Below, piece by piece: positions 1 through 64,000 of a stretch of 64,000 bases of DNA (position 1 is the first letter of the stretch; each line of letters begins with the position of its first letter). The position numbers and the translations under genes were made by a program. Location of the stretch: positions 246,403 through 310,402 of the forward strand of contig PAUF01000007.1 in the NCBI GenBank assembly GCA_002712715.1. Direction: 5' to 3'. Source of the stretch: Flavobacteriales bacterium (GTDB taxonomy: Bacteria > Bacteroidota > Bacteroidia > Flavobacteriales > BACL11). Below the pieces are notes generated by a model. The model saw only the letters and a program-made list of their open reading frames with translations, searched no databases and was not told the DNA's origin.

Positions 1-647
1 AAGAATTGTTTTATAAGAGCAATACTTCCCATTAAAGAACTAGGATAGTTTTGACTAGATGAACCTTTTTTAAAAGAGAATGCCAATGCTGTTTTAGGGT
101 TTAAAATCACATTACTTTCTTGTTCCTGAGACAGAGAGACTAAAGAAGCGGTTCCTCTTACAATACCATCTTGTTGATGAGTCAGAACTACTCCAAACCC
201 AGATGACAAATAATTTTTTATTTGCTCATTGTTAATTGAAAATTGATCGCATGCGTTTATTTCTGGATGAACAGCTTCATTCCAGTGATATGCCCCTTCT
301 TTATTTGAATCAAATTGTGGATACATGCTTGGTTTTTTCTTAATACTTTTTTTAATACCATAGCTAGAGTATAAATCAATAAAAGATGGATAAATATAGC
401 CCCCATCAAGATTAACAATTATAGCTCCCTTAGGGATTTCAATATTTTCGCCAACATCAATGATTTTATCTTGTTTGACAATTAGTATTCCATTTTCTAT
501 TTGATTTTTGTAATCAATAATTATATATGCATTAGTAAATGCATAAGTTGGATAGAAATTTTTTGATACGCTATTTACAGGAGTCATCTCTTGTGACATC
601 AGGCTGCAACTAATTAGTATAAAAATAAAAAATTCAAGGTTTCTCAT
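1..647 (-). CDS. Amidohydrolase (imidazolonepropionase-like), N-terminal part, runs off the window start
   Basis: Manual reverse-strand translation from ATG at 647: MRNLEFFIFILISCSLMSQEMTPVNSVSKNFYPTYAFTNAYIIIDYKNQIENGILIVKQDKIIDVGENIEIPKGAIIVNLDGGYIYPSFIDLYSS...; signal peptide plus amidohydrolase N-terminal pattern; no stop before position 1. Confidence 0.7.
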   Translation of the reverse strand, partial: MRNLEFFIFILISCSLMSQEMTPVNSVSKNFYPTYAFTNAYIIIDYKNQIENGILIVKQDKIIDVGENIEIPKGAIIVNLDGGYIYPSFIDLYSSYGIKKSIKKKPSMYPQFDSNKEGAYHWNEAVHPEINACDQFSINNEQIKNYLSSGFGVVLTHQQDGIVRGTASLVSLSQEQESNVILNPKTALAFSFKKGSSSQNYPSSLMGSIALIKQF

Positions 648-732
648 AAATACTTATAATTAAAGTTGTAAAAATACAATTTTTAAAAAATAAATTTTTG
701 TTTCTTTGCTTCAGAGTTTAATTATTTTGTGA

Positions 733-909
733 ATGAGTTTTCTTAAGCCAAAGTTTATTGTCAAATATACTAAGATTTATAAAGAAGGTGGGTTTAAAGC
801 GGTAGCTAAGGAGGGAGGCTGGACAGTTTTAATTTTATTATTCTTGTTTTTTTTGATTAAAGGTTTATTGTGGTTAATCATTCCATATTTAATTGCTAGG
901 GGAGTATAA
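733..909 (+). CDS. Small membrane protein, 58 aa (not in the ORF track)
   Basis: ATG at 733, TAA at 907-909: MSFLKPKFIVKYTKIYKEGGFKAVAKEGGWTVLILLFLFFLIKGLLWLIIPYLIARGV; one TM segment. Confidence 0.6.
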   Translation: MSFLKPKFIVKYTKIYKEGGFKAVAKEGGWTVLILLFLFFLIKGLLWLIIPYLIARGV

Positions 910-925
910 ATTAAAAATAAATATT

Positions 926-1282
926 ATGAAAACACACGCGTTAAATTTAATTAATAGTTTTTCTTTAATGTCTATAGGACTATGGGGATTGTATGTTTCT
1001 AATGCGCCAACATCTTTAATTCCAGTAGCTTTTGGATTATTTTTGTTTTTATGTTCTGATGGAATAAAGAATGAAAACAAGAAAATTGCTCATATTGCTG
1101 TTTTGTTAACCGTGGTTATTATTGCAGCTTTGTATTTCATGCCTCTTTCTAAGGAGTTAGCTTTAGAAGCTAGCCAGCAGGACAGTAATAAGATTTACAG
1201 ATTATTAGCAATGATTGGAACATCAGTATTAGCTATGATTGGTTTCGTTAAAAGCTTTATCGACGCTAGAAAAAACAAATAA
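926..1282 (+). CDS. Hypothetical multi-TM membrane protein
   Basis: ORF 893..1282; ATG at 926 (MKTHALNLINSFSLMS...) is the likelier start. Confidence 0.6.
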   Translation: MKTHALNLINSFSLMSIGLWGLYVSNAPTSLIPVAFGLFLFLCSDGIKNENKKIAHIAVLLTVVIIAALYFMPLSKELALEASQQDSNKIYRLLAMIGTSVLAMIGFVKSFIDARKNK

Positions 1283-1293
1283 TGATTTAAAAT

Positions 1294-2456
1294 TTGAAGG
1301 AAAGAGCTGTTTTAATTGGATTAATAACCAGTGATATTTCCAAAGAACTTATTGAGGAATATTTGTTGGAATTAGCTTTTTTGGCAAAAACAGCGGGAGC
1401 TGATACTATAAAATCCTTTACACAAAAATTACCTCATCCAGATAAATCTACTTTTTTAGGAAAAGGAAAAACAGCTGAGATAAGCGAATTTGTAAAATCT
1501 AATGATATCAGTTTAGTTATATTTGATGATGAGCTGTCTCCTACTCAATTAAGAAATGTAGAAAAAATTTATGGCTGTAAGATTTTAGATCGAAATAATC
1601 TTATTCTAGATATTTTTGCTACTAGAGCGCAAACATCTAAAGCTCGAACTCAAGTAGAGCTTGCTCAATATCAGTATTTGTTGCCAAGACTTACTAGAAT
1701 GTGGACACATTTAGAAAGGCAAAAGGGGGGCATTGGAATGCGAGGACCAGGTGAGACTCAGATCGAAACAGATAGAAGAATTATAAAAGATAAAATTTCT
1801 TTATTAAAAAAGAAAATTAAAAAAATAGATAAGCAAGGTTTTACACAACGCAAACAGAGGCATCAGTTAATAAGGGTTTCTCTAGTAGGATACACAAATG
1901 CAGGGAAATCAACTTTAATGAATCAACTTAGTAAAGCAGAAATTTTTGCTGAGGACAAGCTTTTTGCAACATTAGATACAACAGTTCGAAAAGTTGTAAT
2001 TGAAAATTTACCCTTTTTACTCACAGACACAGTTGGTTTTATCAGAAAACTTCCTCACGAACTTGTTGATTCATTTAAGTCAACTTTAGATGAAGTTAGA
2101 GAATCCGATTTATTATTACATGTAGTAGATATTTCTAATAAGTCTTTTGAAGATCATATTAAAACTGTTGATAAAACTATTTTAGATATAGGAGCTTCTG
2201 ACATTCCATCAATTATAATTTTCAATAAAATTGACAATTATAAATTTGTGGAAAAAGAGGATGATGATTTAACTGAAAAAACAAATGAAAATTATTCTCT
2301 CAAGGATCTAGAGTCTACTTGGATGTCTAAAATTAATACTGAAGTTATTTTCATTTCATCTACTCAAAAATATAATTTTGACATTTTAAGAAATACTTTA
2401 TATAATAAAATAAAGGATTTGCATATAAAAAGATATCCGTATAATAACCTTCTTTA

Positions 2457-2460
<4 letters not shown>
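1294..2460 (+). CDS. hflX: GTPase HflX
   Basis: GMRGPGETQIETDRR, GYTNAGKSTLMNQL, DTVGFIRKLPHELVDSFKSTLDE motifs; TTG start. Confidence 0.95.
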
Positions 2461-4277
<1,817 letters not shown>

Positions 4278-4323
4278 TGATGCAAATGTAATGATAAGAA
4301 AATAGAAAAGCTATCTTTGCAGT

Positions 4324-4662
4324 ATGGAAACTACACGACAGCAAAAGGTATCTAAGGCTATTTTAAAAGAATTATCTTTTATTTTTCAAAAGGAAACAAG
4401 ACAGTTTTTAGGAAATATTCTAGTGACAATAACATCAGCAAGAGTCTCTCCAGATTTGTCTGTTGCTAAAATATATCTCAGCATTTTCCCAGCAAAGGAT
4501 CCTGATGAATCTTTACAAGTTTTAAATAATAACAAGAAGTATTTTCGAACTATTTTAGCGCAATCTGTAAAAAATCAATTGAGAATTATACCAGAGTTAA
4601 TATTTTACTTGGATGATTCCGCTGAGTATGCTGAGCAAATTGAATCGTTATTAAAAAAATAA
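4324..4662 (+). CDS. rbfA: 30S ribosome-binding factor RbfA
   Basis: METTRQQKVSKAILKELSFIFQKE...ITSARVSPDLSVAKIYLSIFP...RIIPELIFYLDDS. Confidence 0.9.
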   Translation: METTRQQKVSKAILKELSFIFQKETRQFLGNILVTITSARVSPDLSVAKIYLSIFPAKDPDESLQVLNNNKKYFRTILAQSVKNQLRIIPELIFYLDDSAEYAEQIESLLKK

Positions 4663-4672
4663 TAATTCAATA

Positions 4673-5890
4673 ATGATATCCTCACTTTATATAGCTCTTA
4701 AATATTTTGGCAATTCAAAAGTCAAACATGTTGTTAATTTAGTATCATACATTTCATGGGTAGGGGTTGCCATAATAACAGCTTGTCTAGTAATTATTTT
4801 ATCTGTAGTCAATGGATTTGAAAAGCAAGTTGTTAAGACTTATAACTCGTATTACCCTGATATTGAAATCAAATCGGTTAACTATAATACATTTGATGCT
4901 GAGAGGTTAACTCATATCTTATTAGAATTAGGAGATCATATTAAGGTATCGTCATCTATTTTAGAAGAAAGAGCTCTTTTATTTTATAATAATGTGAGAG
5001 TTGTTTCTAATATTATTGGGGCTGATAGAAAATATTTGGAGATTTTAACTAACCAAGACACTTCTTTAATTAAAGGTTTTTTAGATGAGAAATCCGAAAC
5101 TTCTATTTTAGGAAACACTTTGATGTTTAGTATTGGAGCAAATGTTTTTGCAACAGATGAGATAGAGTGTTATGTTCCTAAGTCAGAATCAAAAGTGCTA
5201 ACATCTCTAGATGACTTTAAGATATTTTTTGTTCGGCCTACATCGTATATTACTAAGCCCGCTAGAGTTGATGATAACTTTATAATAATGCCATTGACTA
5301 ATGTTCAAAAAATTTTAGATAAAAAAAATCAAATTTCGTCAATTCAAATAGATTTTAATGAGGGCTCAGACCTTACTAACATCAAAGAAAAAATTGCTAG
5401 CATGCTTGAGGAAGAATTTGTAGTCATAACGAAATATGAACAGAATAAATTTCTTTATAAATTGTTAAATTCTGAGAAATTAATTACATTTATAATACTA
5501 ATATTTGTGTTGTTATTAATTTTTTTCAACGTTATAAGCTCTATTAGCATGTTGATTATTCATAAGAAGTCTGATATTAAAATTTTATCTTTTTTAGGAG
5601 CTTCAAAATCCTTTATTCGTTGGGTGTTTTTTTATAAAGGTTTTCTTGGGGTGTTTTTTGGCAGCATTATTGGAATTTCATTTGGGATATTAATTTCTTT
5701 TGTTCAGAGCTATTTTAGCATAATTAAATTCAGGGGAGCTGGAGATGGTTCTTTAATTCCATATCCAATAAATATTTCTTTCTATGATGTTTTTTTAATA
5801 GAACTGATTGTTCTTATAATGGGAACTTGTATTACATTCATTCCTACAATTTTATTAGTAAATAAGATAGTTAGAAAACAAAATCTTTGA
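4673..5890 (+). CDS. ABC transporter permease, FtsX/LolC-LolE type
   Basis: 405 aa; N-terminal LYIALKYFG...VNLVSYISWVGVAI, C-terminal FtsX-like four-TM region. Confidence 0.85.
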   Translation: MISSLYIALKYFGNSKVKHVVNLVSYISWVGVAIITACLVIILSVVNGFEKQVVKTYNSYYPDIEIKSVNYNTFDAERLTHILLELGDHIKVSSSILEERALLFYNNVRVVSNIIGADRKYLEILTNQDTSLIKGFLDEKSETSILGNTLMFSIGANVFATDEIECYVPKSESKVLTSLDDFKIFFVRPTSYITKPARVDDNFIIMPLTNVQKILDKKNQISSIQIDFNEGSDLTNIKEKIASMLEEEFVVITKYEQNKFLYKLLNSEKLITFIILIFVLLLIFFNVISSISMLIIHKKSDIKILSFLGASKSFIRWVFFYKGFLGVFFGSIIGISFGILISFVQSYFSIIKFRGAGDGSLIPYPINISFYDVFLIELIVLIMGTCITFIPTILLVNKIVRKQNL

Positions 5891-6863
5891 ATTTCTCTTT
5901 GACCTCTTCTAAAGTTTCAATGATTTCTTGAGTTGATTCGGCAGTTACCATTCTGATGCGATAGTTTTTAAAATTAGGAATTGCTTTAAAATAATTAGTA
6001 TAATGCCTTTTCATTTCGGCAATTCCTAATGTTTCCCCTTTCCATTTAATTGAGTGTATGAGGTGTCTTTTACATGTCTCAATTCTTAAATTTAAGCTGG
6101 GTTTTTTTAAGTAAGTATCGGTTTTCAAGTAGTGCTTTATTTCATTAAAAATCCAAGGATAACCAATTGAAGCTCTGCCAATCATAGCTCCATCAAGTCC
6201 GTAAATGTTTTTCATTTCTTTTGCTCTTTCGGGCGTATTAACATCTCCATTGCCAAATACTGGAATATGCATTCTTGGATTATTTTTAACTTCCGCAATT
6301 AAAGTCCAGTCAGCAACTCCTTTATACATTTGTTTTCTAGTCCTTCCATGAATAGATATTGCTTTTATGCCTACATCTTGAAGTCTTTCAGCTACTTCAA
6401 CAATATGCATTGAGTTTTCATCCCATCCCAACCTAGTTTTAACTGTTACAGGTATTTTTGTTGAATTAACAATCTGCTTAGTCATTTCAACCATTTTTGG
6501 AATATCTCGAAGTATTCCCGCGCCTGCGCCTTTATTTGCAACTTTTTTAACTGGGCATCCGTAATTAATATCAATGATTTCAGGATTTGCTTTTTCACAA
6601 ATTTTGGTAGCTTCTTTCATAGAGTCAATGTTGTTGCCAAAAATTTGAATCCCTATTGGTCTTTCAAAATCATATATATCAAGTTTTTGAGTGCTTTTTT
6701 CAGCATCTCTGATTAATCCTTCAGATGAGATAAACTCAGTGTACATTACATCAGCACCATTTTCTTTACATAAAGCTCTAAATGGAGGATCACTGACATC
6801 TTCCATAGGAGCAAGTAGAAGAGGAAACTCTCCTAATTCTATATTTCCTATTTTTACAGACAT
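5871..6863 (-). CDS. dusB: tRNA-dihydrouridine synthase
   Basis: LAPMEDVSDPPFRALCKENGADVMYTEFIS, INYGCPVKKVANKGAGAGIL, ISIHGRTRKQMYKG. Confidence 0.95.
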   Translation of the reverse strand: MSVKIGNIELGEFPLLLAPMEDVSDPPFRALCKENGADVMYTEFISSEGLIRDAEKSTQKLDIYDFERPIGIQIFGNNIDSMKEATKICEKANPEIIDINYGCPVKKVANKGAGAGILRDIPKMVEMTKQIVNSTKIPVTVKTRLGWDENSMHIVEVAERLQDVGIKAISIHGRTRKQMYKGVADWTLIAEVKNNPRMHIPVFGNGDVNTPERAKEMKNIYGLDGAMIGRASIGYPWIFNEIKHYLKTDTYLKKPSLNLRIETCKRHLIHSIKWKGETLGIAEMKRHYTNYFKAIPNFKNYRIRMVTAESTQEIIETLEEVKEKFKDFVF

Positions 6864-6887
6864 ATTACTACAAAAATAAGTAAACCA

Positions 6888-7775
6888 ATGAAGCTAAAAA
6901 CTTTTTTATTAAATAAATCCCAAGGATTTAAATTAACTTTTTTCTTTGTGATTGTTTTATGTGTAGCTTTTTTTACGTCTCTTTTTATGGGTTTTTTTAT
7001 TGAAGATGACATAAAAAAATTAATCAGCAATATTTTTGATCAAAGGGTTCATATAATAATTAATTTTTTGTTTATACTCATTTTACCAGTGTATATTTTA
7101 TCTTTTTTTGAGAGGACTAGAATGAGTGATTTAGTAGGGCTGAATAGCAACTTTATTAATAAACAAGTTTTATTTTTAATAATGTCAATTATCAGTATCC
7201 AACCTTTTATTGTATACACTGTATATTTAAACTCTGAATTTATATTTTCGGTTTTTAGTCAATTACCTGAAATGATCTCTTTCTTTGAGAAGATGGAAGA
7301 GCAAGCGAATGCATTTATACAGAACTTATTGAATCAGGAAGGTTACCATAATCTAACTATCAATATTGTGTTATTAGCGATTTTGCCTGCAATTGGTGAA
7401 GAGCTATTTTTTAGAGGCATTATTCAGAAAAAACTAACTTATATAATTATTAATCCTCATCTAGCTATTCTAATTACCTCAATTGTTTTTTCAGCTATTC
7501 ATTTGCAGTTTTTTGGATTTCTTCCTCGATTAATTTTAGGATTGGCCTTGGGATACTTTTTTTATTATTCTAAAAATTTATGGATGCCCATATTAGCACA
7601 TTTTACACATAACGCTTTATCCGTATTTGCTTTATTTTTTACGAAACATGAATTGAGTGAGACCCCATTAGAATTAAATGAGGATAATATTAATCTTCCA
7701 CCAGTTTTTGCCAGTATATTCTTTTTTGTGATTTTCTTTTATTTATTTATAAAAGTATATAAAAATGAAAAATAG
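6888..7775 (+). CDS. CPBP family intramembrane metalloprotease
   Basis: AIGEELFFRGIIQKKL and SAIHLQFFGFLPRLILGLALGYFFYYSKNLWMPILAHFTHNA motifs. Confidence 0.85.
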   Translation: MKLKTFLLNKSQGFKLTFFFVIVLCVAFFTSLFMGFFIEDDIKKLISNIFDQRVHIIINFLFILILPVYILSFFERTRMSDLVGLNSNFINKQVLFLIMSIISIQPFIVYTVYLNSEFIFSVFSQLPEMISFFEKMEEQANAFIQNLLNQEGYHNLTINIVLLAILPAIGEELFFRGIIQKKLTYIIINPHLAILITSIVFSAIHLQFFGFLPRLILGLALGYFFYYSKNLWMPILAHFTHNALSVFALFFTKHELSETPLELNEDNINLPPVFASIFFFVIFFYLFIKVYKNEK

Positions 7776-8252
7776 CTATTCTCTTTTTTTGGTAGAGTAG
7801 TTAATTTTGAGAGCTTCTGCTTTTCTCAACTGAGTTTTTACTTCGGTTACTATACCCATAGTTACGTCTTCATCTGCTTTTATTGATGTTGTCATTCGAG
7901 AAATGAGCTTCTCATCTTTTTTTGCTTGCTCGTCTTTAACCCACTGATAGATTTTGCTAACATCTTTTCTTCTATATAGTTTATCATCAAGTTGAATACA
8001 AGGAAGTCGTCCAAATTTATCTTGTTGTGATTCTATTGGGCTCCCAATATAAATATAATTTACTAGGGATTTTTTTTCTAATTTTTTCACCTCCGACGCT
8101 TTTGGTTGTGATACAGTCATTTGAAGCGTAACTTCACGCAAAACAGTTGTTACCATAAAAAAGAACAATAGCATAAAGACTATGTCTGGCAATGAAGCTG
8201 TTGAGATTGCCGCCATTTTTTTACCATTATTTCCTTTTTTAAATTTACTCAT
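7776..8252 (-). CDS. ExbD/TolR family biopolymer transport protein
   Basis: STASLPDIVFMLLFFFMVTTVLRE; single N-terminal TM. Confidence 0.85.
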   Translation of the reverse strand: MSKFKKGNNGKKMAAISTASLPDIVFMLLFFFMVTTVLREVTLQMTVSQPKASEVKKLEKKSLVNYIYIGSPIESQQDKFGRLPCIQLDDKLYRRKDVSKIYQWVKDEQAKKDEKLISRMTTSIKADEDVTMGIVTEVKTQLRKAEALKINYSTKKRE

Positions 8253-8253
8253 T

Positions 8254-9093
8254 TTAGTTTGCTTTAGTTTCTGCCTCAGAAATTTTCATTGGATACCTTT
8301 TCTTAATATACTCTTGATCACAATTTGGAAGTTGAGAGAACTCCATTCCGTATTTTTCTATTGCATACTCTCTTCTTATTTCGTTATATGCTTGAGTCAG
8401 CAAATTTTGCACTTCTATATATACTTTATAAGATGTGCCTTCTTGATTTTGAAGAGAGACAATAGCTTTTTGAGGATTATCTGAAGACGACTCATCCGCC
8501 AAAGGATTTAATTTATAATTATATTCATATCTAACTTTACCTTTAAAGGGACTTTTCTGCCATGAAATATTTCCTTCATCATCTGTTGTTCTAACTTGCT
8601 TCTTATTTTTATTTAGTTCTTTAATTAAAGGTTCATTTCCGCACAAACCATCACAACTTACAAAAACATCATTTTTCGTCAGGTCACCGTACCAACATCC
8701 ATTAACAACTTTTGCGCATTTATCTTCACTTGGTGCGTATTGAAATTCGCTAATATTTCTTCTGTTATTTATGAATTTCTTTAATTCTTCTAATAGAGGT
8801 TTTTTTGCTCCATTTTCGATGATGTTATATGTCCCTGATGCATCTATTTCTACTTTATTTGTTGGAACTCCCTGTCCAGCTAAAACCTTATTATTTTTAT
8901 TTACAAGAACAACAAATATATTTCTTTTGTGAACTTCAGGCGTTTCAATTTTTTCTTCAGGCATTGGAGGTAGTTTTCTTGAAATACCACTATCAACATC
9001 CATTGTTGTAGTTGCTAAAAAGAAAATAAGTAACAAGAAAGCTATGTCTGCCATCGATCCTGCGTTTATTTCTGGTAATCCTCTTCTTGCCAT
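8254..9093 (-). CDS. ExbD/TolR family biopolymer transport protein with large Cys-containing periplasmic insert
   Basis: MARRGLPEINAGSMADIAFLLLIFFLATTTMD; KCAKVVNGCWYGDLTKNDVFVSCDGLCGNEP insert. Confidence 0.85.
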   Translation of the reverse strand: MARRGLPEINAGSMADIAFLLLIFFLATTTMDVDSGISRKLPPMPEEKIETPEVHKRNIFVVLVNKNNKVLAGQGVPTNKVEIDASGTYNIIENGAKKPLLEELKKFINNRRNISEFQYAPSEDKCAKVVNGCWYGDLTKNDVFVSCDGLCGNEPLIKELNKNKKQVRTTDDEGNISWQKSPFKGKVRYEYNYKLNPLADESSSDNPQKAIVSLQNQEGTSYKVYIEVQNLLTQAYNEIRREYAIEKYGMEFSQLPNCDQEYIKKRYPMKISEAETKAN

Positions 9094-9095
9094 AT

Positions 9096-10322
9096 TTATA
9101 TGTTTGTATTTATTGTTCTAACAAAATATGCAATCATCCCCCAGACTATTAACAGGCACGCTATTAAAATTAGATACAGGGTCATAGTGATTAATATTCC
9201 TCCAATAGTTCCATCGGAAGAAATTATAGAGAAGCTAACCACTGATATTAATCCTAAAAATGTAAATAGAATTTTTCTAATAAATTTCCAACCTAGATTA
9301 ATAATATTCATAATAATTTTAGTTATTAAACTAACAAAAACCCCTAGTAATGAGGATATTATTGCAATTATAAATACCCCTAATAACATATTTATAATTG
9401 TAGTATTGTAGACGTCATTGAATAGCCAAACATCCCCAATAATCCATCCTATTAAAATAGCTCCGCATATAATCCCAAAAGAAGTCAAAAGTCTTATAAA
9501 ATAAGATGATCCATGGTTAGTAAAATTTTTAATCAGATTTAGTATAATGCTAATAAAAATTCCAATTATAGCTAAAACAAATGTAAAAGTGAATATCCCT
9601 AGTAATGAACTAATGAAACCAGTATCATTCGCATTTATAAAAGTTCTTGTGTCTCCTTGACCAAGAACTACATCAAATTCGCCAAATAACCACAGATCTC
9701 CAATAATCCATCCGAATAAAATAATTAAACCCACCACTCCAAACTTTATAGATGAGATTACCATATGTTTAGCTCCAAAGAATGAGATTTTAGAAAACCA
9801 ACTAATTCCACCAAAACTAATAATGCTTAAGAAAACGGTTACTAATAACATTATAGGATTCCATATAGGCCCCATAATTGAAGTTACTGTTAGTTTTTCG
9901 CTATCATTTATTTCAGGGTTTATTGATTCAGGATTAGTCCAGTGATTCCATTCTAAAGGAACAGCCTCATCTATATTTAAAGCTAATTTAGTCCATTCAT
10001 GTGGTTGAGAAACAAACATTGTCTCATTACATAATTCAAAGAAACTTAGTTTGTTAGGCATATCGGAATTTATAGGATTATTCATAATTAGAATCACATC
10101 TAGAAGAAAAATCCAATATACTAATCCCCATAGTGATCCGAATATTAGCTGTTTTCCAGCCTTTGGGTCTCTACTCTTGATAATAAATCCTGCTGGGAGC
10201 GCGAAAAAAGGAAGCAATCTGGATATTAATCCATAAGGCTTTTTATTCGCTAGATTAACTATAACTGTAGCAAAAATAAATATTAATGCAAGGGATAATA
10301 TTATCCAAAGTATTACAGTCAT
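9096..10322 (-). CDS. Multi-TM membrane protein with internal GWIIGDxWLF repeat, within the ExbB/ExbD cassette
   Basis: 408 aa, many TM segments; contiguous and co-directional with exbB and exbD genes. Confidence 0.7.
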   Translation of the reverse strand: MTVILWIILSLALIFIFATVIVNLANKKPYGLISRLLPFFALPAGFIIKSRDPKAGKQLIFGSLWGLVYWIFLLDVILIMNNPINSDMPNKLSFFELCNETMFVSQPHEWTKLALNIDEAVPLEWNHWTNPESINPEINDSEKLTVTSIMGPIWNPIMLLVTVFLSIISFGGISWFSKISFFGAKHMVISSIKFGVVGLIILFGWIIGDLWLFGEFDVVLGQGDTRTFINANDTGFISSLLGIFTFTFVLAIIGIFISIILNLIKNFTNHGSSYFIRLLTSFGIICGAILIGWIIGDVWLFNDVYNTTIINMLLGVFIIAIISSLLGVFVSLITKIIMNIINLGWKFIRKILFTFLGLISVVSFSIISSDGTIGGILITMTLYLILIACLLIVWGMIAYFVRTINTNI

Positions 10323-10329
10323 TTAATTA

Positions 10330-11376
10330 TTATTTTCTTCTTTTTCTAGAAGGTTTGTTACTATGAACTACTAATAGGTCAACTAAACTGATTGATGCAT
10401 CTTCCATTTCATTAACAATACCATCTACTTTAGAAATTAGATAATTATAAAATAATTGTAATATCATAGCAACTATAAGACCAAAAACTGTAGTAAGTAA
10501 GGCTACTTTGATACCACCTGCTACTAGAGAAGGTGAAATGTCTCCAGCTCCTTCTATCGCATCAAAAGCTCCGATCATTCCAATAACTGTTCCCATGAAT
10601 CCTAACATGGGAGCTAATGCTATAAATAATGAAATCCAAGAAAGACCTTTTTCTAATTGTCCCATTTGGACTCCTCCATATGCAACGATAGATTTTTCTA
10701 CTTGATCTATGCCTTCTGAAGATCTGTCTAGTCCTTGATAGAAAATTGAAGCAATAGGGCCTCTAGTATTTCTGCAAATTTCTTTAGCTGATTCTAGTCC
10801 TTTTTTGTTTAAGGCTTCTTCAACATTTCCTAGTAATTTTTGAGAATTTGTTGAAGATAGGTTTAAATAAATTATTCTTTCAATTACAAGAGCTAGTCCA
10901 AAAATTAAACAAAGAAGAACTATTGACATGAAGAACGCTCCTCCCTCATAAAATTTATCTTTTAAAACTCGAGTCCAACTTTTTTCCTCAATGACTTCTT
11001 CTCCACTATCATTCATCATATCTTCTCCACCATTACTAATCACATCTTCACTGCTGTCACTAATCATTATATCTTCTCCGCTGTCACTCATCATCTCATC
11101 TTCAGTTTCATCACTTATTAACGCCTCCTCAATTTCATCATTAAACTCATCAATAATTTCCTCCATTTCAGCTTCCATCTCTTCTGAAATAGCTTCAATT
11201 TCTTCAGAGAATTCTTCAATAATATCCTCCGTCTCGCTAATGATGTCTTCCATCTCTTCAGCAGCCTCTTCTAAACTTTCTATCTCTTCAGTTCCAAAAA
11301 TACTAAATTGAGATTTTGACTCTATAGAGGTAAAAAAGAATGCGAACAAAGTTATTAATACTAGTAATTTTTTCAT
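10330..11376 (-). CDS. MotA/TolQ/ExbB proton channel family protein with N-terminal acidic extension
   Basis: C-terminal LGFMGTVIGMIGAFDAIEGAGDISPSLVAGGIKVALLTTVFGLIVAMILQLFYNYL; signal peptide then acidic low-complexity region. Confidence 0.85.
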   Translation of the reverse strand: MKKLLVLITLFAFFFTSIESKSQFSIFGTEEIESLEEAAEEMEDIISETEDIIEEFSEEIEAISEEMEAEMEEIIDEFNDEIEEALISDETEDEMMSDSGEDIMISDSSEDVISNGGEDMMNDSGEEVIEEKSWTRVLKDKFYEGGAFFMSIVLLCLIFGLALVIERIIYLNLSSTNSQKLLGNVEEALNKKGLESAKEICRNTRGPIASIFYQGLDRSSEGIDQVEKSIVAYGGVQMGQLEKGLSWISLFIALAPMLGFMGTVIGMIGAFDAIEGAGDISPSLVAGGIKVALLTTVFGLIVAMILQLFYNYLISKVDGIVNEMEDASISLVDLLVVHSNKPSRKRRK

Positions 11377-11432
11377 TTTATAGTTATTTTATTTATTAGA
11401 TACGCAAATGTATAAAAAATATACATTTAATT

Positions 11433-12035
11433 TTAGCTTGTATATGAATTAAACTTTCTATTAACTTCTTCCCAATTTATTAGGTTAAAGAAAGCTTCAA
11501 TATAATCAGGCCTTCTATTTTGATAATTAAGATAATAAGCGTGTTCCCAAACATCTAAACATAAAATTGGATTTCCACCACATGAAGATGGCATCAGCGG
11601 ATTATCCTGATTAGGAGTAGAACAGACACAAAGTTTACCTTCTTTCACACATAACCACGCCCAACCAGAACCAAACCTTGTTGCAGCGGCATTGGAAAAC
11701 TCAGTTTTAAAGTTTTCAAAACTTCCAAAGTCTCGTTTTATAGCTTCCGCTATGTCTCCAGAAGGAATTCCTCCACCATTAGGAGAAATAATAGCCCAAA
11801 AAAGGCAATGATTATAATATCCTCCACCGTTATTTCTAACCGCATTATTGATATTAGGATTTTGACAAATTTCTTCAATAGTTTTACCTTCTAGTTCGGT
11901 GTTCTTAATAGCGTTATTAAGATTATTAGTGTATCCATTGTGATGTTTGCTATGGTGAATTTCCATAGTTCTAGCGTCTATATGCGGCTCTAAGTCCTCA
12001 TAATTATATGTTAATTTTGGTAATTCGAATGACAT
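11433..12035 (-). CDS. sodB: Superoxide dismutase (Fe/Mn)
   Basis: [40 protein letters not shown]...GSGWAWL...[26 protein letters not shown]; start placed at 12035, not 12116. Confidence 0.93.
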
Positions 12036-12069
12036 AAATTTTATTTTTAAGTTATTAAAAGCAAAGATA

Positions 12070-12903
12070 CTAAATTGGAGAATAGGAATCATTAATTGAG
12101 CTAGATAAAAAATCACCTCCCAATTCTTTTAGATTTTCAGATTGAGTGGATCTAATAATATTATTACTTCTTCTAATTTTTTTTGTCGCTCTAATGATTA
12201 ATTCATCCGAAAAACTAAGTTCTAAAAAAGTAAATATGTTTTGTAAAATCATTTTAGGTTGCTTAACAAAACTTTCATAAGAAAAATGCAAGTAACTGTG
12301 GCGATTAAAATTTTTAAAAAATTTGTGAGAGTGCTCCATACTCAATCTCCATTCAAGCATTCCTTTTTCTTGATTATTAATATTAACTGGGAATTCAATT
12401 TTATTTTTATGAGCTAAATTCATAAGTAAATTTTCTTTTTCTCCAGTGTGCCAATTTTCCTTTTCAATTTTTTTGGAAATTGAATAACTAACTTCCAATC
12501 CATTTCTAGTGATATAAATATATTTTGCATTTGGAAAGCTTTGGTGCAAAAAATTTAACCTAAAGCAATTAATAGGCAATTTTTCGAGTAATAATTTGCT
12601 GTTGGAGATCACTTGCTCTTTAAAAAAAATAGTTTTTAATTGATTAGTTTTCTTTAGGCAAATGTCTTCTGTTTGCACTTGTAATTTCGGCTTAGTAAAA
12701 TTGTGTTCCCAAATGTTAAATTCTGGGTACACTTTATGCCAAATTTTTCGAGGCTCATTTAAATATCGAATTTCAGGATGGTGAGAAATTGTATTGCCCA
12801 ATAAAGTGGTTCCAGATCTTCCGCATCCAATTATGAATATAGGTGAGAATATATATTTATTTTTATTACAAATAAATTTTATTTCATCAATAAAATTTGC
12901 CAT
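12070..12903 (-). CDS. Sulfotransferase family protein
   Basis: [31 protein letters not shown] (PAPS P-loop-like motif) and [14 protein letters not shown]. Confidence 0.75.
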
Positions 12904-13727
12904 GCTTCTTCTACTAGATTTTTGTTTATAAGTTTTTTGGCTTGTAAATGTTGTTCCTCGTCAGAATTAAATTCTGTATTGATTTGTTTTGTGTCTATAT
13001 TCGGAATAGAATCGTATGAAGCTAGTATTGCTAGGTCGTTTCCAGTTAAAACATTTGATGATTTTATTATATCAGGCAAATTATCTATTCCCATGCCAAT
13101 TTTGGATACAGGTTTAGGGATTTTGTATAGAGAATCTATATGAGTTTTCCCATACCAACTTCCACCCAATCTACTTACTATATCAAGTTTGAACGGGTCT
13201 ATATTTTCATATTCATCAAGAATGGATCTATTTATATGAATAGTACAAATTTTTGCTAAAATTAAGGCTCCTGATCCACCTTCTGAGCCAAGTTCAATAA
13301 TATCTTGAATTTTACATTCAAAGTTAATTGGAGATTCTCCAACTCTTGAGGGAGCAACATTTATTGAAGCAATCTCAGTAAATCCGGCTTTCTCAAATTC
13401 ATTAGTGCCTTCAGGGAAATCACACGAGGCTAAAGATACTTGTTGGTCAATGCTTTTAGTAACTAATGCAATTGTACATTCTTTTGTTTCTTTAATATTT
13501 TGTAAAGTATGTTTAGTAGTATTGTCTCTAACCCTTCTAACAGGAGAAAAAACTAAAATAGGAGGATTGACTGAAAACACATTAAAAAATGAAAATGGAG
13601 CTAAATTTTTATTTCCTTGTGCATCAATAGTGCTTACTAAAGCTATAGGTCTTGGAGTAACAGATGAGGAAAGATATTTGTAAATTGTTGATGTATCTGT
13701 TTCTTGAATGTTTATTGATTTAATCAT
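12879..13727 (-). CDS. Flavin reductase family protein
   Basis: YKYLSSSVTPRPIALVSTIDAQGNKNLAPFSFFNVFSVNPPILVFSPVRR; FMN-binding split-barrel pattern. Confidence 0.85.
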   Translation of the reverse strand: MIKSINIQETDTSTIYKYLSSSVTPRPIALVSTIDAQGNKNLAPFSFFNVFSVNPPILVFSPVRRVRDNTTKHTLQNIKETKECTIALVTKSIDQQVSLASCDFPEGTNEFEKAGFTEIASINVAPSRVGESPINFECKIQDIIELGSEGGSGALILAKICTIHINRSILDEYENIDPFKLDIVSRLGGSWYGKTHIDSLYKIPKPVSKIGMGIDNLPDIIKSSNVLTGNDLAILASYDSIPNIDTKQINTEFNSDEEQHLQAKKLINKNLVEEAWQILLMK

Positions 13728-14701
13728 TTTTTAACATTTAAAATAGAGTGATTAGAATTGGCTTTGAAAATCTTGTTTGAAATAGTTCCTAATCCTTCTA
13801 TGGTCATTTTGATTTCATCTCCAGGATTTACCCACTTGCTTATATGATTTTCATTATTTCTTTTTTGTGTTCCATTTATTTCTAATAGACATCCAGTTCC
13901 TACAGTTCCCGACCCAATAACATCTCCAGGATAAAGAGTTGCCCCATAAGACGCTCTTTCAATTATCTCTTCAAAAGTCCAATTCATGTCGGAAGCATTC
14001 CCTTTTGAGATTAACTGATCATTTAAATAGCATTCCATTTGTAAATTGTACTTGTTTCCAAAGTTAGTTTTTATTTTTTTAGAATAAATTTCTTCAGGAG
14101 TTACTAAATATGGTCCTAAGATATTTGCAAAGTCCTTCCCCTTTGCGGGTCCTAAATTTAACTTCATTTCTTCTCTTTGGAGTCTCCTAGCGCTAAGATC
14201 ATTATAAATACAGAACCCCCCTATGTATTGTTCAGCATCTTTTGAAAGGATGTTTCGGCCTTTTTTACTAATTACAATAGCGAATTCAAGTTCAAAATCT
14301 AATTCTTCAAAGTGATCAGGCATTAGATATACATCTTGTTGATCAGCATAGATTTCATTGTGGTTTGAAAAATAAAATACAGGGAATTCGTCGAATTCAG
14401 CAATCATTGTTTTATTGCGATTTTTTCTGCAAGTTTCCACGTGTTCTCTAAATGCATAAGCGTCTCTTAATGAATTAGGTTTATATATAGCTGGAAGAGG
14501 TACTATTTCTTCATATTTATGAATGTCACATAGATTTTTTTCTAAGTGATCTTTAATAGATTTTTTATAATCATTAATTTGGATTAATTCAATAGAATTT
14601 ATTCTTCCAAAACAACTATTAAGATTATAAATTAAATCTTCTTTTAGAACACCAATCAAATGCTCTTCAGAGGATTTTAATTTATAAGAAATAATTTTCA
14701 T
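13724..14701 (-). CDS. Fumarylacetoacetate hydrolase family protein
   Basis: DFELEFAIVISKKGRNI...GGFCIYNDLSARRLQREEM...GPAKGKDFANILGPYLVTPEE...GDVIGSGTVGTGC. Confidence 0.88.
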   Translation of the reverse strand: MKIISYKLKSSEEHLIGVLKEDLIYNLNSCFGRINSIELIQINDYKKSIKDHLEKNLCDIHKYEEIVPLPAIYKPNSLRDAYAFREHVETCRKNRNKTMIAEFDEFPVFYFSNHNEIYADQQDVYLMPDHFEELDFELEFAIVISKKGRNILSKDAEQYIGGFCIYNDLSARRLQREEMKLNLGPAKGKDFANILGPYLVTPEEIYSKKIKTNFGNKYNLQMECYLNDQLISKGNASDMNWTFEEIIERASYGATLYPGDVIGSGTVGTGCLLEINGTQKRNNENHISKWVNPGDEIKMTIEGLGTISNKIFKANSNHSILNVKK

Positions 14702-14789
14702 TGATTACAAAAATAGAATTTTTATTTGACCTTTAATATAATTTATTTTTCTTTCTAATTTCTTTTATATTTGCTAAAAACGAATTCTT

Positions 14790-15947
14790 ATGCCGAGATA
14801 CCATAAATTAGGAAAAATACCTCATAAAAGACACACCGCCTTTAGAAAACCAAATGGTGATATTCATTACGAAGAGCTTTTTGGGATGGTTGGTTTTGAT
14901 GGTATGTCATCATTATTATACCACTTGTATAGACCTACTCAAGTAAAAGCAATTAAGGAAGCTTATTCAGTATATCCGGAAATTGCTGTAGAAAAGAATT
15001 TAAAATCATATTTGCTAAAAGGATTTGAAGCTCCAAAGAAAAAAGATCATTTAAACAGTAGAATATCGATTATGATCAATAATGATTTAAATGTTTTATT
15101 ATCTGCTCCAACTAATCTTCAGGAAGATTATTTTTACAAGAACACCGATGGGGATGAAGTTATTTTTGTTCATAAAGGGTCAGGAATTTTAAGAACATTT
15201 GTTGGTAATATAGAATTTTCGGAAGGAGATTATTTAGTCATACCCAGAGGAATCATTTATACACTTAAATTTAATACTGATAATAATAGATTGTTCATTG
15301 TTGAGACGTATTCTCCAGTTTACACTCCAAAGCGATATCGAAATTATTTTGGACAGTTATTAGAACATTCTCCATATTGTGAGCGTGATTTACGATTCCC
15401 CACTGATTTAGAAACTCATGATGAAAAAGGAGATTTTATTATTAAGATAAAGAAAGAACATATGATACATGAGTATACATATGCATCTCACCCTTTTGAT
15501 GTTGTAGGAGTGGATGGATATAATTTTCCATACGCGTTCTCTATTCATGATTTTGAGCCTATTACAGGTAGAGTTCATCAACCTCCTCCTGTACACCAAA
15601 CATTTGAAACAGCAGGTTGTGTAATATGTTCTTTTTGCCCAAGAATGTATGATTATCATCCTGAATCTATTCCTGCTCCTTATAATCATTCAAATATAGA
15701 TTCTGATGAAGTTTTATATTATGTAGATGGAGACTTTATGAGTAGAAATCATGTGGAAGAAGGATATATTTCTCTGCATCCTGCAGGTATACCTCATGGA
15801 CCTCATCCTGGAGCTGCAGAAAGAAGTATTGGTCAGAAATCTACTGATGAACTTGCTGTAATGATTGATACATTTGCTCCATTAAAATTAACTAAGTCAG
15901 CAATTGAGTTGTCTGACGGTAAATATCATAAATCTTGGATTGAATAA
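14790..15947 (+). CDS. hmgA: Homogentisate 1,2-dioxygenase
   Basis: 385 aa; GRVHQPPPVHQTFETAGCVICSFCPRMYDYHPESIPAPYNHSNIDSDEVLYYVDGDFMSR...SLHPAGIPHGPHPG. Confidence 0.92.
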   Translation: MPRYHKLGKIPHKRHTAFRKPNGDIHYEELFGMVGFDGMSSLLYHLYRPTQVKAIKEAYSVYPEIAVEKNLKSYLLKGFEAPKKKDHLNSRISIMINNDLNVLLSAPTNLQEDYFYKNTDGDEVIFVHKGSGILRTFVGNIEFSEGDYLVIPRGIIYTLKFNTDNNRLFIVETYSPVYTPKRYRNYFGQLLEHSPYCERDLRFPTDLETHDEKGDFIIKIKKEHMIHEYTYASHPFDVVGVDGYNFPYAFSIHDFEPITGRVHQPPPVHQTFETAGCVICSFCPRMYDYHPESIPAPYNHSNIDSDEVLYYVDGDFMSRNHVEEGYISLHPAGIPHGPHPGAAERSIGQKSTDELAVMIDTFAPLKLTKSAIELSDGKYHKSWIE

Positions 15948-15951
15948 AATT

Positions 15952-17109
15952 ATGAAAGAAGATCTATCAAAAATTAATACGAAAACTTATAATTTAGAGA
16001 AGATTTTTTCTAAAGCAAAGGATTTTTTGCCTTTATATGGAACGGATTATGTGGAATTTTATGTAGGAAATGCAAAGCAAGCAGCTCATTTTTATAAGAC
16101 CGCTTTAGGGTTTCAGTCTTTAGCGTATGCAGGATTAGAAACAGGAGTTAAAGACAGGACTTCTTATGTGGTTTATCAAGATAAAATTCGATTAATGTTC
16201 ACTACTCCAATGTTAACTGGAGGTGAAGATATTCATGATCACATTAAAAAACATGGTGATGGAGTTAAAGTTATTGCATTATGGGTTGAAGACGCTACAA
16301 AAGCTTGGGAGGAAACTACAAATAGAGGAGCTGAATCATATTTTTCTCCAAAGGTGACATCTGATGAAAATGGAGAGGTAGTTTGTTCTGGAATAAAAAT
16401 ATATGGAGATACAGTTCATGTTTTTGTTGAAAGAAAAAATTATAAAGGAACTTTTATGCCAGGTTTTGAAAAATGGGAATCTAATTATAATCCTCCTAAT
16501 TGTGGATTAAAATATATAGACCATATGGTTGCAAATGTGGGATGGGGAGAGATGAATGTTTGGGAAGATTTTTATAATAAGGTCATGGGTTTTGCGAACT
16601 TAATTACATTTGATGACAAAGATATTTCGACGCAATACACTGCTCTAATGAGTAAGGTTATGACAAATGGCAATGGAAGAATTAAATTTCCAATAAATGA
16701 ACCTGCTGAGGGATTAAAGAAGTCTCAAATAGAAGAATATTTAGATTTTTATAATGGTCCAGGTTGTCAGCATATAGCTGTTGCTACTAATGATATTGTC
16801 AGTACGGTATCTGATATGAAAAAAAGAGGTATTGAATTTCTTTCAATTCCAGACACCTATTATGACACTTTATTAGATAGAGTTGGAGATATTGAAGAGG
16901 ATGTCATAACACTGAAAAAACATGGAATCTTAGTAGATAGGGATGATGAAGGATATCTATTACAAATATTTACAAAGCCACTAACAGATCGCCCAACATT
17001 ATTTTTTGAAATTATACAAAGAAAAGGAGCTCAATCATTTGGGAAGGGTAATTTCAAAGCGTTGTTTGAATCAATTGAAGCTGAACAAGCTCGAAGAGGA
17101 ACGTTATAA
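15952..17109 (+). CDS. hppD: 4-hydroxyphenylpyruvate dioxygenase
   Basis: DYVEFYVGNAKQAAHFYKTALGFQ...IDHMVANVG...GPGCQHIAVATNDIV...GYLLQIFTKPLTDRPTLFFEIIQRKGAQSFGKGNFKALFESIEAEQARRG; start at 15952 rather than 15904. Confidence 0.95.
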   Translation: MKEDLSKINTKTYNLEKIFSKAKDFLPLYGTDYVEFYVGNAKQAAHFYKTALGFQSLAYAGLETGVKDRTSYVVYQDKIRLMFTTPMLTGGEDIHDHIKKHGDGVKVIALWVEDATKAWEETTNRGAESYFSPKVTSDENGEVVCSGIKIYGDTVHVFVERKNYKGTFMPGFEKWESNYNPPNCGLKYIDHMVANVGWGEMNVWEDFYNKVMGFANLITFDDKDISTQYTALMSKVMTNGNGRIKFPINEPAEGLKKSQIEEYLDFYNGPGCQHIAVATNDIVSTVSDMKKRGIEFLSIPDTYYDTLLDRVGDIEEDVITLKKHGILVDRDDEGYLLQIFTKPLTDRPTLFFEIIQRKGAQSFGKGNFKALFESIEAEQARRGTL

Positions 17110-17132
17110 AAATTAATTTAAAAATTAAAAAA

Positions 17133-17588
17133 ATGAACAAACTATCAATTGGAGATAAAGCTCCTTCTATTAACTCGATAGATCAAAATGGTGAAAAGAT
17201 TTCGTTAGATAATTTTCTTGGCAAGAAGGTAGTATTGTATTTTTATCCAAAGGATATGACTCCCGGATGCACTGCTCAATCATGCAATCTTCGTGATAAT
17301 TATGAGAATCTCTTAAATTCAGGATATGTTATATTAGGATGTTCTGCAGATAGCCCACAGAAGCACAAGAAATTCATTGAAAAATATGACTTGCCTTTTA
17401 ATTTAATTTCTGACGAAAATAAAGTTGTTTTGAATGATTATGGTGTTTGGGGCCTGAAGAAGTTTATGGGTAAGGAATATGAGGGGATTATAAGAACAAC
17501 CTTTATTATTAATGAACAAGGTATAATTGATGACATAATTACTAAAGTTAAAACTAAGGACCATACTTCACAGATTATCCCCTCTTAA
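17133..17588 (+). CDS. bcp: Thioredoxin-dependent thiol peroxidase (BCP family peroxiredoxin)
   Basis: VVLYFYPKDMTPGCTAQSCNLRDNY. Confidence 0.93.
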   Translation: MNKLSIGDKAPSINSIDQNGEKISLDNFLGKKVVLYFYPKDMTPGCTAQSCNLRDNYENLLNSGYVILGCSADSPQKHKKFIEKYDLPFNLISDENKVVLNDYGVWGLKKFMGKEYEGIIRTTFIINEQGIIDDIITKVKTKDHTSQIIPS

Positions 17589-17607
17589 GTATATCGATAT
17601 GTTAAAA

Positions 17608-18618
17608 ATGAAAAAAATATTACCATTATTAATATGTATAATTTTTATATTTTCTTGTGGAAATCATGATAATGAGAAAACTATTTTTATTTTAGATTTG
17701 TCTAATGAAAGTTTGTTAAAATCATCTCCTTTAGAAGGAGTTGATGATGAATCGGATAGTTTAATTAATTTATCTTCTACTATATTAAAATCAAGATTAG
17801 ATAGGTATATATATGAGAATAAATCTAGTTATTTTGGAGGTAATCTTCCAAATCTTAATAGAGGGGAGGTGTCAAATCAAATTATTATAGATTTCCCTCT
17901 AGCCTTTACTGATTTAGAAATAGCAAGGATTAAAGATTTAATAGAATGTAAAGGGAAAATTGAATTTTGGGAAACTTATAATTTTTCTGAAATTTATGAT
18001 GATTTTTTAAATGCTTTCGAATCATCTCCAGAGTTTTCATCTTTAATTTCTAAAGGGTTTTTTATTCCCAATATAACATCAGAAGGCACCATTTCAGAGA
18101 GTCCTGTAATTGGCGATATACATGTTGAAGCCAAAGATTTGTTCGATTCTTTAATTAATGAGGATTATTTTTTAAACTTATGGGACAAAGATCTTTACTT
18201 GGCTTATGGTGCTAAGAATCATAATTCCATGGGAGAGGATTTTCATCCTGTTTTAGCTCTAAAAATGAATGGGATTGAAGGTTATAGATTGGATGGTTCT
18301 GTGATTAGCTATGCTAGTGTTACTAGAAGTGAGTATGATCCATCACAGATAGTGATAAATTTGGAGATGCTTGCCCCTGGTAAGAATGGAGAGCGAAAGT
18401 GGTTTGATATTACTGAAGATAATGTTGGAAGATCTGTTGCTGTTGTTTTAGACGGCGAGGTTAAAACATTTCCTAATATAAATGAACCTATTAGTGGAGG
18501 GCGTAGTCAAATTTCAGGTGTTTTTTCCCTCCAAGAAGCTCGAGATATTGCAAATGTTTTGTCACTTGGTGAGTTGCCATTAGATGTTAAGGTTTCAGAT
18601 TATATTATTAAGAAATAA
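17608..18618 (+). CDS. Lipoprotein containing a SecD-type periplasmic (P1) domain but no SecD membrane domain
   Basis: Lipobox MKKILPLLICIIFIFSCGN; C-terminal DITEDNVGRSVAVVLDGEVKTFPNINEPISGGRSQISGVFSLQEARDIANVLSLGELPLDVKV resembles SecD; stop follows 9 aa later. Confidence 0.7.
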   Translation: MKKILPLLICIIFIFSCGNHDNEKTIFILDLSNESLLKSSPLEGVDDESDSLINLSSTILKSRLDRYIYENKSSYFGGNLPNLNRGEVSNQIIIDFPLAFTDLEIARIKDLIECKGKIEFWETYNFSEIYDDFLNAFESSPEFSSLISKGFFIPNITSEGTISESPVIGDIHVEAKDLFDSLINEDYFLNLWDKDLYLAYGAKNHNSMGEDFHPVLALKMNGIEGYRLDGSVISYASVTRSEYDPSQIVINLEMLAPGKNGERKWFDITEDNVGRSVAVVLDGEVKTFPNINEPISGGRSQISGVFSLQEARDIANVLSLGELPLDVKVSDYIIKK

Positions 18619-18627
18619 AAAGTTTGC

Positions 18628-18713
18628 GGTGAGGAAGGGATTCGAACCCCCGAAACGATTTCTCGTTTACACGCTTTCCAAGCGTGCGCCTTAAGCCACT
18701 CGGCCACCTCACC
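18628..18713 (-). tRNA. tRNA-Ser (anticodon GGA)
   Basis: Reverse strand GGTGAGGTGGCCGAGTGGCTTAAGGCGCACGCTTGGAAAGCGTG...GGGGGTTCGAATCCCTTCCTCACC; acceptor GGTGAGG/CCTCACC, anticodon GGA, long variable arm. Confidence 0.95.
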
Positions 18714-18742
18714 ATTGAATTGCAAAATTAGCTAAATTTAGA

Positions 18743-19522
18743 TTAATTTGAGAGATCAAATAATTTATTTGCGTTTAGAGTAGTTTCTTTAATCACACTT
18801 TCTAAACTAATGTTTTTAATTTCAGCAAGTTTCTCAGCGATTATTAATAAATATTTTGGAACGTTTCTTTTTCCTCTGAATGGATGAGGAGAAAGGTATG
18901 GAGCGTCTGTTTCTAAGATGATCTTTTTTAAAGATGTATTTTCTATGACCTTATCTAAACCTGAATTTTTAAAGGTCAGTACTCCTCCAATTCCTAGAAA
19001 GAAATTTTCTAGTTCAATAATTCTATTAGCTTCTTTTAAGGATCCGGTGAAGCAGTGGAATACCCCTGATAAATGACTATTATTTAATCTTTCTACAATT
19101 TCTATTGTTTCATTAAACGAGTTTCTATTATGTATGACTATTGGTAAATTATTTTGTTTAGCGATGAGTATTTGTTTTTCGAAAGCCTGTTTTTGTATTG
19201 ATAGAGTTGATTGATCCCAATATAAATCTATACCAATTTCTCCAATTGCAATCATTTTTTCCTTACTGATTAATTTGGCTATATGATCAATTTCAAATTT
19301 AAAATTTTCTTCACTTACTTCACATGGATGTAGACCTGCCATTGGAAAAAATATATCTTTAAAATTGTTACAAAGATTAATCATTCTTGTAGTTGTTTTT
19401 GAACTAATATTAGGAAGAAGAATTTTATTCACATGATTTTCTTTTGCTTCCTTAATAATCTGATTAATATCCTTATCAAATTCTTCCAAGTATAAATGAG
19501 AGTGAGTATCTATAAGTTTCAT
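18743..19522 (-). CDS. tatD: TatD family hydrolase
   Basis: MKLIDTHSHLYLEEFDKDI...GEIGIDLYWDQS...IVIHNRN...FHCFTGS...LETDAPYLSPHPFRGKRN. Confidence 0.93.
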   Translation of the reverse strand: MKLIDTHSHLYLEEFDKDINQIIKEAKENHVNKILLPNISSKTTTRMINLCNNFKDIFFPMAGLHPCEVSEENFKFEIDHIAKLISKEKMIAIGEIGIDLYWDQSTLSIQKQAFEKQILIAKQNNLPIVIHNRNSFNETIEIVERLNNSHLSGVFHCFTGSLKEANRIIELENFFLGIGGVLTFKNSGLDKVIENTSLKKIILETDAPYLSPHPFRGKRNVPKYLLIIAEKLAEIKNISLESVIKETTLNANKLFDLSN

Positions 19523-19559
19523 AAAGCAAACTTAGGATAATTTATTTAGTTTTACAGCT

Positions 19560-20534
19560 ATGGAAATTCCAAAAAAGATTCTTGTTGTAAGGTTTAGTTC
19601 TATTGGAGATATAGTATTAACTACCCCGGTAATTAGATGTCTGAAAAAACAATTAAATTGTGATATACATTTCCTTACAAAAGAAGAATATCAAGGACTA
19701 TTGCAGAACAATCCTTATATAGATAAGTTAATTTGCATTAAAAAAGGACTAAAAGAAGTAATTAGTCTATTAATGAATGAACAATATGATTACATTATAG
19801 ACTTACACAGTAATCTTAGATCATTTTCTTTATTCAAATTATCTGTAAAAACTTTAAGAGTTAATAAGTCAAACTTTAAGAAATTTCTGTTAATTAATTT
19901 TGGGATTAATTTTCTAAATGAGGATCATATAGTTGATAGGTATTTTAAATCTGTCAAGATTTTGAAAGTAGAGAATGATGAAAAAGGGTTAGATTATTTT
20001 ATGCCTGAAAGAATAGATGTTGATTTTAATGTAAATCAAAAATATATAGTTTGGGTTTTGGGAGCGGGTCATGAAAATAAGAAATTAAGTCAAGATCAAA
20101 TAAGTGAAGTGTGTAATAAGGTTGACTATCCAGTAATTTTACTAGGAGGAAATGGAGAAAGAGATTTAGCGGAGTTAATTATTAGCGATTGTAAAAAAAC
20201 TAACATATTAAATTATTGCGGAGTTAATTCATTTGACCAATCAGCTTATTTAATTAAACACTGTCAAATTGTAATAACTAATGATACTGGATTTATGCAT
20301 ATTGCAGCTTCTTTTGACAAAAAGATTATTTCTTTATGGGGATGTACTCAACCCACTTTAGGGTTTCGACCTTATTTAATAGAAGATAATTCAATTGAGA
20401 TAATTTCTCCAAAATCAACCAAGCCTTGTTCAAGGCATGGTAAATATTGTTCTCATCAATTTGATGGATGTATTAAAAATATTAATCCTCAGATGATAAT
20501 AAAACAGTTGATAGACTTAGGGCTTGTTAAATAA
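19560..20534 (+). CDS. Glycosyltransferase family 9 (heptosyltransferase-like)
   Basis: KILVVRFSSIGDIVLTTPVIRCLK...VITNDTGFMHIAASFDKKIISLWGCTQP. Confidence 0.9.
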   Translation: MEIPKKILVVRFSSIGDIVLTTPVIRCLKKQLNCDIHFLTKEEYQGLLQNNPYIDKLICIKKGLKEVISLLMNEQYDYIIDLHSNLRSFSLFKLSVKTLRVNKSNFKKFLLINFGINFLNEDHIVDRYFKSVKILKVENDEKGLDYFMPERIDVDFNVNQKYIVWVLGAGHENKKLSQDQISEVCNKVDYPVILLGGNGERDLAELIISDCKKTNILNYCGVNSFDQSAYLIKHCQIVITNDTGFMHIAASFDKKIISLWGCTQPTLGFRPYLIEDNSIEIISPKSTKPCSRHGKYCSHQFDGCIKNINPQMIIKQLIDLGLVK

Positions 20535-21032
20535 AGCTTTAAGTTCAGTTGCTTGCTCAGCCTTCATTTTTCCTGCAAGAATTAGTGACAATTGCCTTCT
20601 TCTTAAAGCAGCATCATAACGAGAATTTTCTAGATCGCTTTCAGGGCAAACCTCAGGAACATTTACAGGTTTTCCCATGGCGTCAACCGCTACAAATGTA
20701 TAAATAGCCTCATTACATTTAGTTTTAGTCCCTGATTGTGGATCTTCAGTCCATACGTCAATAATTATTTCCATAGAAGAGGAGAATGATCTTGATATAT
20801 TTGCTTCCAATGTAACTATGCTAGCTCTTGGAATAGGATGTCCAAAAGAAACGTTATTAACGGCAGCTGTTACACAGGTTCGCTCACAATGTCTTTGGGC
20901 GCATACAGCAGCTACAATATCCATCCAATGCAGTAATTTTCCTCCCATTAAATTATTAAGATTATTAGTGTCATTGGGGAGGACTATTTCCGTTTGAGTC
21001 GTTGTTGATTCAGAAGGTTTTTTTGCATTCAT
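20517..21032 (-). CDS. Acyl-CoA thioesterase (hotdog fold)
   Basis: NLMGGKLLHWMDIVAAVCAQRHCERTCVTAAVNNVSFGHPI; start at 21032 (MNAKKPSESTT) preferred over 21089. Confidence 0.88.
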   Translation of the reverse strand: MNAKKPSESTTTQTEIVLPNDTNNLNNLMGGKLLHWMDIVAAVCAQRHCERTCVTAAVNNVSFGHPIPRASIVTLEANISRSFSSSMEIIIDVWTEDPQSGTKTKCNEAIYTFVAVDAMGKPVNVPEVCPESDLENSRYDAALRRRQLSLILAGKMKAEQATELKALFNKP

Positions 21033-21033
21033 A

Positions 21034-21936
21034 TTATAAAGTAAGTATCCAGCCTTGTTTGTTTTTGTTCTTAAGAGTAGTAAGATCAATTAGCGCTTCT
21101 TCTTTACTATTATAGCTATTATAGCTAACTCTGTAGTTTCCTGATTTGTTTTTCCCAATAATAGAGGCATTGAAGTTTTCTACTTTGAGTTTTCTGACAA
21201 GGGAATTTGCGTTTTTTTGATCTTTAAAAGATCCTGCTATTATAAAATATTTTTGTTTTTTATTTTTAAAATTAAATAGTTGTTCTTTTTGATGAATATT
21301 TTTTGGGGTTTCTTCATTTTTGGGTTTTATAATGATATCTTTTTCAAATGGGTTTAAACTTGCCATAGCGGAATATAAATTCGAAAGTTTATTTTCAAGA
21401 AAAATACTCATAATTGATAACCCAATTATAGGTAACAAAATAGCTGCCGCTTTTAGTATTTGCTTACCTGCTGTATTTTTGGTTTTTGCAATCGGGATGA
21501 TTTTTGTAGAAATATCTACGTATTTAACATTGATTTTTTCTAATCCGTAGGAGTCAAGACTATAGTTGGTGTTTGTATCTTGAATAAAACTAATATTATT
21601 ATTATCCCCTAATGAGAAAAGTCCTATCAAATCTAGTCTATAGACTTTTGTCTTGTAAAGCTCATCCTTCATGCTTAATACAAATTCTTTTACAATCTTG
21701 GTAGCTTCTTTTATTGATGTTTTTTCATCTATTGATATTTTTTGAATTAATAAACCATCATTAGATTGTAATTTTTTATTAAATGAAATTTCTTTGCTTG
21801 GGGGATAAATTTTTGACGCATTGCTATCTAAAATTGAAGATTTATGTGTTGTAATAAATCCACCAAATTCAGGTATAACTACACAGTCATGGTAGTATAA
21901 AAGCTCGGAAATATAATGTACAATACTATGTTTCAT
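21034..21936 (-). CDS. HU/CCDC81-like plus SPOR domain protein
   Basis: N-terminal HYISELLYYHDCVVIPEFGGFITTH...; one TM; C-terminal KYFIIAGSFKDQKNANSLVRKLKVENFNASIIGKNKSGNYRVSYNSYNSKEEA. Confidence 0.82.
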   Translation of the reverse strand: MKHSIVHYISELLYYHDCVVIPEFGGFITTHKSSILDSNASKIYPPSKEISFNKKLQSNDGLLIQKISIDEKTSIKEATKIVKEFVLSMKDELYKTKVYRLDLIGLFSLGDNNNISFIQDTNTNYSLDSYGLEKINVKYVDISTKIIPIAKTKNTAGKQILKAAAILLPIIGLSIMSIFLENKLSNLYSAMASLNPFEKDIIIKPKNEETPKNIHQKEQLFNFKNKKQKYFIIAGSFKDQKNANSLVRKLKVENFNASIIGKNKSGNYRVSYNSYNSKEEALIDLTTLKNKNKQGWILTL

Positions 21937-21949
21937 TTCTAATGCAAAA

Positions 21950-22669
21950 TTAAGAATTTTTTAATAGTATATTCTCTATCTTTTCAATATCTTCAAAGTT
22001 ATCTACTGATTTAGTTCTATGCCTTGTAATTACAGTCTTTAAATAGTATCCTTTTTCCATCCATTTAGTCTGCTCTAGGTTTTCCGATTGAGTTTTTAAT
22101 GAGACAATTTTTTCAAATATTTTAGATTGAAAACCATAAATTCCAATATGATGATATATATTATTAAATGTCAATTCTTCGCTTGATATTCTAGGTTGTC
22201 TATAAAATGAAGTTGCCATATTATATTTGTCGATAATAACTTTAACATTATTTAGATTATTATACTCTTCATAATTATTAAATTCTTTTATTATTGTAGC
22301 AATTTGATTTTTTTTATTGCCTAGTGTATTAATAATATCTATCAATTGTTCAGGATGTATTAAAGGCTCGTCTCCTTGAATATTTAGTATAATGTCATAA
22401 TAGGTGTCTAATTTATTATAAATTTCACCACATCTTTGAGTTCCGTTTTTATGCGAAGATGAAGTATATATAGCTTCTGCATTTAATGACATTACATGAT
22501 TATAGATACGTTGGTCGTCTGTAGCCACGATTACCCTATTAATTAGACCGCATCTTTTTACTTGATCAATTACTCTATTAATCATTGTTTTGCCTAGAAT
22601 TTTAGCAAGAGGTTTTCCTGGGAATCTTGAGGATTGGTATCTAGCAGGAATTATAGCAAGAACCTTCAT
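21950..22669 (-). CDS. kdsB: 3-deoxy-manno-octulosonate cytidylyltransferase
   Basis: IPARYQSSRFPGKPLAKILGKTMINRV...ATDDQRI...QGDEPLI. Confidence 0.93.
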   Translation of the reverse strand: MKVLAIIPARYQSSRFPGKPLAKILGKTMINRVIDQVKRCGLINRVIVATDDQRIYNHVMSLNAEAIYTSSSHKNGTQRCGEIYNKLDTYYDIILNIQGDEPLIHPEQLIDIINTLGNKKNQIATIIKEFNNYEEYNNLNNVKVIIDKYNMATSFYRQPRISSEELTFNNIYHHIGIYGFQSKIFEKIVSLKTQSENLEQTKWMEKGYYLKTVITRHRTKSVDNFEDIEKIENILLKNS

Positions 22670-25068
22670 TATAATTTTAAACTACATTGAATTGCAAAGG
22701 TTCTTGGAGGCATCATATTCGCTGGTCTGCTCATGTATTCTGTATTCAATAGATTATTTATTATAATGGATAATTTAGTTTGGCTATTAATTTGATACGA
22801 TGCTCTAAGATCAATAATAAAATCTCCATGTTTAAATTTCTCACGAGCTTCACTCAGATCAGATAGAGCTGGCATAAGTATAGGGATAAGAGTTGTGTCT
22901 ACAAATACATAATCGATATTCTTCATGAAATCATTATATCTGAATCCAGAACCTATTGATACTTTCTTGTAGTTTATTTCAACATCTAATTTAGCTATAT
23001 TTTGATAGCGATATTTTAACACTGATGGATCAGTACTGCTATTTGCGTAAGTAATAATTGAATCTCCATTAATAATGACTCCATTGGGATATGTACCATA
23101 TGCATTTTCAGGGTTCAAGGATATAGGATTCATATAAGTATAACCAGCTAAAATATTTAAGGTTGCATCAGGAGATATTTTACCTATACCATTTAGACTA
23201 ATTTCTAGACCACTAATTCTGGTCTTACCTACATTAATTGATTTAAATCCAAAAAGATCTAGAGGGTCATTAGTGCCTAATTCTCCCCAAGCCCCAAAAC
23301 TAAATTCCATCATATCATCATATTCCATAAGAAATCCTGCTATATCTAGAAATCCTAACCAATTAGAATATTTTAATCCTTGTTTTATTCCTATTTCAGA
23401 ACTCCATCCTGTTTCAGCTTTTAGTTCTGGATTAGAAAAAATTTGAAGTCCGGCATAATCTGTTCTAATAAATAACTCTGCCATAGAAGGGAATCTGAAG
23501 CCTTGTCCCCATGAACTTCTTAAAAAAGTTGCTTGGGCAATTTGGTAGTTGATTCCAGCTCTAAATACAGGCTTTGCTTTAACAAATTTATTTATTGAGT
23601 CTCCATTTATATAATATTTTTCTGTAGATTGAATTGTAAAATGCTCATATCTACTTCCAAATGATAAATTCACTTTTCCCCATTTTTTGTCAAATTGGGA
23701 ATATAAAGCGTGATTTTTTCGAAAATTATTTCCGTTAAATAGGTCTGATCTTGCAAAAACAATTTCATTTGTTGCTCCAGTTGTAATTCTTAAATTTAGG
23801 GATTCAAATTTATGCTGCCATTGGTAGTCAGAATAATAGGTCTCAGATTCATTGTCTTGATCATTATCTTCTCCAGCAGTACTATTGTCATTTATAACTT
23901 TTAGGTACCTTGTTTTAAGTGTATGGCGATTATTTTCTGTAATGTATTCAATGAAAGGATCTATATTATATGTGTCTCCATTTGTAGTGGTGATAGCGGA
24001 ATCTAATGGTATATATGCTTGGTTTAATCCATTCCAAATTATTGCTGAACCTGTAGATTGAAATAAGAAGTTTCCATTCACTCCGAAAGAAAGACCACTA
24101 ATATTATTGCTGTGATATTTTGCATTAAAATTAAATCTTTTTCTATCAGTAATTTCATCTTTTCTATATCCCTCATCTTTAAAATAGTTTCCTCCTATTG
24201 TTAAGTCAAGATTGCCAATTTTTCTTGAATGTGAAAACTCAGTCCCATAGAATTTTTGCCTTCTGTCTCCCCACCAGTTAAGTACATCTCTTTTCGCGTT
24301 ATCTGTAATACCGTAATGAGAGTTAATCTTAGTATAACCTACAGAAAATAATCCAGATTTAACCTTGTCAATTTCAGAAGATTTTGGGAAAGACGTTCGA
24401 ATATTGATTATTCCATTTAACGCTGAGGATCCATAAAGTACTGAAGAAGCTCCTTTGATTACTTCAACCTGATTGATGTTCTCAGTAGCAATTAACTTCC
24501 ATTGAACTTGCCCTGCATCTCCTGAAATTAAAGGCATGTCATCAACCATAACTAGAACTCTTGATCCAGCTCCATAACTCCATCCGCTTCCCCCTCGAAT
24601 ATTAGCCTGTCCATCTGTAATATTAACTCCAGGTATTTGGTCCATAGCTGTTTGAATATTTGTTGTATTTCTGTTTTCAATTAATGAGGGTCTAATTACT
24701 TCCATTGATACAGTAATTTCTTCTAGTTTTTGCTCAAACTTACCTGCTGAAATTACAACTGTTTCTATGTTTTGACTTTCAGTCTCCATCCAAATATTTA
24801 ATATATTATTTTCGGATATTAAGGTTTTTACTGTTTTATATCCTATATATTTGAAAGTAATTGTATTTCCGATATCGTTATTACTTTTATTAAGTGAAAA
24901 TTCTCCGTTAGCATTAGTAGTCGTACCATTGTTGTTATTAAGAATGACATTAACACCAATTAATGGTTCGTTTGTTTTCTCGTCAAAAACTTTCCCTGTA
25001 ATGTTCTGAGTAAAAGAGACATGTATCGATCCGAATGTAAGAAGAAGAGCAAGGATTCTAGTAATCAT
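22669..25068 (-). CDS. TonB-dependent receptor with N-terminal carboxypeptidase-regulatory-like domain
   Basis: ITGKVFDEKTNEPLIGVNVILNNNNGTTTNANGEFSL; plug NIRGGSGWSYGAGSRVLVMVDDMPLISGDAGQ; C-terminal barrel. Confidence 0.93.
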   Translation of the reverse strand: MITRILALLLTFGSIHVSFTQNITGKVFDEKTNEPLIGVNVILNNNNGTTTNANGEFSLNKSNNDIGNTITFKYIGYKTVKTLISENNILNIWMETESQNIETVVISAGKFEQKLEEITVSMEVIRPSLIENRNTTNIQTAMDQIPGVNITDGQANIRGGSGWSYGAGSRVLVMVDDMPLISGDAGQVQWKLIATENINQVEVIKGASSVLYGSSALNGIINIRTSFPKSSEIDKVKSGLFSVGYTKINSHYGITDNAKRDVLNWWGDRRQKFYGTEFSHSRKIGNLDLTIGGNYFKDEGYRKDEITDRKRFNFNAKYHSNNISGLSFGVNGNFLFQSTGSAIIWNGLNQAYIPLDSAITTTNGDTYNIDPFIEYITENNRHTLKTRYLKVINDNSTAGEDNDQDNESETYYSDYQWQHKFESLNLRITTGATNEIVFARSDLFNGNNFRKNHALYSQFDKKWGKVNLSFGSRYEHFTIQSTEKYYINGDSINKFVKAKPVFRAGINYQIAQATFLRSSWGQGFRFPSMAELFIRTDYAGLQIFSNPELKAETGWSSEIGIKQGLKYSNWLGFLDIAGFLMEYDDMMEFSFGAWGELGTNDPLDLFGFKSINVGKTRISGLEISLNGIGKISPDATLNILAGYTYMNPISLNPENAYGTYPNGVIINGDSIITYANSSTDPSVLKYRYQNIAKLDVEINYKKVSIGSGFRYNDFMKNIDYVFVDTTLIPILMPALSDLSEAREKFKHGDFIIDLRASYQINSQTKLSIIINNLLNTEYMSRPANMMPPRTFAIQCSLKL

Positions 25069-25193
25069 GTAAGTTCTTTAATTTGACAAAGATAAAAAAC
25101 CAATTATTATATAAAGTCAAAAATAAATAAATCTACTTGAGCGTTCTTATCTAATCATTAATAAAATTTAATAATTAGTTAATACTTTAGTAA

Positions 25194-26570
<1,377 letters not shown>

Positions 26571-26583
26571 AAATTTTTATTAA

Positions 26584-27768
26584 ATGTATAAAGACTTACA
26601 AAAGCAATTACAAGATCAATTAAGTTTTTTAAGGAGTGAAGGGCTATATAAGGAAGAAAGATTAATTACAAATCCACAAGGATCGAAGATAATAGTAAAA
26701 AATTCAGAAGTTTTGAATTTTTGTGCGAATAATTATTTAGGATTATCTTCTCATCAAGAAGTCATAAAATCAGCAAAATCATCATTAGACTCCCATGGAT
26801 ATGGAATGTCTTCTGTTAGGTTTATTTGTGGAACTCAGGATATTCATAAAAATCTAGAAGATAAAATTTCAGCATTTTTAAAAACTGAGGATACAATTTT
26901 ATACGCCGCCGCATTCGATGCAAATGGAGGCTTATTTGAACCACTTTTTTCTTCTGAAGATGCAATAATTTCAGATGAGCTGAACCACGCTTCAATTATC
27001 GATGGAATTAGGCTATGTAAAGCAGTTCGTTATCGTTATAAAAATAGTGATATGTCAGATTTAGAGGATAAGTTAAAGGAATCTCAAAATCAACGAAATA
27101 GAATTATAGTTACCGATGGAGTATTTTCAATGGATGGATATCTGGCGAAATTAGATAAAATCTGTGATTTGGCAGATAAGTATAATGCGCTTGTTATGGT
27201 TGATGATTCTCACGCTACAGGCTTTATTGGTCAAAATGGTAGAGGAACACCAGAATATTATAATGTTATCGATAGAGTAGATATAATTACCTCTACTTTG
27301 GGAAAAGCTTTGGGTGGAGCTATGGGAGGATTTACATCAGGAAGAAAAGAAATTATAGAAACCCTAAGACAAAAGTCAAGACCTTATCTTTTTTCTAATT
27401 CTCTGGCTCCATCAATTGTTGGTGCAGCTACTAAAGTTTTGGAGTTATTGACAGAATCTACACAGCTTAGAGATAAATTAGAATATAACACATTATATTT
27501 CAGACAGAAAATGTTATCATATGGTTTTGATATTAAAAAAGGAGTTCATCCCATTGTACCAGTGATGTTATATGACGCTAAACTTTCACAAGAGATGTCT
27601 AGATTATTGTTAGATGAAGGAATTTATGTAATTGGGTTCTTTTTTCCAGTAGTACCTAAAGGTTTAGCTCGTATACGTGTTCAGATTTCAGCCTCTCACA
27701 CCAAAGAGGAATTAGATAGAGCAATAGATTCGTTTGTTCAAGTAGGGAAATATTTAAAAATTATATAG
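26584..27768 (+). CDS. kbl: Glycine C-acetyltransferase
   Basis: [16 protein letters not shown]...[20 protein letters not shown]...[21 protein letters not shown]. Confidence 0.93.
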
Positions 27769-27856
27769 AGAGAATTATTTTCAAAATTTCCAAGGCAAAA
27801 ACAAAATTTAGTGTATTTTTGCAATCCTTAAATTATTAGAAATAAAGATTAAAGTT

Positions 27857-28312
27857 TTGAAAACATTAAGTTATAAGACATTATCAGTAAATAAAGAGTC
27901 ATCGGATAAGAGATGGTATTTAGTAAATGCTGAAAATCAAACATTGGGTAGAATGGCTTCTAGAATTGCTTTTGTTCTTCGTGGAAAACATAAACCAAAC
28001 TATACTCCGCATGTAGATTGTGGAGATTACATAGTGGTGATTAATTCTGAAAAAATCATTATGACCGGTCAAAAGATGAACAATAAAGAAATGTTTAGTC
28101 ATACCGGATATCCAGGAGGTCAAAAACGGAAGTCCCCAGCAGAATTACTGAGAAAAGATGGAACGTCTTTGGTGAAAAGTGCGGTAAAAGGTATGTTGCC
28201 TAAGAATAAATTAGGAGCAGCTATTTTAAGAAATCTTCATGTTTATGTTGGAGAAGAACATAAACATTCAGCTCAAAAACCAGAAGAATTAGATTTAAAT
28301 AAGATTAAGTAA
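27857..28312 (+). CDS. rplM: 50S ribosomal protein L13 (TTG start)
   Basis: LVNAENQTLGRMASRIAFVLRGKHKPNYTPHVDCGDYIVVINSEKI. Confidence 0.97.
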   Translation: MKTLSYKTLSVNKESSDKRWYLVNAENQTLGRMASRIAFVLRGKHKPNYTPHVDCGDYIVVINSEKIIMTGQKMNNKEMFSHTGYPGGQKRKSPAELLRKDGTSLVKSAVKGMLPKNKLGAAILRNLHVYVGEEHKHSAQKPEELDLNKIK

Positions 28313-28315
28313 AAT

Positions 28316-28702
28316 ATGGAAACAATTCATAAAATAGGAAGAAGAAAATCAGCTGTAGCTAGAATATATATGTCTAAGGGAAAAGGGAAAATCAATGTTA
28401 ATGGCAAGGATTACAAAACTTATTTTCCTTTAGAGACATTACAGTATAAGATTGACCAACCTTTAAAATTAGTAGGAGTTGAAGGTAAGTATGATATAAA
28501 GGTTAATGTTGAAGGCGGAGGTATTACCGGACAAGTAGAGGCTATTAGATTAGCAATATCCAGATCTCTTTGTGAAATTGATATTGAAAACAGACCTTCT
28601 TTAAAATCAGAGGGTTTATTAACTAGAGATTCGCGAGTAGTAGAAAGAAAAAAACCAGGTCAGAAGAAAGCTCGTAAGAAATTCCAATGGGTTAAAAGAT
28701 AA
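28316..28702 (+). CDS. rpsI: 30S ribosomal protein S9
   Basis: KIGRRKSAVARIYMSKGKGKINVNG...LLTRDSRVVERKKPGQKKARKKFQWVKR. Confidence 0.98.
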   Translation: METIHKIGRRKSAVARIYMSKGKGKINVNGKDYKTYFPLETLQYKIDQPLKLVGVEGKYDIKVNVEGGGITGQVEAIRLAISRSLCEIDIENRPSLKSEGLLTRDSRVVERKKPGQKKARKKFQWVKR

Positions 28703-28791
28703 AATTATTAATAATGTTTAGCATCTAAACTGTTAGGACAAGTTTTATTTTACTTCTACCAAACAGTTGCTTTACTAAAAAGAAAGTAAAC

Positions 28792-29541
28792 ATGAATAGA
28801 ACAAATTTCAAAGAATTATTAGATTGTGGAGTCCACTTTGGACATTTAAAGAAAAAGTGGAATCCCGGAATGGCTCCATATGTATTTATGGAAAAAAACG
28901 GTATACATATTATTGATTTAAATAAAACAATAGTTTTGTTAGACGAAGCCGCAGCCGCTATGAAACAAGTGGTTAAATCAGGAAGAAATATTTTATTTGT
29001 AGCTACTAAAAAACAAGCAAAATCCATAGTTGAAGAACATGCAAAATCTGTAAATATGCCTTATATTACAGAGAGATGGCCTGGTGGCTTGCTGACAAAT
29101 TTTTCTACTATTAGAAAATCTATCAAGAAGATGGAGACAATAGATAAGATGATCGAAGATGGAACTATGGATACGTTATCAAAACGAGAAAGATTACAGA
29201 TTTCAAGAACTAGAGAGAAACTAGAGAAAAATTTAGGAAGTATTTCTAAGATGAATCGAATGCCATCAGCTATTTTCATTGTTGATATTAATAAGGAACA
29301 TATTGCAGTTTCCGAAGCGCTTAAATTAGGTATTCCTACTTTTGGAATGGTTGATACAAATTCTAACCCTAATTTAATTAACTACCCTATTCCTTCTAAT
29401 GATGATTCATCTAAGTCAATTTCTAAGATATTATCTACTGTAACTGATGCTATAAAGGAAGGTGTTTCAGAAAGAATAGAGTATAATAATAAACAAAATA
29501 ATCAAAAGAAAAAAGAGGAGAATCCAACTTCTGAAAAATAA
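28792..29541 (+). CDS. rpsB: 30S ribosomal protein S2
   Basis: LLDCGVHFGHLKKKWNPGMAPYVFMEKNGIHIIDLNKT...RWPGGLLTNFSTI. Confidence 0.98.
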   Translation: MNRTNFKELLDCGVHFGHLKKKWNPGMAPYVFMEKNGIHIIDLNKTIVLLDEAAAAMKQVVKSGRNILFVATKKQAKSIVEEHAKSVNMPYITERWPGGLLTNFSTIRKSIKKMETIDKMIEDGTMDTLSKRERLQISRTREKLEKNLGSISKMNRMPSAIFIVDINKEHIAVSEALKLGIPTFGMVDTNSNPNLINYPIPSNDDSSKSISKILSTVTDAIKEGVSERIEYNNKQNNQKKKEENPTSEK

Positions 29542-29569
29542 AATTCAAATAAGATTAAAATCGATTAAA

Positions 29570-30538
29570 ATGGCAGAAATCAAAGCGGTAGATGTAGCAA
29601 AACTTAGAAAACAAACAGGAGCGGGTATGATGGATTGTAAAAAAGCTCTGTTGGAAGCTAATGGTAATTTTGACGAGGCTATTACTGTTCTTAGAAAAAA
29701 AGGACAAAAAGTAGCTGCTCAAAGGGCTGATAGAGATGCTAATGAGGGTATAGCGTTAACTAAAATTAATGAAGATAATACCGCGGGCATTGCAATTGTT
29801 GTTGCATGCGAAACAGATTTTGTTGCTAAGAATATTGAGTTTAAGAAGTTAGCTGATGAGTTTGCAGAAATAGCATTAAATTGTCATTCTAAAGATGCTT
29901 TTTTATCTGCTGATATTCATGGAATGTCTGTGTCAGAAAAGCTTGTTGAACAAACTGGAGTTATAGGTGAAAAGCTTGATATCCCATATTTTGAAAGAGT
30001 AGAAGCGGATTATGTGGGATCATATACTCATGGAATTAAAATTGCTGTTTTAGTAGGATTGAATTCTACCAATGAAGGAGTAGATGTTTTAGCAAAAGAT
30101 TTATCAATGCAAATTGCTTCTATGGGGGCAACTACATTATCTTATTTGGACTTTGATCAATCTTTTCTAGATCAAGAAACTGGAGCTAGAATAGCGGCAA
30201 TTGAAAAAGATAATATCGAATTATCCAGATTAGGAAAAACATTAAAAAATGTTCCAAAATATATATCTATGGCTCAATTATCTGAGGATGTTTTGTCCGA
30301 AGCAAGAAAGTCAATAGAAGATCAATTAAGATTGGAGGGAAAGCCGGAACATATTTGGGATAAGATAATACCTGGAAAAATAGATAGATTTATTTTGGAC
30401 AATACAACATTGGATCAAGAACAATGCTTATTGGATCAAGTTTATATTAAGGACGAAAGTATTAATGTTCGATCTTATATAGAAACTTATGGATCAGAGC
30501 TTAAAGTTAAAGGGTTTAAAAGAGTTTCCTTAGGATAG
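29570..30538 (+). CDS. tsf: Translation elongation factor Ts
   Basis: VAKLRKQTGAGMMDCKKALLEANGNFDEAI. Confidence 0.97.
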   Translation: MAEIKAVDVAKLRKQTGAGMMDCKKALLEANGNFDEAITVLRKKGQKVAAQRADRDANEGIALTKINEDNTAGIAIVVACETDFVAKNIEFKKLADEFAEIALNCHSKDAFLSADIHGMSVSEKLVEQTGVIGEKLDIPYFERVEADYVGSYTHGIKIAVLVGLNSTNEGVDVLAKDLSMQIASMGATTLSYLDFDQSFLDQETGARIAAIEKDNIELSRLGKTLKNVPKYISMAQLSEDVLSEARKSIEDQLRLEGKPEHIWDKIIPGKIDRFILDNTTLDQEQCLLDQVYIKDESINVRSYIETYGSELKVKGFKRVSLG

Positions 30539-30622
30539 TAATTCTATTTTTTCATATCTTAATAATTTTATATTAATCATGTCATCCTTTTGTATATCTT
30601 TGTATTATTAATACAGATACTT

Positions 30623-31330
30623 ATGAAGTACAATAGGATCCTTTTAAAATTAAGCGGTGAAGCTTTGATGGGTAGTAAGGAGTATGGTATTGATTCTGAT
30701 CGGTTATCACAGTATGCAAGTGAAATTAAAGAGATAGTTAATGATGGTGTTCAGGTTGCTATTGTAATAGGTGGCGGAAATATTTATAGAGGTATTCAGT
30801 CTGAGGGAGCGGGTTTTGATAGAGTTCAGGGCGATTATATGGGGATGTTAGCTACTATAATTAATGGAATGGCTTTGCAATCTGCCTTAGAAAAGATAAA
30901 CGTTGAAACTCGTCTTTTAACTGCTATAAGAATGGAACAAGTAGCTGAACCATTTATCAGAAGAAAATCTACTAGACATCTAGATAAAGGTAGAGTTGTT
31001 ATTTTTGGTGGAGGAACTGGAAATCCTTATTTTACTACTGATACAGCTGCCGCCTTGAGGGCGATAGAAATAGAATCAGATATTATTTTAAAAGGCACAA
31101 GAGTTGATGGGATATTTACATCAGATCCTGAAAAAGATCCAACTGCATCAATGTATAGTAATATTTCATTTGATGAGGTTTTTCAAAAAGAATTAAATGT
31201 TATGGATTTAACAGCTTTTACATTATGTAAAGAGAATAATTTGCCTATTAGAGTATTTAATATGAATGTAAAAGGTAATTTAATGAAAGTTTGTTTAGGA
31301 GATAATATTGGAACAATAGTTAAATTTTAA
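30623..31330 (+). CDS. pyrH: UMP kinase
   Basis: [22 protein letters not shown]...[12 protein letters not shown]...[20 protein letters not shown]; start at 30623. Confidence 0.96.
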
Positions 31331-31337
31331 TAATTAT

Positions 31338-31901
31338 ATGGAAGAAGAAATAGAATTAATTTTAGAGCTATCTAAAGAACAAATGTTGGAATCGATTGGT
31401 CGTTTAGATACTGTTTTGTCTAAAATAAGAGCGGGGAAAGCAAGTCCTAATATGTTATCTTCAATAAAGATTGATTATTATGGAGCTTTAACTCCTCTAT
31501 CCCAAATGTCAAATATAAATACACCAGATTCTCAAACTATTTCTATTCAGCCTTTTGATAAAAGTGTAATGGAAGATATAGAGAAAGCAATCTCACAAGC
31601 CGATTTAGGACTTAATCCAATGAACAACGGGGAGTTAATTATGATTAACGTTCCATCTCTAACTGAAGAGAGAAGACGAGATTTGGTAAGACAAGTAAAG
31701 TCCGAATCAGAAAACGCTAAGGTTAGTATTAGAAATTCTCGTCAAAAAGCAAATGATGAGATTAAAAAATTATTGAAAGACAATCTTTCAGAGGACATGG
31801 CAAGAAATACTGAGGAGATGATACAAGATTTAACTAATGAGTATACACGCCTTGTTGATAAGCGCTTTGATGATAAAGAAAAAGATATAATGACTATCTA
31901 A
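31338..31901 (+). CDS. frr: Ribosome recycling factor
   Basis: LDTVLSKIRAGKASPNMLSSIKIDYYGALTPLSQMSNI...VPSLTEERRRDLVRQVK. Confidence 0.96.
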   Translation: MEEEIELILELSKEQMLESIGRLDTVLSKIRAGKASPNMLSSIKIDYYGALTPLSQMSNINTPDSQTISIQPFDKSVMEDIEKAISQADLGLNPMNNGELIMINVPSLTEERRRDLVRQVKSESENAKVSIRNSRQKANDEIKKLLKDNLSEDMARNTEEMIQDLTNEYTRLVDKRFDDKEKDIMTI

Positions 31902-31916
31902 TAGCGTTTATAAATT

Positions 31917-34592
31917 ATGCTAAAATTTTCAGACATAATTTTAAAGCACAGGAAACTAAACATTATTTTATTATCCTTAATAACTATTATAATGTGTTTT
32001 TTTGCTTACCCCCCAAAATTTGCATATAAAATGGCTCAGTTACTTCCTGATAAAAATGAAGTAAACATTCAATTCCAAGAGTATATTGATGAATTTGGAG
32101 AAAATAATACTATTGTGATTGCTGTTCAGGATAGTGGTTTCTTCCAGAGAGAAAACCTATTAAATTGGCACTTCTTGACTAACGAAATCGAACTGTTAAA
32201 GAAAAAAAAGTATACATTTTTAGATGATAATAATCATGTTAATTCTGCCTATGGTATTGAATCTGTACTCAGTATAACTAACGCATATATATTGCAAAAA
32301 GAAGACACAGTTTACTATAAAAAAACTTTAAATGCGGAGGATTTACAAATAGACGATTCTATACATTTCAACAAATTCGATTCACTAAGTGAATTGGAGA
32401 TTAGAAAATTAATTGATTATAAAATAATAATTGTTGATAGTACTTTTATGTATAGACCTGCTTTATGGTACAGTCCAAAATATAATCAAAATGAGTTAGA
32501 TTCAGCAAGTCAAGAGTTTCATAGACACATGATCTACAAAGACATGTTGTTCAGACAAGAGTCAAATTCATCTATAATGATTATTCAATTGAATGACACT
32601 GTAGTTGCTAACAAGTCTCGAGAAAAAGTAGTTGAGGATATTGAAAGTTTGGGAGAAAAATATGAAAATGTAATGAACTTACAAAATGATAATAAAAATA
32701 TTGATTTAAAGTATTCTGGATTACCATACTTGAGAATCAAATACTCTCAAGATGTTAAACAAGAGGTTTCATTTTTTATCATGCTTACTCTTATATCTAC
32801 TCTGATAATTTTATTTGTCTTCTTCAGGTCTATACAACCTACATTGATATCAATGGTAGTAGTGATTTTAGGTGTAATTTATTCATTTGGAATTACCGGT
32901 ATTCTTCAAAATTTATTTAATGGCTATGAAATTAATGCCTTAACTGCGTTAATACCCCCTGTTATTATAGTTATCGGGATACCTAATTGTATATTCTTGA
33001 TTAATAAATATCATACAGAATATAAAAAATCCAAGGATAAGATACTTTCTATAAAAATTATGACTAATAAAATAGGAAATATCACTTTACTAACTAATTT
33101 AACTACAGCAGCTGGTTTTGCTGCATTTACTTTAACTGATAGTATATCACTGCAGGAATTCGGTTTAGTTGCCGCGTTAAGTATATTGACTATATATGTT
33201 ATTTCTTTACTCATTATACCTATATTTTTCTCTTTTATTAAAGATCCAAAATTGAATCAGGTTAAACATTTAGATAAGAAATGGATTAATAAATGTATTG
33301 ATGTTCTTTCTAAATGGGTATTAAGCAATAGAAGGAGTGTATATTTATTTACATTGTTGATTACATTATTAGGAATTATTGGTATGCTAATGATTAAAAC
33401 GACAGGAAATATAACAGATGATATTTCTAGAGAAGGAGATCTGTATAAGGATTTGCAATTTTTTGAGGATAATTTTTCTGGAGTTATGCCTGTTGAAATT
33501 ATAATACAGCCTAAGGATACTACTGGAATTTTCTTAAATAAATCTTTTATGAGGAAGGTTGAGATATTGCAAGACTCATTGATTAATTTTAATGACAAGG
33601 TGTTTTCGAAACCATTTTCAGATATTGAGTTAATTAAGTACGCTTACCAAATTTATAATAATAGTGATCCAAATTTTTATTCTCTACCGCTACCAAAGAA
33701 TAATTTGCATGATCGTCCTCATAATATGAAAATAGGAAGATTTTACGATCATTTAAAAACTCAGATTAAAGAAAATAAAAATCAAGAGTCAATTTTTTTT
33801 AAATTAGGCCTGCATGATTCAAGATCTTCAAAAACTCGTATATCATTTAGAATGAAAGATGTAGAGTCTCCAGAAATGGATATTATTTTAAATAATTTGA
33901 GGCCTATTATAGACTCTACTTTTAATTTTACATCAAAAAACGATAGTAAGAAAGATTATGATATTCATCTTACTGGAAGCAGTAGAGTTTTTTTAGAAGG
34001 AACAAAATTTTTAGCAGGTAATTTAGTTAGAAGTTTAAGTATGGTAATGTTGTTGATTGCCTTATTTATGGCGTGGATGTTTCGCTCATACAAAATGGTA
34101 TTAATTTCATTATTACCAAATATCATTCCTTTGATAATTACTGCAGGAATCATGGGATATGCTGGAATACCAATAAAGCCATCTACTATTTTAGTTTTTA
34201 GTGTAGCTTTTGGAATTTCTGTAGATGATACAATTCATTTTCTTGCAAAATATAGGCAGGAGTTGATTTCTAGCAATTGGAATATTAGAACCTCGGTTTT
34301 TAACTCTTTGAAAGAAACAGGAGTAAGTATGATATATACATCAATAGTTTTATTTTTTGGTTTCTTCGTCTTTGTTGCATCAGATTTTGGAGGTACTGTT
34401 GCATTAGGATTGTTAGTGTCTATTACGTTATTTGTTGCAATGTTAACAAATTTGGTTATATTACCATCATTATTGTTATCATTAGAAAAATCTATTACAA
34501 ATAAAGCATTTAGAGAGCCATTAATTGATATTTTTGATGAGGAAGAAGATATAGAGTTGTCAGAGTTAAAGATTAAAAACAAAAAATCATGA
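31917..34592 (+). CDS. RND superfamily / MMPL-type transporter
   Basis: 891 aa; two TM blocks; [27 protein letters not shown] and [23 protein letters not shown]. Confidence 0.88.
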
Positions 34593-35446
34593 AGGGAATT
34601 ATTTTAGCCGGAGGTTCGGGTACTAGATTACATCCACTCACATTAGCTATGAGTAAACAAATGATGCCTATATATGATAAACCAATGATTTACTATCCGC
34701 TAACAACGCTTATATATTCTGGAATTAATGAAATACTAATTATATCAACGCCAGAAGACCTTCCAAGATTTGAACAATTGTTAGGAGATGGAAGTGATAT
34801 TGGATGTTCATTTAGTTATAAGGTACAAAATAACCCTAATGGATTAGCTCAAGCATTTATTATAGGAGAAGATTTTATAGGTAACGATAAAGTCTGTTTA
34901 ATATTAGGAGATAATATTTTTCAAATGAAGATAGCTACTTTAGCAGATTGTAAAAATGTTCATGGTGGAATTGTATTTGGTTATCATGTTCATGATCCAG
35001 AAAGATATGGAGTAGTTGAATTTGACAAAAATTATCGTGCAATATCACTAGAGGAGAAGCCTATTCACCCAAAATCAAGTTATGCGGTTCCTGGTTTATA
35101 TTATTATGACAATTCTGTAATTGATATTGCTAAAAATATTAAGCCTTCAAAAAGAGGAGAATATGAAATAACTGACGTTAATAAAGTATTTTTGGCAAAG
35201 GGAGATCTGGAAGTAAAGATTCTTGGGCGAGGATCTGTATGGCTTGATACAGGGACATTTGCGTCATTAATGCAAGCAAATCAATATGTACAAGTTATAG
35301 AAGAAAGACAGGGTAGAAAGGTTGGGTGTATAGAAGAGGCTGCTTATAGAATGGGATATATTGACAAATTACAATTAATTCATTTATCAGAAAAATTATC
35401 TAAGAGCGGATATGGTAAATATTTACAAAGTTTAGTTGATAAATAA
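34589..35446 (+). CDS. rfbA: Glucose-1-phosphate thymidylyltransferase
   Basis: [41 protein letters not shown]. Confidence 0.94.
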
Positions 35447-36405
35447 TGAGAACATATACTCAAATATTTAATTTGATCAATAATAAGAGTAAAGAAATAA
35501 TTTTTCCAAATTCACCCGCTAACCTTTACGATCCAATTAGGTATTTTCTTTTAGATGGAGGAAAGAGAATACGCCCTGTTTTGACTTTACTTTCTCATCA
35601 AATTTTTTCAGATGATTTGGAAAAATCTATTCTTCCCTCACTAGGAATTGAGTTTTTTCATAACTTCACATTAATTCATGATGATATTATGGATAAAGCG
35701 CCCGTAAGAAGAGGAAAAAAAACTATCCATAGAAAATGGAACAAAAACATTGCGATACTAGCAGGAGACTCAGTGTTAGTTCACTCATATGATTTGTTAA
35801 GAAATGTTAGGAAGGATTGTTTAAACGAGGTTTTATCTGAGTTTAATAAGGCTGCAAAGAAAGTATGTGAAGGTCAGCAGATGGATATGGATTTTGAATG
35901 TTTAAAAGTAGTAAGTGAAAATGAGTATTTGAAGATGATCGAATATAAGACAGCTGTTCTAATCGCTATATCGTTAAAAATTGGAGCTATCAATGGAGGA
36001 GCTACCAAGTCTGAAGCGGAAAACTTATATGATTTTGGTATTAATATGGGCTTATCTTTTCAAATTAAGGATGATTTGCTAGATATTTTTGGTCAGAGTA
36101 ATAAAATTGGAAAACAGATTGGAGGAGATATTTTGTCTGCAAAAAAAACTATATTATACGTGCGCGCTCTAGAAATAGCAGATGTTAAAACCAGAAAAAA
36201 AATGATTGATATCTATCATGGAAGTCATGGTACAAAAGTTGAAGAAATTAAAGACATATATGAATCTTTGAAAATTGAATATGAAGTTCAAAATACAATG
36301 AATTATTTTCATAAAAAAGCAATGAGATCCTTAGATAAAATTCAAACCGTAAAAAAAAATGAACTTGTTAGATTTATTGAAGAAATCAATAATCGCATTG
36401 TATAA
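35446..36405 (+). CDS. Polyprenyl synthetase family protein
   Basis: LLDGGKRIRPVLTLLS...FFHNFTLIHDDIMDKAPVRRGKKTIH...LSFQIKDDLLDIFG. Confidence 0.93.
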   Translation: MRTYTQIFNLINNKSKEIIFPNSPANLYDPIRYFLLDGGKRIRPVLTLLSHQIFSDDLEKSILPSLGIEFFHNFTLIHDDIMDKAPVRRGKKTIHRKWNKNIAILAGDSVLVHSYDLLRNVRKDCLNEVLSEFNKAAKKVCEGQQMDMDFECLKVVSENEYLKMIEYKTAVLIAISLKIGAINGGATKSEAENLYDFGINMGLSFQIKDDLLDIFGQSNKIGKQIGGDILSAKKTILYVRALEIADVKTRKKMIDIYHGSHGTKVEEIKDIYESLKIEYEVQNTMNYFHKKAMRSLDKIQTVKKNELVRFIEEINNRIV

Positions 36406-36406
36406 A

Positions 36407-36436
36407 TTTTAAAAATTCCATTTTGAATTTTTAAAA
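36407..36436 (+). terminator. Possible terminator or attenuator hairpin between polyprenyl synthetase and sucA
   Basis: TTTTAAAAATTC (36407-36418), 6-nt loop cattttg-side, GAATTTTTAAAA (36425-36436): 12-bp perfect A/T-rich stem 2 nt after a stop codon. Confidence 0.4.
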
Positions 36437-36496
36437 ATAAAATGCTGTTATATTTATTAAAAATGGATAATTTTGCATTCAAATTTATAAGTTATA

Positions 36497-39199
36497 ATGG
36501 ATAAATTTTCATACCTAGGCTCAGTTCATTCAAGCATGATAGAGGACATGTATTCGAAATACCTGTCGGAACCAACAAGTGTTTCGGAGGAATGGGGGAG
36601 TTTCTTTAAAGGATATGAATTTGGAAAAGAGGTCTATGGAGATGAATTACCTCAGTCTTTCCACAAAGAGTTTAAGATAATTAATTTAATAGATTCTTAT
36701 AGGAAAAGAGGTCATCTTTTTACAAAGACAAATCCTGTAAGAGACCGAAGAAAATATACACCTTCTTTAGATTTTAAAAATTTTGGTTTAGAGGAGAATG
36801 ATTTGGATAAGGAATTTCAGGCTGGAGAAGAAATAGGAATAGGAACTGCAAAGTTATCTGAAATAATTTCTCATTTGGATCAAGTATACTGTCAGTCTAT
36901 AGGAATAGAATATATGTACATTCCAAACCCTGAGGAAATAGATTGGATTAAAAGACAGTTGCATACAAATACAAATACTCGGACATTCTCGGTTAGTCAG
37001 AAAAAGCATATTTTACATAAATTAAATCAGGCTGTAGCATTTGAAAATTTTCTTCATAAAAAGTTTGTTGGACAGAAAAGATTTTCATTAGAAGGAGCTG
37101 AATCATTGATACCTGCTTTAGATGAGTTAGTTGAGCATAGTTCTAATTTTGGAGTTGATGAGTTCGTAATGGGAATGGCTCATAGGGGAAGATTAAATGT
37201 GCTTGCAAATATTTTTAACAAAACATATAAAGATATTTTTTCTGAGTTTGAAGGTAAATTATATGAAAATGAAGATGTCTCTGGCGATGTTAAGTATCAT
37301 AATGGAGAAACATCTATACAAACATGTTCGAACGGTAACAAGATAAAATTAAGCTTATCTCCAAATCCATCTCATTTGGAAGCTGTTGACCCAGTAGTTC
37401 AGGGGATAACTCGCGCTAAAATTGATGAAATGTATAGCTCTGATACAAGTAAAGTGGTGCCAATTATGATACATGGGGACTCTGCTTTGGCAGGTCAAGG
37501 AGTAGTTTATGAAGTGGTTCAAATGGCTAATTTGAAAGGATATAGTGTTGGAGGAACCATTCATATTGTTGTAAATAATCAGGTTGGTTTTACAACAAAT
37601 TATTTAGATGCTCGATCTAGTATATATTGCACTGACGTAGCTAAGGTAACCTTGTCTCCAGTATTCCATGTGAATGGAGATGATGTTGAGGCTGTTGTTC
37701 ATGCATTAAAAATCGCTGTAGAATACAGACAGGAGTTTAAAAAAGATGTTTTTATTGACTTACTTTGTTATAGAAAGTATGGTCATAATGAAGGAGATGA
37801 ACCAAGATTTACTCAGCCTAAGCTATATAATTTAATTTCAAAGCATCCAAACCCTAGAGAGATTTATAAACAAAAACTTTTAAAAGAAGGTGTTGTTGAA
37901 TCTAGTATTATAAATGATTCAGAACAAGAATTTCAGTCTTTGTTACAAGATCGTTTTGATGAAGCAAAAGAAATAAAAAAAGCGAAAATAACCCCATTTT
38001 TAGAAAATGAATGGAGATCAATTAATAAGACAGATTCATTTGAATTCGAAAACATTTTGGATACAGGATGTGAAGAAAAAAAATTAATGGCAATTTCAAA
38101 AGTTTTATATGAAGACCCACAATCTGATAAATTATTCAAAAAACTACAGAGATTACTAAAAGACAAAGTCAAGTTAATAGGTGAGGATAAATTTGATTGG
38201 TCTATAGCTGAGTCATTATCATACGCTACTTTATTAAAGGAGGGTTTTAACATTAGAATAAGCGGTCAGGATGTGGAGCGAGGAACTTTTTCTCATAGGC
38301 ATGCAAAATTAAAATTAGAAGTTTCGGAGGAATCTATTGTTCCATTAGATAAAATATCAGAAGATTCTAATTTTAGCATCTATAATTCTCATTTATCAGA
38401 GTATGGGGTGTTAGGATTTGAATATGGATATTCTATTACAACGCCAAATACGTTAACAATATGGGAAGCTCAATTTGGTGATTTTGCAAATGGTGCTCAG
38501 ATAATGATAGATCAATTTATCTCATGCGCTGAAGATAAGTGGATGTTAATGAGTGGACTTGTAATGTTGCTTCCTCATGGATATGAAGGTCAGGGGGCAG
38601 AGCATTCTTCAGCTAGAGTAGAAAGGTTTTTACAATTATGTGCTGGATATAATATAGAAGTAGCAAATTGTACTACTCCAGCAAATTTTTTCCATTTGAT
38701 AAGGAGACAGGTAAAAAGAAATTACAGAAAACCACTAGTAGTTTTTACTCCTAAAAGTTTACTTAGGCATCCAAAATGTATTTCTTCTATTTCGGATTTT
38801 AATATTGGTAAAAGTTTTAAACATATTATTGATGATGATTTAAATATAAAAAATCCTCATAAGTTAATATTTTGCACTGGAAAAATTTATTATGAAGCGA
38901 TAGAAATGAGATCCTTGTTAGGCGTTATTGATATTGCTATAATTAGAATTGAGCAATTATATCCTATTGATATGAAAGAAATATTAAGATTAATTTCAAA
39001 ATATAATTCTAAATCAATTGTTTGGTTGCAGGAAGAGCCAGAGAATATGGGAGCGTGGAGTTTTATTTTACGGTCTTTTATCTCGAAGGGAATTAATATT
39101 AGTTTAGTTTCAAGAAAAGCTTCAGCGGCAACCGCTTCAGGTTCAAGTAAAACCTCCGAAGTTGAGCAAAATGAATTATTAAATCAAGTTTTTAATTAA
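36497..39199 (+). CDS. sucA: 2-oxoglutarate dehydrogenase E1 component
   Basis: MGMAHRGRLNVLANIFNKTYKDIFSEFEG...HGDSALAGQGVVYE...LLPHGYEGQGAEHSSARVERFLQ. Confidence 0.96.
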   Translation: MDKFSYLGSVHSSMIEDMYSKYLSEPTSVSEEWGSFFKGYEFGKEVYGDELPQSFHKEFKIINLIDSYRKRGHLFTKTNPVRDRRKYTPSLDFKNFGLEENDLDKEFQAGEEIGIGTAKLSEIISHLDQVYCQSIGIEYMYIPNPEEIDWIKRQLHTNTNTRTFSVSQKKHILHKLNQAVAFENFLHKKFVGQKRFSLEGAESLIPALDELVEHSSNFGVDEFVMGMAHRGRLNVLANIFNKTYKDIFSEFEGKLYENEDVSGDVKYHNGETSIQTCSNGNKIKLSLSPNPSHLEAVDPVVQGITRAKIDEMYSSDTSKVVPIMIHGDSALAGQGVVYEVVQMANLKGYSVGGTIHIVVNNQVGFTTNYLDARSSIYCTDVAKVTLSPVFHVNGDDVEAVVHALKIAVEYRQEFKKDVFIDLLCYRKYGHNEGDEPRFTQPKLYNLISKHPNPREIYKQKLLKEGVVESSIINDSEQEFQSLLQDRFDEAKEIKKAKITPFLENEWRSINKTDSFEFENILDTGCEEKKLMAISKVLYEDPQSDKLFKKLQRLLKDKVKLIGEDKFDWSIAESLSYATLLKEGFNIRISGQDVERGTFSHRHAKLKLEVSEESIVPLDKISEDSNFSIYNSHLSEYGVLGFEYGYSITTPNTLTIWEAQFGDFANGAQIMIDQFISCAEDKWMLMSGLVMLLPHGYEGQGAEHSSARVERFLQLCAGYNIEVANCTTPANFFHLIRRQVKRNYRKPLVVFTPKSLLRHPKCISSISDFNIGKSFKHIIDDDLNIKNPHKLIFCTGKIYYEAIEMRSLLGVIDIAIIRIEQLYPIDMKEILRLISKYNSKSIVWLQEEPENMGAWSFILRSFISKGINISLVSRKASAATASGSSKTSEVEQNELLNQVFN

Positions 39200-39209
39200 T
39201 ACTATTTAG

Positions 39210-40394
39210 ATGTTATTAGAGATGAAAGTCCCAAGTCCAGGAGAGTCGATTTCAGAAGTTGAAATTGCTGAATGGGTTGTGCAAAATGGAGATATTATTC
39301 AGAAAGATCAAACAATTGCTGAAATTGATTCTGATAAAGCAACTTTAGAGCTTCCTGCAGAAGTAGGAGGGAAAATTAATATTTTAGTTGAAGAGGGTGA
39401 AGTTGTAAAGGTTGGGGATGTAGTCTGTACAATTGACACTTCATTTGCTAACGAAGAAAACACTTCTCAATTAAAAGAAAAAGAAATTAAAGAAAGCGAA
39501 ATCATTAATACTAATCTTGAGAAAATCATTAATAAAGCAACTCCATTAGCAGCTTCAATTATTGATAAACAAGGAATTCTTTCAGAATCTATTAAAGGAA
39601 CAGGAATTTCCGGAAAAATTACTAGAGATGATGTGATGAAATCTATGGCAATATCAAAGCAGGATAAAAATAGAACATTTAAACAGAGTAAAATGTCCTC
39701 TCTTAGAAGAAAAATATCTTCTAGATTGGTTTCGGTTAAGAATGAGACCGCTATGTTGACCACATTCAATGAGGTTGACATGTCAGAAATTTTAAAAATT
39801 AGAAAAAAATATAAGCAGGCTTTTGAAGAAGTTCATGGAGTTGGACTTGGATTCATGTCTTTTTTTACTAAGGCCGTTACTGAAGCCTTGCTGGAGTTTA
39901 AAGATGTTAACGCGATGATCAACGGTGATGAGATTATTCATTATGATTATTGTGATATTGGAATCGCTGTTAGCGCTCCTAAAGGATTAATGGTACCAGT
40001 CGTTAGAAATGCACAGTCTTTAAGCTTTAGTCAAATAGAAAATGAAATTAAAAATTTAGCTTTAAAAGCTAGAGATGGCAAGATTACTATTGAAGAAATG
40101 ATGGGAGGAACTTTTACCATTACCAATGGTGGAGTCTTTGGATCCATGATGTCAACACCAATCATTAATCCCCCTCAGTCTGCTATTTTAGGTATGCATA
40201 ATATAGTTGAAAGACCTGTAGTAGTTGATGGGAAAGTTGTGGTAAGACCAATTATGTATGTTGCTCTTTCATATGACCATAGAATAATTGATGGGAGAGA
40301 ATCCGTAGGTTTTTTATGTAAGGTCAAAGAAGCTATAGAAGATCCTATTAATAATTTAATGAAGGGTAAGATCAAGGAATCTTTAGAAATATAA
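39210..40394 (+). CDS. sucB: Dihydrolipoyl succinyltransferase (2-oxoglutarate dehydrogenase E2)
   Basis: Lipoyl domain EIDSDKATLELPAE; catalytic YVALSYDHRIIDGRESVGFL. Confidence 0.95.
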   Translation: MLLEMKVPSPGESISEVEIAEWVVQNGDIIQKDQTIAEIDSDKATLELPAEVGGKINILVEEGEVVKVGDVVCTIDTSFANEENTSQLKEKEIKESEIINTNLEKIINKATPLAASIIDKQGILSESIKGTGISGKITRDDVMKSMAISKQDKNRTFKQSKMSSLRRKISSRLVSVKNETAMLTTFNEVDMSEILKIRKKYKQAFEEVHGVGLGFMSFFTKAVTEALLEFKDVNAMINGDEIIHYDYCDIGIAVSAPKGLMVPVVRNAQSLSFSQIENEIKNLALKARDGKITIEEMMGGTFTITNGGVFGSMMSTPIINPPQSAILGMHNIVERPVVVDGKVVVRPIMYVALSYDHRIIDGRESVGFLCKVKEAIEDPINNLMKGKIKESLEI

Positions 40395-40399
40395 ATAAT

Positions 40400-40726
40400 T
40401 TATTCAGGAGCTATTTCGATTTCAAGACCATTTAATTCATCACTAATAAAAATCTGACAGCCTAATCTGCTATTTGATTTTACATTAAAAGCTTCTGAAA
40501 GCATTGCTTCTTCGTCATCAGAAATTTCGAGTAAATTATGGTTAGATAAAATATAACATTGACATGATGCGCACATTGCCATGCCTCCGCAAGTTCCAAT
40601 GGTTCCTTCAGGAGCTAAATTATATCCCCTAATAACTTCCATCAGATTCATTGACATATCAGTAGGCGCTTCTATTTCATGAGATTTCCCGTCTCTATCA
40701 ACAACCTTGATTTTAACTTCAGGCAT
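40400..40726 (-). CDS. [2Fe-2S] ferredoxin (adrenodoxin-like)
   Basis: EGTIGTCGGMAMCASCQCYIL cysteine cluster. Confidence 0.9.
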   Translation of the reverse strand: MPEVKIKVVDRDGKSHEIEAPTDMSMNLMEVIRGYNLAPEGTIGTCGGMAMCASCQCYILSNHNLLEISDDEEAMLSEAFNVKSNSRLGCQIFISDELNGLEIEIAPE

Positions 40727-40728
40727 AA

Positions 40729-41781
40729 TTATTTATTTATTGCTTCTATAACTGCTTTTGGAGCTTCTTTTCTTGAACCATCAAATCCATCAATACCGGA
40801 AACCGTAGTATATTTGAGTATATTCTTTTTACCAGGGTTAATGATTTTAAAAGCAGATTGACACATCAAAGTAGCTTCATGAAATCCACAAAGTATAAGT
40901 TTTAATTTTCCAGGATACGTGTTAATGTCTCCAATTGCAAAAATTCCGGGAATATTAGTTTGGTAGTCAAATGTATTGACTTTTATCGCATTATTCTCAA
41001 TTTCTAAATTCCAATTTCCAATAGGCCCCAATTTTGGGGCTAGACCAAATAGCGGGATTAGATGATCACATGCAATATATTTATCTTGATTATTACTAAT
41101 TATAGTTACTCCCTCTAACATTTCTGTTCCATGAACTGATTTTATTTCAGCTGGTGTAATAAGATTAATTTTATTTCCATTTTTCAAATTCCTTACCTTC
41201 TCTACAGAATCTAAAGCTCCTCTAAATTCATTTCTTCTATGTATTAAAGTAACATCTGCTTTTAGGTTACTTAGAAAAATCGTCCAGTCTAATGCGGAGT
41301 CACCACCGCCAGCTATAATGACTTTTTTATTTTTATAAATCTCTGGATCTTTAATAATGTACTCAATACCTTTTTCTTCAAATTGATTAATGTTTTCAAT
41401 TTGTGGTTTTCGTGGCTCAAAACTCCCAAGTCCTGCTGCAATTACAACGACAGGGGCTTCATGTATTGTGCCTTTATTTGTAGTTACTAAAAATAAACCA
41501 TTATCTTGTTTTTTAATGTGTTCTGCTCTTTCTCCCAAAGTAAAACCTGGAGTAAACTGTTTACACTGTTCAAGTAAGTTATTTGTTAGGTCATCAGCAA
41601 GAATTTCTGGAAATCCAGGAATATCGTATATTGGTTTTTTAGGATATATTTCAGAGCATTGACCTCCAGGTTTTGCTAGAGCATCGATTAGATGGCATCT
41701 CATTTTTAGCAGGCCAGCTTCAAAAACTGTAAATAAACCAACAGGACCTGATCCAATGATGATAATATCAGTTTTTATCAT
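40729..41781 (-). CDS. Ferredoxin--NADP reductase (thioredoxin reductase-like type)
   Basis: IIIGSGPVGLFTVFEAGLLKMRCHLIDALAKPGGQCSEIYPKKPIYDIPGFPEI. Confidence 0.93.
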   Translation of the reverse strand: MIKTDIIIIGSGPVGLFTVFEAGLLKMRCHLIDALAKPGGQCSEIYPKKPIYDIPGFPEILADDLTNNLLEQCKQFTPGFTLGERAEHIKKQDNGLFLVTTNKGTIHEAPVVVIAAGLGSFEPRKPQIENINQFEEKGIEYIIKDPEIYKNKKVIIAGGGDSALDWTIFLSNLKADVTLIHRRNEFRGALDSVEKVRNLKNGNKINLITPAEIKSVHGTEMLEGVTIISNNQDKYIACDHLIPLFGLAPKLGPIGNWNLEIENNAIKVNTFDYQTNIPGIFAIGDINTYPGKLKLILCGFHEATLMCQSAFKIINPGKKNILKYTTVSGIDGFDGSRKEAPKAVIEAINK

Positions 41782-41867
41782 ATAAAATAGTATTCATTAA
41801 ATTGATGCAAATTTACAAATTTTAATAATCCACAATCTTCTTTTATTTGTTTTCAATAAAAAATAAT

Positions 41868-41875
41868 TAATTTTG
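41868..41875 (+). promoter_or_regulatory. Bacteroidetes-type -7 element for 4Fe-4S ferredoxin gene
   Basis: TAATTTTG preceded by TTG at 41847-41849 (18-bp spacer). Confidence 0.5.
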
Positions 41876-41894
41876 CAGTAATTATATTATAATA

Positions 41895-42206
41895 ATGGCT
41901 ATAAAAATTACAGATGATTGCATAAATTGTGGAGCTTGTGAACCAGAATGTCCAAATACCGCTATATATGAACCTGATGCAATTTGGAAGCTTTCTCAAG
42001 GTACTAATCTTTCAGATGATGCGGATCAGGACCCCGTATCTGATGATTTTTTCTTTATTGTTACTGACAAGTGTACTGAATGTATTGGTTTTCATGAAGA
42101 ACCTCAATGCGCTGCCGTATGCCCTGTAGATTGCTGTGTACCAGATGAAGACAATGAAGAGACTGAAGATGAATTAATGCTTAAAAAGGATTATCTTCAT
42201 GCTTAG
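41895..42206 (+). CDS. 4Fe-4S ferredoxin
   Basis: [22 protein letters not shown]...[25 protein letters not shown]. Confidence 0.93.
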
Positions 42207-42210
42207 ATGG

Positions 42211-42801
42211 TTATTTAGCAACAACTTCTTTGATTGAATCTCCAATTTTTTGTTTTAATAATGATTCTATACCTTGTTTTAACGTAATAGTTGAAGAAGG
42301 GCATCCACTACAGGCCCCGCTAAGATTTACAGTAACTATTCCATTTTTGAATGAATGTAGAGTAATTTCTCCCCCATCAGACTCTACAGCGGGACGTATA
42401 TATTCTTCTAGAATATCAGAAATGGCAATTTCCTCATCAGTATAAGAAATTTTGGTAGAAGGATCTAAAAATTCGTCTTGTGGCATATTAGAAACAGGTT
42501 CTTTTTGTGGAATATCTTCTGTCTGAATCGGGTTTTTATTTAGATACTCTGATATAAAGTTTCTAACGTTAATTGCTATTTCCTCCCATTGTACGTTTTC
42601 TGTTTTAGTAATGGCTATATAGTTTGAATTAATGAAAATACTTTTTACAAATGGCATTTGGAAAATTGCATCAGCAATTGGAAAATTATTGGTGTTTTCC
42701 GAAGAATTAATTTCAATACTACTATGTGTTAGAATTTTATTACTAACAAATTTCATTACTGATGGATTTGGAGTACTTTCTGCGTATATAGTATAGTTCA
42801 T
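42211..42801 (-). CDS. NifU family Fe-S assembly protein (Nfu with N-terminal domain)
   Basis: TPNPSVMKFVSNK...RPAVESDGGEITLHSFKNGIVTVNLSGACSGCPSSTITLKQGIE. Confidence 0.93.
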   Translation of the reverse strand: MNYTIYAESTPNPSVMKFVSNKILTHSSIEINSSENTNNFPIADAIFQMPFVKSIFINSNYIAITKTENVQWEEIAINVRNFISEYLNKNPIQTEDIPQKEPVSNMPQDEFLDPSTKISYTDEEIAISDILEEYIRPAVESDGGEITLHSFKNGIVTVNLSGACSGCPSSTITLKQGIESLLKQKIGDSIKEVVAK

Positions 42802-42835
42802 GTTCTTTTATTATATTTACAAAAATACAAATTTT

Positions 42836-43348
42836 ATGCCTTTAATCAAACAGGTGAATGGTTCTACTCCTAATTTAGGTTCAAATGTTTTTTTAGCAGA
42901 TAATTCAACACTGGTAGGAGATGTTAGTATAGGAGATAATTCTAGTATTTGGTTCAATACTGTTATTAGAGGTGATGTAAACCCTATAATTATCGGTGAA
43001 AACGTAAATGTGCAGGACGGTGTTGTAATTCACTGTACATATAATAAAACTAGTACTATTATAGGAGACAATGTTTCCATAGGTCATAATGCAATTATTC
43101 ATGGATGTAGTATTGCAAATAATGTATTAATTGGAATGGGGGCTATTGTTATGGATAATGTAATTATTGAAAATGATGTAATCATTGGAGCTGGGTCCAT
43201 AGTTCCTGAGGGAAAAGTGTTAGAATCAGGGTTTATTTATATAGGATCTCCAGCTATTCCTTATAAAAAATTAAGCAAATCTCAAATATCTGATATGAAT
43301 CGATCAGTTTCAGATAATTATATTGAATATGCAAAGTGGTTTAAATAG
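42836..43348 (+). CDS. Gamma carbonic anhydrase-like hexapeptide-repeat protein
   Basis: Left-handed beta-helix repeats, SIWFNTVIRGDVNPIIIGENVNVQDGVVIH...IGHNAIIHGC; start at 42836. Confidence 0.9.
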   Translation: MPLIKQVNGSTPNLGSNVFLADNSTLVGDVSIGDNSSIWFNTVIRGDVNPIIIGENVNVQDGVVIHCTYNKTSTIIGDNVSIGHNAIIHGCSIANNVLIGMGAIVMDNVIIENDVIIGAGSIVPEGKVLESGFIYIGSPAIPYKKLSKSQISDMNRSVSDNYIEYAKWFK

Positions 43349-44141
43349 CGAGTTTAATTTCTTTTAGGTTAATGTTAGTTTTAAAAAATATTGAAGCGCT
43401 TTTTTCAAATGATTCTGTGTAATTAGACACGTAAAATTCATGTGTTGATTTAGATGTAGTATTAAGTAGATTTAAATTTGAAAGATCATTATAAATATAT
43501 TTTGCAACTATTTCTGCAGAGTTCAAAATTTTAATTTTAGAACTGTAAAATTTCCTAATTTCAGATTGAATCAATGGATAATGAGTACATCCTAGAATTA
43601 GCGCTGATATGCCTTTAATTCCAGGATTTTTCAAGTAATTTTCTATCACTACTCTTGAAATTTCTTGATTAAAAAACCCTTCTTCTATCATAGGAGCAAG
43701 AAGAGGTGTGGACAAAGACTTAATGATTACATGTTTGTTCTTTTCAAGTAATTTTTTTTTATATACCCCTGATCTAATTGTTGCTTTAGTTCCTATTACG
43801 CCTATTGTTTTATAATTATATTCATGATTTATCTTGTCTATTACGGGGTCAATTACATTATATATAGGTATGTTTTCAGATATTTTTTTTAAGATTTCAT
43901 AAGCAATGGATGACGCGGAGTTGCAAGCTATTATAATTGCTTTACATTTTTTTTCTTTTAAGAAATAGTATATATTTTTACTAAATTCTTTAATTAAATC
44001 CTCTGACTTTTCCCCGTAAGGTAAATGTTTTGTATCTCCAAAATAGATTAATCTTTCATAAGGCATGTATTTAGAAACTGCATTAGCTACTGTCAGTCCT
44101 CCAATGCCTGAATCAAAGATTCCAATTGGTAAATGTTTCAT
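43341..44141 (-). CDS. murI: Glutamate racemase
   Basis: PIGIFDSGIGGLTVANAVSKYMPYERLIYFGDTKHLPYGEKS...IIACNSAS...LILGCTHYPLI. Confidence 0.96.
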   Translation of the reverse strand: MKHLPIGIFDSGIGGLTVANAVSKYMPYERLIYFGDTKHLPYGEKSEDLIKEFSKNIYYFLKEKKCKAIIIACNSASSIAYEILKKISENIPIYNVIDPVIDKINHEYNYKTIGVIGTKATIRSGVYKKKLLEKNKHVIIKSLSTPLLAPMIEEGFFNQEISRVVIENYLKNPGIKGISALILGCTHYPLIQSEIRKFYSSKIKILNSAEIVAKYIYNDLSNLNLLNTTSKSTHEFYVSNYTESFEKSASIFFKTNINLKEIKLAI

Positions 44142-44162
44142 TATATATAACTAAAATCTTTT

Positions 44163-44651
44163 TTACATTCCTAATTCCTTTTTTACAAGATTAGAGATGT
44201 CTTCACTTTCTTTAGCGAAAAGCAAAGTTCTTGTGTCTAAGATATATGTATATTTCCCTTTTTCAGCAACTTTTTCTATTGCATCAAGAATATCCTTTTC
44301 AATAGGAGCCATAAGTTCTTGTTGGTATTCTTGATATTTTTGGTTGTATTCTTTTTCTCTCTCAATAAGGGTTTGTTGTGTCTTCATTAGCAGTTGTTCT
44401 TCCATTTCTTTTTGAGCTTCGGAATATTTATCTATGTTATTTTGATATTCTTGCAAGTCTTTTTGAAATGTATTTTGTTGTTCTAATAGAGCTTCAGAGT
44501 ACATCTTGTCTCTAGCTTCCAGTTTTTCAATAACTCCTTTTGTTTTTACAAGAAGGTCAACTATTTCAGAAGAGTTTAAGTGACCAAATTTTTGAGCATT
44601 AACGCTTGAAGATAATAGAATTGCAAATCCAATTATTAGTAGTTTTTTCAT
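44163..44651 (-). CDS. OmpH/Skp family outer membrane chaperone
   Basis: Signal peptide, KFGHLNSSEIVDLL, coiled coil, C-terminal LDAIEKVAEKGKYTYILDT. Confidence 0.88.
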   Translation of the reverse strand: MKKLLIIGFAILLSSSVNAQKFGHLNSSEIVDLLVKTKGVIEKLEARDKMYSEALLEQQNTFQKDLQEYQNNIDKYSEAQKEMEEQLLMKTQQTLIEREKEYNQKYQEYQQELMAPIEKDILDAIEKVAEKGKYTYILDTRTLLFAKESEDISNLVKKELGM

Positions 44652-44679
44652 TTCTTTTTTTTTTAGTTTTTATTTTTGT

Positions 44680-45186
44680 TTAGTATCCCATAATTTCAAG
44701 GACTCGATCACTTTTATCCAAATCAGGATTTGTATATAACATTATTAAATCGCTTGAAGTGTCAAAAATAATAGAATATTTGTTATTTGCAGCTAATTGT
44801 TGTATTGCGTCTAGGATCCTATTTTGTATTGGTGTAACTAGCTCTGTTCTCTTTTTAAATAGATCTCCATCAGACCCAAAATATTTTTGTTGAAGATTCT
44901 GTATTGATTTCTCAGCTTCAATTATCCCTTCTTCTCTTTTTATTTTCATCTCTTTCGTTAATAGAATTTGTTCAGATTGATATGCTTTATACATTTCTTC
45001 AATATTTTTATACCCATTTTCTATTTCTTGCTGCCATTGATTCGAATACTTATTTATTTGTTCTTCTGCTTGAGTATATTCAGGTATTTTTTTTAGAATA
45101 TAATCAGTATCAACATATGCAAATTTTTGTGAAAAACTAAAGATTGATATAAAAAGTAAAATTGTTAAAAGGTTTGTTTTTTTCAT
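44680..45186 (-). CDS. OmpH/Skp family outer membrane chaperone (tandem paralogue)
   Basis: QKFAYVDTDYILKKIPEYTQAEEQINKYSNQWQQEI...LDAIQQLAANNKYSIIFDTSS. Confidence 0.9.
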   Translation of the reverse strand: MKKTNLLTILLFISIFSFSQKFAYVDTDYILKKIPEYTQAEEQINKYSNQWQQEIENGYKNIEEMYKAYQSEQILLTKEMKIKREEGIIEAEKSIQNLQQKYFGSDGDLFKKRTELVTPIQNRILDAIQQLAANNKYSIIFDTSSDLIMLYTNPDLDKSDRVLEIMGY

Positions 45187-45202
45187 ATTATATATATTTT
45201 AA

Positions 45203-47713
45203 TTAAAAATTTTGACCAATTGAGAAGTGGAATTGTCCACCATTAGCATCAGGATTTCCTGGAATGTTATCTAATCCCCATCCATAATCTAATCCCATTA
45301 ATCCCATCATTGGGATAGTTATTCTCACACCTAAACCTACGGATCTTTTTACAGAAAATGGATTGAATAGCTCGAAGTTGTCCCATGCGTTACCTGCTTC
45401 TAGAAATCCTAGTGCGTAAACTGTGGAAGCTGGGTTTAAACTAATAGCATATCTGATTTCGGCTGTATATCTATTATAAATTGTGCCACCAGTTTGAGGA
45501 GAAACGGAGTTATTAGAGTATCCTCTTAACGAAATCAATTCTCTACCATCAAATTGGTACCCCATACCAGATAATCCATCTCCTCCTAAGTAAAACCTTT
45601 CAAAAGGAGCTGATCCTAATTTTTGATTATATGCACCAAGAAGTCCGGTCTCTAATCTTGTAGCAAGAACTAGTTTTTCAGAAAATGCACTGTACCAGAC
45701 TGACTTATATTGCCATTTATAAAATTCCATAAATTTATATTTTTCCTGATCAGAAATTCCTGTATAGTCATCAATTCCATCAAACAGTGAATATGGCGGG
45801 GTCATTGAAAGAGAAATTTCAAATTTTGATCCTCTTCTTGGATATATTGGTTGATCAACTGCGTCTCTTCCAATTGTAATATTAAAATTTATATTATTAG
45901 AAACTCCATCAGTAAAGCTAAAAAATGATTGAGAATTAGTTAGTTTATATTGCTGAAAATTCACGGAATTTCTTATAGTAAAATAGTCATCTGGGAATTT
46001 TAATCTTTTACCAATTCCAATAGTTACTCCAGTTAATTCAGTAGACTCTCTTTGATCACCTGTAAGTGCGTTAGAGAAAACATTTTTATATAGAGAAACA
46101 CTTAGTGATGTTGGTTTTTTACCTCCTAACCAAGGTTCAAGAAACTGCAGGCTATAGTTTTGATAGTAAACTCCATTAGAAGAAGCTGAAAGAGTCAATC
46201 TTTGTCCATCTCCAGAAGGAAGAGGAGTCCAAGATTTTGTATTTAGAATCTCTTTACTAGAAAAATTATTAAAAGAGAGGCTTAATTGTCCTATTATTCT
46301 CCCGGCTCCCCAACCACCAGATAAATTGATCCTGTCAGAAGACTTTTCTTCTACATTGTAGGTTATATCAACAGTATTACGTACAGGATCAGGATTTATA
46401 TCTATATTACCTAATGTTTCAGGGTTAAAATAGTCTAATGCTGCAAGTTCTCGTTGAGTTCTAATGATATCAGATCTCCTAAATAAATCTCCCGGCTTGG
46501 TACGAATTTCTCTCATAATGACATGGTCATTTGTTTTAGTATTTCCAACTACCTTGACTTTATTAATTTTTGCTTGTTTTCCTTCATATATTCTGACTTC
46601 CAAATCAATTTCGTTGTTTTTTGTAGCTGTCTCCAGTGGATTAGCATTGAAGAAAAGATATCCATCATCTAAATAAAGTGAACTTATATCAGTGCCATTT
46701 GGATCTCCATAGATTCTGCTATCTAAAATAGATTTATTGTATAAATCACCTTTTTTAATTGATAAAACTTGTTGTAATTCTTGATTAGTATATTTTGTAT
46801 TTCCAACGAATTCTATATTTCTAAATTTGTACTTTTCTCCTTCGAATATCCATACATGAACATTTAGAGTGTTATCTGAGTTATAGGATATTGAATCTTT
46901 TATAATCCTAGCATCTCTAAACCCTTTCTCTTGGTATTTATTTATTACTGACATTAGGTCAGATGCTAAATTCTGACTACTGAATTTCGAAGTTTTAAAA
47001 ATTCTCCACCACTTTTTAGTTTTGGTGTTTTTCATAGATCGGTTAATAGAAAAGTTAGATATTGCAAATGTTTGATCTTTTTTATTTATAAGATTTTTAT
47101 TTTCATTTTCTCTGATTAATCGTCCGTGAAAAATAATTTCTTTTATTTTAATTTTATTACCTTTATTTATATCAAACACTAAATCAGAAGCATTTACGGT
47201 AGTAGGGTCATCTTTTATAGAATAATTTACTTCTACATTATGGTATCCTTTATTTTTAAAGAAAGACTTGATGTTTTCTACACTGTTAATTACAAGATTG
47301 TTTGAAAGAAGATTCCCTCTCATTAATTTTAACTCTTCTTTTATTGATGATATTTCAGATTTTTTAATATCCCCATTGAATTTAAATTTTGAAAGTTTTC
47401 TATTCTCTTGTAAAATTATGTTTAAGGACACTTCATCCTCTTCAATTTTTCCAATAGAAATTTTTACATCAGAAAATAGATCTTGTTTCCAAAGGTTTTT
47501 AATAGCTTTTGAAATTTCTTTCCCAGGAATGTTGATTTTTTCACCAATTCCTAAACCGCTAATACTTATTAAAGTTTTTTTATCTAAAAAATCTACTCCT
47601 ATAACATTAATAGATTTTATAGTGCATTCAATAGGATTTTCATAATCAACTTTTATGTTTTGTGAATACGTATAGGTCACAATAGAAATTAATATAAATA
47701 ATATTTTTTTCAA
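45203..47713 (-). CDS. bamA: Outer membrane protein assembly factor BamA
   Basis: POTRA domains plus C-terminal barrel ending IGQNF; position next to ompH and uppS. Confidence 0.94.
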   Translation of the reverse strand: MKKILFILISIVTYTYSQNIKVDYENPIECTIKSINVIGVDFLDKKTLISISGLGIGEKINIPGKEISKAIKNLWKQDLFSDVKISIGKIEEDEVSLNIILQENRKLSKFKFNGDIKKSEISSIKEELKLMRGNLLSNNLVINSVENIKSFFKNKGYHNVEVNYSIKDDPTTVNASDLVFDINKGNKIKIKEIIFHGRLIRENENKNLINKKDQTFAISNFSINRSMKNTKTKKWWRIFKTSKFSSQNLASDLMSVINKYQEKGFRDARIIKDSISYNSDNTLNVHVWIFEGEKYKFRNIEFVGNTKYTNQELQQVLSIKKGDLYNKSILDSRIYGDPNGTDISSLYLDDGYLFFNANPLETATKNNEIDLEVRIYEGKQAKINKVKVVGNTKTNDHVIMREIRTKPGDLFRRSDIIRTQRELAALDYFNPETLGNIDINPDPVRNTVDITYNVEEKSSDRINLSGGWGAGRIIGQLSLSFNNFSSKEILNTKSWTPLPSGDGQRLTLSASSNGVYYQNYSLQFLEPWLGGKKPTSLSVSLYKNVFSNALTGDQRESTELTGVTIGIGKRLKFPDDYFTIRNSVNFQQYKLTNSQSFFSFTDGVSNNINFNITIGRDAVDQPIYPRRGSKFEISLSMTPPYSLFDGIDDYTGISDQEKYKFMEFYKWQYKSVWYSAFSEKLVLATRLETGLLGAYNQKLGSAPFERFYLGGDGLSGMGYQFDGRELISLRGYSNNSVSPQTGGTIYNRYTAEIRYAISLNPASTVYALGFLEAGNAWDNFELFNPFSVKRSVGLGVRITIPMMGLMGLDYGWGLDNIPGNPDANGGQFHFSIGQNF

Positions 47714-48438
47714 TTTTTTATTTGTTCTGTTGTTTTTCCAAATCTACGTTCTCTTTTTTGAAAATCTATTATTGCTTGTAATAAATCTTCTCTCCTAAAT
47801 TCAGGCCATAATTTATCAGAGAAATATAACTCGCAGTAGGCTATTTGCCAAAGTAAAAAATTACTTATTCTTTTTTCTCCACCAGTTCTAATAAGCAGTT
47901 CAGGATATGGAACGTTATTTGGCGTTAAATATTGTGAAAATAAATCTTCAGAAATGTCATTTATTGATATATTATCTTTTATAATTTTTTTTACCACTTC
48001 GATAATCTCCCATCTTCCGCTATAACTAAGAGCTAGCGTTAATGTTGTATTACTATTATTTTGAGTTTTTTCTATAACTTCTTTTAACTTGTGATGACAT
48101 TCGATTGGCAACTTTGATATATCACCAATACTATTTAATTTAATATTGTTTTTCATTAGGGTAGCATATTCATTATTAATAGTATTCACTAATAAGTTCA
48201 TTAACCCATCTATTTCTGCTTTTGGCCTATTCCAATTCTCAGTAGAAAAGGCATATAAAGTAACATGCTTGATTTTAAGTTCTGCAGCTGTTTCTATGGT
48301 TTCTCTTACAGAGGTAATTCCATTTTGATGACCAAAAATTCTAAATTTACCTTTTGTCCTTGCCCATCTTCCATTCCCATCCATTATTATAGCAATATGC
48401 TGCGGCAGTTTATTATAATCGATTTTATTTATATCCAT
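47710..48438 (-). CDS. uppS: Isoprenyl transferase (undecaprenyl diphosphate synthase)
   Basis: LPQHIAIIMDGNGRWARTKGKFRIFGHQNGITSVRETIETAAELKIKHVTLYAFSTENWNRP. Confidence 0.96.
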   Translation of the reverse strand: MDINKIDYNKLPQHIAIIMDGNGRWARTKGKFRIFGHQNGITSVRETIETAAELKIKHVTLYAFSTENWNRPKAEIDGLMNLLVNTINNEYATLMKNNIKLNSIGDISKLPIECHHKLKEVIEKTQNNSNTTLTLALSYSGRWEIIEVVKKIIKDNISINDISEDLFSQYLTPNNVPYPELLIRTGGEKRISNFLLWQIAYCELYFSDKLWPEFRREDLLQAIIDFQKRERRFGKTTEQIKN

Positions 48439-48448
48439 TAAATGATAT

Positions 48449-49300
48449 TTAATAGTCGCAACCTTTTGATTTTTGGTTAATTTGAAAAGATAGAGTTATT
48501 GAGCTAAAAGAATACCAGTCATCTGTTTTTGAATTCCCTCTTGCTTCGCCAGCTTGTTTTGGTTGTCCGTCTAAACTTCTATCAGATAGTTCAATTTGCA
48601 AGTTATTAAATTCTGTAGGATAAGGTTGACCAGGGTAAGTAGTGCTGACATCATCTAAATAATCAGTAAATGTTTTTCTAATACCATGCTCTAAAATTAT
48701 GTTGAAATTCTTATTGATCGCAAATTTAAATCCCCCTCCAAAAGGCATAGATATTTGTGTTAGAGAATATTTTTTTAGATATGGTCTAGATGTAGTCCCC
48801 TGACCTTCTGTACTAAGTGGTTGTAATTCATACCACTGTCCATCACTTGCTTCGGCTTTAGGGTTAAAATTAAATAGTGAGACCCCTACAAATACATATG
48901 GAGACCATGGATAAAGAGAGTTCCCCGTTTCGTATGGAAGAAAGTTAAACTCTATTTGACCTGACAATTCAGTAATATCACTTTTAAAATGAAGGTTACG
49001 GTTTACAAGAACAGGATCATTGCTGTTTTCATCGTCTGCATAAATACTTGCATAAATTGCTGATGATTTTAAAGTAAACCTTCGATCAATATTTCTTCTA
49101 TAAGTTATACCACCGCTCGCACTTATATTTTGAAATGGAGCGGAACTAATATCTCCATTGTAATATGATGTTCCAAGTGCAAGACCTAATTCAGAGCTAG
49201 GTTTATATTGAGCATGAATTTTATCTGAGCTAAATGAAATTAATATAATTATAGCAAAAAATACTTTACAGATCTTTATCTTAGATTTTTTATTCTTCAT
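48449..49300 (-). CDS. DUF6089-like outer membrane beta-barrel protein
   Basis: ELGLALGTSYYNGDIS...GGITYRRNIDRRFTLKSS; position between uppS and nadK. Confidence 0.75.
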   Translation of the reverse strand: MKNKKSKIKICKVFFAIIILISFSSDKIHAQYKPSSELGLALGTSYYNGDISSAPFQNISASGGITYRRNIDRRFTLKSSAIYASIYADDENSNDPVLVNRNLHFKSDITELSGQIEFNFLPYETGNSLYPWSPYVFVGVSLFNFNPKAEASDGQWYELQPLSTEGQGTTSRPYLKKYSLTQISMPFGGGFKFAINKNFNIILEHGIRKTFTDYLDDVSTTYPGQPYPTEFNNLQIELSDRSLDGQPKQAGEARGNSKTDDWYSFSSITLSFQINQKSKGCDY

Positions 49301-49329
49301 ATTTCCTTATATATATAACGCAAATATAA

Positions 49330-50205
49330 TTAATTTCTTTTATCAGAACCCCACATAAGTTTTGTTCGTATAGTATTAATAAAAGAATGTCCTTTTGGTT
49401 CAACTATTCTCATTTTAAAGCTAGCTGCTTTTATAGTCAATTCCAGAGATGATTCAAATGCTCTTGATCTAGAATCAAGTGATACTAAAGCTAGTTTATC
49501 CCTATCTTCTATTTTTAATTTCACAATATTATTCTCATTTATAATTATAGGCCTTACATTTAAGTTATGAGGCGCTATTGGTGTGATTATCATATTTTCA
49601 GTTTCAGGAAGAATGATTGGTCCTCCGCAACTTAATGAGTATCCTGTAGACCCGGTAGGTGTTGAGATTAATAGACCATCAGCCCAATATGAATTTAGAA
49701 ACTCATCATTTAGAAAAGAGTTAATTCTAATCATAGATGAAGTGTCTTTTTTTACTATTGCTACTTCATTTAAAGCAAAGTTGTCGTCTCCAAATAAATT
49801 ATTTTCTGTAATTAGTTGAAGAGCGGTTCTTTTTCTTATAGTATACTCTCCTTTAAGGATGTTGTTTAATGTTTGGTCAATTTGATCAGTAGAAATGCTG
49901 GCAATAAACCCTAGTCTTCCGGTATTTATACCCATTATTGGAATATTCTTATCTTTTATATATGTAATGGCTCTTAGTAGTGTTCCATCACCACCTATAC
50001 TAAATAAGAAATCAACATTATCCTCTAATGTTAAACTTTCAAATATTGCATGTTGATTTTCACAAATACTTTGATCTATTAAGAAATTGCTAAATTTTTC
50101 TTCAATGACAAGGTCAATTTTATTTTCTTGTAATTTAAGTAAAAGATGTTTCACATATTTAGAAAATTGTGAAGAGAAAGGAGCCCCTACGATTGCGATT
50201 TTCAT
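49330..50205 (-). CDS. nadK: NAD kinase
   Basis: FLFSIGGDGTLLRAITYIKDKNIPIMGINTGRLGFIA...STPTGSTGYSLSCGGPI. Confidence 0.95.
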   Translation of the reverse strand: MKIAIVGAPFSSQFSKYVKHLLLKLQENKIDLVIEEKFSNFLIDQSICENQHAIFESLTLEDNVDFLFSIGGDGTLLRAITYIKDKNIPIMGINTGRLGFIASISTDQIDQTLNNILKGEYTIRKRTALQLITENNLFGDDNFALNEVAIVKKDTSSMIRINSFLNDEFLNSYWADGLLISTPTGSTGYSLSCGGPIILPETENMIITPIAPHNLNVRPIIINENNIVKLKIEDRDKLALVSLDSRSRAFESSLELTIKAASFKMRIVEPKGHSFINTIRTKLMWGSDKRN

Positions 50206-50216
50206 AGAATTAATTT

Positions 50217-50879
50217 TTATGGATTTAAATATTTAATGAATTGCTCATATCTTTCTGATAAATCAACTTCTTTTTTTCTTTCTGAATAACTAGATTTTAT
50301 TATATAATTGAATCTTTTCAGGCTCCTTATTATTGGTTCAATTTCAGGGGAATCTAATTTTAAAGTTAGATTCATCATATTCGTATTAGTATCAGGATTT
50401 AAGTAAAGATTTACAATTTTATTCTTATTACTCTCTATAATTGAGGAAATTTCTGTCAAAGAATAATCTAATTTATTCATTTCTAAAATTATTATACCAC
50501 CATTTTCATGCAATGATAGTAAATTAGAAATTTCTTCAATTACTTTTTCCTGTTTAATTATTCCTAAATATTTATTATCATCATCTACTACAGGAACTAA
50601 TGAGAGTTTATTATTAGAAAGTATATTTATAACTTCAAATAAATGTTGATTTTTTTTTACATATGGAGCTGCTAAATTTGTTATATGGCTAGAAATTAAT
50701 GATTTTGAATCCTCCCAATCATTTATGTCATTTTCAGAAATTATGGCTACATATTTTTTGTTGTCACATATTGGCAGATGTTTAGTTTTTTCTCCCTGCA
50801 TTAGATTCAGAGCGTCAATTCCTTTTATGTCAGTAGAAAGAATTGTTGTTAATTCAGAAATAAGTTTACCTGCATTCAT
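50217..50879 (-). CDS. CBS domain-containing protein
   Basis: Two CBS-like segments and C-terminal ACT-like region (NGGIIILEMNKLDYSLTEISSIIESN). Confidence 0.8.
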   Translation of the reverse strand: MNAGKLISELTTILSTDIKGIDALNLMQGEKTKHLPICDNKKYVAIISENDINDWEDSKSLISSHITNLAAPYVKKNQHLFEVINILSNNKLSLVPVVDDDNKYLGIIKQEKVIEEISNLLSLHENGGIIILEMNKLDYSLTEISSIIESNKNKIVNLYLNPDTNTNMMNLTLKLDSPEIEPIIRSLKRFNYIIKSSYSERKKEVDLSERYEQFIKYLNP

Positions 50880-50918
50880 GCTGCAAAGATACTATTTTTA
50901 TAAATTTGCTTATGTAAT

Positions 50919-51629
50919 ATGCCTAAATTGAGTGTAAATATAAATAAGATAGCTACTATCAGAAACGCTAGAGGAGGATGTATTCCTAATTTAGTTGAAG
51001 CAGCTATAAAGATTCAGAAGTTTGGAGCAGATGGTATAACTATTCACCCTAGGCCAGATGAGAGACATATTACAATTAAGGACGTTTATGATCTTAAACC
51101 CAAAATAAATACAGAATATAATATTGAAGGATATCCTTCTGAAGACTTCATAAACTTAGTTTTAAAAGTTATACCAAATCAAGTCACTTTAGTCCCTGAC
51201 CCTCCTGAAGTAATCACTTCATGTGCTGGATGGAACACTATAAAGTTTCAGAGTTTTTTAAAAGATATAATTATGCGTTTTCAATCCAAAGGCATTAGAA
51301 CTTCAATTTTTGTTGAGCCAAATGTTGAAATGGTTGAAGGAGCTAAACTATGCGGTTCAGATAGGATAGAGCTTTATACTGAGGATTATGCAAAAAATTA
51401 CCATGATGATCGTAAAAAAGCAATTAATCCATATATAATAGCAGCAAAAATCGCAAATAAAATTAATCTTGGTATTAATGCGGGCCATGATTTAAATTTA
51501 GATAATTTAGAGTATTTTTCTAAGCAGATACCAGAGCTAGATGAGGTTTCTATAGGTCATGCTTTAATTAGTGATGCTTTGTATTTAGGATTAGAAAATA
51601 CAATTCAAATGTATAAACGATTATTGTAA
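50919..51629 (+). CDS. pdxJ: Pyridoxine 5'-phosphate synthase
   Basis: LSVNINKIATIRNARGG...DGITIHPRPDERHI...LGINAGHDLNLDNL. Confidence 0.95.
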   Translation: MPKLSVNINKIATIRNARGGCIPNLVEAAIKIQKFGADGITIHPRPDERHITIKDVYDLKPKINTEYNIEGYPSEDFINLVLKVIPNQVTLVPDPPEVITSCAGWNTIKFQSFLKDIIMRFQSKGIRTSIFVEPNVEMVEGAKLCGSDRIELYTEDYAKNYHDDRKKAINPYIIAAKIANKINLGINAGHDLNLDNLEYFSKQIPELDEVSIGHALISDALYLGLENTIQMYKRLL

Positions 51630-52397
51630 ATGAAATTATTTTCTAGAATATATGGTGAAGGAAAGCCTCTTATAATTCTTCATGGATTATTTGGAATGAG
51701 TGATAATTGGAATGCCTTGGGGAAGAAATTCGCAGATCACTATAATGTACATATTTTGGATTTAAGAAACCATGGAAGATCACCACATGCAGATGATTTT
51801 TCATATAGAGATCTTTCCGATGATTTGTTAGAATATATTGATTCAAACAAACTTTCTAGTCCGATAATTATGGGGCACTCGCTTGGAGGGAAAGTAGCTT
51901 TGAATTTCGCGTTTGCGCATTCTTCTAAATTATCAAAGGTTATAGTTTTAGATATTGCTCCCAAGGTATATCAAACAGACTTTCATAAGAAAATACTTAA
52001 TATTTTAATTAATCTACCATTATATAAATTTCAAAAGCGCTTAGAAGTAGATAGTTATTTGGCTGATTTTATAGAAGACCAATCATTAAGAAGTTTTTTG
52101 TTAAAAAACCTTAAAAGAGGAGGTGATGACAAGTATGAATGGAGGTTTAATATTGATGCTTTATATGCAAAACTAGATAATATTAAAGAGGCAAATTTTC
52201 TTCGTGGAACGTTATCGATTCCAGTAGTATTTGTAAAGTCTGAGAATTCAGACTATATAATGAAAGAGGATATTCAATTAATAAATAAACATTTTTCAAA
52301 TTATGAAATGATTACTATGAAAAATGTAGGTCATTGGCTTCATGCAGAGAATCCTCTAGAATTTTATAAATTGATTTGTGATAAGTGTTTGAATTAA
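51630..52397 (+). CDS. Alpha/beta hydrolase
   Basis: LIILHGLFGMSDNWNALGKKFADHYNVHILDLRNHGRS...IIMGHSLGGKVALNFA. Confidence 0.9.
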   Translation: MKLFSRIYGEGKPLIILHGLFGMSDNWNALGKKFADHYNVHILDLRNHGRSPHADDFSYRDLSDDLLEYIDSNKLSSPIIMGHSLGGKVALNFAFAHSSKLSKVIVLDIAPKVYQTDFHKKILNILINLPLYKFQKRLEVDSYLADFIEDQSLRSFLLKNLKRGGDDKYEWRFNIDALYAKLDNIKEANFLRGTLSIPVVFVKSENSDYIMKEDIQLINKHFSNYEMITMKNVGHWLHAENPLEFYKLICDKCLN

Positions 52398-53266
52398 AAG
52401 TTTATAATCATACCTTCTTCAGCTATATTATATCCATTTTTTTGTACTGACATTTGATCTTTACTCCCCTTAATTAATAAGGGATTGGTATGATTAAAGT
52501 GTATAAAATGAATCTTTGATTTGTCACTTTTAGATAATTTATTGCATCTTTTCATTGTTTCTTCTATAAGTGGATGTGGAATTTTACTCATATCTCTGTT
52601 TACTTCCCCATCTTTATAGAATGTTCCATCTATAAATGCATAATCAATATTTGGGATTATATTTTCTATTTTCATATTCCATTCTTCCCATTTATCTATA
52701 TCTGGAATAAAAATCAGAGTTTTGTTATTTATTATTATGTTATATCCCACAGTTTCTGAAAATTCAGTTCGGTGTGGAACTAAAAATGGTTTGATCGTAA
52801 CATTTTCATTTAGTTTATATTCAGATTTCTCGTTTATTAAGTTGATATTAATATTATTTAATTTCACTAATTGATTCCAAGGCTTGTTTTTTTCTATAAA
52901 CTCTTTCATTTTTCTCATAGCATAAACAGGGATTTTTTCAGCCCCCATAATCTCTTTTCCTAAATGAATTAATCCCGCATAATGACCTACATGAGCATGA
53001 GTTAAAAGGAATCCGTCAATAGGATCTATTAGGCTTTGGCTTTTTAACATATGTAATTGGTGTTTTAAATCAGGAGTTGCGTCAATAATCCATTGTTGTT
53101 TGCTTGATGGATCTACTATTGCTAAACATGTTGCATGTTTTTTTAATTGAGGATTTTTCCAAGCTCTCATACAGCATTTTTTTTGGCAATTAATTTGAGG
53201 ATAACCAGCGTCTTGAGCTATTCCTAAAACTATTACATAAGGTTCTTTCTCGCTAGCATTCTTCAT
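52394..53266 (-). CDS. PqqB-like MBL-fold metallo-hydrolase
   Basis: VIVLGIAQDAGYPQINCQKKCC...FLLTHAHVGHYAGLIHLG...FIPDIDKW...HFIHFNHTNPL. Confidence 0.85.
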   Translation of the reverse strand: MKNASEKEPYVIVLGIAQDAGYPQINCQKKCCMRAWKNPQLKKHATCLAIVDPSSKQQWIIDATPDLKHQLHMLKSQSLIDPIDGFLLTHAHVGHYAGLIHLGKEIMGAEKIPVYAMRKMKEFIEKNKPWNQLVKLNNININLINEKSEYKLNENVTIKPFLVPHRTEFSETVGYNIIINNKTLIFIPDIDKWEEWNMKIENIIPNIDYAFIDGTFYKDGEVNRDMSKIPHPLIEETMKRCNKLSKSDKSKIHFIHFNHTNPLLIKGSKDQMSVQKNGYNIAEEGMIINF

Positions 53267-53766
53267 GTAAGTAATTTTTCAAAGCAATGATATTTATTTT
53301 TATTGGGTTTTAAATCTATGGTTCCCAATTCAGAATATCCAATTCTCCTGTAAAACTCTAGTGCTTTTGGATTTCCAGAGTATGTATCTAGTCTAATTGA
53401 TTTCAGATTTTCTGCAATCGCTTTTTCTTCCGCATAGATCATAAGTTTTTTTCCAATTCCCTTGTTCCAATATTCTTGCTTGACAGCAAGCCTGTGTACT
53501 ACCAAAAATGAATCTGTTTTATCTTCCCATTTAATTTCTTTGTATGAGGAATCTTGAATCTGGTCTATATTTATACCTCCAATTATTTCTGATTTAAATA
53601 AAAAGATATAATAGCTTTGATTAGAAATATCATTTTTAATAATTTGGATGTTTGGATAGGTTTCGTCCCATTGGTCAATGTTATTTGATATCATTCCGCT
53701 GACGCAGGATTTATACATATCCATGATTTTTTCTAAATGCGATATATCTGCTTTAATAATGTTCAT
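53263..53766 (-). CDS. GNAT family N-acetyltransferase
   Basis: LAVKQEYWNKGIGKKLMIYAEEKAIAENLKSIRLDTYSGNPKALEFYRRIGYSELG. Confidence 0.92.
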   Translation of the reverse strand: MNIIKADISHLEKIMDMYKSCVSGMISNNIDQWDETYPNIQIIKNDISNQSYYIFLFKSEIIGGINIDQIQDSSYKEIKWEDKTDSFLVVHRLAVKQEYWNKGIGKKLMIYAEEKAIAENLKSIRLDTYSGNPKALEFYRRIGYSELGTIDLKPNKNKYHCFEKLLT

Positions 53767-54740
53767 ATTGATAGTAAGTTACATCCTCTTATTTCAGACT
53801 CATTTATTCTCCCAAGAATAGAGAACGTATTTTTGTTTTTTACCCCAATATCATCAGTAGCTATAAATGGGCATGAATAAATATTTGCTAGATCAATAAT
53901 ATTAATACCACCGCTTATGTTGTCTGATAAAATACTGTTTGGGTCATGGACATCTCGAATCAATATTTTTTGCCAATTAGGGCTTAAGAATTTATTATCT
54001 CCATATGAGTAACTTTGAGAAAGTAATTCAGTCATTCCATACTCAGAATGGATGTTCGAAACATTAAACGCTTGTTTTAATTTTTCATGCATTTCTTCTT
54101 TTAACATTTCCTCCTTCATTCCTTTAGTACCACCTGTTTCAATTATAGTTGTGTATTTTAAATTTAGACGGTATTTTTCTGATAATTCTAATAATGCAAA
54201 ACTTACGCCAAATAAAATAGTTTTTTGTTTTTTTTCTTCAAGCTTTTTGATAGTGTTATAAACTTTTTTATAATCTTTTTTATAAAACCCGCTTATACTG
54301 TTTTCACTTTTGCTAATAAGCTTACTTAACATATAAATTAATGAAGAATGTTTGTTTTCAAGATAATTTGGCAATAAGGCAAGTATACAGTATTGAGATA
54401 CATCTCCATAGAATTTATCAAAAGAATTCATAAGGCTTATATTATATGTTTTATTACTTTTTATGTAGTGTTTGGATATGTTTTTTCCAGTAGTTCCGCT
54501 ACTATGAAATGTATTTTCGTGATCCGAGCCTTCAAGTAATATCTTATGTGATTTGAAAAATCTTACAGGTAAAAATGGAATTTCTTTTATGTTTTTTGGT
54601 GATTTTCCTTTTAGTATTAAGTTAGCATATTTTGAATAAACAGGATTTTTATTCATATGGACATTAAATATTTCCATGCATAAACTATTAAATTCTAAAT
54701 CAGAGTTTATATTAAATATTCTATGAATAATGTTCTCCAT
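53763..54740 (-). CDS. LuxE-type acyl-protein synthetase / acyltransferase-like protein
   Basis: IPFLPVRFFKSHKIL...FHSSGTTGKNISKHY...IETGGTKGMKEEMLKEEMHEKLKQAFNVSNIHSEYGMTELLSQSYS; ATG at 54740 preferred. Confidence 0.85.
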   Translation of the reverse strand: MENIIHRIFNINSDLEFNSLCMEIFNVHMNKNPVYSKYANLILKGKSPKNIKEIPFLPVRFFKSHKILLEGSDHENTFHSSGTTGKNISKHYIKSNKTYNISLMNSFDKFYGDVSQYCILALLPNYLENKHSSLIYMLSKLISKSENSISGFYKKDYKKVYNTIKKLEEKKQKTILFGVSFALLELSEKYRLNLKYTTIIETGGTKGMKEEMLKEEMHEKLKQAFNVSNIHSEYGMTELLSQSYSYGDNKFLSPNWQKILIRDVHDPNSILSDNISGGINIIDLANIYSCPFIATDDIGVKNKNTFSILGRINESEIRGCNLLSI

Positions 54741-54792
54741 GCTTATTTTATATAAATTCAAAAATAGTACTTTTGCTAATTAAATCATTATT

Positions 54793-55221
54793 ATGAAAAG
54801 AATCAATATATTTTATTTTGCCTTTTTAGTTCTTTTGCTCAACTCTTGTCAAGAAAATGTCGCTTCAAAAAAAGAAATGAAAAATGAAGAACCGAATATT
54901 TTTTTTAAAAATATTAATGAAGGAGACACACTGAAATCCCCTTTTTTAGTGCAAATGGGAGTAAATGGAATGAATGTAGAGCCGGCTGGATACTTAAATA
55001 AAGGATATGGTCACCACCATATTATAATTAATTGTACTCATATTGAAGATAGAAATTTTATCCCATTAGATGAAACACATATCCACTATGGTCAAGGAGA
55101 AACAGAAGCTAATTTAGATTTGGAGCCTGGAAATTATTGTTTAACTCTTCAGTTTGCTGATGGATATCATCAGTCTTATGGTAAAGATTATAGTAATACA
55201 ATTAATGTTGTTGTAGAGTAA
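54793..55221 (+). CDS. DUF4399 domain lipoprotein
   Basis: FLVLLLNSCQEN lipobox; GYLNKGYGHHHIIINC...THIHYGQGETEANLDLEPGNYCLTLQFADGYHQSYG. Confidence 0.8.
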   Translation: MKRINIFYFAFLVLLLNSCQENVASKKEMKNEEPNIFFKNINEGDTLKSPFLVQMGVNGMNVEPAGYLNKGYGHHHIIINCTHIEDRNFIPLDETHIHYGQGETEANLDLEPGNYCLTLQFADGYHQSYGKDYSNTINVVVE

Positions 55222-55258
55222 TAGTTTGATGGATTTAAATTCAAATCCATCAAACTAT
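55221..55258. terminator. Perfect 16-bp inverted repeat between convergent genes (probable bidirectional terminator)
   Basis: ATAGTTTGATGGATTT (55221-55236), loop AAATTC, AAATCCATCAAACTAT (55243-55258). Confidence 0.65.
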
Positions 55259-55265
55259 ATTATGT

Positions 55266-56240
55266 TTAAAGTTTACATTCGAGATTGACAAATAAAACTT
55301 CATCTGATCCCAAATCATTTAATCCTTTCCATGATTGTACATTTACAGATAGGTTAACGTTTTTAGACATTTTTCTTTCGATTCCTCCAATGTTATATAC
55401 TCCATCTTTTTCTGAGTTCCAGTCATTTTCTGAGGATACATTGTCCATCCTAGCGAATATTGAAATTCTATCATTTAATGTGTACGATCCATAAACTGAA
55501 GTTATATTTTTGGTTTGATCAGATATATTTGAGGCATTTTCCATAATGTTTCTTTCAACCCCTAATTTAATATTGTTTGCAGAATAAGCTATAGCTGCGG
55601 TTGTAATATTTTGAGATATATCAGAATTATCATTAACCATATCTCTAAATAGTCTTAAAGAAATAGAATTTAGTTTATAAGTCAGCCCTGCTCCATATCT
55701 AAACATTCCCAAATCATCTTGGGTGTTTTTATAACCTTCCCCATTAATAACTTGAGCGTCTATCGAAAAGTTTTCGGAAATTTTCATATCCATATTGATA
55801 CCAGCATCAGCTGAACTTGCCCATTTATACTTATCCAATGCAGATTTTTCAATATATCTTCTTCCCCAAGCTTTTTCCATGAATTTAAAGTTTTTAGTTC
55901 CAATCATTCCCATGTTCATTGAAATATTCTCAGTAGCTTTCCAGTTCAATGACGCTATCTTTAGAAAAGCTGTATATGCAGAACCTGCAGAATTACTTCC
56001 AATATCAAAAGTTATCTTTGCGGAGAACTGATCATCAATTTTATATCCGTAGCCAAGATATGCTCTTTTTACCTCAAACTCTTTATAATTATCTCTAGTG
56101 CCAAGTAAATCTTCTCCATCAGTTCCCTCAGAAAGGTCAAAATTGAAGTTTGAAAATATTTTACCAAATGGCTTGCCTTGTTGAGAATATGTGTTTAATG
56201 TAAATAAGAAAGCAGTTAATAGAATAAGTGTTTTTTTCAT
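55266..56240 (-). CDS. Outer membrane porin (phosphate-porin-like, next to Pit)
   Basis: Signal peptide; KPFGKIFSNFNFDLSEG...EVKRAYLGYGYKIDDQFSAKITFDIG; beta-barrel pattern. Confidence 0.8.
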   Translation of the reverse strand: MKKTLILLTAFLFTLNTYSQQGKPFGKIFSNFNFDLSEGTDGEDLLGTRDNYKEFEVKRAYLGYGYKIDDQFSAKITFDIGSNSAGSAYTAFLKIASLNWKATENISMNMGMIGTKNFKFMEKAWGRRYIEKSALDKYKWASSADAGINMDMKISENFSIDAQVINGEGYKNTQDDLGMFRYGAGLTYKLNSISLRLFRDMVNDNSDISQNITTAAIAYSANNIKLGVERNIMENASNISDQTKNITSVYGSYTLNDRISIFARMDNVSSENDWNSEKDGVYNIGGIERKMSKNVNLSVNVQSWKGLNDLGSDEVLFVNLECKL

Positions 56241-56267
56241 TTGTTTATATATTTAAATTATTTGATA

Positions 56268-56323
56268 CAAAAGTATTATATATTTATGAAAGGTTTGTAA
56301 ATGTATGGTTATTGTTTTGTTAA
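56268..56323 (-). promoter_or_regulatory. Putative Pho-box array plus -7 element upstream of the porin gene
   Basis: Reverse strand TTAACA-N5-ATAACC-N5-TTTACA (11-bp phase, 56323 to 56296), then 20 bp, then TACTTTTG (56275-56268). Confidence 0.5.
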
Positions 56324-56330
56324 TTAATTA

Positions 56331-57836
56331 TTACATCCCAAGTTTTGCAAAAAAGTCAGTAAATGCTTTAGCAAATTCTGCTGGCATTTTTGTTACCATT
56401 AATTCAAATGTTAAATTGTCATTCACTCCAATTGCAATTGCAATTGAAACTATTAATCCTATAAGAGCGTATGACATGTCTTTCACGCCTAATTTTATTG
56501 ATTTTAAAATTGAATTGTCTCCGCTTTTCATAAGAGCCATCCCGATTTCTCTTCCAGCTAGCAATCCTATGAATACCCATGTTGTGCTCATTGGCACTTT
56601 AGAATGTAATTTAAAGTAAAAGAGTATTATGCAGTAGATAAAGTCAATTAGTGTCGCGAACCTAACATCAGTAACAATTGATTTTTCTGTAACAATTTTT
56701 TGTATTCTGCCACCTTTGAAATATAACAACAATCCTAAGCCAATAGCGATCACCGTTATAAAACCTAAAAATGATCCCTCACCCATGCTTCTGTTTAAAT
56801 AAACTGCAATGTTAGCGGCGTCTTGAGTAAGCCAAACTGCCCATAAAGTACCAGAAGTTAACCATTGCGTTATGGTCCATCCGAAGTGAGCTTTGCCAAC
56901 AAAATATTTTCTTGTGATTTTTGCTACTAACAAGAAAAAGACAAATCCTAATGCAAAAGCAAGTACATAACCACTCATACTTTTAGCTAAAACTTTTCCC
57001 ACGGCTGCAGGGTTTATAGCGAATGAGGTTAGTAAAATAAATGTGGTTGAAACAGGCATTCTTAGCCTAGTAAGTATTAGTAAGAATATTGGAGCAGCTA
57101 TTTGAAGAAAATGGAAATTCCTTGGGCTTTTTTCATACCCTTTAGCTGAAAGTCTAGCGTGACTAACATCTCCATCAACAATCCCATCAGGATATAACTT
57201 ATATACTAATTCTTGGAAGTTTATTTCTCCTTTATTTTGATTAATGAGATTAGTATAGTAGACAGTTTTATATTCATAATAAGTAGGCTCATTTCCTTCT
57301 GTGAAATCCTTTGTACTTATTTTGTATACATGACATAGTTCATTGTTTGAATTTACAAAAAAACATTTTCCATAGTCTGGGTTTATATATGAATCTTCAT
57401 TTAAGTTATGTGTCCCTGTTCCAACATCATTAATATTCCACTCAATATAATTGTTGTCTTTTGGTGAATGGTTTAAAAGAGTTTTTTCTAGCACATCCTC
57501 ATTGGATGTTTTAGTGAATATGGTAGTTCCTGCTTCATCAACAGTTAGCCAGCTATATGACATAGTAGCGACGAAAATTCCACCAATGAAAATCCATAAA
57601 ACCCACCATTTTTTATCTTGATTCGAAGCGATAAAGGTTCCAAGAGTTTGTATGCTATCGTTTGCTATAGCGGCATAAGCAGCAAATAAAAACCCAACCC
57701 ACATAGCTATTTGAGGATACGGGGTTGCGAACATGGCTACCATAAATGAAGCGCATATGAAGATTAAAAAATTATGTTCTGTTTTAGGAAACCATACTGT
57801 AGCAGGATAGCTAAAAGCTTTGAAAAGTTTTTTCAT
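56331..57836 (-). CDS. Inorganic phosphate transporter (Pit family)
   Basis: AAIANDSIQTLGTFIASNQDKK; HSKVPMSTTWVFIGLLAGREIG; PiT duplicated motif. Confidence 0.92.
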   Translation of the reverse strand: MKKLFKAFSYPATVWFPKTEHNFLIFICASFMVAMFATPYPQIAMWVGFLFAAYAAIANDSIQTLGTFIASNQDKKWWVLWIFIGGIFVATMSYSWLTVDEAGTTIFTKTSNEDVLEKTLLNHSPKDNNYIEWNINDVGTGTHNLNEDSYINPDYGKCFFVNSNNELCHVYKISTKDFTEGNEPTYYEYKTVYYTNLINQNKGEINFQELVYKLYPDGIVDGDVSHARLSAKGYEKSPRNFHFLQIAAPIFLLILTRLRMPVSTTFILLTSFAINPAAVGKVLAKSMSGYVLAFALGFVFFLLVAKITRKYFVGKAHFGWTITQWLTSGTLWAVWLTQDAANIAVYLNRSMGEGSFLGFITVIAIGLGLLLYFKGGRIQKIVTEKSIVTDVRFATLIDFIYCIILFYFKLHSKVPMSTTWVFIGLLAGREIGMALMKSGDNSILKSIKLGVKDMSYALIGLIVSIAIAIGVNDNLTFELMVTKMPAEFAKAFTDFFAKLGM

Positions 57837-57875
57837 AAGTCATTATTTTTACTTGTTGTGTCCTTATCTAATATT

Positions 57876-57965
57876 TTAGATAAATAAAGCTCCGAAGAAT
57901 ACAATAGTCATAATCGCTAAGTATACTATCGGTGATATATCTATTTTTTTTGTTTGATTCTCCAT
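57876..57965 (-). CDS. 29-aa single-TM microprotein ORF upstream of pit (not in the ORF track)
   Basis: MENQTKKIDISPIVYLAIMTIVFFGALFI; ATG 57965-57963, TAA 57878-57876. Confidence 0.55.
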   Translation of the reverse strand: MENQTKKIDISPIVYLAIMTIVFFGALFI

Positions 57966-57985
57966 ATCTATATTTTATTTTAATG

Positions 57986-58052
57986 CAAATAAAGTATAAA
58001 TATTTGTTAGGAAAATTAATTGAAGGTTAACGTCATGTTAAGGAATTGTTAA
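57986..58052 (-). promoter_or_regulatory. Putative Pho-box array plus -7 element for the pit operon
   Basis: Reverse strand TTAACA-N5-TTAACA-N5-TTAACC-N5-TTAATT (58052 to 58014), then 20 bp, then TTTATTTG (57993-57986). Confidence 0.55.
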
Positions 58053-58101
58053 GACTTTTGAAATTGACTTTCAATTAATTGAAAAATAGCCAATGTTTAT
58101 T

Positions 58102-58109
58102 TAATTTTG
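58102..58109 (+). promoter_or_regulatory. Bacteroidetes-type -7 element for the response regulator gene
   Basis: TAATTTTG with TTG at 58079-58081 (20-bp spacer). Confidence 0.5.
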
Positions 58110-58124
58110 CACAAAAACCTTTAA

Positions 58125-58799
58125 ATGATTTCATCTCCGAAAGTCTTGTTAGTTGATGATGAGGAGGATATTTTAGAATTCCTTTCTTATAATCTATTAA
58201 AATCAGGATATATAGTATATACAGCTTCTAATGGTATAGAAGCATTGAAGATTGCTAAGAAACATGTTCCTAATTTAATTTTATTAGATGTGATGATGCC
58301 TGAAATGGATGGAATGGAGACATGTCAAAAACTCAAAGAAATTTCTATCCTAGACGATACATATATAGTATTTTTAACAGCAAGATCAGAGGAATATTCA
58401 GAGTTGGCAGGATTTAGCGTTGGAGCAGATGATTATATTACTAAACCGATTAAGCCGAAGTTATTGATTAGCAGAATTGAGGCAATTCTTAGAAGAAGTG
58501 GTAGTAGAAAAAAAAATAATGAAATTTCCATTGAAAATATTTATATTAATAAAGATACACACCAACTTAAATTATCAGATCTAGAGATTGTATTGGCAAA
58601 AAAAGAATTTAATTTATTGTACTATTTAATGACAATTCCAGGAAAGGTTTTTACTAGAGAAGAGATAATTTTAAATGTATGGGACGATGCTTTTGTTGGT
58701 GACAGAACTATTGATGTACATATTAGAAAGATTAGAGAAAAAATAGGAGATAATTACATAAAAACCATTAAAGGAGTGGGTTATAAATTTAACATTTAG
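58125..58799 (+). CDS. Two-component response regulator, PhoB/OmpR type
   Basis: LLVDDEEDILEFLSYNLLKSGY...LLDVMMPEMDGMETC; C-terminal winged helix VFTREEIILNVWDDAFVGDRTIDVHIRKIREKIG. Confidence 0.94.
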   Translation: MISSPKVLLVDDEEDILEFLSYNLLKSGYIVYTASNGIEALKIAKKHVPNLILLDVMMPEMDGMETCQKLKEISILDDTYIVFLTARSEEYSELAGFSVGADDYITKPIKPKLLISRIEAILRRSGSRKKNNEISIENIYINKDTHQLKLSDLEIVLAKKEFNLLYYLMTIPGKVFTREEIILNVWDDAFVGDRTIDVHIRKIREKIGDNYIKTIKGVGYKFNI

Positions 58800-58801
58800 T
58801 T

Positions 58802-59806
58802 ATGAAATTAAACAATCCGGTTAGTATATCAATAATCCTTGCTATTGCAATAACTTTATTGTCTGTTATCTCTGCTTATTGTTATATAAATAACATTACT
58901 TCTTTAGCCCTTTCTGTTGTTTTATTTTTATTGATCTCTTTATTTATTTTATTTTTTATAATTAAGCAGTTTATTCATGAGAGAATTCGGATTATTTATA
59001 AAAACATATATAGGTTTAAAGGAACATCTAAATTACAAAATTTAGATATAGATACCGTAGAACAAGAAGCGAAAGAATGGGCGGATCAACAAGAAAAACA
59101 GTTGCAGAAGTTAAAAACTGATGAGAATTATAGAAGAGAATTTATAGGAAATGTTTCGCATGAGTTAAAGACACCAATTTTTAATATTCAGGGATATGTG
59201 CAAACACTGATTGATGGAGGAATTGATGACCCAGAAGTTAATTCAAAATACCTTATGCGTGCAAATAAAAGTGTAGAGAGAATGATTAATATTGTTGAGG
59301 ATTTAGAAGTGATTTCAAAATTAGAAACTGATACTGAGGAGTTGTTATTAGATAAGTTCAATATACTGGTTTTAGTGCAGGAGGCGATAGATCAATTAGA
59401 GATACAAGCTAAAAAAAGAAATATTCATCTAAAAATAGTCAATGAAGCTAATACTAATTTTGTTTTAGGAGACAAACATAAGATACATCAAGTATTTATG
59501 AATTTAATTAGCAACTCTATAAAATATGGGAAAGATGGAGGCTCGACTACTATTCGTTTATTAGATATGGATAATAATATGATGATTGAAGTGGCTGATA
59601 ATGGAATAGGTATAGATGAGAATTCCCTTGATAGGCTTTTTGAAAGGTTTTATAGAGTTGATAAAAATAGATCTAGAGATATTGGAGGTACGGGACTAGG
59701 CTTGGCAATTGTAAAACATATAATTGAAGCCCATCACCAGACAATTAATGTTAGAAGCACAAAAGATGTAGGTTCTACTTTCTCATTTATTCTTGAAAAA
59801 TCTTAA
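58802..59806 (+). CDS. Sensor histidine kinase (PhoR-like)
   Basis: FIGNVSHELKTPIFNIQGYVQTLIDGG...NLISNSIKYGKDGG...DIGGTGLGLAIVKHIIEAH. Confidence 0.94.
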   Translation: MKLNNPVSISIILAIAITLLSVISAYCYINNITSLALSVVLFLLISLFILFFIIKQFIHERIRIIYKNIYRFKGTSKLQNLDIDTVEQEAKEWADQQEKQLQKLKTDENYRREFIGNVSHELKTPIFNIQGYVQTLIDGGIDDPEVNSKYLMRANKSVERMINIVEDLEVISKLETDTEELLLDKFNILVLVQEAIDQLEIQAKKRNIHLKIVNEANTNFVLGDKHKIHQVFMNLISNSIKYGKDGGSTTIRLLDMDNNMMIEVADNGIGIDENSLDRLFERFYRVDKNRSRDIGGTGLGLAIVKHIIEAHHQTINVRSTKDVGSTFSFILEKS

Positions 59807-60839
59807 AGGTTTCGTTCCAGTTATCCTGTGATTTTTTAAACTTAAATCTTGGAAATTTATTATATTTTTTTAATGCATTTATTAGATTAAAATTTGTTTG
59901 TTCTTCTTTTAAAAATATTTTTTTAGAGTGAAATAAATTAGATAAGTATTCTTGTTCATATTGGCCTGGTGTAGGAATCAGTATAGATCGGGCTTTGAGT
60001 TTGTATAAGTCCATAATTGAACTGTATCCAGATCTTGAAATAACCAGTTTGGAACTTAGAATTATTTGATTAATTTCTTTTGAGTTGGCATTAGATAAAA
60101 TAGTTATATTGTTGATATGATTTTTACTTGTGACTTCGGTCTTCCCCTGAATGATTATAGAGTTTCCTGTATAGGTTTTTAATTGCCGAGTGATTATTTT
60201 TTCTAGAATAGATCTTTGAGGTTCTGGACCAGAAATTATAGCACAAATATCATATTTTTTTCTTTCATTTTTTCTAAATGTAAATCGTGATTGTATGCCG
60301 ATATATTTATATTTTTTTGGTAATAATGTTGGTTTAGACATTTGACCAGCTAAGTTGATTTTTTGATCATCTATAATCCAACACTCATTAAATTTGTTAA
60401 TTAAAATGTAAGATATCTTTTGAATAATTTTTTTAAAAAAAGGAGACATAATCATTACCTGATGCGTAATGAAAACAGTTTTTATTTTTTTTGAGAAAAG
60501 ACCATATCTATTATCAGCAATAACAATATTAATTTGATATTGTTTAATTACTTTTTTTAATAATTTATGTTCTGTATAAATAGAATAAATGATTTTTGGT
60601 ATTTGTAAGAGAATCATAAGTGAAGCAGGTAGATAATCATGATATTTTATGTTCCAATTATTTAATATAATATATTTGAGATTAGGAAATTCATCTTTCA
60701 TAAGATTGAGGCTTCTGCCCTCAGCTGCTATTATTACTTCATAATTTTTATTTATTAAATTATGAATAATAGGAATGCACCTGCTTGCATGACCAAGTCC
60801 CCAGTTTAGAGGTGCTACTAAGATTCTTTGTTTTCTCAT
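59787..60839 (-). CDS. MurG-like glycosyltransferase family protein
   Basis: RILVAPLNWGLGHASRCIPIIHNLINKNYEVIIAAEG...KLVISRSGYSSIMDLYKLKARSILIPTPGQYEQEYL; start at 60839. Confidence 0.85.
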   Translation of the reverse strand: MRKQRILVAPLNWGLGHASRCIPIIHNLINKNYEVIIAAEGRSLNLMKDEFPNLKYIILNNWNIKYHDYLPASLMILLQIPKIIYSIYTEHKLLKKVIKQYQINIVIADNRYGLFSKKIKTVFITHQVMIMSPFFKKIIQKISYILINKFNECWIIDDQKINLAGQMSKPTLLPKKYKYIGIQSRFTFRKNERKKYDICAIISGPEPQRSILEKIITRQLKTYTGNSIIIQGKTEVTSKNHINNITILSNANSKEINQIILSSKLVISRSGYSSIMDLYKLKARSILIPTPGQYEQEYLSNLFHSKKIFLKEEQTNFNLINALKKYNKFPRFKFKKSQDNWNETFKIFQE

Positions 60840-60877
60840 CACTATACTAAAATAATTTATTTTTGTAGAAAAATACC

Positions 60878-61543
60878 ATGCCAAAAAACAAATTAAGAAA
60901 ATTTACTGAATTATCTAATTTAGATAATGTAATAGAGGCTTCGGATTATAATTTGCAACAAGATTTAGAGATCAAATCTAGATGGAAATCAGATTTTTTT
61001 AGAAATACAAACCCTATTGTTTTGGAATTGGGTTGTGGTAAGGGGGAGTATTCTGTAGAGCTAGCTAAGAGATATCCACAGAAAAATTTTATTGGCATAG
61101 ATATCAAGGGTAACAGATTATGGAAAGGAGCAACTGTTGCGACAAATCAGCAACTGAATAATATTGGGTTTTTAAGATTAAGTATACAAAACATTAAATT
61201 TTGTTTTACTGAAGGAGAGGTTGATGAAATATGGATAACTTTTCCAGATCCGCAAATCAAAAGAAGAAGATCTTCAAAACGATTGACTCATCCATCCTTT
61301 CTAAATTCATATAAAAACATACTATGTCCAAATGGTTTTATACATTTAAAGACTGATAGTAGATTTTTATATGGGTATACTATAGGAATACTAAATGATA
61401 GTTTTTATAAGATATATGATTCTACTCATGACCTGTATAGCTCTTCTATGGAGCGCAATGATATTGATATTATTACATTTTATGAAAAGAAGTTTCTTGA
61501 TTTGGGATTGCCTATCAATTATATAAAGTTCGGATTTGCTTAA
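60878..61543 (+). CDS. trmB: tRNA (guanine-N7-)-methyltransferase
   Basis: VLELGCGKGEYSVELAKRYPQKNFIGIDIKGNRLWKGA...WITFPDPQIKRRRSSKRLTHPSFL. Confidence 0.94.
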   Translation: MPKNKLRKFTELSNLDNVIEASDYNLQQDLEIKSRWKSDFFRNTNPIVLELGCGKGEYSVELAKRYPQKNFIGIDIKGNRLWKGATVATNQQLNNIGFLRLSIQNIKFCFTEGEVDEIWITFPDPQIKRRRSSKRLTHPSFLNSYKNILCPNGFIHLKTDSRFLYGYTIGILNDSFYKIYDSTHDLYSSSMERNDIDIITFYEKKFLDLGLPINYIKFGFA

Positions 61544-61573
61544 AATATTATAGTAAGTATTTAAAATAGTTTA

Positions 61574-61603
61574 TTGTTTAATTTACAGCTTAGTGTATCT
61601 TTG
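61574..61603 (+). promoter_or_regulatory. Bacteroidetes-type promoter for mrp
   Basis: TTG (61574-61576) - 19 bp - TATCTTTG (61596-61603), matching TTG-N19-TAnnTTTG. Confidence 0.6.
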
Positions 61604-61634
61604 TTTATTATATCAATTTATGTAGACTATATTT

Positions 61635-62747
61635 ATGAAAAATGTTGATGTTAAATTTTTAAAATCAATCTTACAATCCGCTTATTTGCCTGATTCTAAT
61701 AAATCTATTTATGATAGTGGTAGTGTTGTAAATATTGATATTAAGGAAAAGGATATTTTATTAGATATCTCAATAAATAATCCAACACATCATTATAAAA
61801 ACAAGCTTGAAGAAGTCATAAGAAATTCTTTTAAAGATATTGTAGAATATAAATTGCAAATTAATTTTCTTTTGAAAGAAAACAAAAATAGTGATACAAA
61901 ATTAGAAAGTGTTTCAAAGGTTAAGAACATAATTGCAGTATGTTCAGGTAAGGGTGGAGTAGGGAAATCTACAATAACAGCTAATCTTGCTGTAGCTCTT
62001 AGCAAATTGGGAAATAAAGTTGGTATTATAGACGCAGATATTTATGGTCCTTCTATGCATATAATGTTTGGTATAGAGGATAAGTTGCCTCATAAAATCA
62101 ATGTAGATGGAAGATCATATATGCAGCCTGTAGAAAGTCATGATATTAGTATACTTTCAATAGGATTTTTTGCTAAGAAAAATGAGGCTATGGTTTGGAG
62201 GGGGCCAATGGCTTCGAAGGCTCTTTCTCAAATGATTGTTGATGCTTACTGGGGAGAACTTGATTATTTATTAATTGACTTGCCTCCAGGAACTGGCGAT
62301 ATACATTTATCTTTGGTGCAGGCGGTTCCAGTAACAGGTGCTATTGTAGTAAGTACGCCTCAACCAATAGCATTAGCAGATGCTCGAAAAGCGGTTGGCA
62401 TGTTTAAGATGGATAGCATTAATGTTCCTATCATAGGGATTGTTGAAAATATGTCCTTTTTTGTTTCAGGAGATGATACAAAACATTATATCTTTGGAAA
62501 GGAAGGAGCGAAAGATCTTGCGAATGAGCTATCTCTAGATTTTCTGTCTTCTATTCCATTAGTAGAATATATTCGGGAGTGTGCTGATAACGGCCAGCCA
62601 GCGGTGAATAATAATGAATTAAAAATTGCAGAAATTTTTGAACAATTTGCTAAAAAAGTAATAAATAAGGTTGATATTCGTAATGATGAATATTTAAAGA
62701 CAGAAACTGTAAAGATAACTCACTCTGATGGGTGCTCAAATAAATAA
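61635..62747 (+). CDS. mrp: Mrp/NBP35 family Fe-S carrier ATPase
   Basis: IIAVCSGKGGVGKSTITANLAVALSKLG...DADIYGPSMHIMFG...LIDLPPGTGDIHLSL. Confidence 0.95.
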   Translation: MKNVDVKFLKSILQSAYLPDSNKSIYDSGSVVNIDIKEKDILLDISINNPTHHYKNKLEEVIRNSFKDIVEYKLQINFLLKENKNSDTKLESVSKVKNIIAVCSGKGGVGKSTITANLAVALSKLGNKVGIIDADIYGPSMHIMFGIEDKLPHKINVDGRSYMQPVESHDISILSIGFFAKKNEAMVWRGPMASKALSQMIVDAYWGELDYLLIDLPPGTGDIHLSLVQAVPVTGAIVVSTPQPIALADARKAVGMFKMDSINVPIIGIVENMSFFVSGDDTKHYIFGKEGAKDLANELSLDFLSSIPLVEYIRECADNGQPAVNNNELKIAEIFEQFAKKVINKVDIRNDEYLKTETVKITHSDGCSNK

Positions 62748-62752
62748 TTGAT

Positions 62753-63013
62753 ATGAAAAATAATGAAAACACAAAATTGTCTAACTTAGTTGAGGCAGCT
62801 TTAGATAAAGTTAGGCCTTATTTAAATGCAGATGGTGGAGATATTAAATTACTTGAGATCACAAATGATCTAACTGTTAAAATTTCATTCACCGGAGCTT
62901 GTGTTGAATGTGATGCTAGTATGTTAACTTTAAAGAATGGAGTTGAAACAACTATTAAAAATGCATTGCCAAATGTGAAAGAGGTTGTAGATGTAACTAA
63001 AAGAGATAGTTGA
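62753..63013 (+). CDS. NifU C-terminal domain protein
   Basis: ALDKVRPYLNADGGDIKLLEITNDLTVKISFTGACVECDASMLTLKNGVE. Confidence 0.92.
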   Translation: MKNNENTKLSNLVEAALDKVRPYLNADGGDIKLLEITNDLTVKISFTGACVECDASMLTLKNGVETTIKNALPNVKEVVDVTKRDS

Positions 63014-63017
63014 TTTA

Positions 63018-64000
63018 TTGAGATCAGTCTATAAATACAATATAAACATAACTCAGTCTAAGTTGTTGTTTTTTTCGAAGAGATTTAAATATTCTTCTAT
63101 TCTTCTATCAAACACTTCGATAAACGATAAATATAAATCATTTGATATAATTGCTGCTTTTGGAGCTTATAAAGTATTGAAATCTTCAAAGAACTCGTTT
63201 AATAGATTACGTAAATTTCATGCATCTAGCAAAGATTGGTTATTTGGATTTTTGTCATATGAATTGAAAAATGAGATTTTTAATATCAAATCATCAAAAA
63301 AACCACAGTACGAAATTCCACATATCTTATTTTATGTCCCTAAAACTATTATGATGTTGCGCAAAGTAACGTTAGAAATTCATTCATTTCTTTCCAAAGA
63401 AAAGGTCGATAAAATGCTTAATGATATAAATAACATTAATAAAGTTTTTGTAAAGAATAGTTCTGTAAAAATGAAGGCAAGAGAAAGTAGAAAAGAATAC
63501 TTAAAAAAAATCAATTTAATTAAAAATCATATTCAAAATGGCGATATATATGAGATGAACTATTGCCAAGAATTTTTCAATGAAAAAGCTAGCGCAGATC
63601 CTATTAGTTTATTTAGTCAACTTAATTGTTTTTCAAACTCTCCTTTTGCTGTATATTTTAATTTCAACAATATTTTTTTACTTAGTGCTAGTCCAGAAAG
63701 ATTTATAAAGAAACAAGGAGAAAAAATAATTTCACAACCAATTAAAGGCACTAGAAAAAGGAGCGAAGATGAAGAAAAAGATTTAATGCTAGTAAATGAA
63801 TTAAGAAATAGTAAAAAGGATATGTCAGAGAATGTAATGATTACTGATCTTGTAAGGAATGATTTGTCTAGAACATCTGAAAAAGCCTCTGTTAATGTAA
63901 AGGATTTATTTGGAATTTACACATTTAACCAAGTACATCATATGATTTCTACCATTACCTCGAAATTGTCTAAAAGTTATGATTTCGTAGATGTTTTAGA
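63018..64000 (+). CDS. pabB: Chorismate-binding enzyme (anthranilate / aminodeoxychorismate synthase component I), partial at window end
   Basis: Open frame from TTG 63018; IQNGDIYEMNYCQEF...LLSASPERFIKKQGEKIISQPIKGTRKR...NVMITDLVRNDLSR...NQVHHMISTI. Confidence 0.82.
   Translation, partial: MRSVYKYNINITQSKLLFFSKRFKYSSILLSNTSINDKYKSFDIIAAFGAYKVLKSSKNSFNRLRKFHASSKDWLFGFLSYELKNEIFNIKSSKKPQYEIPHILFYVPKTIMMLRKVTLEIHSFLSKEKVDKMLNDINNINKVFVKNSSVKMKARESRKEYLKKINLIKNHIQNGDIYEMNYCQEFFNEKASADPISLFSQLNCFSNSPFAVYFNFNNIFLLSASPERFIKKQGEKIISQPIKGTRKRSEDEEKDLMLVNELRNSKKDMSENVMITDLVRNDLSRTSEKASVNVKDLFGIYTFNQVHHMISTITSKLSKSYDFVDVL

Follow-up and report, generated by a model that had tools for sequence, protein, structure and literature searches.

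A putative Pho operator in helical phase with the predicted -7 promoter element of a Pit-like transporter operon in a Flavobacteriales genome

Introduction

In Bacillus subtilis, the PhoP box consists of TTAACA-type direct repeats that stand in an 11-bp register upstream of phosphate genes. The Pho boxes of E. coli and of cyanobacteria are tandem 8-bp repeats joined by 3-bp linkers, and the half-site of the cyanobacterial SphR Pho box is CTTAACCT (PMC1906773). Within the Bacteroidota, DAP-seq with PhoP of Riemerella anatipestifer yielded 583 peaks, with TTTAACA, likened to the ArcA motif, as the most conserved sequence. Binding of this protein to a 35-nt region of its own promoter was observed by EMSA; the accessible part of that report describes neither a four-repeat array nor phasing to a -7 element (PMC9603813). 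PhoB of Bacteroides fragilis binds the pstC promoter in EMSA experiments, and the accessible part of the paper gives no box sequence (PMC3547664). In Flavobacterium johnsoniae, PhoB and the TonB receptor next to it are induced when phosphate is depleted (PMC8115612).

A Pho box of this kind is already known from Bacillus, from cyanobacteria and, as the TTTAACA motif, from Riemerella. For the Bacteroidota, a major phylum of marine and gut bacteria, a search of the accessible open-licence literature turned up no Pho box written out as a sequence. Here we analyse a stretch of 64,000 nucleotides from a Flavobacteriales genome (the window), in which a four-repeat array lies between a Pit-like transporter operon and a divergent PhoB-like regulator gene. 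Very probably, this array serves as operator in a phosphate switch of the PhoB/PhoP type that activates the transporter operon, and probably its own regulator gene, within an apparently one-promoter regulon.

Results

The array occupies 58014..58052 on the minus strand and was defined by its sequence, by the footprint among relatives and by a profile match. Its half-sites are TTAACA (58052-58047), TTAACA (58041-58036), TTAACC (58030-58025) and TTAATT (58019-58014), confirming the four minus-strand hexamers in 11-bp register that had been described in the initial annotation. The tandem direct repeats thus show the 11-bp period of a Pho box. With the Bacillus subtilis PhoP box the array shares the hexamer, the 11-bp tandem register and the position upstream of phosphate genes, but it comprises four half-sites, stands in fixed phase to TAnnTTTG instead of to a -10 box. 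The cyanobacterial SphR box has a near-identical half-site (CTTAACA in the window) and the same period, but belongs to another phylum and promoter type and serves mostly pst and phosphatase genes. The E. coli PhoB box is alike in that tandem 11-bp repeats replace the upstream promoter element, with a presumed activator role for the window array too, but its half-site sequence differs and it stands 10 bp before the sigma-70 -10 element (PMC1906773). As far as the accessible parts of the two Bacteroidota reports go, the R. anatipestifer PhoP motif agrees in phylum and core sequence, but with 583 peaks versus one site in the window's genome. B. fragilis PhoB likewise represents a Bacteroidota PhoB on a phosphate-transport promoter, but no counterpart of its target pstC was found in the window's genome.

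Three in-register TTAAC units occurred once in the window and in none of 300 dinucleotide shuffles. From base composition, three TTAAC would be expected 4e-4 times per 64 kb, and the full set of three TTAAC plus TTAA 1.3e-4 times per genome. A genome-wide scan for the repeat pair, proposed earlier as a check and run as TTAAC-N6-TTAAC, revealed no enrichment (6 pairs in the genome, below the 15 of the back-to-front control). A bare TTAAC pair is not rare and by itself uninformative; the signal is thus carried by the tandem array. These unenriched pairs, and the AT-richness of the genome, are what a chance AT-rich repeat would lead one to expect. However, the shuffles as well as the footprint, the controlled profile search and the phasing described below all speak otherwise, and conservation already rules chance out, so that this explanation can be given practically no weight.

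A Pit-like protein was present in 33 of 100 genomes, own genome counted, and upstream regions were examined at 30 loci (own locus and 29 relatives). The pair TTAA-N7-TTAA preceded the Pit-like gene at 27 of the 30 loci (26 of the 29 relatives), and the consensus of the relatives shows four half-sites and then, at offset +63, TTTG. Sites had been picked by TTAA-N7-TTAA, which fixes positions 0-3 and 11-14 of the footprint in advance, so these positions were excluded as evidence. Features that played no part in site picking were conserved as well: the fifth position of the two half-sites is C in 96 and 93% of loci, A and T follow the second half-site, and further half-sites stand at +22 (xTAA) and +33 (TTAAC-like). 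Phylogenetic footprinting, the second check proposed for this locus, thus found the array strongly conserved in relatives, including the spacing to TTTG.

This TTTG belongs to TTTATTTG (57986..57993, minus strand), the predicted Bacteroidota -7 element of the transporter operon promoter, which was assigned from TTTG conservation and phasing. It differs from TAnnTTTG, the -7 consensus of Bacteroidota housekeeping promoters, by one mismatch and starts 20 bases past the last hexamer; the near-match to the -7 consensus noticed earlier at this distance is confirmed at 57993-57986. Its TTTG lies at +63 from the first half-site, and no -33 element is evident at this promoter. Among the 27 footprinted loci, TTTG was found exactly at +63 in 20, and many relatives have an exact TAnnTTTG. 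Two of the exceptions (L009 and L010) are owed to a mis-chosen upstream pair; the profile puts the box of these genomes closer to the gene, with TTTG at +63 again (L178 and L176). Other exceptions have their TTTG one or two helical turns nearer, at +52 and +41.

The same periodicity was observed in a set of 60 non-redundant sites, where 30 of the 53 TTTG located between +25 and +79 were at 30, 41, 52, 63 or 74 bp. These offsets form one residue class of 11 (binomial p=4e-18), and residues are flat farther downstream. Since TTTG is outside the profile, its phasing represents independent evidence, and it suggests that a bound protein would have to face the polymerase from one helical side. Helical phasing is as expected for an activator just upstream of the core promoter, and a fixed phase to the core promoter, as found here, is a property of Pho boxes. 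In-phase TTTG is absent from about half of the 60 sites, which counts against our reading.

In the opposite direction, TAATTTTG (58102..58109, plus strand), the predicted -7 element of the divergent regulator gene, matches TAnnTTTG exactly. Most relatives also carry TAnnTTTG before the regulator gene, with 40, 52-53, 60-63 or 73 bp between it and the edge of the box. Because the element recurs in this way, autoregulation, which the initial annotation had considered, appears plausible, and the array probably activates its own regulator gene as well. The many loci with divergent regulator genes preceded by TAnnTTTG would also suit an array that serves the phoB-like gene only, with the transporter operon as an incidental neighbour. 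But the half-sites are oriented toward the transporter, and TTTG is phased on the transporter side. Moreover, the box is kept before the Pit-like gene at loci without a regulator gene detected in the flank (such as L022, L023 and L030), and it precedes nptA-like genes that have no adjacent regulator. A function for the regulator gene alone is therefore highly improbable.

The first gene of the transporter operon is a small ORF of 29 aa (57876..57965, minus strand) with one predicted transmembrane segment, MENQTKKIDISPIVYLAIMTIVFFGALFI. Of 29 loci examined, 27 have a homologue of 25-33 aa in the equivalent position, with a consensus like DLSAVIYLxIMITVFFIAL. This membrane peptide is possibly a transporter subunit or a sensor link. 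It is followed by the Pit-like membrane transporter (501 aa, 56331..57836, minus strand), which contains an insert of about 120 aa at about residues 100-220 that is missing in most relatives (about 380 aa); long relatives are those of L008, of similar length, and L020 (545 aa). The motifs IANDSIQTLGT, TQDAANIA, MPVSTT and VPMSTT are invariant or nearly so in the family and can be compared with the duplicated ND..G and PxSTT. The window's protein gave no match to Pfam PHO4 (PF01384) at the gathering score, and its relatives stayed below threshold (E 0.006-1.7). Profile-profile comparison of the family with PHO4 was weak, sequence searches against the PDB left it unplaced, and structure prediction reached a pLDDT of 38 only. 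Since the PHO4 cut-off was missed, we call the protein Pit-like only, judging from its motifs and context. That is, the earlier placement of a Pit gene next to the array holds for a Pit-like gene, but not at the PHO4 cut-off. The operon probably ends with a gene that follows the transporter gene at a distance of 90 bp and encodes an outer-membrane porin-like protein (324 aa, 55266..56240, minus strand) with a weak Porin_4 match, and in one relative (L193) a porin-like gene follows a box of its own. A DUF4399 lipoprotein-like ORF (54793..55221, plus strand) adjoins the porin gene.

The proposed array binder is the PhoB-like response regulator (58125..58799, plus strand), which combines REC with Trans_reg_C. 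No other OmpR-family regulator was found in the genome (one match of the OmpR-type DNA-binding domain in 1.55 Mb, 91% complete). Its two best NCBIfam models are PhoB, both under cut-off (TIGR02154, 212.6 versus 296.2; NF053854, 205.8 versus 270). Regulators divergent from pstS in two relatives are 72-74% identical to it, so the association of PhoB with phosphate transport is found both here, divergent from the Pit-like gene, and in the orthologues. The PhoR-like histidine kinase (58802..59806, plus strand; 334 aa) has two transmembrane segments according to its sequence-derived topology and almost no periplasmic loop. Neither a PAS nor a sizeable periplasmic domain was found in it, with Pfam showing the kinase core only; it thus lacks a recognisable sensor domain such as PhoR has and scores under the PhoR/PnpS cut-offs. 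Because both proteins remain below the curated NCBIfam PhoB/PhoR cut-offs, we name them PhoB-like and PhoR-like on context. The PhoB/PhoR-type pair of the initial annotation is thus upheld by domains and context, but not at the level of curated models. The kinase without PAS sits in a genome where neither PstS nor PhoU was found.

Profile R1 (44 positions) was built from 20 relatives, the window's site being left out. Within the own genome it gave one strong match, the window array (E=6.8e-7; next best 0.15). Weak matches (E 0.15 and up) were rejected as noise, because many lie inside reading frames and none is a clear promoter-like site beside a phosphate gene. Among 100 relatives we obtained 34 matches at E<5e-4, of which 15 were non-training promoters, versus nothing below E=8.1e-4 with the reversed-profile control R2. 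Of the 15 non-training matches, 13 have a PhoB-like gene next to them or stand upstream of a phosphate transporter gene (Pit-like, PHO4, Na/Pi cotransporter or PstS). When 297 genomes drawn phylum-wide were searched, 39 had a match at E<=5e-4. The 35 downstream proteins scanned in this set included 4 PBP_like_2 (PstS-type), 4 BPD_transp_1 (read as PstC), 4 Porin_O_P, 2 PHO4, 2 DUF47/PhoU_div, 1 regulator and 6 proteins with CarboxypepD_reg domains, mostly TonB receptors; R1 sites also precede Na/Pi cotransporters in other Bacteroidota. Phosphate-acquisition genes are thus found downstream of the box in several genomes, as for other Pho boxes. Enrichment of the motif at phosphate genes is clear across relatives and phylum, with a single full array in the window's own genome. 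Together with conservation and TTTG spacing, this association supports the Pho box first proposed for the locus.

The exact pattern, array plus TTTG, was scanned in 84,980 genomes and returned 99 stretches, about 91 of them, judged by record title, from Bacteroidota or sister groups (Ignavibacteria, Chlorobiota), a skew that is only suggestive because TTTG in the pattern favours Bacteroidota. Downstream families include 13 Porin_O_P and 3 PHO4, and two of the Clostridia matches precede PstB-looking proteins. At L198, where the box is present, the arrangement is similar to that of PhoB and the TonB receptor in Flavobacterium johnsoniae. Many sites precede TonB receptors or small CarboxypepD_reg proteins, whose phosphate link is indirect, and these count against our reading. 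In Bacteroidales (L047, L066, L091, L106 and similar loci), many matching arrays stand upstream of the gene for a small secreted protein (about 110-120 aa, often with a CarboxypepD_reg-like domain), which is possibly an abundant phosphate-starvation protein.

The adjacent OmpR-family regulator might bind the array in response to a signal other than phosphate, for example redox, as in the 11-bp TTAA repeats of ArcA. This would agree with the likening of the R. anatipestifer TTTAACA motif to that of E. coli ArcA and with the broad targets of this PhoP, as given in the accessible part of the report (PMC9603813), and also with a window regulator that falls short of the PhoB cut-offs. However, in relatives and across the phylum this box is found ahead of phosphate importers that are unrelated to one another (Pit-like, PHO4, Na/Pi and Pst), and the orthologous regulators are divergent from pstS. 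A different signal is therefore very unlikely.

Searches for PhoU, PstS-type and Na/Pi cotransporter domains were negative in the 1.55-Mb genome (assembly about 91% complete) and positive in 13, 13 and 5, respectively, of 14 control genomes. A second array was not found in this assembly either. Being about 91% complete, it could be missing a second OmpR-family regulator or further sites. As the array is apparently the sole such site in a streamlined genome, the phosphate regulon would comprise one divergent promoter region. Within the window's own family, PhoU was detected in 1 of 20 Pit-like genomes versus 20 of 32 others (Fisher p=3e-5, uncorrected for relatedness), where PhoU matches include Na/Pi cotransporters with a C-terminal PhoU domain. 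For PstS alone, Pit-like and other genomes did not differ significantly. This distribution suggests that importers are exchanged behind an operator and a regulator that are retained.

Discussion

For the phosphate switch favoured here, we infer the following course. When phosphate is scarce, the adjacent kinase would phosphorylate the PhoB-like regulator, which would then bind the array head-to-tail, with one monomer per 11-bp half-site (two dimers). Once bound, the regulator would occupy a single helical face between about -72 and -34 and contact RNA polymerase at a promoter with TTTATTTG as -7 element and no evident -33 element. The operon of 29-aa membrane peptide, Pit-like transporter and porin would be activated in this way; in the other direction, the array would probably activate phoB-phoR through TAATTTTG.

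A further proposal is tentative, and we consider it possible rather than probable. Related genomes may keep operator and regulator and exchange the importer (Pit-like, Na/Pi, PHO4 or Pst), and the minimal Pho circuit of the window may read phosphate without PstS and PhoU. Its sensing unit would consist of the kinase devoid of a recognisable sensor domain, the divergent Pit-like transporter and the membrane peptide of about 27 aa, and one divergent promoter would be the whole regulon. If true, such a Pst/PhoU-less switch would bear on how PhoR-type kinases sense phosphate.

Neither the phased architecture of these Bacteroidota promoters nor the minimal circuit without Pst and PhoU appears to have been described in the accessible open-licence literature. 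What is gained is a usable sequence definition of a Bacteroidota Pho operator and of its promoter geometry, with which phosphate regulons could be predicted from sequence alone, uncultured marine lineages included.

In one relative (L027), whose regulator has diverged, the repeats that precede the Pit-like gene read TTTACA and keep the 11-bp register. This regulator shows 49% identity, and its recognition helix reads HINRLRDK, versus HIRKIREK or HVRKIREK elsewhere. In this single case, operator and recognition helix may have co-evolved.
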